Below are positions 1-37,221 of a stretch of DNA of 37,221 nucleotides, one piece after another. Both the position numbers and the translations under genes were made by a program. Origin of the DNA: Candidatus Uhrbacteria bacterium (lineage in GTDB: Bacteria > Patescibacteriota > Patescibacteriia > JACQRZ01); the NCBI GenBank assembly GCA_016186045.1, contig JACPMJ010000001.1, positions 1-37,221 of the forward strand. Direction: 5' to 3'. Positions within the stretch are counted from its first letter, which is position 1; each line of letters begins with the position of its first letter. The notes beneath the pieces are model-generated. The model saw only the letters and a program-made list of their open reading frames with translations. It made no database searches and was not told the origin of the DNA.

Positions 1-194
1 AGAAATGCTGTATTCCCAACTTTTTCAAAATCTGTATGACTTAAACTATAAAAAATAAGAATGGGAAATCCAATATAATAATCATATTTGGAAAATATGT
101 AGCTGTCTTCAGATGAAAAAATTTTGGAGTATACACTTGCTGCACCCAAACCCAAGACAAGAAAAATGGGGATAAGGATGCTGATGATTTCCAT
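1..194 (-). CDS. N-terminal fragment of an AEC (auxin efflux carrier)-like membrane transporter, running off the window edge
   Basis: Reverse-strand reading from ATG at 194: MEIISILIPIFLVLGLGAASVYSKIFSSEDSYIFSKYDYYIGFPILIFYSLSHTDFEKVGNTAF. Open to the window edge, hydrophobic first TM, AEC-like N-terminus. Not in the ORF track because no stop lies inside the window. Confidence 0.55.
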   Translation of the reverse strand, partial: MEIISILIPIFLVLGLGAASVYSKIFSSEDSYIFSKYDYYIGFPILIFYSLSHTDFEKVGNTAF

Positions 195-271
195 AGTAAC
201 ATTTCAAGATAAAAATTTCTTTATACATTGTACCACTTTTTTTATATGCGAAAACAGAGGATGTTTCACCT

Positions 272-580
272 CTATTTATAGTTAAAATTCTTTTTGAACG
301 CATACCCATACATATGTTCGAGTAATTCGATCGTATCTTTCACAGATAAATTATCAGTAAGATGGAGAATGAGCCGATCAGAGAATTCCTCGTGAAGAGG
401 CGTGAGAAATTCATCACCCCAAGACGGGGAAAAGGTCGTAATGCCTTCAAAATCAATTTCTAAAAATTCATTTTTCGGTAGTGCGATGAGTAGTGGACGA
501 AACGCAAGCAATGCTTCTTTACCGGCTTGCCGGGAGATAAGCGAAGAGTTTATTTTTTTTAATTCAAGACGCATAATCAA
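272..580 (-). CDS. STAS-like domain protein (DUF4325-like)
   Basis: 102 aa; LEIDFEGITTFSPSWGDEFLTPL motif typical of DUF4325/STAS-like proteins. Overlaps the end of the upstream GHKL ATPase gene (577-580), suggesting translational coupling. Confidence 0.7.
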   Translation of the reverse strand: MIMRLELKKINSSLISRQAGKEALLAFRPLLIALPKNEFLEIDFEGITTFSPSWGDEFLTPLHEEFSDRLILHLTDNLSVKDTIELLEHMYGYAFKKNFNYK

Positions 581-1326
581 AATGTTATGAGTGCTAAACA
601 GCCGCGTATATTTTTATCTATGGATTTTACAATGATGTCCGTATCCCCCTGTCGGAGCGAAAGTTCCGCATTACCTGTGCGAAAAAGCAATGTAAGCGGG
701 TATTTCATAATGTTATTACGAACATACTTCAGTTCATTGCCCCTCCGTTCTGGAGCGCGGCCAGTAATCGTCTCGGTAAAGGCGAGGTAGAGCGCCTCCG
801 CATGATTTTTTAGCTCGGGACGCACACGCCTCAATGTGGTCAGTATGCCTTGTCCGCGATCCGCAAGGACAATATATCGCTGATCAAGATTATATCCAAA
901 AAAAATACCCGGAATATCAGGCCAATTGACCAAATTATGATCAAAAGAATTATTTCCTATCTCTCCCGTGGTAGATGTGATAATAGAATAAAGCTGCTCA
1001 AATCCATGCATACGCATAAGAAGCGCCTCCATCATACCTATTCGCGCGTGAAATACTCCGCTATTTTGGCAATAAAAATCGGCTTGGGGGTCTCTCCCTG
1101 TATGATCAGAAGCCCAGTTTTCTGCCATATAGAATAATTGCATGGTTTTTTTTCGTATGAATTCTGCTATTTCTTGACGCTGATACTGTCGATTACCCGT
1201 TGGATGTATACGAATTGAAGGAAAAAATCCCTTTTCATCCCATCTGCGCAAAGTTTGTTGTGATACTCCAAGTATCTTAGCCGCCTCTCCAATACTTATT
1301 ATTTCATTTTTTTTACTCGCCTTCAT
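577..1326 (-). CDS. MerR-type HTH fused to a GHKL/HATPase-type ATP-binding domain
   Basis: N-term ISIGEAAKILGVSQQTLRRWDEKGFFPSIRIHPTGNRQYQRQEI (MerR HTH). C-term N-box-like EIGNNSFDHN, G1-like DRGQGI, G2-like GNELKYVRNN. Start chosen at ATG 1326 (MKASKKNE) because a promoter/inverted repeat lies just upstream. Confidence 0.7.
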   Translation of the reverse strand: MKASKKNEIISIGEAAKILGVSQQTLRRWDEKGFFPSIRIHPTGNRQYQRQEIAEFIRKKTMQLFYMAENWASDHTGRDPQADFYCQNSGVFHARIGMMEALLMRMHGFEQLYSIITSTTGEIGNNSFDHNLVNWPDIPGIFFGYNLDQRYIVLADRGQGILTTLRRVRPELKNHAEALYLAFTETITGRAPERRGNELKYVRNNIMKYPLTLLFRTGNAELSLRQGDTDIIVKSIDKNIRGCLALITF

Positions 1327-1378
1327 AAATCTATACATTTCACTATATTTATTATTACACAATGTATAGATTTGTCAA
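1327..1378 (-). promoter_or_regulatory. Promoter and 13-bp inverted-repeat operator of the MerR-GHKL gene
   Basis: Minus strand: TTGACA (1373-1378), 17 nt, ATAATA. Perfect arms AAATCTATACATT (1327-1339) and AATGTATAGATTT (1361-1373), 21-nt spacer. Confidence 0.7.
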
Positions 1379-1515
1379 AAAATAAAGAAAAAAACGAGAG
1401 CTGAACCCATTACCCCTCAAATCCTACCTTATTTTCGGTAAGGTTTCTAAATTGCAGAGCCGATGAGGGTTCGACAAGAAATGTTAATTGCTTGACATGG
1501 AGACGCACGTATAAC

Positions 1516-1545
1516 AAAACAGAGGCCTTCACCTCTGCTTTTGTT
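1516..1545. terminator. Hairpin terminator (cagagg..cctctg type)
   Basis: aaaacagaggccttcacctctgcttttgtt; similar hairpins near 250-280, 7028-7056, 9042-9074 and 32866-32897. Confidence 0.6.
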
Positions 1546-1585
1546 GAAAATTCTCTGGAGCGGGATAGCAGAAATATTACTGACC

Positions 1586-1740
1586 TCACGATTTCATACT
1601 AACGCTCCAGAGAAAATCAGATATTTGAAGAAAACTATATGAGAGATCTGCTAAATGAATAATAAAAGAAGTTCCTTCTTTGATTGTTGAAATGACGCCG
1701 ATATTTTTTTCATAATTGTATGAAAGATTATCCATATTAA
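1586..1740 (-). pseudogene. Decayed gene fragment beginning with a hicB-like 5' end
   Basis: MDNLSYNYEKNIGVISTIKEGTSFIIHLADLSYSF. 23 bp at 1715-1737 match the hicB start region at 7511-7533 with one mismatch. Confidence 0.3.
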
Positions 1741-1761
1741 GAAATGGAGCGAACATGCCAA

Positions 1762-1837
1762 AGAAAGAGAACCCCTTAACGATCGCGTTCAACCCTGAAA
1801 GCGATGAGGTTCATACGGGAATCCTTTGTGCCGGATT
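1762..1837 (+). repeat. 76-bp direct repeat, copy A
   Basis: agaaagagaaccccttaacgatcgcgttcaaccctgaaagcgatgaggttcatacgggaatcctttgtgccggatt; matches 4687-4762 with 3 mismatches. Confidence 0.9.
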
Positions 1838-1865
1838 CCGGGACCATGTGTGTTTTGTATGTTGG

Positions 1866-2342
1866 CTACGAATTATAACACTCCTTGTGTTCTGCGACAA
1901 ATTTCGCAATTGACTCCGGCGACCAGTCCGCAGCGCTGTACTTGAGGCGGTCAGGATTCTCGTGATATTCTCGATCAATCTGAATATGCCTCTTCAGATC
2001 GGAACACTCATGCTTACATGCGTCTTCTTCCGCATAGTCAACTTTGTGCTCTTCGCAACTAAACCACACACTCTCACGTTCTTCGAAAACGAAGAAGTCA
2101 CTTCCCTCTCTCCTCTTTGCGAAACAGAGCCGGCAGACAATAAACTCCTCAGCCATTACGTCGATACTATCGACGCCATAATGCACTTCTACACGTGGGT
2201 CCGGCACCTCTACTAATGAGAACCCCCTCGGAAATTCGATCGCGACCTCGTTCTCTGTGTCACGAAGTCGAATCGAAACAATGTCCTGCACAATATCCTT
2301 TATTCTATCGGGATGCATCATGCTCGACCCCGTGTAGTTCAT
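1866..2342 (-). CDS. Hypothetical protein, divergent from an HTH regulator
   Basis: 158 aa from ATG 2342, preceded by strong SD AAAGGAGAG; Cys/His/Glu-rich central part (CRLCFAKR, CEEHK, CKHEC). Confidence 0.6.
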   Translation of the reverse strand: MNYTGSSMMHPDRIKDIVQDIVSIRLRDTENEVAIEFPRGFSLVEVPDPRVEVHYGVDSIDVMAEEFIVCRLCFAKRREGSDFFVFEERESVWFSCEEHKVDYAEEDACKHECSDLKRHIQIDREYHENPDRLKYSAADWSPESIAKFVAEHKECYNS

Positions 2343-2452
2343 TTTTCTCTCCTTTACCACTTGTCCGGTAAGCCGACCATACTTTTCGTATGGTTGCTCT
2401 ATAATACATTTATGCTATAATAACTCAATAAATAATGATATTTTGCACATTT

Positions 2453-2471
2453 AATAAACTATTAGTTTATT
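2453..2471. promoter_or_regulatory. Palindrome immediately upstream of HTH regulator start
   Basis: aataaacta-t-tagtttatt, 9-bp perfect arms around 1 nt, ending 1 nt before ATG 2473. Confidence 0.5.
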
Positions 2472-2472
2472 T

Positions 2473-3351
2473 ATGTCTCTTTTCCCAACCCCTGGACTTG
2501 CTGCGGAAATTACAGAGGAGCTAAGAAATGGTCCGTTGTCGATTACAAAGCTCAAAGATCACCTTATCAAAAAGGAGTTACGGTTTACCAACCAGGGCAT
2601 GTATAAGGCGCTACGAGCGCTTCGGAAAGACGATATTGTTTTTATGCATAAGAGTTTGGTTACCCTTAATCTTCGCTGGCTCCAGCACATGGAGACGTTT
2701 ACCTCGCTTGCTCTGCACGCGCATACCGATCCTCGATCCGGCGCTGGAAGTTTTTTAGAACTTCAGGATGGAGATCGTATCGTCTACTTCTTCAAAAATG
2801 CAGTGCAAATGGACGCCTTCTGGAATCACGTTCTGTATATTCTTTTCAAAGCAATTCCGAAGCTCGACCGATGGTTTACCTACTCATCCCATCATTGGTT
2901 CCTGCTCTCCAGAAGAGAAGAAGAGCTTGAGCTCATGAGCTATATGAAAAATCACGGGATACGCTGTCTTTTTATCTCTGCGCATAAAACTCCTCTTGAT
3001 CGTGCAGTCACTAAAGATTTTGATGGAGATAGTGCCCAGTACACCATGTTGGATGTGCCGCTTTTCCCAAAGCGAAGAAATAATTTGGGAATCGTATTAA
3101 ATGTGCTGGGTGATTATGTCATCGAGGCACAATATGACAGACGCACAACTCAGCTGATTGAGGCATTTTATGATACACATGTGTCCGTCGAGCCGGACAC
3201 CATCAGAGATCTCGAGGAAGCGGTAACACGAAAAGCAAAAATTAAGTTTGTCATTATGAAAGATTCCAGACGAGCAAAGAAACTGTCGCGGGCGTTTGAG
3301 AAATATTTTTACGTTGGGAAAGGTGCGATAATAAAGAAAGTAACAAATTAA
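2473..3351 (+). CDS. Winged-helix transcriptional regulator-like protein (TrmB-like architecture)
   Basis: 292 aa; N-terminal wHTH ITEELRNGPLSITKLKDHLIKKELRFTNQGMYKALRALRKDDIV followed by an effector-like region. Confidence 0.5.
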   Translation: MSLFPTPGLAAEITEELRNGPLSITKLKDHLIKKELRFTNQGMYKALRALRKDDIVFMHKSLVTLNLRWLQHMETFTSLALHAHTDPRSGAGSFLELQDGDRIVYFFKNAVQMDAFWNHVLYILFKAIPKLDRWFTYSSHHWFLLSRREEELELMSYMKNHGIRCLFISAHKTPLDRAVTKDFDGDSAQYTMLDVPLFPKRRNNLGIVLNVLGDYVIEAQYDRRTTQLIEAFYDTHVSVEPDTIRDLEEAVTRKAKIKFVIMKDSRRAKKLSRAFEKYFYVGKGAIIKKVTN

Positions 3352-3360
3352 ATGTTTTCA

Positions 3361-3389
3361 TTGACAGTGAAAACTATTTATGTTATACT
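3361..3389 (+). promoter_or_regulatory. Consensus sigma70-type promoter
   Basis: TTGACA (3361-3366), 17 nt, TATACT (3384-3389). Confidence 0.65.
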
Positions 3390-3398
3390 ATGTATACT

Positions 3399-4685
3399 AT
3401 GTCTGAACTACCATCAATAAAACTTACAAAGGAGATTCTTTCCTCTATCCTCAAAGAGCAGAGAGATGCGTTTTTAAGCAAGGATCTTGGCGTGCAAAGA
3501 GAAGTGCTTGTTCCTTTAGGTAAGATTATCAAGACTCCGCATATCATTGTGATCACCGGCTTGCGGCGGGTTGGCAAGTCAACGCTCATGGCTCAAGCGG
3601 TGCGAAAATATCTCACTGATGATTTTTATTTCATTAATTTTGAAGATGAGCGCTTGCTGAATTTTCATGTAGGTGATTTTGACCTCTTATATGAAACGCT
3701 TGTGAGTCTTTTTGGGGAGAAAAAAACGTTTCTTTTTGATGAAATTCAAAACGTCCCGCAATGGGAACGGTTTGTCCGGAGATTTCATGATCAGGGATAT
3801 AAATTTATTGTGACTGGCTCAAACGCATCACTTCTTAGCCAAGAATTTGGTACGCGCCTGACTGGGCGCTCGATACGGATAGAGCTATACCCTTTTTCGT
3901 TCAAAGAGTTTTTGTCATTTAAGAGGATTTCCATCCCGGATACAACCGTTCTCACCACACGAGAGAAGGGACAACTATTAAAATTGACTGATGATTATCT
4001 TACGTCAGGTGGCATTCCTGATGCGTTGAAATATCCAGAACTTGCTATCCATAAGACATTGTACGACGATGTATTGTATCGCGATATTGCGACGCGCTAT
4101 AACATTGACAATGTAAAAGAATTGAAGGAGTTGGCATTTTACTTAATAAGCAATACGGCCGCTCTTATCTCATACAATAAATTAAAGGAGCTCCTTAAAC
4201 TCGGGAGCGTAAACACGATAAAGAATTATATTGGATATCTTGAATCAAGCTGGCTCTTTTTTGTGGTGAATAAATATGCGTACTCGGTAAAGGAACAGCA
4301 GATTGCAGCAAAAAAACTCTACGGTATCGATACGGGACTTATACAATCTGTTGGATTTTCATTTTCGGAAAACAAGGGAAAACTCATGGAAAATGCTGTA
4401 TTTTTGGATCAAAAAAGGAAGGGTCAGGATATGTATTACTACAAAACCCAGCAGGATCGTGAAGTAGATTTTTTTCTGCCGCGCAGCAACACATTCATAC
4501 AGGTCACGCAAAGCATTACTATTGACTCAACAAAGATGCGAGAAATACGCGCCTTGACAGAAGCGGCGCGGGAACAAAAGAAAAAGAGTGAGCTTATTAT
4601 TGTGACAGAGCGTGAAAAAGAGATAATAACAGAGGCGAAACTATCCATCCGCGTTGTGCCATTGTATGAATGGCTCTTGGCGTGA
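3399..4685 (+). CDS. AAA+ family ATPase with DUF4143-type C-terminus
   Basis: Walker A ITGLRRVGKSTLM, Walker B KTFLFDEIQNVPQW, VTGSNASLLSQEFGTRLTGRS and the C-terminal YYYKTQQDREVDFFLP module are typical of the DUF4143 ATPase family. Start at 3399 preferred because the -10 box abuts 3390. Confidence 0.85.
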   Translation: MSELPSIKLTKEILSSILKEQRDAFLSKDLGVQREVLVPLGKIIKTPHIIVITGLRRVGKSTLMAQAVRKYLTDDFYFINFEDERLLNFHVGDFDLLYETLVSLFGEKKTFLFDEIQNVPQWERFVRRFHDQGYKFIVTGSNASLLSQEFGTRLTGRSIRIELYPFSFKEFLSFKRISIPDTTVLTTREKGQLLKLTDDYLTSGGIPDALKYPELAIHKTLYDDVLYRDIATRYNIDNVKELKELAFYLISNTAALISYNKLKELLKLGSVNTIKNYIGYLESSWLFFVVNKYAYSVKEQQIAAKKLYGIDTGLIQSVGFSFSENKGKLMENAVFLDQKRKGQDMYYYKTQQDREVDFFLPRSNTFIQVTQSITIDSTKMREIRALTEAAREQKKKSELIIVTEREKEIITEAKLSIRVVPLYEWLLA

Positions 4686-4686
4686 T

Positions 4687-4762
4687 AGAAAAAGAACCCC
4701 TTAACGATCGCCTTCAACCCTGAAAACGATGAGGTTCATACGGGAATCCTTTGTGCCGGATT
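4687..4762 (+). repeat. 76-bp direct repeat, copy B
   Basis: agaaaaagaaccccttaacgatcgccttcaaccctgaaaacgatgaggttcatacgggaatcctttgtgccggatt, starting 2 bp after the DUF4143 ATPase stop. Confidence 0.9.
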
Positions 4763-4783
4763 GTCTTGGCTGTATTCCTGATT

Positions 4784-5389
4784 TTAGGATATTTGAGATA
4801 TGCAGTGCATGTTCCAAAGACCCATGTCTCGAAGTCTATCTTTGAGAATATCCATAAACCATGAACCAGTCGTCAAACTCCCCTCCTTCATGGCTGACAT
4901 CGCTTCTCCGGCTGTAGTTATTCCGCTATCGCGTAGCATATGAATAAGTCCGTCAGGCAAGCCCATTATGTCGATCGAAATAGACATCCGATCCGTGGTA
5001 TCGCAGAATTCAAGATTTTCCCGCTGTAGCTTTGCGGAAAGAAAACCTGCACCTGTCTTCCCGACGAGTCTCTCTATTTCATCTCGCGTTCTCCAGGCCA
5101 CTGCTTTGAGTGTTAAAATGCCCTCTGTATTCAGAATGTGAAGTACGTCCGGATCAGGATCCGATGGACAACACCGGAGACAAGTCGAACTGTTACCGAA
5201 TTTATCGCACTCGCCGGAAAGATGCAAACCGTAGTGCTGTAGTTTTTCCGTGAGCTCCTCTTCGGATTTTTTGCCGAAACCTTTCAAGTCCTTCAATTCC
5301 TGCCGTGTCTTTTTAATGACATTAGCGATTGTACTGATGTTGGCTCTTTTTAGACAGTTATACGCTCGTATAGAAATTTCGAGAGCTCC
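4784..5389 (-). CDS. Tandem RNA polymerase alpha-CTD-like (helix-hairpin-helix) modules; 3' part of a frame-interrupted gene
   Basis: Extending the listed ORF upstream of its TTG (5296) to the in-frame stop at 5390-5392 gives GALEISIRAYNCLKRANISTIANVIKKTRQELKDLKGFGKKSEEELTEKLQHYGLHL, a canonical alpha-CTD. Two more divergent repeats follow (DVLHILNTEGILTLKAVAWRTRDEIERLVGKTG...; ISIDIMGLPDGLIHMLRDSGITTAGEAMSAM...). Confidence 0.75.
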   Translation of the reverse strand, partial: GALEISIRAYNCLKRANISTIANVIKKTRQELKDLKGFGKKSEEELTEKLQHYGLHLSGECDKFGNSSTCLRCCPSDPDPDVLHILNTEGILTLKAVAWRTRDEIERLVGKTGAGFLSAKLQRENLEFCDTTDRMSISIDIMGLPDGLIHMLRDSGITTAGEAMSAMKEGSLTTGSWFMDILKDRLRDMGLWNMHCISQIS

Positions 5390-5934
5390 TCAATCGACCT
5401 GATTCTATAATCCTCGAAGAAGCACCCCCATGCATCAGAGGGATTTTCCCTTTGATCCGCTTTTTTCGATCCAACAGATTCAGACTGCCATTGAATACGA
5501 CCTTCCCTTACAAGGATAATGTGGAAATCGCCTTCGAGGAGCTCGCGCGCCGTCGGCTTGTCGGCGCAGGACCAGAAGAGGAGTCGATGTATCTCCCCTT
5601 TAACTGTCAATGTAAGCCCGAGCGCAAGCTGTCTTTCGACGAACTGCTTCAGAATCTCGCGTGGGCAGTCATCAAGAAATGAAACCGTTTCGAAGTTGAG
5701 ACTTTCCTGATAGGGGGAAGATTCATCCAAGATCGCGATAATCTTTTTCGGAACCGCCTCCCTTGTCACTTCGACCTCAAGTCGAAGGATTGTCTGTATG
5801 GGGATAGAGGTCATTGACACCTCTTCGGCCATGAAGAGATGCCTCATCGTCTCGATCGGCGACACAATGCCACGAAGAAACGCGGCTTGCACAATAAAGT
5901 CTTCCTTCCAGACTTCATCCCAATTCGGATACAT
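5350..5934 (-). CDS. Hypothetical protein; probable N-terminal part of the alpha-CTD-repeat protein
   Basis: 194 aa, ATG 5934 with SD GAAGGAGAAG. C-terminus RIRSIEEL is the expected beginning of an alpha-CTD that continues in another frame. Confidence 0.6.
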   Translation of the reverse strand: MYPNWDEVWKEDFIVQAAFLRGIVSPIETMRHLFMAEEVSMTSIPIQTILRLEVEVTREAVPKKIIAILDESSPYQESLNFETVSFLDDCPREILKQFVERQLALGLTLTVKGEIHRLLFWSCADKPTARELLEGDFHIILVREGRIQWQSESVGSKKADQRENPSDAWGCFFEDYRIRSIEELSKFLYERITV

Positions 5935-6032
5935 TCACTTCTCCTTCTTTCGATTAATCGAACAATGGAAATATAACACACATGATTAAAAAGTCGACAA
6001 ACTTATATAAATATATATCATAAAATTAATAT

Positions 6033-6061
6033 TTGCTTTAATTTAAAATATATTATATATT
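6033..6061 (+). promoter_or_regulatory. Putative promoter of TrmB-like gene
   Basis: TTGCTT (6033-6038), 17 nt, TATATT (6056-6061). Confidence 0.4.
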
Positions 6062-6088
6062 AATATGTAGTCGGAAATATCGACATAT

Positions 6089-6829
6089 ATGAATTTATCC
6101 ATCAAAAAAGTACTTGAAGAATTGAATTATAATAAGAAAGAAATTGATATCTATCTTGCTTCTCTTGAACTTGGAATAGGGAGCGCAAAAGATATTGCGA
6201 ATAGGGCGGGTGTACGTCGGACAACATTTTATGACCTCATTGGAAATATTGTCGCTCAGGGCCTCCTGCGTCAGATATCAAAAGGAAAGCGGCGTTATTT
6301 CACTGCGATTAGTCCTGACGATTTTTTTTCCTATCAGAAAGAAAAAATTACGCGACTCGAAGCCATTCTGCCAGAGATGCGATCGATATATCACACTAAG
6401 GGATTCAAACCTCGGATATTTTTTTATGAAGGTGACGCACTCGAAAAAATATATGAAGATCTCACAAAATACGAAAAAGAAACCATCGATATCTTCTCAT
6501 CGCCCCGTTTCTTTTTTGGCTCACACGAACGAAACGCGAGAGAGATAATTGAAAAGCGCATTTCAAAGAGATCAAAAGTCAGACTCATTACTGAAATAAC
6601 TTCGGAAACTATGAAATTAAAACAATCAGATCCTGAGACATTGCGAGAAACGCGTCTCCTGCCTCAAAATCTTTACCATTCGAATATCGAGATTGGCATG
6701 TATGCGAATAAAATCTATGTCGTCGATTTCAAAGAGTCATTTGGATTTATTATTGAAAGCATTGAGATGACAAATACGCTTCGCATGATTTTCTCCATGA
6801 TTTGGAATAGTGGACGAGTGATTAAATAA
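6089..6829 (+). CDS. TrmB-family HTH transcriptional regulator
   Basis: LNYNKKEIDIYLASLELGIGSAKDIANRAGVRRTTFYDLIGNIVAQGLLRQISKGKRRYFTAISPDDF is a TrmB-type wHTH; PLD-like sensor region follows. Confidence 0.75.
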   Translation: MNLSIKKVLEELNYNKKEIDIYLASLELGIGSAKDIANRAGVRRTTFYDLIGNIVAQGLLRQISKGKRRYFTAISPDDFFSYQKEKITRLEAILPEMRSIYHTKGFKPRIFFYEGDALEKIYEDLTKYEKETIDIFSSPRFFFGSHERNAREIIEKRISKRSKVRLITEITSETMKLKQSDPETLRETRLLPQNLYHSNIEIGMYANKIYVVDFKESFGFIIESIEMTNTLRMIFSMIWNSGRVIK

Positions 6830-7027
6830 TCTATAGCCCGACCAATCGATTGTAAAAGATAATTAGTCAGAGAAATGGGGTCAGCGCCCATTTTCTTCGC
6901 CTTAAGGTCAATCCATGAAAATTGTATGTCCTGTTTTTTGAAAATATTTTTTTTATGCATATTTCTTTTTGAATATGATTGGAGTATACACCATCTGGCG
7001 CTTATTGGACAGAGGTGACGGTATACC

Positions 7028-7056
7028 AAAAACAGAGGCTTTCACCTCTGCCTTAT
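7028..7056. terminator. Hairpin terminator
   Basis: aaaaacagaggctttcacctctgccttatt. Confidence 0.5.
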
Positions 7057-7074
7057 TAAGATTCACTCCAGTCA

Positions 7075-7281
7075 TCATGTCAATGAAATTTCTGCTTGCC
7101 GAAGGATGGAATGGAGTGTTCCTATTGGTATATCCTTCGTATGATACGGAACCGTAACTCTTTTTCCTGTGATAGGATGATAAAAAATATAATGACTTCC
7201 TGTTGTATGGTCAAGGTGGAAGCCACGCTTCTTCAGAATCTGCATTAATTTACGAGGCGTAAGTCGAGGAACTTTTGACAT
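7075..7281 (-). CDS. hicA: HicA-type toxin (mRNA interferase family)
   Basis: 68 aa: LTPRKLMQILKKRGFHLDHTTGSHYIFYHPITGKRVTVPYHTKDIPIGTLHSILRQAEIS; catalytic-type GSHYIF motif. Confidence 0.9.
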   Translation of the reverse strand: MSKVPRLTPRKLMQILKKRGFHLDHTTGSHYIFYHPITGKRVTVPYHTKDIPIGTLHSILRQAEISLT

Positions 7282-7531
7282 GTACTATTTTTTCTTTTGA
7301 GGAATAGTCATTCACCTGCACTGCAGAAATAAAACTATCTTGATCTGAAGGAATTGGTTGACCGTGTTTTTTAAGACTTGCGATATATCCCACTATTGCA
7401 TCCAGAGCCATCGCCTTTGCTTTTTTCAGATTCTTTCCATAAGTAACACACCCCTGTAGTGCTGGGACTGTGACCGTAAATCCGCCTTCCGGTTCCGGTC
7501 TAAAAATCAGATTGTATGAAAGATTATTCAT
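7250..7531 (-). CDS. hicB: HicB-type antitoxin
   Basis: MNNLSYNLIFRPEPEGGFTVTVPALQGCVTYGKNLKKAKAMALDAIVGYIASLKKHGQPIP; overlaps the hicA start. Internal ATG at 7531 preferred over the ORF-track start. Confidence 0.88.
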   Translation of the reverse strand: MNNLSYNLIFRPEPEGGFTVTVPALQGCVTYGKNLKKAKAMALDAIVGYIASLKKHGQPIPSDQDSFISAVQVNDYSSKEKIVHVKSSSTYAS

Positions 7532-7627
7532 ATCTTTTAGAATAACAAATGAGAAAATCCTGTCAATTTTTTTCATAAATAAAAACCGCCAGAGGTCTTG
7601 TGACGTGGCGATATTAAGAGATTGCAT

Positions 7628-8086
7628 TTACTCGACGAGGGTAAAGTGATGCACTATCGTGCGCGATCTATTGAGATTCTGGTAAGTATAACTTGTCACC
7701 TCTCCCATATTTGTAGGCAGAGAAAATCCATCATAAAACTGACTAAAAACCTTCAGTTTTAGGAACTCATCTATCTCAACCTTGATCTCGGCAGACCCCA
7801 TCTTATGAGGACTGCACTGAAACATAACAGATACGCTTCTCTCTCCGATTTTTTCAATCAATACCGGAAGAATCTTCTCACGGAACTTCTTCAATTCATC
7901 GGCATATGCGTACTCCTCTCCACACCAGAACGATTGTTTTCTCTTAAAAAACTGGCTCTCACAATCCTGAAGTGCTTCAATCAACTCCTCCCATTTGTTA
8001 GTAATGATTTTTACATCAGTTGGTTGTTCGCGCGGATCATTGCGATATTTCCGCGCTCTTTCCTCGCGTTCAAATGCTTCAAACAT
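7628..8086 (-). CDS. Hypothetical protein, divergent from a TrmB-like regulator
   Basis: 152 aa from ATG 8086 with SD AAAGGAGAG: MFEAFEREERARKYRNDPREQPTDVKI... Confidence 0.6.
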   Translation of the reverse strand: MFEAFEREERARKYRNDPREQPTDVKIITNKWEELIEALQDCESQFFKRKQSFWCGEEYAYADELKKFREKILPVLIEKIGERSVSVMFQCSPHKMGSAEIKVEIDEFLKLKVFSQFYDGFSLPTNMGEVTSYTYQNLNRSRTIVHHFTLVE

Positions 8087-8175
8087 GCGATCCTCTCTCC
8101 TTTCAAAGAACAGGTGTAATACAAAAATAAGTATATCATAATATAACAATCATGTCAAGTGTATTTTATTTATAT

Positions 8176-8226
8176 TTGACAAAATTTATATATAATTATA
8201 TAATTGTAATATATATAAATTACAAT
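8176..8226 (+). promoter_or_regulatory. Consensus promoter with overlapping palindrome
   Basis: TTGACA (8176-8181), 17 nt, TATAAT (8199-8204). Inverted repeat attgtaat (8203-8210) / attacaat (8219-8226) over the -10/start-site region. Confidence 0.65.
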
Positions 8227-8234
8227 AAATACCT

Positions 8235-9026
8235 ATGACGGGCAAAATAAAGGGATCTGAGCTCACACATCAATTAGACAATGTCCTTAATGAGCTTAGA
8301 TTATCTCCTACCGAGCGCCAGCTCTACCTACTCTCACTCTCGACAGGGCCTCTCTCTGTAAGTGATCTTGCAAAGCGACTTGGAGTTCAGAGACCGTACC
8401 TCTACACCGTGATAAAATCGTTACGCGAAAAAGGACTGGCCCCTGGACAAGGCCCACATTACCAAAAGACATTCATCGTAGAGCCTCCATCGGTCATTTT
8501 GAGTCTCCTTCGGAAGCGCCGGACGATCCTTGACGGCCTTGCAAGCGAGGTAGTAGCCGATATGCCGAAATATCTCGCCACCTATAAGCAGGGAGGGTTA
8601 AAAACGCAAGTTCTTTTTTATGAAGGCAGGGATAAATTTGTAGAACTCTACAATCTTATTTTAGAAGAAGAAGCGCAAGAGACCGTTTACTTCGGCGAGG
8701 TAAAACATTTTTTCACGCTTCTTGAAGAAAAACGGGTACAAGAATGGATTAGGCGACGTATTGAGAAAAAAGTAACTATTCGTACATTGATGATCGATGA
8801 TCCACTTGCGCATACGATCCCAACGGATAAGGCTCTATATCGTGAAACAAAAGTGATGCCATCTGATCTGTCGAAAAGCTTCCCCTCTTCATTTCAAGTA
8901 TTTGGGAAGAGTCTCATCTTCTGGCAACCACATACACCTGCCGCCGTTGTGCTAAAAGATGAGTACATCGCCGACCTTCATCGCGGAATATTTGACCTAT
9001 TATGGAAACTTGGAAGGGAAATATGA
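8235..9026 (+). CDS. TrmB-family HTH transcriptional regulator
   Basis: LNELRLSPTERQLYLLSLSTGPLSVSDLAKRLGVQRPYLYTVIKSLREKGLAP wHTH plus a sensor domain similar in layout to 6089-6829. Confidence 0.72.
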   Translation: MTGKIKGSELTHQLDNVLNELRLSPTERQLYLLSLSTGPLSVSDLAKRLGVQRPYLYTVIKSLREKGLAPGQGPHYQKTFIVEPPSVILSLLRKRRTILDGLASEVVADMPKYLATYKQGGLKTQVLFYEGRDKFVELYNLILEEEAQETVYFGEVKHFFTLLEEKRVQEWIRRRIEKKVTIRTLMIDDPLAHTIPTDKALYRETKVMPSDLSKSFPSSFQVFGKSLIFWQPHTPAAVVLKDEYIADLHRGIFDLLWKLGREI

Positions 9027-9041
9027 GTACTCTAGTCAAAC

Positions 9042-9074
9042 CAAAAACAGAGGCATCATGCCTCTGTTTTTGGT
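9042..9074. terminator. Bidirectional hairpin terminator
   Basis: ccaaaaacagaggcatcatgcctctgtttttgg. Confidence 0.8.
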
Positions 9075-9256
9075 TGGGAATATCCAATCTATATTACTAC
9101 GCTATTTGAAGTTTTAACTTAATCGTCTGTATATCCCTCTCTTGCCTCTCAATATGATCTTGAAGCCGCTTGAGCCATTCAACTAATAAAAATTTATATT
9201 CTAATTGTTTTTCAAAATTTTTTTCTTCCATATATGAAACATAAAAAGTTTTACTC

Positions 9257-9331
9257 TGGAGCGGGTAGAGGGAGTCGAACCCTCGTCAAGTGATTGGCAA
9301 CCACCTATAATAGCCGTTATACGATACCCGC
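9257..9331 (-). tRNA. tRNA-Gly (anticodon GCC), CCA encoded
   Basis: Minus strand GCGGGTATCGTATAACGGCTATTATAGGTGGTTGCCAATCACTTGACGAGGGTTCGACTCCCTCTACCCGCTCCA. Confidence 0.92.
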
Positions 9332-9398
9332 CCATTATTGCTTCGCAATGTTGGGCGGGCAAGCCCGCTTTCATCGCAAAGTATTTCTTCCCTACATT

Positions 9399-9869
9399 TC
9401 AATAATGATACTGTTTTCCATGAACAATGGTCATCGCCCGATAGACCTGTTCAAGTACTACTATCCTAACAAGCTGATGCGGAAACGTCAACGCGGAAAA
9501 ACTGCATCGCGTATTCGCGCGTTCTAAAACTTCGTCAGATAGCCCCAATGCTCCGCCGATACAGAATACTATCATTCCGCCACACTCACCATGACCTTGT
9601 ATGAGCTCCGCGAAAGATTCCGATGAAAAACTTTTTCCCTTGATTTCAAGAGCAATGCAATATGCATCTTTTGGAATTATTTTTATCATCTTGCCCCCTT
9701 CTTTTGCAAGAACTTGAATGCGTTCAGCAGAAGAACGAAACGGCTCTTCCGGTATTTCATGGACAGAAAACTTCGCGTACGCGCCAAGGCGCTTTACGTA
9801 TTCTTTTTCCGCGTCGCGCCAATATTGTTCTTTCAGTTTTCCGATACAGATTATTTTGATGTGATACAT
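9399..9869 (-). CDS. rlmH: 23S rRNA (pseudouridine1915-N3)-methyltransferase RlmH
   Basis: 156 aa; MYHIKIICIGKLKEQYWRDAEKEYVKRLGAYAKFSVHEIPEE; FCIGGALGLSDEVLERA. Confidence 0.93.
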   Translation of the reverse strand: MYHIKIICIGKLKEQYWRDAEKEYVKRLGAYAKFSVHEIPEEPFRSSAERIQVLAKEGGKMIKIIPKDAYCIALEIKGKSFSSESFAELIQGHGECGGMIVFCIGGALGLSDEVLERANTRCSFSALTFPHQLVRIVVLEQVYRAMTIVHGKQYHY

Positions 9870-9892
9870 ATTTTTTAAATTTCTGGATCAGA

Positions 9893-10022
9893 CTGTCCGC
9901 GAATTGTCATCCCCGTGAAGACGGGGATCCAGCTTTAAGACAGAATCGTTCTATTTAGTGGATTCCCGCCTTCGCGGGAATGACATACGGGAAAGTTTTC
10001 GCAATTTTTAGACGGTCTGATG
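9893..10022. repeat. REP-like inverted repeat cluster
   Basis: tgtcatccccgtgaagacggggatccagc ... tggattcccgccttcgcgggaatgaca, inside an outer cagactgtc ... gacggtctg pair. Confidence 0.75.
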
Positions 10023-10033
10023 ACAATTTTATA

Positions 10034-11236
10034 TTACTCCTTCATCTTATATTGAATAAACAATCCCAGCGAAACTAGCACGGCCGTCACTCCTATCGCC
10101 GTAAGATATTGAAAGACTGTCTGTGTCTCCTTGCTTCTATCCGGAATAGTCTCCTCTTGGTGTGTTTTTTCTTTTTCCGGATTTTTTATCAGAACAATGT
10201 CACTCTCATAGCGCGGTAGTACGCGATACCCCGCCGCGGTTTGACTGACGATACCCGTTACGGAAAGCTCATCGCCCGCATACAGTTTTCTTTTCTCAAT
10301 TCCTGTTGATTTTTTTATATAGACGCGCACCTCGCCACTCCCGTCATCTACAAACACATACGGCCAGCGAACTTCAATAACCTCTCCTTTCAACGAGACG
10401 AGATACCCCTCCGTCTCCTCGCTAATATCACCGGTTTCCGTCGTCTTAGGCAGAGGAGTCGCGCCATGAGATACGATACTGATCGCATCTTTTCCTGTTA
10501 TCCGCACACGCATCTCATCGCTACTTTCTTGAAGTATACCAGAAACATCGATGATGTCACCCGTGGCAATATCCGGAAAATCTTTTCTATAACTATAAAT
10601 CTGAATGCCAGATCCGGCAACATAAAAAAGCGTCTTGCCCAGAACACCCGGCTCTACGGACACCACCGCGCGAAATTTTACACTCTCTCCCAGTTCTAAT
10701 GCGCGAACTTTTTCAATGGGTGTTTTACTCAAGGATTCTTTCTCTGTATATTGATATGCTATGATACGAGCAGTATTCTTTTTCTTTGTATTTCTGGATA
10801 TGGTTTTTTGCACCTTACTGATCTTTTTTTTATCATTCGCGCCCGATGTCTTCATCCACTTCCACACACCGTCTTTCGCCTTTGTAAGGATTCTATCTTC
10901 CGGCGCATCCTCATAATCCACCGAATCAACGACATCCCCTTCACTGTCAAACACATATATCGCGTCAGCAGTGTTTTGCAATCGTAATGTCGATTGCGCC
11001 TGCGCCAAAGAAAAACTTTTTTGCGACTGGATCAGACTGTCTGGCGGAAAGATAAATACCCCTGAGCTTTTCTCCGTCTTGATATTCCATCCTGATATGT
11101 CTATCGGCGCACTTGAAATATTTTTCAGTGAAATAAATTCTTTAGTATCGCGCCCTAGAGGATTTGGATACACCTCTTCTATAATAACATTCCCTGATAC
11201 CGTTTTCTTACTATCGCCCGACATTTTTTCGCCCAC
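10034..11236 (-). CDS. Lamin-tail domain / OB-fold protein with C-terminal TM; probably the 3' half of a frame-interrupted gene
   Basis: NVIIEEVYPNPLGRDTKEFISLKNISSAPIDISGWNI (LTD), VDDGSGEVRVYIKKSTGI (OB-like), TVFQYLTAIGVTAVLVSLGLFIQYKMKE (TM anchor). No signal peptide. Confidence 0.8.
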   Translation of the reverse strand: MGEKMSGDSKKTVSGNVIIEEVYPNPLGRDTKEFISLKNISSAPIDISGWNIKTEKSSGVFIFPPDSLIQSQKSFSLAQAQSTLRLQNTADAIYVFDSEGDVVDSVDYEDAPEDRILTKAKDGVWKWMKTSGANDKKKISKVQKTISRNTKKKNTARIIAYQYTEKESLSKTPIEKVRALELGESVKFRAVVSVEPGVLGKTLFYVAGSGIQIYSYRKDFPDIATGDIIDVSGILQESSDEMRVRITGKDAISIVSHGATPLPKTTETGDISEETEGYLVSLKGEVIEVRWPYVFVDDGSGEVRVYIKKSTGIEKRKLYAGDELSVTGIVSQTAAGYRVLPRYESDIVLIKNPEKEKTHQEETIPDRSKETQTVFQYLTAIGVTAVLVSLGLFIQYKMKE

Positions 11237-13104
11237 ATCTTGTGTCGATACTTTTTGAGCCGCCGGCTCTTTTGTGCGATCCGAATATGCTTCGTCTCCA
11301 CTACCTCATGCGTGAGATCACGTACGCGAAGCGTAGTGGTATATTCGCCCGTCTTTGAAAAGACATGCCGAACATACTCGCCTTCTGCTTTTCCTCCATC
11401 TCCAAAGTCCCACTGAAACACAAGCGGATCACGCTCCCTGTCAAACGTATCGCTCGCGTCAAAAACAATATCTTCTCCAACGATGCCTCTTGCGGGAAAT
11501 ATCACCGTAACGTCCGGCGCTTGATTTTCCCACACAAACATATTTTTTGCTCCCGGTGTCAGCGTTTTTGTCCATACCGTCAGTCCGTCAGAGTTTTTCA
11601 CAGCGCTCAATCCTATGAGAGCCTTCTCCTGATAGGTAAATATTGCGTTCGCTTTCTCCGAGCCCGCCTGATACAGCTTTATACTATCTCCGCCAATATT
11701 TTTTAATGCGATATTGCTCTTTTTTCTCGGTATGACTGTGTACGTATTCGATTTTAATATCGTGGATGAAAAATCCTTTTGCGAGATGCTGTATTTTTGT
11801 CCGTTTTCGGAGACGAGAAACCATCCGGCAAGATCTATATCATTTTTTCCCGCATTAAAAAGCTCGACAAACTCTTCTTGCCCCTCGCTCATCGCGGGGT
11901 TTGGCAGCACCTCGCTAATTTGAATATCTTTCACAAGAACGGTCTTTTTTTCATCCGTTGTATTGACCACTTCTGTGGTAATACTATTTGACCGTCCCTT
12001 TGTCGGCGTTGTCGTTATTTTAAAATCAACACTATTGTTATAGGTGTTGTGTCCATCTCCTGTGCGCGCCACCGCGTCCGGGTCATAGGAACGCGGCGCG
12101 TTGTTTTGTATGTTTCCATCATTGAAATTTCCATACGACACGTCATCAATACTCTCATGATTTTGATTAAAAAGAACGATCCTGTCCCCCGCATTATTCA
12201 GACTTCCCTTTGGATTCTCTATCACAAAAAAACGCTCGTTACCCAAAGTACCAAGCGTTCCGGAAAGACGCGTCTCTGTTTTTGAGGCGTCTTCAACCGT
12301 CCATCCGTCAAGCGGAATAATTCTGTTCGTCGCGTTATACAGCTCGATCCACTCTTTTTCTTCATCGACCGGATCAGAGACAAACTCGTTTATCACCACA
12401 TCCCCGCGCAATGGTCTCCATAACATTTCCGACGCAGCAGCTTGTTCAAAAGATTGTATTTGTTTCTGTGTACTACTCACTGAAGAACTGTTTTGATCTG
12501 TTGACGGCGTGGATGAGTGAGATGATACCATGTCCGGAGTAGTAGTCGTATTCTCCTGATTTGTTTGTTGCTGAACCGTGATACTATTTTGCGCGCCAAT
12601 GGTATGCCCGCTCGCGTGCTGGGCCCAATTCGCAGATGAATAATCTCGCGCGCGAAGATCTTTCCGCTCCAATGAATACTCCGGCGCGGGTATATACGTA
12701 AACTGCTCAATGATATCCCCGTTTTTATTTTTCAACGCGATCGGCTCTCCACTCTCATTCAGTGTTTCCCAAGAACTATCTATAAGCGTTCCGATAAAGA
12801 ACGGGTAATCACTGACGGTATTTGTCGCAACGTCCGCAATCACCGCGTATTCTCCCGTCTCAATAATAAGATCTCCGCGATACGCGGAAAGACCATGATG
12901 TGTCCCGTTTTCAAAAAATTTCCAGCCGATAAGATCAACCGCCGTTGACCCTGTATTATATATTTCTATCCACTCATGATCTGATTTTTCAAATGCCGCT
13001 ATTTCCGTAATGACTATATCGCCATCTGCCGCGCGCGCATACGGAGAAAAATAAAAAAATAAAGCGGCAGACACACAGAATACCGCTCCCACGTACATCT
13101 TCAT
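11179..13104 (-). CDS. Secreted protein with repeated lamin-tail domains and a PKD domain
   Basis: Signal peptide MKMYVGAVFCVSAALFFYFSPYARAA; LTDs (GDIVITEIAAFEKSDHEWIEIYNTG; GDVVINEFVSDPVDEEKEWIELYNAT; IQISEVLPNPAMSEGQEEFVELFNAG); PKD WDFGDGGKAEGEYVRHVFSKTGEYTTTLRV. Confidence 0.85.
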   Translation of the reverse strand: MKMYVGAVFCVSAALFFYFSPYARAADGDIVITEIAAFEKSDHEWIEIYNTGSTAVDLIGWKFFENGTHHGLSAYRGDLIIETGEYAVIADVATNTVSDYPFFIGTLIDSSWETLNESGEPIALKNKNGDIIEQFTYIPAPEYSLERKDLRARDYSSANWAQHASGHTIGAQNSITVQQQTNQENTTTTPDMVSSHSSTPSTDQNSSSVSSTQKQIQSFEQAAASEMLWRPLRGDVVINEFVSDPVDEEKEWIELYNATNRIIPLDGWTVEDASKTETRLSGTLGTLGNERFFVIENPKGSLNNAGDRIVLFNQNHESIDDVSYGNFNDGNIQNNAPRSYDPDAVARTGDGHNTYNNSVDFKITTTPTKGRSNSITTEVVNTTDEKKTVLVKDIQISEVLPNPAMSEGQEEFVELFNAGKNDIDLAGWFLVSENGQKYSISQKDFSSTILKSNTYTVIPRKKSNIALKNIGGDSIKLYQAGSEKANAIFTYQEKALIGLSAVKNSDGLTVWTKTLTPGAKNMFVWENQAPDVTVIFPARGIVGEDIVFDASDTFDRERDPLVFQWDFGDGGKAEGEYVRHVFSKTGEYTTTLRVRDLTHEVVETKHIRIAQKSRRLKKYRHKMWAKKCRAIVRKRYQGMLL

Positions 13105-13217
13105 AAAAAAATGAGCGTACTATGCTTCTTTCCTATAGCATACCACATTATTGACATGCGCCCCCCATCTGATTAAATACATAGGAGAGATACTTCTAAA
13201 GAATTCACGAATTTTTT

Positions 13218-14579
13218 ATGAAAAAACTTTCTTTTTTTGGAGGCGCAAAAACAGTCACCGGCGCGAATTATCTTTTGGAACTTGACGACACAAAAATTCT
13301 CATAGACTGCGGCATGTTTCAAGGAGACCGATACGCGGAAGAACGCAATCACGAGCCTTTTCCCTATGATCCATCATCCATAGACTATGTATGTATCACG
13401 CATGCACACGCGGATCATATTGGTCGCCTTCCAAAACTTCATAAAGATGGCTTTCATAATACCATTATCTCAACTCCACCAACACATGATCTTACTGCGG
13501 TCATGCTGGATGATGCTTTACGGATCATGAAACATGAGTGTGAGCAACACAATACTCCCGATCTCTATGGCGAAACCGACGTGAAACATACTCTTACACT
13601 TTTCAAAACACATCCTTACAACGAACCTTTCAAAATAGGGAAAAATAATGACATCTCCATAACATTTCGTGACGCCGGACATATCTTAGGCTCGGCGATG
13701 ATTGAAATTGAATATCAAGGAACACGCATCGTCTTTACCGGAGATCTCGGAAACCATCCATCGCCCTTATTGGATGATACCTATCATCTTCTAGAAACGG
13801 ATTATGTCGTCATGGAGTCCGTCTATGGAAATCGTCTTCATGAGAGCCATGCGGAACGGAAAACAGCGCTTGAGCGCGCCATTGAGAATACGGCTGCAAA
13901 AAAGGGAGCGCTCATTATGCCGGTATTCGCGCTGGAACGCACACAAGAAGTACTTGCCGAGCTGAATGAGCTTGTTGAAAACAGCCGTATTCCGCGTATC
14001 CCGATTTTTTTAGACAGCCCGCTCGCCATTCACGCGACCGCGGTATATAAAAAATATGAAAACTACTTTAATAAAGATGCGCAAAAAATTATACAATCAG
14101 GAGATGACCTCTTTCAGTTTCCCGGATTAACATTTTCAGAAACACATGAAGAGTCAAAAAAAATTAACGACATACCATCTCCAAAAATAATTATGGCGGG
14201 AAACCCACATGGATATGGCAGTCGTATCGCACACCACTTCCTTCGCTATTTGCCGCATGAAAAAAACACCGCGGTATTTGTGGGATACGCACGTGTCAGC
14301 AGTTTGGGAAGAAGACTTACAGACGGCGCGAAAGAGGTGAATATTCTCGGCCATGCCATACCGGTGCGCGCGGAGATTATTAATATCTCCGGCTACTCAT
14401 CACATGCGGATCAAGCACAGTTGCGGACATTTGTTTCTCGCATAAAAAAACCGATAAAAAATATCTTTGTCGCCATGGGAGAGCCGGAATCATCAGAGTC
14501 CATCGCGCGCGTCATTCGTGATGAGCTCGGTATCAAAACAACTGTTCCGAATCTCGGCGACGTGGTAGAATTGGAATAA
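13218..14579 (+). CDS. Beta-CASP metallo-beta-lactamase-fold nuclease
   Basis: THAHADHIGRLPKL, AGHILGSAMIEIE, FTGDLGN, beta-CASP region and C-terminal SGYSSHADQAQL. Confidence 0.9.
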   Translation: MKKLSFFGGAKTVTGANYLLELDDTKILIDCGMFQGDRYAEERNHEPFPYDPSSIDYVCITHAHADHIGRLPKLHKDGFHNTIISTPPTHDLTAVMLDDALRIMKHECEQHNTPDLYGETDVKHTLTLFKTHPYNEPFKIGKNNDISITFRDAGHILGSAMIEIEYQGTRIVFTGDLGNHPSPLLDDTYHLLETDYVVMESVYGNRLHESHAERKTALERAIENTAAKKGALIMPVFALERTQEVLAELNELVENSRIPRIPIFLDSPLAIHATAVYKKYENYFNKDAQKIIQSGDDLFQFPGLTFSETHEESKKINDIPSPKIIMAGNPHGYGSRIAHHFLRYLPHEKNTAVFVGYARVSSLGRRLTDGAKEVNILGHAIPVRAEIINISGYSSHADQAQLRTFVSRIKKPIKNIFVAMGEPESSESIARVIRDELGIKTTVPNLGDVVELE

Positions 14580-14580
14580 A

Positions 14581-14624
14581 CAGTTCTTAGTTCACAGTTC
14601 ACAGTTGTCAGTTCTTAGTAATCA
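14581..14624. repeat. Heptad short tandem repeat
   Basis: cagttctta gttcaca gttcaca gttgtca gttctta gtaatca, 7-nt period, right after the 14577-14579 stop. Confidence 0.7.
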
Positions 14625-14637
14625 CATATATTCACAT

Positions 14638-15273
14638 ATGAGCACCCTACCTCAGTCAGTACCTGAGCCGTTCGAAAAAAGTTATCTAAAATATAAAATC
14701 TGTGTTTCCGGATCCGCGGATACCACTTTTTGTGGTCCGGATACATATGAAAAAACGAAAGAAATCGGCAAGCACATTGTCACACATAACGGCATCCTCG
14801 TCACCGGAGCGACAACCGGTGTTCCCTATTGGGCGGCGATCGGAGCCAAGGAGGCGGGTGGCATCAGTATTGGTATCTCTCCTGCCGCATCAGAGCTTGC
14901 GCATGTAAAAAGTTATAAACTCCCTACGGATTATTTTGATCTGATCATGTACACCGGCTTTGATTATTCCGGGAGAAACCTTCTTCTTGTTCGTAGTGCT
15001 GACGCGGTTATTGAGGTGTGCGGACGCATGGGTACGCTTAATGAGTTTACTATCGCCTTTGAAGATAAAAAACCGATTGGCATTTTGGAGGGATGCGGCG
15101 GAATTTCAGAAGAAATTAGACATATTATCAAACTCGCGCACAAAGGAGAGGGAAAAGTCGTCTACGATACGGATCCGAAAGCATTGGTAGAGCGCCTCAT
15201 AGAGATCATTGATAAAGAAAAAGGTGCGCCTCTTCCCAAAGAGGACTATCTACATGCAAAACGAAAAGGTTAA
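14638..15273 (+). CDS. SLOG/LOG-superfamily nucleotide-binding protein
   Basis: ICVSGSADTTFCGPDTYEKTKEIGKHIVTHNGILVTGATTGVPYWAAIGAKEAGG; VIEVCGRMGTLNEFTIAFEDKKPIGIL. Confidence 0.75.
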   Translation: MSTLPQSVPEPFEKSYLKYKICVSGSADTTFCGPDTYEKTKEIGKHIVTHNGILVTGATTGVPYWAAIGAKEAGGISIGISPAASELAHVKSYKLPTDYFDLIMYTGFDYSGRNLLLVRSADAVIEVCGRMGTLNEFTIAFEDKKPIGILEGCGGISEEIRHIIKLAHKGEGKVVYDTDPKALVERLIEIIDKEKGAPLPKEDYLHAKRKG

Positions 15274-15289
15274 TATCCATTTTACATCT

Positions 15290-15721
15290 ATGCTTTTTAT
15301 TGCGGCAGATCATGCAGGGTATACAAAAAAAGAATACCTCAAAAAATATTTTGAGGCGCATGGCATTTCTTTTCAAGACCTTGGCGCGCATACATTAGAT
15401 AGAGATGATGACTATCCTGATTACGCAAAAAAACTCGCATACGAAGTAAAAAAAAATCAGCTCAATAAAGGTATTCTCATCTGCGGAAGCGGACAGGGAG
15501 TCTGTATCACCGCGAATAAAGTTCATGGCATCCGAGCGGCACTTGCGTGGAATAGTCAGAGCGCGCGCGCCTCACGAACAGACGATGATGTAAATGTGTT
15601 GTGCCTTGCCGCCCGGCTTCTTTCAAACAAGGAAATGGAAAAAATCGTACTCGCATGGCTCAAGACACCTTTTTCAAAAAAAACACGGCATATCCGCCGC
15701 ATACAAAATATAGAAAAATAA
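15290..15721 (+). CDS. rpiB: Ribose-5-phosphate isomerase B
   Basis: MLFIAADHAGYTKKEYLKKYFEAHG..DLGAHTLDRDDDYPDYAKKLA..GILICGSGQGVCITANKVHGIRAALAWN. Confidence 0.92.
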   Translation: MLFIAADHAGYTKKEYLKKYFEAHGISFQDLGAHTLDRDDDYPDYAKKLAYEVKKNQLNKGILICGSGQGVCITANKVHGIRAALAWNSQSARASRTDDDVNVLCLAARLLSNKEMEKIVLAWLKTPFSKKTRHIRRIQNIEK

Positions 15722-15783
15722 GAAAGGGATGTTTTACGCGTTCGCATGGCACATCCCCAAGCCATATTTTTATTTCGCGAAAA

Positions 15784-16200
15784 TCATGAGCGACCTCCGC
15801 CACTCCCCCGCATCCTAATCGCAACCACGACAAGGGTGCAAACTACGATCAATTGGACGATATTCTTCCGCACGTCCTCGGAAGGGGCGTGTATGAAGAC
15901 ATATCCCACCAATATCATCAGGCCCATGATGCCGATTGCGGGTAAGGTCCGGCCGTTGATATTGGCTCCAATGGCTTCCAGAATCTCGGCAATGAACGCG
16001 CCAATTACCGAAGCGACGATGATCGCCACAGAAGCAGGCGCCGTGTTCCAGCCGGCATGGGTCATGGTGGTGTAGCTACATGCGCACATGAACACCCATA
16101 AGAGCCACCGCCACCACTGGTTTACATTGCCACGGACTATCAGGGCGCCAAGTACTGGCAGGCCATAGTAGATGCCCCACTGAAGAAGCAGGTTTTCCAC
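15784..16200 (-). CDS. Small multi-pass membrane protein, unknown function
   Basis: 138 aa with several TM-like segments; GTG start at 16200 preceded by SD AAAGGAC. Confidence 0.6.
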   Translation of the reverse strand: MENLLLQWGIYYGLPVLGALIVRGNVNQWWRWLLWVFMCACSYTTMTHAGWNTAPASVAIIVASVIGAFIAEILEAIGANINGRTLPAIGIMGLMILVGYVFIHAPSEDVRKNIVQLIVVCTLVVVAIRMRGSGGGRS

Positions 16201-16245
16201 GTGTGGTCCTTTCTCGCCAGCATTGGCGAAATGAACAGGAATACA

Positions 16246-16304
16246 CTCTGTATCCCCTTATTCAGCACTTATAATATAACAGTGCCGCATAAGGAGATAC
16301 AGAG
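16246..16304. repeat. Long inverted repeat / hairpin
   Basis: ctctgtatccccttattcagcact ... agtgccgcataaggagatacagag; about 24-nt arms with few mismatches. Confidence 0.8.
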
Positions 16305-16859
16305 AAGGTTGCGAACATGTAATGTACAGATTCTTACCAAAAAAAGCGACAATCATCTCATATACCTTTCTCCGAGAAAGGGACATGGAATCAGTATCGC
16401 TTTACTTGAACTTGAATATGCGTTTCCAATCCCCTCCCTTTGCGGATTGTATATGGTAGTCACTTTTTGGCAAGAAATCTGTAGAGAAGCATTGACTGCG
16501 GATTTCTGGCGTATGATTATAAAATATAGGCCAATCCGCTGCATGGTATGAAAGAGTAACACTCTTCAATATATGGGCCGTGGCCCATAATAAAGAGCAT
16601 ATTCTTAGTGTTTTTTTCTCCTCCTCTACATGTTTCCTGCCAAAAGGTTAATGAACGTATATATAGTATACTCCATAATAATAATCTTGTCAAGTGGTAG
16701 CATGACAGATTTTCCTATAAATAATAGAAACATTATAAATATAATAAAATAAAATAACAATAAAGTAAATAAATCAGTAGATTTTGTTATATTTATGCAT
16801 AAAATAATTATTTCTTACTAAAGAAAATGGTATACTTATAGGGAATATGCTGAATATAT

Positions 16860-17471
16860 ATGAAAAAAACTCTTAAAAAACACATTATCCCCACTATCTT
16901 AGCCTATTCGAAGGATGAATTTCTTGATAAATATAATAAAATTAGACAGTCAGGGTATGCGTATCTCCAAATTGACACAGTAGACTCTGCGTTTACCGGA
17001 TTTCCTGCCACATGGGCAACACCAAAAAGAGTGGAAAATCTTCACCTCCATATCCCTTTTGAGGTGCATTCCATGGAACGTCATCCTGAAAGACATATCT
17101 TGGCATGGAAGCATGCTGGCGCAACACGCATGTATATTCATGTTGAATCCGTGAAACATCCTTTGGAATTAATAGAAAAAATAAAAAAAGCAGGGCTGGA
17201 AGCAGGCATTGCACTGCATCCGGATACGTCCTCAAAAGCAATCCGATTGCTCTTACCCTCCGTTCATGCTATACTCCTCTTGGGAGTCATTCCCGGCAAA
17301 GGCGGACAGCGGTTTCAGCAAAAGATTCTTAAGAAAATACCTCTGCTCCGTGCTATGGGATGGAATAAACGCATTGCGGTTGATGGCGGCGTTACTGCAA
17401 AAAACGCACAACGCATTCTGGATGCGGGGGCAGATATGCTTGCATCGGGTACGTTCTCCACCTCTTTATAA
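16860..17471 (+). CDS. Ribulose-phosphate 3-epimerase family protein (divergent)
   Basis: IIPTILAYSKDEF, YLQIDTVDSAF, FEVHSM, GVIPGKGGQRF, IAVDGGVTAKNA: Rpe TIM-barrel signature with substitutions. Confidence 0.8.
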   Translation: MKKTLKKHIIPTILAYSKDEFLDKYNKIRQSGYAYLQIDTVDSAFTGFPATWATPKRVENLHLHIPFEVHSMERHPERHILAWKHAGATRMYIHVESVKHPLELIEKIKKAGLEAGIALHPDTSSKAIRLLLPSVHAILLLGVIPGKGGQRFQQKILKKIPLLRAMGWNKRIAVDGGVTAKNAQRILDAGADMLASGTFSTSL

Positions 17472-18197
17472 ATGAATATGGACAAAAAAATTTCAGTTGT
17501 TATCCCGGCGTATAATGAAGAGCAGTATATTGGAGGTGCGCTTGCCGCACTGTGCAAACAAACATTTTCTCGCGATATGTTTGAAATTATTGTGGTTGAT
17601 AATGCGAGTACAGATCATACAAGCGACATTGCACGCACATATGGCGCTGATAAGATCATTTTTGAGCCATGCAAGGGTACAAATCGCGCACGCCAAACCG
17701 GACTTGAATGCAGTGAGGGAGAAATTGTCGCATTTCTTGATGCAGATTGCATTCCGCCGGAACAATGGCTCGAAACAATCTATAAAAAACTCCATGAGAA
17801 AAAGAGTGCATATGTTGCCATTGCCGGTGCCTATATTTTTAACTGGAATGAAAATGAGTCCACTATGGCAATCATGGAAAAATTCTATCAGTGGGTCGTA
17901 ATGCCTACCATCAATGAAGTTATGGGGAAAATTTTCAAACGTGGTGGCGTTATCATCGGAGGTAACTTTGCATCATTTCGCGAAAACTTCCTCAAAATGA
18001 GTGGATTTGACACCTCCTATACGTTTTTTGGAGATGATGCGAGTATTGCACGCAGACTTGGCGAACTGGGGCGTATTCAATTTGACCCGCGACTCACAGT
18101 AATCAGCTCCACTCGCAGATTCAAGCGCGAGGGACTCTTGCGGACAAATATTGAATACGCAAAAAATTATTTCAAAGTGATGTTTTCTCATCAATAG
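17472..18197 (+). CDS. Glycosyltransferase family 2
   Basis: ISVVIPAYNEEQYIGGALAALCKQTF..EIIVVDNASTDHTSDIARTYG..IVAFLDADCIPPEQWL. Confidence 0.9.
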   Translation: MNMDKKISVVIPAYNEEQYIGGALAALCKQTFSRDMFEIIVVDNASTDHTSDIARTYGADKIIFEPCKGTNRARQTGLECSEGEIVAFLDADCIPPEQWLETIYKKLHEKKSAYVAIAGAYIFNWNENESTMAIMEKFYQWVVMPTINEVMGKIFKRGGVIIGGNFASFRENFLKMSGFDTSYTFFGDDASIARRLGELGRIQFDPRLTVISSTRRFKREGLLRTNIEYAKNYFKVMFSHQ

Positions 18198-18223
18198 ATC
18201 TACTACACTAAATCTTCAATACC

Positions 18224-18247
18224 ATCGGCAAGAGCCGATTTTTTTAT
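18224..18247 (+). terminator. Rho-independent terminator
   Basis: atcggc-aaga-gccgat followed by ttttttat, after the GT2 gene. Confidence 0.8.
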
Positions 18248-18294
18248 GATAGAAACATTGCGTTCCCTCATATCTTTTGATAGTATTCTCATAT

Positions 18295-18378
18295 GCCTGG
18301 GTGGTGAAATGGTATACACACGACACTTAAAATGTCGCGCCGAAAGGCATGCGGGTTCGATTCCCGCCCCAGGCACCA
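18295..18378 (+). tRNA. tRNA-Leu (anticodon TAA), CCA encoded
   Basis: gcctgggtggtgaaatggtatacacacgacacttaaaatgtcgcgccgaaaggcatgcgggttcgattcccgccccaggcacca; long variable arm. Confidence 0.92.
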
Positions 18379-18445
18379 AAATCTGACTTTGAGATTTTTG
18401 CATGCTATACTAAAAAGGATTAAGCTCATAACTATTCATACGTAT

Positions 18446-19036
18446 ATGGACATGAATACAAAAAAGATTATCATATTCTCCGTGATAACGCTTATTGTTG
18501 TTGGCGCAGGAGTAGGGTACTTTCTTTCCAAAAAAGGCGAACAGCAGGCATCTGCACCAGTAGAACAAATAGAACAGACACGGAAAGCAGACCAGATCGG
18601 ACAAACGGAACAACGGCCACAAACAGATCAAGGTTCTTCTGTCCAGGCGCCGCCCGTTCCAGTCGCAGATGGCCAGCTTTCTGCAGGCGCAGAATCTTCA
18701 AAACCTCAGGATCAGATTCAAGAAGTAATAAAAGCATTTGTCACCTACGTCGTCGTACATACCGACTCCGGCTATGTGCCGCCTACCTTGAGTATAAAAA
18801 AGGGTGATAATGTAACATTCAAAAATATAAGCAAAAAAGGCATGTGGACCGCGTCGGCACAGCATCCTGCGCACAAGGAATATCCTACTGCCGGCGGATG
18901 CATTGGCAGTACGTTTGATTCATGTAAAAGTATTATGTCAGGGGATGAGTGGTCGTTTACGTTTGATAAGATTGGAACATGGAAATACCATAATCATGTG
19001 AACACCGGCCACGTTGGATCCGTCACTGTAGAATAA
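18446..19036 (+). CDS. Membrane-anchored cupredoxin-like domain protein
   Basis: N-terminal TM IIIFSVITLIVVGAGVGYFL; VPPTLSIKKGDNVTFKNIS..WSFTFDKIGTWKYHNHVNTGHVGSVTVE. Confidence 0.75.
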   Translation: MDMNTKKIIIFSVITLIVVGAGVGYFLSKKGEQQASAPVEQIEQTRKADQIGQTEQRPQTDQGSSVQAPPVPVADGQLSAGAESSKPQDQIQEVIKAFVTYVVVHTDSGYVPPTLSIKKGDNVTFKNISKKGMWTASAQHPAHKEYPTAGGCIGSTFDSCKSIMSGDEWSFTFDKIGTWKYHNHVNTGHVGSVTVE

Positions 19037-19204
19037 CTATCATTTGCATGCGAGAAAGTTTTTGCCGTTTTTGAGTGGTATGTTTTTACAAAGATTCCTT
19101 ATAAGGAGTTTTTGTTTTTTAAATCTTTGCTATAAAAAACATGATGTGTTAAAATATTTTTATCCACATCAAACGTATTCATTTAACATCTAAAAAAATA
19201 CCGT

Positions 19205-19996
19205 ATGCCAGAACTCTCCTCCGAATTCGGAATCGCTTCTCTGGAAGAAACAAAGAAGAAGCTTCCGCATGATATTCAAGCGCTCGTCCCAAGCGATATG
19301 ATGAGCTACTATAATCAGACAAACGATATGCACTGTGCACCGGGCGAAGGAGGGTCGAAATTCACAGATGCAAAAGTAGAAAATATTTTTGATGTATTGC
19401 AAAAAGTACCGAATCTTGGTGAACGAGTAGCACAGCGTACCGATGATCGTGAAGCGCTCAAGGCCGCAGGAGCTCCTGATTCCGCATTTCTTCCGAGTAC
19501 GAAGACTCCAGAGCATCCGGAAGGTCTCCCAGAGGCGCTTTACTACAAAGTAGATGGAATAGAGGGGAGACTTGGAGTCATTCAGCTTAAAGACATTCCG
19601 TTAGATGCGCAGATACTCATTCGAAGAGAAAAAGGGAAAAGTGATCCAAGCGATAGAAAAACGTATACACCCGCTTCATTTACCTATGTCAATGGCACGG
19701 TCTATGATATGCCGCGAACAGATTTTGCTACGGTGATCGTGGGACGAGAAGAGGGAAAAGATTCCGTATGGACTATTCATCCCGGAGCTCCGGTGCGACC
19801 AATCTTGAAAGAAGTTGGCGATTGGTCTGGAAAACTAAAGAGTGCTGAAGAAACTCCAGAAGGAGAAAAACAACTCGTAAAAGTAATGACTCTTGAAGAA
19901 CTCATGAAAGAAGCGGGGTTAGGACTGGAAGATTATATAAAAATCACTCCGGGAAAATTGGATGTTATTCTACAAAAATATCAAGTGATGGAATAA
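19205..19996 (+). CDS. Hypothetical protein
   Basis: 263-aa ORF with normal composition; no family recognised. Confidence 0.6.
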   Translation: MPELSSEFGIASLEETKKKLPHDIQALVPSDMMSYYNQTNDMHCAPGEGGSKFTDAKVENIFDVLQKVPNLGERVAQRTDDREALKAAGAPDSAFLPSTKTPEHPEGLPEALYYKVDGIEGRLGVIQLKDIPLDAQILIRREKGKSDPSDRKTYTPASFTYVNGTVYDMPRTDFATVIVGREEGKDSVWTIHPGAPVRPILKEVGDWSGKLKSAEETPEGEKQLVKVMTLEELMKEAGLGLEDYIKITPGKLDVILQKYQVME

Positions 19997-20043
19997 AACA
20001 TTCATTAAGAAAAACCTATTTTGAGTCTGCAGAGAAACGTTTT

Positions 20044-20275
20044 TTGTCATCCCGAGCGTACGTGTCATCCCGAGTACCCTCGAGGGACGAGGTACGTGTC
20101 ATCCCGAGCGAAGTCGAGGGATCTGCATTCGTGCGATGTATATCTACGCAGATTCCTCCACTCCATCCGCCAGCCGGCGGAGTCGGTCGGAACGACACAA
20201 AGGACGATTTTACTAAGTTTCTCTACAGTCTCATTTTAGAATTGGATTCCAGTCCGCCGGCTGGCGGATGATCGG
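20044..20275. repeat. REP-like 'tgtcatcccgag' cluster
   Basis: tgtcatcccgag at about 20045, 20063 and 20097, with later gtcggaacgacac and ccgccggctggcgg elements. Confidence 0.7.
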
Positions 20276-20356
20276 GGATCCATTTTTTTATGATTTGTAT
20301 TCATCCATTGAAAAAAAATGAAGGTGATGTATGATAGGAGGGTTCATCCCTACTTT

Positions 20357-20527
20357 GGGCAGTTAGCTCAGCTGGTTAGAGCGTTCGGTTTATTCACCTG
20401 CCTAAATCTGCGCGCGTAGCTCAGTTGGTTAGAGCATACGGTTTACATCCGTAGGGTCAGAGGTTCGAATCCTCTCGCGCGCAAATTTAGGCAGGCAAGT
20501 CCGAAAGGTATCCTGTACTGCCCACCA
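20357..20527 (+). tRNA. Interrupted tRNA-like gene containing a second tRNA
   Basis: 5' part gggcagttagctcagctggttagagcgttcgg; 3' part ccgaaaggtatcctgtactgcccacca. 7-bp acceptor stem GGGCAGT/ACTGCCC, encoded ACCA, D-arm, and 5-bp TTCGG/CCGAA anticodon stem. No normal T-arm. Confidence 0.45.
20410..20483 (+). tRNA. tRNA-Val (anticodon TAC), nested
   Basis: gcgcgcgtagctcagttggttagagcatacggtttacatccgtagggtcagaggttcgaatcctctcgcgcgca; complete cloverleaf. Confidence 0.93.
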
Positions 20528-20528
20528 C

Positions 20529-20601
20529 GGGCCGTTAGCTCATTTGGTAGAGTGCTTGCATGGCATGCAAGAGGCGACCGGTTCGAATCCGGTACGGTCC
20601 A
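20529..20601 (+). tRNA. tRNA-Ala (anticodon GGC)
   Basis: gggccgttagctcatttggtagagtgcttgcatggcatgcaagaggcgaccggttcgaatccggtacggtcca. Confidence 0.93.
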
Positions 20602-20603
20602 AA

Positions 20604-20643
20604 GAAAAAAAACAGCATTGCATGATGGTGTTTTTTTTCTTTT
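20604..20643. terminator. Terminator hairpin between tRNA-Ala and a convergent methyltransferase gene
   Basis: aaaaaaaacagcattgcatgatggtgttttttttcttttta. Confidence 0.6.
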
Positions 20644-21191
20644 TACTCTTTTCGATACACATACAGCATCTCAAAATAATCATTACCTATGTGTGTCTGA
20701 CGCTTTTCTTGCAGTTTCCAGTTTGGAAATACCGTAGTATTTGTTATCACTAACGCCCCATTTTTTAGTTCCCTAAGAAGTTTTTTTTCAAGACGCGGCA
20801 TGAGTGACCATGGAAGATAGCAGTATACTACATCTGCATCCATAACGGATATGGTAAATAAATCCTTTCTCAAAAAAGAAATACGCCCTTTTCTGAAAAA
20901 GGAAAATAATTTTGCATAAAAAATACGCAAGGGACTCATATCAACCGCAATGATACGGGTATCTGGCAATTCTGCATGCACCATAAGCGAAAATTCTCCA
21001 TATCCGCACCCCATGTCATACATATTCTTTTTTGCGTATTCTTTTTGTACTATATCTATTACGATTCGAGCCGCCTTTTTTGAGGTACACAGAGGAGAAA
21101 TACCGGTACAAGCAAGCGCGATCATATATACATAATGCAATGTAACAATGATTCCTAAAAAAACAAAAAAACCAATCAAAACGATTCCCAT
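20643..21191 (-). CDS. SAM-dependent methyltransferase-like membrane-associated protein
   Basis: YDMGCGYGEFSLMVHAELPDTRIIAVDMSPLRIFYAKLF (Rossmann MTase motif I/II); N-terminal TM. Confidence 0.78.
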   Translation of the reverse strand: MGIVLIGFFVFLGIIVTLHYVYMIALACTGISPLCTSKKAARIVIDIVQKEYAKKNMYDMGCGYGEFSLMVHAELPDTRIIAVDMSPLRIFYAKLFSFFRKGRISFLRKDLFTISVMDADVVYCYLPWSLMPRLEKKLLRELKNGALVITNTTVFPNWKLQEKRQTHIGNDYFEMLYVYRKE

Positions 21192-21192
21192 A

Positions 21193-22437
21193 TTATACCG
21201 GATAATATTTGAATATCATATCGATAATTTTCCCAGCAACATTTTGCGGTGTGCCGCTGGATGGAAAATGATGTACCTCAATGCATGGCAGGCTGTTCAA
21301 TTCAAGCACCGCGCAGGACTGTTCTTTCCATGATTTTTGGATGTCTGAACACAAGAAATCCAAGCCAACAACCCGAATATCAAAATATCGAGCGATATCT
21401 TTGAAGAGCGTCATAGTATCCGGATGCACCATATCTGTCACCTCATCAGAATCAGCGCCCAAGCGGATAAACGGATCTTGCTGGAGAAAAATTTTCTTTC
21501 CATATGGAAGCACTGATTGTTTTGTATAGCCCTGTTCTCGCAGAAGTTGCTCTGTCATCGTATTATTAGGAATTTTAAAAAGCGTGTACGTCTCTTCATC
21601 CGGATCTCCCCTATCCGGATCCGCGTTTTTTATGTCTATCAATTTTTGGACCGTATGGATACCATCACCCATGACATTGGCAGGAGTCCGTCGGACACAC
21701 GCGACATAATCAAAATCTATCACAGTAGCCCGGAATACGAAACTGTTTCCCAGAAAAGATTCCACTATGAAGGTTGGCGAATATGCGAGCGTTTCATTAA
21801 TAGCTGATATGAGCTGTTCTTTGTTGAGAATGTTTGTTGTCGTGTGCCTACTATATGATCCATTGCGCGGCTTGACCACGAGCGGATACCCTGTTTGTTC
21901 GCCATAGCGTAGAGCGTCATTTTTTTGAAAAAACCAAAATGCCCTGCTTTGAAGCGTTGGAAAATTTCCTTTCATAAGGCGCTTTTTTGCCCGTGCCTTA
22001 TCGTCAATCTCGCTGAAGTCCCGAGTATTCGCAAAATCCGCTACTGGCAATCCTTCAAAACTGAATTCCTTTCCCTGTATCCTCATGCGAAAATAATTCA
22101 TAAACCCGAACGGACTTTGGAAAGCCTGAAATATTATGCCTCTTTTTTCCCCTTCTTGTATTAAACAATATGTTCGAATGGGAATATTTTGCTTGGTGAA
22201 TTCAGATGTAAGGTGAAGGATGCCAAAAAAAAGAAATATGTACTCCAGGATCCTGTTCGCGATTTGTTCCAGTGATCGCGGAAACATGTGCATGGACATT
22301 TTCCCCAAGAATAGCTGCATGAATTCCTGGATCCATGTACGCAAATGATTCCGTGAGCTCATGCCGCATGACTCGCAGAAATATGCAGATGAAAAAAAAG
22401 TTTTTTTGTCATTGTTTTTCATAGATTCACTATACAT
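21193..22437 (-). CDS. ATP-grasp ligase, cyanophycin-synthetase/glutathione-synthase-like
   Basis: YPLVVKPRNGSYSRHTTTNI, RRTPANVMGDGIHTVQKLIDIKNADPDRGD, VVGLDFLCSD..AVLELNSLPCIEVHHFP. Confidence 0.8.
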   Translation of the reverse strand: MYSESMKNNDKKTFFSSAYFCESCGMSSRNHLRTWIQEFMQLFLGKMSMHMFPRSLEQIANRILEYIFLFFGILHLTSEFTKQNIPIRTYCLIQEGEKRGIIFQAFQSPFGFMNYFRMRIQGKEFSFEGLPVADFANTRDFSEIDDKARAKKRLMKGNFPTLQSRAFWFFQKNDALRYGEQTGYPLVVKPRNGSYSRHTTTNILNKEQLISAINETLAYSPTFIVESFLGNSFVFRATVIDFDYVACVRRTPANVMGDGIHTVQKLIDIKNADPDRGDPDEETYTLFKIPNNTMTEQLLREQGYTKQSVLPYGKKIFLQQDPFIRLGADSDEVTDMVHPDTMTLFKDIARYFDIRVVGLDFLCSDIQKSWKEQSCAVLELNSLPCIEVHHFPSSGTPQNVAGKIIDMIFKYYPV

Positions 22438-22555
22438 CCTTCTTGAGACATCTCAAAACGGATCTTGTTTTTCAATTATCCATTCTCTTGACATACTCAT
22501 AAGAATATACTTACATGTAACCTAGAGAGTTCATTGACTGAGAAGGAGAAAAAAG

Positions 22556-23332
22556 ATGGATGATACATCAGAAATGAGCGCTATTATTCACAGCCTCGAC
22601 GCCGATCCGCTTACCATGCTCAAAGAGTGCGGTGGATACTACGAATGCCCCAAAGGGGAAGACGGAAAACGGCTTGGCCCGCTGGTAGGATACGCAGGAA
22701 CATATGAGATGCCGGATAGCACACGTAAGCAATGGGTAGGAGATGCGTATGCAAATTTTGCAAAAGCGGAAGAATTTCCGCGGATTCTCGCCACTCTTGC
22801 GTATCGTCTGGAAGACGCCTTGCGGCCATTCCTTGGCTCTGATGCCATTTTTTGCGGCGCTCCCATCGGCGGCTACTGCCTTTCTCAAGCGCTTGGTTTT
22901 ACGTATGACCGCCGCGTCATCAAGGCGGAAAAAAAAGTAACGGCGCTCGCGACGGCAAGCACGAGAGAAAAGTCCGAGCTCATCTTCGCTCGACATGAAA
23001 TTACGTCAGGAGAGAATGTCATTATCGTAGAAGATGTCTGTAATAATTTCTCAACTACGACACAGCTCGTATCTCTTGTAGAGAAGTCTGGCGGGACTGT
23101 GACAGCGATCGTCTGCCTTCTCAACCGTTCCTTAGACATGGGTATCGCCTACCGTTCCCAAAATGGCATCGAGATCCCAATCATCAGTCTTGTACGGCTT
23201 ATCATTCCGGAATATCGGCAAGATGATCCGGAAGTAGCGGAAGATATTGCGCATGGCAATGTCATCTGGAAGCCAAAAAACGAGTGGCCGCGCCTCATGA
23301 AGGCGATGGAGCGAGATACGTTCAGGCCATAA
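22556..23332 (+). CDS. Orotate-phosphoribosyltransferase-like PRTase
   Basis: AIFCGAPIGGYCLSQALGF..NVIIVEDVCNNFSTTTQLVSLVEKSGGTVTAIVCLLNRS; SD agaaggag before ATG. Confidence 0.75.
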   Translation: MDDTSEMSAIIHSLDADPLTMLKECGGYYECPKGEDGKRLGPLVGYAGTYEMPDSTRKQWVGDAYANFAKAEEFPRILATLAYRLEDALRPFLGSDAIFCGAPIGGYCLSQALGFTYDRRVIKAEKKVTALATASTREKSELIFARHEITSGENVIIVEDVCNNFSTTTQLVSLVEKSGGTVTAIVCLLNRSLDMGIAYRSQNGIEIPIISLVRLIIPEYRQDDPEVAEDIAHGNVIWKPKNEWPRLMKAMERDTFRP

Positions 23333-23337
23333 TAACA

Positions 23338-23371
23338 CAAGCGGCACATCGCAATGAGCCGCTTTTTATTT
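23338..23371. terminator. Terminator between convergent PRTase and ugd
   Basis: agcggcacatcgcaatgagccgctttttattt. Confidence 0.65.
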
Positions 23372-23382
23372 AGAATATGCCA

Positions 23383-24687
23383 TTATCGCCCAATCCCTTC
23401 ATAGATAAACCCCGCATGCTCAACATCCCTTCGTTCAAAAATATTCCGTCCGTCAATGATCACGCCTCCTTTCATAAGCTGTTTCACTTTGGAAAGATCA
23501 AAATTTCTAAATTCATCCCATTCTGTCAAAATAATCAGTGCGTCCGCATCTCCCAGCGCCGCATACGCTGATCCTGCAAAATGCACTTGTGCGGCATGAG
23601 AAAACGTTGCGTAAAACGATTCATTTGCGGCGGGGTCATATACGGACACACGCGCGCCAAGAGAGAGAAGTTCAAAAATAATGCGATGCGCCGGCGCATC
23701 GCGCACATCATCGGTCATTGGCTTATACGCAAGGCCGCATACGGCAATGCGTTTTCCTTTCATGTCTGGCAGATGTTTTTGGAGTTTTTTTAAAATAATC
23801 TGATATCGCAGAGTATTCACCTGACTCAATGCCTTGATGATTTTGAATTCATACCCGTGTTCTTCTGCGCTCATGGCAAGCGCGCTTACGTCTTTTCCAA
23901 AACAGCTGCCGCCATATCCGATGCCAGCGCGCAAAAAATATTTTCCGATGCGTCTGTCAAATCCCATGCCGCGCGCGATTTCCTTCACATCAGCTCCGCA
24001 TACCTCGCAAAAATCAGCAATCTCATTCATAAAAGAGATTTTTAATGCCAAAAACGCATTTGCGGAATATTTAATCAGTTCGGCGCTGGGAATAGTGGTC
24101 ACCACAAGCGGATGGTCATCGCCGATAATGGGCGCATATGCGGCGCGGAGCATCTGTTCAGCGCGCGCGTCTTCTACGCCAATGACGATCCGATCCGGAT
24201 GCAGGAAATCCTGCACCGCATTGCCTTCGCTTAAAAATTCCGGATTTGACGCGACAGAGAAATCAGTGTCTCCGATCACTTCTCGTATCGCTTCTTTCAT
24301 TTTTTGAACAGTTCCTACCGGCGCTGTTGATTTATTGACAAAAACCGCACCAGGTTTCATATACTGTGCGCAATTCTTGACTGCCGCAAGTAGGCGAGAC
24401 AGGTCTGCTTTTCCATATTCTCCTGCCGGCGTATCCACGCTGAAAAAAATAATGTCAGCCCGCTGAACCGCGCGAGCCGGATCCGTAGTAAATATAAGAT
24501 TGCCGCTAGCCAATCCTTTTTTGAGCAGCTCTTCAAGTCCGGATTCATAAATAATACATTCTCCGGCTGACAAGCGTTCAATTTTTTTTTCCTGAATGTC
24601 AAAACAGGCGACGGTATTGCCAAAATGTGACAAGCAAACTCCTGCGGTCAGGCCCACATAGCCAGTCCCTACTACTGCGATGGTCAT
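23383..24687 (-). CDS. UDP-glucose/GDP-mannose 6-dehydrogenase
   Basis: MTIAVVGTGYVGLTAGVCLSHFGNTVACFD; FLRAGIGYGGSCFGKDVSAL; AVCGLAYKPMTDDVRDAPAHRII. Confidence 0.93.
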   Translation of the reverse strand: MTIAVVGTGYVGLTAGVCLSHFGNTVACFDIQEKKIERLSAGECIIYESGLEELLKKGLASGNLIFTTDPARAVQRADIIFFSVDTPAGEYGKADLSRLLAAVKNCAQYMKPGAVFVNKSTAPVGTVQKMKEAIREVIGDTDFSVASNPEFLSEGNAVQDFLHPDRIVIGVEDARAEQMLRAAYAPIIGDDHPLVVTTIPSAELIKYSANAFLALKISFMNEIADFCEVCGADVKEIARGMGFDRRIGKYFLRAGIGYGGSCFGKDVSALAMSAEEHGYEFKIIKALSQVNTLRYQIILKKLQKHLPDMKGKRIAVCGLAYKPMTDDVRDAPAHRIIFELLSLGARVSVYDPAANESFYATFSHAAQVHFAGSAYAALGDADALIILTEWDEFRNFDLSKVKQLMKGGVIIDGRNIFERRDVEHAGFIYEGIGR

Positions 24688-24705
24688 AAAATAGATGTCA
24701 ATATG

Positions 24706-24728
24706 AAATTCTTAGTTCTCAGTTTATA
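24706..24728. repeat. Short heptad repeat
   Basis: aattcttagttctcagtttat. Confidence 0.4.
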
Positions 24729-24849
24729 TAAAATATCACTATAATCATCCCTTGTCCAGATGCAGAAAGCTCTTTTTTTATATTCAAAAGGACTTGAAGA
24801 ATCTCTGAAATATGATATACTACATTCATTATTTCATGAAGCATTTCCT

Positions 24850-25503
24850 ATGTATATTCAATGGTATGGACACGCATGTTTTCGCCTTCAGGCGAGTAAC
24901 AGGGACACAGCGCTCGTCACAGATCCGTTTGATCCGTCTATCGGTTGGCGTCTTCCGAAACTGCAGGCAGATCTTGTTACTATAAGCGCAGACCAGCAGT
25001 GCCATAATTTTTTGGATGCCATAAAAAAAGACGCGGAGCATCCCCCTTTTATCATTACCGGCCCGGGAGAATATGAAGCAAAAGGAATATATGTGTATGG
25101 CATTCCTTTGATAAAAAAAACAAAAGAAAAAAAAGCTCCGTATACTACCCTCTATTCTTTTAATATTGACGACATTTTTGTAGGACACATGAGTGAGCTG
25201 GATCGGGAGCTCACCGAGCATGAGCTTGACCAGCTGGGACGCATTGACATCCTTTTGCTTCCGGTTGGCGATAAGGAGCGCCTGGACCCAAAAACCGCAG
25301 TGGAGGTCATCAGTCAGATCGAGCCGCGCATTGTCATCCCCATGCAATATAGTCTCCCCGGCCTTAAGCTTGACCAAAATCCCATAGATGCGTTTCTCAA
25401 GGAATATGGCGTGAAAGAGGTGGAAAAAACAGATAAGTTGAAAATAACAAAAAAGGATTTGCCAACAGATGAAACAAAAATTATCGCACTCAACCCTGCA
25501 TAG
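24850..25503 (+). CDS. MBL-fold metal-dependent hydrolase-like protein
   Basis: MYIQWYGHACFRLQASNRDTALVTDPFDPSIGWRLPKLQADLVTIS..FIITGPGEYEAKGIYVYGIPL. Confidence 0.75.
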   Translation: MYIQWYGHACFRLQASNRDTALVTDPFDPSIGWRLPKLQADLVTISADQQCHNFLDAIKKDAEHPPFIITGPGEYEAKGIYVYGIPLIKKTKEKKAPYTTLYSFNIDDIFVGHMSELDRELTEHELDQLGRIDILLLPVGDKERLDPKTAVEVISQIEPRIVIPMQYSLPGLKLDQNPIDAFLKEYGVKEVEKTDKLKITKKDLPTDETKIIALNPA

Positions 25504-25518
25504 GTTTCGGAATTTTTT

Positions 25519-25917
25519 ATGCAAAAAAATCCCAATGATTCCAAGAATATCGCATATAAGAGTATCGTTATTATCGGTTTTATTTTTATTTTGCTTCTTT
25601 GGTTACCGTCATTTGTGGCAAGTTTCAAAAGCATGACCCAAGCAATGAATCAGTCCGCATCCCAGATAACCCGGGAAATGGACAAACAGTCGGGTGTTTT
25701 TTTCAAAGATACTGAAAAGAAAATAAATGAAGGACTGCAAAAACTTGAACAGGAAAAGCAGAAGCAAGACGCACTGCAGGAAAAGGTCACTGATATCCTG
25801 AAAGAGAGTATCCGAGTCGCGCCGCTTCAGACCGCTTCTTCTTCAGAAACAATTATTCAGCAAAACGCCGCATCATCGTCAACCTTGCCGCTTCCTCTAA
25901 TTTCTAATCCTCTCTAA
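25519..25917 (+). CDS. Small single-TM protein
   Basis: 132 aa; TM SIVIIGFIFILLLWLPSFVASF then a coiled-coil-like region; immediately upstream of gyrA. Confidence 0.55.
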   Translation: MQKNPNDSKNIAYKSIVIIGFIFILLLWLPSFVASFKSMTQAMNQSASQITREMDKQSGVFFKDTEKKINEGLQKLEQEKQKQDALQEKVTDILKESIRVAPLQTASSSETIIQQNAASSSTLPLPLISNPL

Positions 25918-25924
25918 CTTCCGT

Positions 25925-28900
25925 ATGAAAGAAAAAAAACAGAGCAAAATGCCGCTTGACCTGGTGGGACATGTCATTCCGCGAAATATCACGGAAGAGA
26001 TGCAAGATTCGTATCTTGACTATGCGATGTCCGTCATTATTTCCCGCGCATTACCCGATGTGCGCGACGGGCTTAAGCCGGTTCAACGCAGAATTCTCTA
26101 CGCGATGGGAGATATCGGCCTGCGCGCGAACGCAAAATTCAGAAAATCCGCGACAGTGGTCGGTGAGGTACTTGGGAAATACCATCCGCATGGAGACGCG
26201 TCGGTGTATGACACGATGGTTCGTATGGCGCAGGATTTTTCCATGCGCTATCAGCTGGTACACGGCCAAGGAAATTTTGGGTGTTTTACGAAAGATACTC
26301 TCGTACAATTGACCGATGGACGCACTCTTTCTTTTGAAGAACTTGTGAAAGAACATATAGCAGGAAAAAGAAATTATACCTATACTGTCAATCGGGCAGG
26401 ACTTATCGCTATTGCTGAAATAGAGCATCCACGTAAAACAAAGCAACATGTGGAACTTGTCCGTGTTTCGCTTGATAATGGAGAATCAGTCAGATGTACT
26501 CCAGATCATCTGTTTATGATGCGAAATGGAAGCTATAAAAAAGCCTGTGAACTCCAACAAGGAGAGTCGCTGATGCCTCTTTATCAAAAATTTTCAACAC
26601 AAGAAGATCGTCTCAATAGAGCGGGATATGCATTGGTCTATGAACAAAAAACAAGGACGTGGGTACCTGCTCATCATTTGGCTGATAATTATAATTTAAC
26701 TAAAGGAATCTATAAAAAAACCGCTGGACGCGTCCGACATCATATTGATTTTAATAAACTGAATAATAACCCCTCTAACATTCAGAGGGTCAGCTGGGAA
26801 GAACATTTTACGATTCATGCTCAACACGCGTCAGAACAGCATACACACAAAGAGTATCGTGAAAAAATTACAGAAGGTAGGATAAAATTTTGGTCACAAA
26901 CAGAGAATCGAAAAGAATATGCCTCTCGAATGTCAAAACGAAATAAAAAGAACTGGCAAGATCCTGTATACAGGGAAAAAATGAAAGTATTTTTGAGTAA
27001 AGTAAACAAAGAATATCTCAAAACACATCCGGAGAAACTTAAAGAAATAGCTCATAGAGCTTCTCGAACAATGAAGAAACTCTGGGAAAATCCTGTGTAT
27101 AGAAAAATTTTTCATGAAAAAATAGGTGCATCAAATAAACGACGGCTGACAAATAACACCGGAAAAATAAAATTTTTACACGTATGTCAAGAAATAATAA
27201 AAAAACAACATTCTCTCAATAAAGAAACGTATGATCAAGATAGGAATATTGTATACCCATATGGAGGGTCGCCAATGTGGGATACCGCTTTTGAAAAATA
27301 TTACGAAAACAATATAGCGCTTCTTCATAATGAGATTCACTACAACCATAAGGTCGTACGCGTCGAATGGCTTCATAAAAAAGAAGATGTGTATGATCTT
27401 ACGATCGCCGGCAGTCATAACTTCGCGCTTGCCTGCGGAGTGTTTGTTCATAATTCAATGGACGGGGACTCGGCGGCGGCTATGCGGTATTGTGTCACTG
27501 CTGATACACGCATCATCACCGAACGCGGCTTAGAATCAATCAGTACGCTCTCAAAAAATGAAGATACAGATATTAAAGTTCTTTCAAAGGATGGCGCCAT
27601 TCATCAGGCATCAAAATGGTTTGACTCGGGAATCCATCCAACAATAAAAATAACGACACATAAAGGATACACTCTGCAAGGTTCGTACAATCATCCTATT
27701 CTTACGTGGAACAACCAAGAAAAAGGATCGCCAAAATTTATATGGAAAACACTTCAAGAATTAACTCAGGAAGATGTCGCGGTCTTGGATAGATCAACAC
27801 ATTTTTGGCCTCAAGCCGAACTCAACATCAAAAAACAGTATCCGAAATTAAAAAATAAAAAAACAGAACAAAAGATCCTTCCAAAAACATGCACGGCAGA
27901 TCTCGCTTTTCTCCTTGGATGCATTTGTTCTGAGGGAACTCTCGGAAAGTATCGCCAGAAAAAAATTGAATTTTGTAATACCGACCAAGAATTCATTCGG
28001 GTCTTTGAGGAAAAATGGATGCGAACATTTCCTGATACTCGTCTTCATCGTTTCGAACGTAAGCCATCATCCTACGGCAGACAAAACTATACTCGCCTTG
28101 AAGTACATTCACAGTATGTTATTTCTTTTTTGGAAAATCTCGGTCTTCAGTTTGCAAAATCAGGAGATCGCCGCGTTCCAGAAGTGATTTTTTTATCTCC
28201 CAAGGATGTCGTCTCCGCTTTCTTGCAAGCATACGCGGAAGGAGATGGCTCTGTGAGTTCGAGCGGGAAAATGAACGAATTAAGTTACATTTCGAAAAGT
28301 GAGAAGATGCTTTCGGATATCCAAATACTTCTTCTCCGATATGGAATAGACACGTTCAAGCGATATGATCGTCATAGATCAATCTCTAAACTCTACCTGA
28401 GAGGATACGACAATTATATTCGTTTTCGTGAACATATCTATTTTTTTTCAATCCGAAAAAAACGTGCTTTAGATTCTATCATTGATAGTATTTCACGTCC
28501 ATCATCACTAAAAGATTTTATTCCCTATCTTAGCGAAAGTATTCGAAATGTCGCGACTCATACAACAGTCCTCCCAGAATCACAGACCCGCTATACAGTT
28601 CTTATTGAGAATTTATTGAAAAACAGATATCTTTTTGACTCTATCGCCTGTATAGAGCACATGAGTGAAGAACGAGTATACTCACTTAAAGTTGAGAGTG
28701 AGTGTCATTCTTTTGTCGGAAATGGCTTTATCAATCACAATACTGAGGCAAAACTTCGAAAGATTACAGAAGAGATGCTGGGGGATATAGAAAAAAACAC
28801 CGTCAATTTTACCCCGAATTATGATGGAACGCATAAAGAGCCTACGGTCCTTCCCGCACGTATTCCAAATCTTCTCTTAAACGGAACCGTGGGTATCGCG

Positions 28901-30829
28901 GTAGGTATGGCGACCACTATTCCGCCGCATAATTTGACAGAGGTGTGCGACGCGCTCATGCATGTGTTGGAGTGTCCGGATTGTTCCATTGAAGATCTTA
29001 TGGGCTTCATCAAGGGGCCGGACTTTCCTACCGGAGGCATTATCTATGATGTCAAAGCCATCAAACAGGCATACATCACCGGTCGCGGAGGCGTCGTCAT
29101 ACGCGCGCGCACGGATATTAGTGAGAGTAAGTCAGGCACATATCAGATCATCGTAACGGAGGTTCCCTATCAAGTAAACAAAGCGACCGTACTCGAAAAA
29201 ATCGCAGATCTTGTGCGCGAGAAAAAAATCGAAGGCATTCGAGATCTGCGCGATGAGTCAAACAAAGAGGGCGTGCGCATGGTTATAGAGCTGAAAAAAG
29301 ACGCCTATCCGAAAAAAGTATTGAATCAACTTTTCAAATTCACCCAACTGCAAGATACGTTTCACTTTAATGTAGTAGCACTGGTGGATGGTATTCAGCC
29401 GCGTACCTTAAGTCTGAAATCCGTCCTTGAAGAATTCCTCAAATTCAGAAAAGAAGTGGTCACGCGGCGCACGCAATATGATCTTGATAAGACAAAGGAT
29501 CGCGTCCATATCTTACTGGGACTGAAAATCGCAATTGACAATATCGACGCGGTCATCAAGACCATTAAGCAGTCCGCGGATAAAGATGAGGCGAAAACAA
29601 ATCTCATGAAAAAGTTTAAGTTGAGCGAACGACAGGCGCTCGCCATTTTGGAGATGAAACTCTCGCAACTCGCAAATCTGGAACGCATGAAGATAGAACA
29701 AGAGCTCAAAGAAAAACGTGTACTCATCGCGGAACTGGAGGCGATCTTGGCATCGCCTAAAAAACTGAAGGCGGTTATCAAAAAAGAAATAGAAGAAATA
29801 CGCGAGACCTATACGGATGAACGGCGCACGCAGATTATCAAAGGAGCGGTAGGCGAAATCAGCCAGGAAGATCTGATCCCAAATGAATCAACGGTTGTCA
29901 TGATTACTGGAGATGGCTATATCAAGCGCCTTCCGCCGGATACTTTCAAGCTTCAGGCGCGTGGCGGCAAGGGAGTTATCGGCCTTACGACAAAAGAAGA
30001 GGATACGGTGGAGAAATTATTCAGCTGTATGACGCATAATGACCTTCTCTTTTTCACGACGCGCGGAAGAGTATTCCAGCTCAAAGCATATGATGTACCC
30101 GTCGCCTCCCGCACCTCAAAAGGACAGGCGATCGTGAACTTCCTCCAGCTTGGAAATGGGGAAAAAGTATCCGCGATTCTTTCTTTGGCGGAACTTGCGG
30201 AACAAAAATATCTCACCATGGTCACACGATACGGACTCATAAAAAAGACCGAGCTTTCTGACTTCGCAAATGTCAGAAAATCCGGCCTTATCGCCATAAA
30301 ACTCAAAGATGATGATATTTTGGAGTGGGTGAAGCCGACGACCGGAAAAAATGAGATCTCTCTCGTCACGGCAAACGGTCAGTCTATCCGATTCAAAGAA
30401 GAACAGGTGCGCGCCATGGGCAGGACGGCGGCAGGCGTACACGGCGCGCGCGTGAAAAAAGGTGATATTCTTGTAAGTATGGATGTCATAGCGCCGCTTG
30501 CCAAAGACGCGCATGTCCTTATCGTGACCGAAAATGGTTTTGGTAAACTTTCCACTCTGAAGGCATATAAAGTGCAAGGCAGAGGCGGATCCGGCATCAA
30601 AACGGCAAAAATCACCGCAAAGACAGGGAAAATCGTGATGGCGGGCGTACTCAATCCAAAAGCGCCAGTGGAAGGCACGAGTGGGGATCTGCTCATCATG
30701 TCCGAAAAGGGACAGGTGATTCGTATTAGCATCAAGAGCGTGCCGATACTCGGACGAGATACCCAAGGAGTCCGTCTCATGCGCTTCAAAGAAACCGGAG
30801 ACAAGATCGCCTCTATTACAGTGGTGTAA
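25925..30829 (+). CDS. gyrA: DNA gyrase subunit A containing two inteins
   Basis: Exteins ALPDVRDGLKPVQRRILYAM..HPHGDASVYDTMVRMAQDFSMRY..GQGNFG / SMDGDSAAAMRY / TEAKLRKITEEML..NYDGT, plus C-terminal GyrA beta-propeller repeats. Confidence 0.96.
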   Translation: MKEKKQSKMPLDLVGHVIPRNITEEMQDSYLDYAMSVIISRALPDVRDGLKPVQRRILYAMGDIGLRANAKFRKSATVVGEVLGKYHPHGDASVYDTMVRMAQDFSMRYQLVHGQGNFGCFTKDTLVQLTDGRTLSFEELVKEHIAGKRNYTYTVNRAGLIAIAEIEHPRKTKQHVELVRVSLDNGESVRCTPDHLFMMRNGSYKKACELQQGESLMPLYQKFSTQEDRLNRAGYALVYEQKTRTWVPAHHLADNYNLTKGIYKKTAGRVRHHIDFNKLNNNPSNIQRVSWEEHFTIHAQHASEQHTHKEYREKITEGRIKFWSQTENRKEYASRMSKRNKKNWQDPVYREKMKVFLSKVNKEYLKTHPEKLKEIAHRASRTMKKLWENPVYRKIFHEKIGASNKRRLTNNTGKIKFLHVCQEIIKKQHSLNKETYDQDRNIVYPYGGSPMWDTAFEKYYENNIALLHNEIHYNHKVVRVEWLHKKEDVYDLTIAGSHNFALACGVFVHNSMDGDSAAAMRYCVTADTRIITERGLESISTLSKNEDTDIKVLSKDGAIHQASKWFDSGIHPTIKITTHKGYTLQGSYNHPILTWNNQEKGSPKFIWKTLQELTQEDVAVLDRSTHFWPQAELNIKKQYPKLKNKKTEQKILPKTCTADLAFLLGCICSEGTLGKYRQKKIEFCNTDQEFIRVFEEKWMRTFPDTRLHRFERKPSSYGRQNYTRLEVHSQYVISFLENLGLQFAKSGDRRVPEVIFLSPKDVVSAFLQAYAEGDGSVSSSGKMNELSYISKSEKMLSDIQILLLRYGIDTFKRYDRHRSISKLYLRGYDNYIRFREHIYFFSIRKKRALDSIIDSISRPSSLKDFIPYLSESIRNVATHTTVLPESQTRYTVLIENLLKNRYLFDSIACIEHMSEERVYSLKVESECHSFVGNGFINHNTEAKLRKITEEMLGDIEKNTVNFTPNYDGTHKEPTVLPARIPNLLLNGTVGIAVGMATTIPPHNLTEVCDALMHVLECPDCSIEDLMGFIKGPDFPTGGIIYDVKAIKQAYITGRGGVVIRARTDISESKSGTYQIIVTEVPYQVNKATVLEKIADLVREKKIEGIRDLRDESNKEGVRMVIELKKDAYPKKVLNQLFKFTQLQDTFHFNVVALVDGIQPRTLSLKSVLEEFLKFRKEVVTRRTQYDLDKTKDRVHILLGLKIAIDNIDAVIKTIKQSADKDEAKTNLMKKFKLSERQALAILEMKLSQLANLERMKIEQELKEKRVLIAELEAILASPKKLKAVIKKEIEEIRETYTDERRTQIIKGAVGEISQEDLIPNESTVVMITGDGYIKRLPPDTFKLQARGGKGVIGLTTKEEDTVEKLFSCMTHNDLLFFTTRGRVFQLKAYDVPVASRTSKGQAIVNFLQLGNGEKVSAILSLAELAEQKYLTMVTRYGLIKKTELSDFANVRKSGLIAIKLKDDDILEWVKPTTGKNEISLVTANGQSIRFKEEQVRAMGRTAAGVHGARVKKGDILVSMDVIAPLAKDAHVLIVTENGFGKLSTLKAYKVQGRGGSGIKTAKITAKTGKIVMAGVLNPKAPVEGTSGDLLIMSEKGQVIRISIKSVPILGRDTQGVRLMRFKETGDKIASITVV
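26282..27454 (+). other. Intein 1 in GyrA (391 aa) with HNH/NUMOD3-like endonuclease region
   Basis: Starts C(FTKDTLVQLTDGRTLSFEEL), block B CTPDHLFM, ends VYDLTIAGSHNFALACGVFVHN|S. Endonuclease-like VRHHIDFNKLNNNPSNIQRVSWEEHFTIH and repeats WQDPVYREK / WENPVYRKI. Confidence 0.93.
27491..28741 (+). other. Intein 2 in GyrA (417 aa) with LAGLIDADG endonuclease
   Basis: Starts C(VTADTRIITERGLESI), block B GSYNHPIL, ends VYSLKVESECHSFVGNGFINHN|T. LAGLIDADG motifs LLGCICSEGT and FLQAYAEGDG. Confidence 0.95.
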
Positions 30830-30919
30830 AAGCTCCCCCTTGCCAAAATACCGAAATCATGATAGTATCATACGAGAGCAGTGAAGAATATCATATATAT
30901 CATTATTGAGTACTTTTGT

Positions 30920-31144
30920 ATGGCATTATCGGGAAAACGGTTATCCAGATCCTCAAAACGTCGCAGAGCATCGCATTTTGCACTAAAAAAGAAGTCTTTT
31001 ATCTCATGCGTAAAGTGTAAAAAGATGATTCTTCCCCACCGCGCGTGTGCCTATTGCGGAAATTATAAAGAACGTTTAGTCATTATTGTCAAAAATCCAA
31101 AACTGAAAAAAACAACTCCTGTCGCCGAAGAAAAACAGAACTAA
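30920..31144 (+). CDS. rpmF: 50S ribosomal protein L32
   Basis: MALSGKRLSRSSKRRRASHFALKKKSFISCVKCKKMILPHRACAYCGNYKERLVI; zinc-ribbon CxxC..CxxC. Confidence 0.88.
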   Translation: MALSGKRLSRSSKRRRASHFALKKKSFISCVKCKKMILPHRACAYCGNYKERLVIIVKNPKLKKTTPVAEEKQN

Positions 31145-31198
31145 CGTCGTGTTCTTTGAGCTCTTTTTTCACATCCATTACCAACATTTCATCAACGT

Positions 31199-31741
31199 AT
31201 GTCCAACCGCTTCCTTTCACGGACACTTGCAGTTCAAACGCTCTATGAGTGGGACTTCAAGGGAAAAAATGCGGACGATATCTCCGGCATGCTTGATTAT
31301 AATTTTATTGAATTTGCCCCTGATTTTTCCGATGACGGATTTGCGAAGCATCTTGTAGATGGTATTTTGGCCCATCAAAAGGACATAGACGCGTACATAG
31401 AAAAATTCGCACCGGAGTGGCCGCTCGCACAAATCACGGTCGTGGACAGAAACATTCTGCGTATCGGTATTTATGAAATAGTCTATGACTTGGATATTCC
31501 CGCGCGCGTGGCTATCAATGAGGCGATTGAGCTTGCCAAAACATATGGAGGTATTTCCTCGTCAAAGTTTGTGAATGGCGTGTTAGGGTCTATTTATAAA
31601 AAAATCCTCCCAGAAATCAAAGAAAAAGAGGAGCGTCTCCAAAAAATTCAAGAAGAGAAAAAACAAAAACGGGAAAAGGAAAAGGCGGAAAAGGAACAAC
31701 GAAAAAAAGAGAAAGAACAGGCGGAACAGACGGCCGCCTAA
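31199..31741 (+). CDS. nusB: Transcription antitermination factor NusB with a K/E-rich C-terminal tail
   Basis: [65 protein letters not shown]. Confidence 0.93.
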
Positions 31742-31759
31742 CACTGGATCCCGGGGGCA

Positions 31760-31885
31760 TCAGACTGTCTAAAAACTGTCATTCCGAGCGGTCAGCGAGG
31801 AATCCCGACGTTAAAAACATTATACCAACGGGATCCTTCACGGAGTTTATCCCAGACTGCGATCTGGGGTTCAGGATGACAACAT
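31760..31885. repeat. REP-like repeat related to 9893-10022
   Basis: cagactgtctaaaaactgtcattccgagcggtcagcgaggaatcccgac ... gttcaggatgacaac. Confidence 0.6.
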
Positions 31886-32606
31886 GAAACATAGTATGAG
31901 TGAACACGAAGAAAAAAACTTTTCAGCATTTCAAAAAAAAATCGGCATTACCTTCAAAAATCAGAATCTGCTTCGCCAAGCAATGGTGCATCGTTCGTAT
32001 CTGAATGAAAACCCCAGCTTTGAACTGGGACACAACGAACGGCTTGAATATCTGGGTGACGCGGTGCTTGAGCTGGTGGTCACAGATTATCTCTATATGA
32101 CCTTTCCAGAGGCAACAGAGGGAGATATGACGAACTGGCGCGCGAGCTTAGTAAACAGCAAGATGCTTTCTGATATCGCAAAGCCGCTCGACATTGATCC
32201 ACTCCTGTACTTGAGCCGCGGAGAGTCAAAGGATGCAGATGGAAAGGCGCGGCAATATATCCTCACGAACGCGCTTGAGGCGACTATTGGCGCCATCTAT
32301 CTTGATCGCGGCTATACCTACGCGGAAAAGTTTATCAAAAAATATATCGTCCCACATCTGACCACTATCATAGAAAAGCGGCTTGATGTGGATCCAAAGA
32401 GCAGATTTCAGGAGCTCGCGCAGGAAAAAATAAAAATTACACCGCATTACGAGGTATTGGAAGAAAGCGGCCCTGACCATGCAAAAAAATTTGTTATTGG
32501 CATATTTTTGGGTAAAGAACGTATTGCCACCGGAGAAGGCACTAGTAAGCAAGAGGCGCAGGTAGATGCGGCGCAAAACGCGCTTGTCGCAAAGGGATGG
32601 ACGTAG
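31884..32606 (+). CDS. rnc: Ribonuclease III
   Basis: HNERLEYLGDAVLELVVTDYLY, ALEATIGAIYLDRGY, dsRBD ATGEGTSKQEAQVDAAQNAL. The first ATG at 31884 is followed by the in-frame MSEHEEKN alternative. Confidence 0.95.
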   Translation: MKHSMSEHEEKNFSAFQKKIGITFKNQNLLRQAMVHRSYLNENPSFELGHNERLEYLGDAVLELVVTDYLYMTFPEATEGDMTNWRASLVNSKMLSDIAKPLDIDPLLYLSRGESKDADGKARQYILTNALEATIGAIYLDRGYTYAEKFIKKYIVPHLTTIIEKRLDVDPKSRFQELAQEKIKITPHYEVLEESGPDHAKKFVIGIFLGKERIATGEGTSKQEAQVDAAQNALVAKGWT

Positions 32607-32607
32607 C

Positions 32608-32642
32608 AGTACTCAGTACAAAGTTGTCAGTTCACAGTATAT
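32608..32642. repeat. Heptad short tandem repeat
   Basis: agtactc agtacaa agttgtc agttcac agtatat, 7-nt period, right after the rnc stop. Confidence 0.65.
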
Positions 32643-32661
32643 TCAAAATAAGAACACACAC

Positions 32662-32865
32662 TTAGTAAAGACAAAGGGAAAGATTATTTTTTTTGTTTTT
32701 TACGAAATGAGAATTATATCTATAAGTATTTTTGTAGTCTATTCAAACTGTCTGACAAATTGACGAAGTCAGTTTGGAGTTTTTGAATAGGCGTAAACAA
32801 AAATACCATAGATATTTCTCATGGAGTACGTAACAAAAAAATAATCTTTCCCTTTGGTTTTACTA
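32662..32865. repeat. Long imperfect inverted repeat (MITE-like or structured RNA)
   Basis: Left arm tagtaaagacaaagggaaagattattttttttg...atgagaattatatctataagtatttttgt..tctattcaaa. The right arm is its near reverse complement (tttgaatagg..acaaaaataccatagatatttctcat..caaaaaaataatctttccctttggttttacta). Confidence 0.8.
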
Positions 32866-32897
32866 CAAAAACCTCTGACATTACAGAGGTTTTTGTT
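32866..32897. terminator. Hairpin terminator
   Basis: caaaaacctctgacattacagaggtttttgttttt. Confidence 0.7.
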
Positions 32898-33399
32898 TTT
32901 GTTGATCTATGACCTTCATGACAGTGTTTGCAATGCCGTTTGGATCTGGGACATTTTCAAATACAAATCGCTCTTGTTCTCCGGCAGTCTGGATATACAC
33001 ATTGCCAAAGTCAAATATGGTCTGGAAAAATCCCTTTACCTCCGCTGTCACATCTTGAATGCGTCCGATCTCCTGCTTAGCAACGGTCCGGGAAAAAAGC
33101 GATGTCTGCTTCACGTCGACGACATGTTTTTCCGTGACAATCCACCGATCAAGAAAATACATAAAAAAACTGAATAAAAGGAAGAGCAAGGCATACAAAT
33201 AATAGAGACTTATTGCCAGTACGATAGCAAGGCCGATAATGTTTTCCCGAGGAATTTCAATTTTTATGCCGAAAAAAAATGCGATACCCAGAAGGATAAG
33301 CGGCGCACAAAGGAGCACAAAGCAGAAAAAACTGTCAATGAAGAAAACAAGCGGATGCTTGCGAACTTTGAGAATAACTTTTTCTCCAAAAAATATCAT
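32881..33399 (-). CDS. Bacterial PH-domain membrane protein
   Basis: Two TMs followed by DRWIVTEKHVVDVKQTSLFSRTVAKQEIGRIQDVTAEVKGFFQTIFDFGNVYIQTAG. Confidence 0.8.
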   Translation of the reverse strand: MIFFGEKVILKVRKHPLVFFIDSFFCFVLLCAPLILLGIAFFFGIKIEIPRENIIGLAIVLAISLYYLYALLFLLFSFFMYFLDRWIVTEKHVVDVKQTSLFSRTVAKQEIGRIQDVTAEVKGFFQTIFDFGNVYIQTAGEQERFVFENVPDPNGIANTVMKVIDQQKQKPL

Positions 33400-33632
33400 A
33401 AAGACGCTTGAAAGAAATACAGCAGACTTGTCCAGTCCACTTCAAGGCGACTGACAAGGTTCATGGTCACGAGAAGCGCTCCCGCACTCATGAGTAAATA
33501 GAGGATGGAGGCGATCCATGTCAGGAGGGAAAATCCTTGGTACCGCATCATCATAAAGAGTGTCATCATACTCAAAAACGCCCATACTGCGAGCAAAAGA
33601 AGATAAATACTGACTGCGATGACAAATTCCAT
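33396..33632 (-). CDS. Small membrane protein
   Basis: 78 aa, TM-rich; overlaps the PH-domain gene start by 4 nt. Confidence 0.6.
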   Translation of the reverse strand: MEFVIAVSIYLLLLAVWAFLSMMTLFMMMRYQGFSLLTWIASILYLLMSAGALLVTMNLVSRLEVDWTSLLYFFQASL

Positions 33633-33644
33633 AAGCCGTATGTG

Positions 33645-35423
33645 CTACATTTTTTCCAATGTCTCAACGCCAAGAAGAGTGAGTCCTCTTTTCAGTATAT
33701 CCGCAATATGCCGCAAAAGCAAAATACGGTTTGCGCGTTCATGGGGCGCGGCGCCCAGTACCGCAACCGCATGGTAATATTCGTTGACTGCTTTTGCAAG
33801 GCCGTAGACATACTTTGCGACAATCGAAGGGTCATAGGCGCGCGCCGCTGACTCCACGATCCGAGAAAACTGCGTCAAAATCAAGAGAATTTGTTTTTCC
33901 CTTGTCCATGCGTATGGCGAATGTACGTGCGGCTTTTTTGTGGCGGCATATTTTCGTAAAATACTTTTTACGCGCGCATATGTGTACTGAATATACGGTC
34001 CGGTTCGTCCGGTAAATGATATCGACTCTTCGGGGTTGAAAATCATATCGGACTTTGCGCCAACTTCCGCAAGATAAAACTTCACCGCCGCAAGCGCAAT
34101 GCGCGTCGCACGATCTTGCGCCTCTTTGGTAGAAATTTTTTCTCCTCTATTTTTTACCTCTTTATGTGCAAGAGCTTCAAGCGTATCGAGAAGCACATCC
34201 GCATCCACCTTCGTCCCCTCGCGAGATTTCATCTTTCCATTCGGCAGACATACCATGCCGTAGCTTACATGGTGCAGATTTTTTGCCCACGGATATCCGA
34301 GTATTTCAAGAACTGCAAAAAGTTGCTTCATGTACAAATCTTGTTCCGATCCTATCACATATGCGGAGCGCGATGCGTGAAAATCTTTTGTTTTTTGGAC
34401 AGCAAGATACACATCCTGCGTAATATATAGTGACGTCCCATCTTTGCGCAAAAGAATTTTGTTGGGAAGATTATATGAGCTAAGATCCGCATACACCGCA
34501 CCAGTCTCATCTTTTTTAAACAATCCCTTGCGTAAACCTTTGATGATTATATCCTTTCCTTTTGTATAAAAATCACTTTCAAAATACACCTTATCAAAAT
34601 GTACTCCGAGCCGTTTGTATGTCTGCTTGAGTCCTGCAAGCGTCCACGTATTCATTTTTTTCCACAGCGCTCGCGTGGCGTGGTCATTTTTTTCCCATTT
34701 TTGCAGGCACTCTTGCGCGGCGTTCTGCATATCTTCGCTTTCTTCAGCCATTTGGCTAAACAGCACATAATAATCCCCCACGAAATGATCGCCTTTTTTA
34801 CCACTTTGCATCGGCGTCTCCCATTTCTTTTGCGACGCGTATTTTTTACTTTGTTTTTTTTCATACGCGACCATGGACTTACAGATGTGAATACCCCTGT
34901 CATTCACGAGTGAGGCACGTATCACACGATATCCCACCGTTTCAAATATGTTCGCGAGACTTTCGCCAAGCACCGCATTGCGCGTATGGCCAAGATGTAG
35001 GGGCTTATTGGTGTTTGGCGAGACGTATTCTATGACAATAGTCTCTTTTTTCTTCTGTCCGACTAATATGAACGAAGGCGGTGCAGAGAAAAGAATACCG
35101 GCAACATACGCAGGACGAAAAAAGATATTAAGATACGGACCTAAAGCACGTACCTGCTCTATACACTCATTTGTCGCACATGCGGATTCTAATTTCTGCG
35201 CGATCTCAATAGGTGATTGTTTGAGCTGTTTTGCAAGGAAAAAGCAGGGTAGTGCGCAATCGCCCATTTCCGGAAGAGGCGGAATTTCCAAAAGTTCCTG
35301 CTGGATGGGAATGTCCTGGTCATAGTGCGCGCGAATCGCCTCGTGAAGCTCACAAGCTACTTCACGCATCAGGATATCGTATGGATCTCCTTGTCTCCTT
35401 TTTGGTTGAGTATGTTTTTTCAT
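33645..35423 (-). CDS. argS: Arginyl-tRNA synthetase
   Basis: YVSPNTNKPLHLGHTRNAVLGESLANI; SFTGRTGPYIQYTYARVKSIL; C-terminal DALR-type domain. Confidence 0.95.
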   Translation of the reverse strand: MKKHTQPKRRQGDPYDILMREVACELHEAIRAHYDQDIPIQQELLEIPPLPEMGDCALPCFFLAKQLKQSPIEIAQKLESACATNECIEQVRALGPYLNIFFRPAYVAGILFSAPPSFILVGQKKKETIVIEYVSPNTNKPLHLGHTRNAVLGESLANIFETVGYRVIRASLVNDRGIHICKSMVAYEKKQSKKYASQKKWETPMQSGKKGDHFVGDYYVLFSQMAEESEDMQNAAQECLQKWEKNDHATRALWKKMNTWTLAGLKQTYKRLGVHFDKVYFESDFYTKGKDIIIKGLRKGLFKKDETGAVYADLSSYNLPNKILLRKDGTSLYITQDVYLAVQKTKDFHASRSAYVIGSEQDLYMKQLFAVLEILGYPWAKNLHHVSYGMVCLPNGKMKSREGTKVDADVLLDTLEALAHKEVKNRGEKISTKEAQDRATRIALAAVKFYLAEVGAKSDMIFNPEESISFTGRTGPYIQYTYARVKSILRKYAATKKPHVHSPYAWTREKQILLILTQFSRIVESAARAYDPSIVAKYVYGLAKAVNEYYHAVAVLGAAPHERANRILLLRHIADILKRGLTLLGVETLEKM

Positions 35424-35432
35424 ACGCGAGGT

Positions 35433-37221
35433 TTAGCCGAGTTTTTTTAGCCGTTCTTCAAGTTTAACAATTTCAGACGCGTAATCCGAGCGTTTTTCTT
35501 TTTCTTTTTCCACCACATGTTTCGGTGCGCGGGAAAGAAATTCCTGGCTTGCCAAGCGTTGGTCAAGATTTGTGGTCAGTCCTTTCAGCGTCTCAATCTG
35601 TTTTTGGATTTTTCCCTGCTCCTCCTCTCGCTTCATAAGCCCAAGTGGAAGGAATATCTCAATGCCGCTCACCTTAAGATACAGTGCGTTTTGGGGCTTT
35701 TCTCCACTCTCCATAATCGTGAGAAAATCAAGTCGCGCAAGATATTTGAGAATTTGTTCATTCCTTTTTATGCTATCCGCCTGAAGAGGAGCAAAAATAA
35801 TCGCTTGAATTTTTTGCGCCGGACTGATATTGTTTTCCGCACGCGCATTTCGAATCGCCTTAATGATATCCTGTATCAATATGAACTCTCGTTCTATTTC
35901 GTTGTTTATTTTTGATACATCAGCGGATGGCCATTGGTAAATCATTAATAAGGCGGATATGTCGTCATTTTTCTTCTTTTTTGGAATAATCCTGCGATAA
36001 TACTGGTAAATAGTTTCGGTTGTGAAAGGGATAAACGGATGCCATAAGACAAGAAGCGTTTCCAGTATCTCCGAAAGAATTTCCTGTTTTCCTCTCTCTA
36101 TTTTGGCAATTTCCAGGTACCAGTCCGCAAGCTCATCATAGGTAAATTTGCGAAGCTCCTCTGTCGCTTGGGAAAATTGGAACTTTTCAATACATGAACT
36201 CACTCTTTGAATAGTCGCGTGTAAACGGCTCATAATCCATATATCGGAAAGTGTTGATGTCCCACTAATATCTTCTTTTTTTACCGAGTGCGACTCAAGA
36301 ATAAATCTACTGATATTCCATATTTTATTCAGGAAATTTCGTTGGCTTTCGATTTTTTCATTACTCAAACGGGCATTATTGCCCGGAGTAATGCCTATAA
36401 GCAAGCTGAGTCGAAGCGCGTCCGCCCCATAGTTTTGTATGATATCAAGCGGGTTTATGCTCATCTCTTCCTTTGATTTGCTCATTTTTTTCCCCTCAAC
36501 ATCCAAGATAAGCCCGTTCAAGTACACAGTTTTGAATGGTACTTCATGAAGCGCATAACATGTCATCATGATCATGCGGGCAACCCAGAAAAACAAGATG
36601 TCATAACCGGTTTCCAAGACTGATGTCGGGTGAAATTGCGCCAAATCATCCTTTTTTATTATTTTTCCTTGTTTTGTTTCTGTATGTTCCGGCCAGCCGA
36701 GCGTGGAAAAAGTCCATATTCCCGAAGAAAACCAGGTGTCAAGCGTATCCGGATCTCGAGTGAGCTTTTCATTTTTACATTTCGGGCAAAACGCCGGTGC
36801 CATGCTTGCCGCAATGATTTCTCCGCATCCGCCTTTTTCCAATTGGCAATAATATATCGGGATCTGATGCCCGAACCAGAGCTGTCGGGAAATGCACCAA
36901 TCATGCAGATTTTCTATCCAATCAAAATAAGTTTTTTCAAAACGTTTTGGTACAATTTTTATTGTTCCGGAGTGTACGGCATCGTGCGCGAGCCCTTTGA
37001 GTGAGTGCTTCATTCCGGGGATCTTTCCACTAACTTTTACAAACCACTGCAAAGATGTCAGGGGCTCTATGACTGCGTCGCACCGATAACAATGCCCCAC
37101 CGTATGGCGATAATCTTCGATTTTTTCCATGTATCCCTGGTTTGTAAGATCATCAACCAGATTCTTTCGCGCGTCAAACCGATCAAGGCCGGTATACTTT
37201 TCTATATGCCGTATATCTATA
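35433..37221 (-). CDS. valS: Valyl-tRNA synthetase, C-terminal part (5' end beyond window)
   Basis: KMSKSKEEMSINPLDIIQNYGADALRLSLL; anticodon-binding and tail coiled-coil regions. The frame is open past ATG 37130 to the window edge (IDIRHIEKYTGLDRFDARKNLVDDLTNQGYMEKIEDYRHTVGHC). Confidence 0.95.
   Translation of the reverse strand, partial: IDIRHIEKYTGLDRFDARKNLVDDLTNQGYMEKIEDYRHTVGHCYRCDAVIEPLTSLQWFVKVSGKIPGMKHSLKGLAHDAVHSGTIKIVPKRFEKTYFDWIENLHDWCISRQLWFGHQIPIYYCQLEKGGCGEIIAASMAPAFCPKCKNEKLTRDPDTLDTWFSSGIWTFSTLGWPEHTETKQGKIIKKDDLAQFHPTSVLETGYDILFFWVARMIMMTCYALHEVPFKTVYLNGLILDVEGKKMSKSKEEMSINPLDIIQNYGADALRLSLLIGITPGNNARLSNEKIESQRNFLNKIWNISRFILESHSVKKEDISGTSTLSDIWIMSRLHATIQRVSSCIEKFQFSQATEELRKFTYDELADWYLEIAKIERGKQEILSEILETLLVLWHPFIPFTTETIYQYYRRIIPKKKKNDDISALLMIYQWPSADVSKINNEIEREFILIQDIIKAIRNARAENNISPAQKIQAIIFAPLQADSIKRNEQILKYLARLDFLTIMESGEKPQNALYLKVSGIEIFLPLGLMKREEEQGKIQKQIETLKGLTTNLDQRLASQEFLSRAPKHVVEKEKEKRSDYASEIVKLEERLKKLG

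Follow-up and report, generated by a model that had tools for sequence, protein, structure and literature searches.

A tRNA gene inside a broken tRNA gene: a family of hairpin-bounded tRNA units in Patescibacteria

Why should a complete tRNA-Val(TAC) gene lie inside another tRNA-like sequence? The question is raised by positions 20357–20527 of the window, the 37,221-nt stretch of DNA analysed here, which belongs to an Uhrbacteria genome of 0.93 Mb (G000; 32 contigs, 91.6% complete) whose class-mates include records titled Uhr-, Kerfeld-, Kuenen- and Buchananbacteria (Patescibacteria). An earlier note on this DNA had described the inner gene, the 11-bp arms beside it and an outer sequence with a 7-bp acceptor stem, an encoded ACCA, a D-arm and a TTCGG/CCGAA anticodon stem. 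It offered four readings: a tRNA disrupted by a tRNA-bearing insertion, a decayed tRNA, an intron-like arrangement or a new structured RNA. Re-reading of the sequence confirmed every letter and coordinate of that description, and the first two readings, combined, are the ones that held. Beyond the note, we find that outer and inner genes belong to one isoacceptor, that the insert has constant feet and that it belongs to a widespread family.

The outer gene and the unit inserted into it

The inserted unit is larger than the 11-bp repeat by which it was noticed, since the feet TTCA and CAAG of the plus strand also belong to it (Table 1). Read on the minus strand, it has the form CTTG-CCTGCCTAAAT-tRNA-ATTTAGGCAGG-TGAA. 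A single unpaired base separates the tRNA from either arm, and insertion of the unit swaps out the CA of the host anticodon loop. The whole 171-nt locus folds far better than shuffled sequences (−72.3 versus −48.8 kcal/mol, z = −6.5, with 0 of 200 shuffles as good). ARAGORN and Rfam, which call both the inner tRNA-Val(TAC) and the adjacent tRNA-Ala(GGC), call no tRNA in the outer gene. The promoter-like site upstream of the outer gene would now drive the inner tRNA. The spacer further upstream (20040–20280) is rich in TCATCCCGAGCGAAGTCGAGGGAT-type repeats and GCCGGCTGGCGG palindromes, and a 1634-aa ORF occupies 25925–30829.

Table 1. Features of the tRNA-in-tRNA locus in the window
Feature	Position	Strand	Evidence or remark
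Promoter-like site TTGAAA-16-TATGAT, 5' of outer gene	20308..20335	+	Consensus scan, 10/12 matches; consensus match only
5' part of disrupted native tRNA-Val(TAC), with acceptor, D-arm and the first half of the anticodon arm; ends in TTTA	20357..20392	+	Identical to native Val(TAC) of G010 (L012:1494-1567)
Inserted element CTTG-arm-tRNA-arm-TGAA	20393..20499	-	Feet and hairpin scan; 63-member family
Constant foot TGAA (TTCA on +)	20393..20396	-	Family consensus
Left hairpin arm CCTGCCTAAAT	20397..20407	+	Pairs with 20485-20495 in predicted fold
Inner intact tRNA-Val(TAC), the cargo	20409..20484	+	ARAGORN; Rfam RF00005, 73.6 bits
Right hairpin arm ATTTAGGCAGG	20485..20495	+	Pairs with left arm in predicted fold
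Constant foot CTTG (CAAG on +)	20496..20499	-	Family consensus
3' part of disrupted native tRNA-Val(TAC) with ACCA	20500..20527	+	Alignment with native genes
tRNA-Ala(GGC), conserved 3' neighbour marking the ancestral Val slot	20529..20601	+	ARAGORN, Rfam

When the two outer parts are rejoined with CA between them, they match the native Val(TAC) of the related genome G010 except for a single 11-nt deletion in the T-arm (CACAGGTTCGA, lost between 20509 and 20510 in the alignment with native genes). The outer gene had been noted to lack a standard T-arm; this stands, and the loss can now be described more exactly as a deletion from an otherwise identical native gene. Because of this match, the outer gene is, judged by its sequence, a dead native tRNA-Val(TAC) and no new RNA. 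In G010 and G002 the native Val(TAC) is also followed by Ala(GGC), as in the window, so the outer gene marks the ancestral slot. A second copy of a Val 3' end (CGAATCCTGTACTGCCCATGAG, L012:1715-1732) lies ~150 bp downstream of the native gene in G010.

With its acceptor GCGCGCG, the inner gene belongs to another type, and its closest relative is the Val(TAC) of G001. The best explanation at the sequence level is that an invading Val(TAC) related to that of G001 took the place of the native gene in the Val–Ala slot of the window. The G001 gene itself occupies a comparable slot after Leu(GAG), and the sequences on either side of it may be what is left of one more decayed outer gene, an arrangement that is suggestive only. 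The window's own genome has another intact Val(TAC) on contig C7 and so does not strictly depend on the inner copy.

A family of tRNA-bearing hairpins

The earlier note had proposed looking for the arrangement in related genomes. Several surveys together recovered at least 63 distinct elements with feet of the form CTTG-CC...GG-TGAA, a hairpin and a tRNA cargo, almost all in Patescibacteria, and the observation is thereby confirmed as real and general. The survey patterns consisted only of the feet and the D-arm motif TAGCTCAG. Two feet-plus-tRNA patterns matched 8 and 10 of 381 class genomes (17 of the 18 entries were verified and one was a chance match), while a reversed control pattern had 0 matches in the same 381 genomes. 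A survey of 84,980 species genomes returned 66 stretches, 52 of which contain an element of our working table by exact sequence match, or 51 after removal of L145 (Nocardioides), which was left out as a tRNA-Thr call with neither a hairpin nor tRNA-like flanks. The other 14 stretches (from Vibrio, Butyrivibrio, Acetobacter and similar genomes) contain neither tRNA nor hairpin.

All carriers seen are metagenome assemblies, and some record titles are probably mislabels: L143 (DYHP01000004.1), titled Candidatus Methylomirabilis, carries the same element as L077 of G026 and is placed by GTDB in the window's class. The verified elements in L113, L134 and L168 (titled Spirochaetia, Cloacimonadota and Neomarinimicrobiota) may have similarly mislabelled sources. 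The architecture and the family themselves are hardly in doubt.

The elements measure 100–170 bp (median 116, n = 63). Their cargo comprises Val(TAC) (24), Val(CAC) (15), Val(GAC) (6), Met (12), Ile (3), Ala (2) and Thr (1), a spectrum that, like foot conservation and frequency, is biased by the search design: because the feet and TAGCTCAG were fixed, the conservation of positions 1–7 and the excess of Val and Met are partly ascertainment. Stem positions 8–16 were unconstrained by the searches, and they are paired in 51–62 of the 63 elements versus 25–42 in shuffles (z 5.6–9.3). The arms are inverted repeats that differ in sequence between members and covary strongly, with many compensatory types, indicating that the hairpin is conserved and its sequence is not.

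The flanks of the units are tRNA halves, and almost all units sit in a D-loop or an anticodon loop with one TG/CA replaced. Where the cargo runs with the feet, the site is a D-loop wherever the flanks can be read (AGY-unit-GTTAGAGC); where it runs against them, the site is in the anticodon arm (TTTA-unit-CCGAG on the sense strand). A few flanks are too decayed for reading, and in the Ile cases and at C8 a few more bases than TG were lost (TTAG at C8). Putting TG back at the junction restored the outer tRNA in 34 of the 63 elements; 31 of these have the anticodon of the cargo, the remaining three being decayed or ambiguous, and outer and inner genes are co-oriented in all 34 readable cases. As the anticodon is partly read from the restored TG, the rejoin test was checked against other dinucleotides: outer tRNAs with the same anticodon numbered 31 with TG, 21 with the next best dinucleotide and 3 with none. 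Flanks exchanged between elements gave just 5–12 detections. ARAGORN detected the inner tRNA in every match with clear arms, whereas the outer gene was detectable in only 34 of 63.

Insertion can be repeated at one locus. The only Val(GAC) detected in the window's genome (C8:6180-6460; L002:1420-1710) is surrounded by Val(GAC) fragments in two older layers; the feet are the same and the site is a D-loop. In L180, Val(TAC) forms three layers in succession, and TTTA/CA was the point of entry each time. In G208 (100% complete, 852 kb), the sole Val(TAC) and the sole Val(CAC) found are both cargo, and therefore the cargo tRNAs must work; the two units have related arms and lie in different tRNA genes, and no further copy of the hairpin was found in the 852 kb. 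The only empty member seen is a 43-bp intergenic hairpin of the window's genome (C15:16992-17034; L104), whose feet are the same and whose 16-bp stem encloses no tRNA. The dead outer halves in L064, L067, L069, L070, L073 and L111 bear further, different hairpin-like insertions, such as GTTA/CCTGCC...GGCAGG/GAGC, perhaps a second palindromic family.

Origin of the nested genes

We favour the reading (probability of roughly 0.78) that the unit is a minimal mobile tRNA cassette, which enters tRNA genes, destroys them and persists where it takes over from the gene that was lost. The presence of at least 63 such elements across related genomes marks them as a recurring kind of mobile element, apparently one not described before, and speaks against an oddity or an intron. 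Open-access papers, searched for tRNA genes nested in bacterial tRNA genes or for comparable elements, gave no account of such a unit, which is weak negative evidence.

The sequences of the paired genes bear on how they came together. The median identity of an inner gene to its own outer gene is 0.75 and to unrelated outer genes of the same anticodon 0.74, and most readable outer genes retain 6–7 of 7 acceptor pairs with different bases from the inner gene, which argues that two independent tRNAs met. If the inner gene were instead an in-place copy of the outer one, made by aberrant replication or repair with nothing moving between loci or genomes, the cognate match and the co-orientation would come for free, and near-identical pairs do occur (L109, identity 0.97; L075, 0.93; C8), so that copying or conversion takes place as well. 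Inner and outer genes are nevertheless mostly no closer than unrelated isoacceptors, the inner gene of the window resembles that of G001 and not its own outer gene, and constant feet on variable, covarying stems require a specific recogniser. We therefore rejected local duplication as a general origin and consider it unlikely as the main route. Cognate targeting, co-orientation and the identical junctions within Val(TAC) would likewise follow if one or a few ancient insertions had spread by homologous recombination between tRNA genes, the outer halves acting as homology arms with no present transposition. The same feet and the same two-base replacement recur, however, in D-loops and, on the opposite strand, in anticodon loops, and the genes concerned are those for Val, Met, Ile, Ala and Thr, so that several independent insertions are needed. 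Together with the two related-arm units in different tRNA genes of G208, this makes recombinational spread improbable.

An intron that carries the inner tRNA and is spliced to restore the outer one would suit the many insertions in the anticodon loop, where tRNA introns usually lie, as well as the many outer genes that retain their stems. Yet precise excision leaves the loop two bases short and cannot restore it, because the CA of the host is lost. The window's outer gene also lacks part of its T-arm, other outer genes miss whole halves, and a splicing scheme gives no reason for cognate cargo. In Rfam, the outer unit matched no known RNA family, only tRNA at the gathering threshold, and relaxing the cut-off to an E of 10 brought up no intron family. 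The intron reading is thus very improbable, and neither it nor the new structured RNA suggested earlier fits outer genes that have lost host bases and decay freely around inner genes that stay intact. An assembly or binning artefact could be suspected, since every carrier examined comes from a metagenome assembly and loci with nested repeats, C8 among them, are difficult to assemble; with the same architecture, feet and two-base replacement in dozens of genomes from many independent studies, and with differing inner and outer sequences, we give it next to no weight.

For the mobile cassette, the following course can be proposed. The unit, one functional tRNA gene in the loop of a DNA hairpin with the constant feet CTTG and TGAA, would enter a cell or move within it. 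A putative enzyme would then insert it in a D-loop or anticodon loop at a TG (CA on the complementary strand), and the unit takes the place of that dinucleotide, as the junctions record. The target gene is broken, as the interrupted tRNA halves attest, and the survivors would be those events that supply the same anticodon from the promoter of the target (20308–20335 in the window). The outer gene subsequently decays and the inner gene becomes the next target, yielding the Russian-doll loci observed at C8 and L180. As the cargo shares its anticodon and orientation with the gene it interrupts, it can take over the lost function, presumably from the promoter of the host gene, and the outer gene has probably been replaced by the inner one.

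The family would move as a unit. The cognate match probably reflects selection, by which insertions that destroy an essential tRNA and offer no substitute are lost, and not a targeting that is specific for cognate genes. In D-loops the target TG belongs to the sense strand, in anticodon loops to the antisense strand, and the sites otherwise share little sequence. This is a hint that recognition concerns the loops of a folded single strand; such a strand may be the substrate of insertion. We lean towards a dedicated recombinase. To a similar degree, we are inclined to see here a selfish element of a new class, namely a bare mobile tRNA gene for which a putative recombinase attacks TG in the loops of folded tRNA genes, and which breaks essential tRNA genes and persists as their replacement.

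Searches for the mover and for other forms of the element gave the following. Y1 transposase genes are absent from the window's genome and occur in 9 of 18 carriers versus 17 of 32 non-carriers; a Y1/RAYT mover was rejected, as these genes are not associated with carriers. When larger, autonomous copies were sought, the Val(TAC) right-junction search yielded only tRNA-bearing elements and one chance match, and the D-loop left-junction search tRNA-bearing elements and one chance match (L107). A search for a pool of tRNA-less hairpins stayed at control level (2 matches in 115 genomes versus 2 control matches). Phage carriage gave 0 matches in one orientation and, in the other, 10 matches without a tRNA that look like one conserved viral sequence (3 of the 10 were read). 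Among the assemblies examined, no excision, circle or fresh transposition was seen, and these searches yielded neither a recombinase nor an autonomous copy.

Significance and comparison with known systems

Mobile elements usually spare essential genes by using safe sites, by self-splicing or by restoring the end of the gene. The present family appears to survive by taking the place of an essential, often single-copy gene that it destroys. If so, destroy-and-rescue drives would have a natural counterpart, and the family would also be a mechanism for the horizontal replacement and turnover of core tRNA genes in Patescibacteria, a source of mis-annotated tRNA sets in these bacteria and a lead to a putative recombinase acting on tRNA-shaped DNA.

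Among known systems, REP/RAYT and IS200/IS605 elements resemble the family as short non-coding hairpins with conserved foot bases and a stem kept by compensatory change, and the CTTG/TGAA feet and covarying stem have this form. Unlike REP, the tRNA family holds a functional gene in its loop, occupies tRNA-gene sites, has a low copy number and lacks a Y1 link, the window's carrier genome having no Y1 transposase. Terminal inverted repeats are shared with MITEs and DNA transposons, though here the arm sequence varies between members, and two target bases are replaced instead of being duplicated at the outer edges as in a flush target-site duplication. Rickettsia palindromic elements and yeast mitochondrial GC clusters are small palindromic mobile sequences within genes that are tolerated in the product of the host gene. 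The tRNA family is also palindromic and genic, but here insertion breaks the host gene and the cargo takes its place.

Group I introns in bacterial tRNA genes share the anticodon-loop site. The family differs in that Rfam detects no group I or II ribozyme core, host bases are lost and the outer gene decays; exact excision does not restore the host RNA (3 same-anticodon tRNAs without TG versus 31 with it). The archaeal bulge-helix-bulge, a 4-bp helix with two 3-nt bulges, is absent from the junctions in the predicted fold of the window unit, the one fold inspected. On inspection of the arms, the integron attC pattern RYYYAAC...GTTRRRY is also absent: only one arm subfamily has GTTAGA...TCTAAC, in reversed order relative to attC, and others (CCCGCCCACC, CCCGCCTAAA) lack it.

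Integrative elements that target tRNA genes resemble the family in their choice of target and in offsetting the damage. Such elements code for an integrase and restore the end of the gene they enter, whereas the family's unit (107 bp in the window, filled by the tRNA and its arms) encodes no protein and brings a whole new tRNA, and its target is left broken and dies. A similar logic is that of engineered Cleave-and-Rescue gene drives, which are reported to destroy an essential gene and carry its replacement (PMC7951863). Compared with these drives, the tRNA family appears to follow the same logic in a natural element of ~0.1 kb that encodes no nuclease, the insertion itself doing the destroying.
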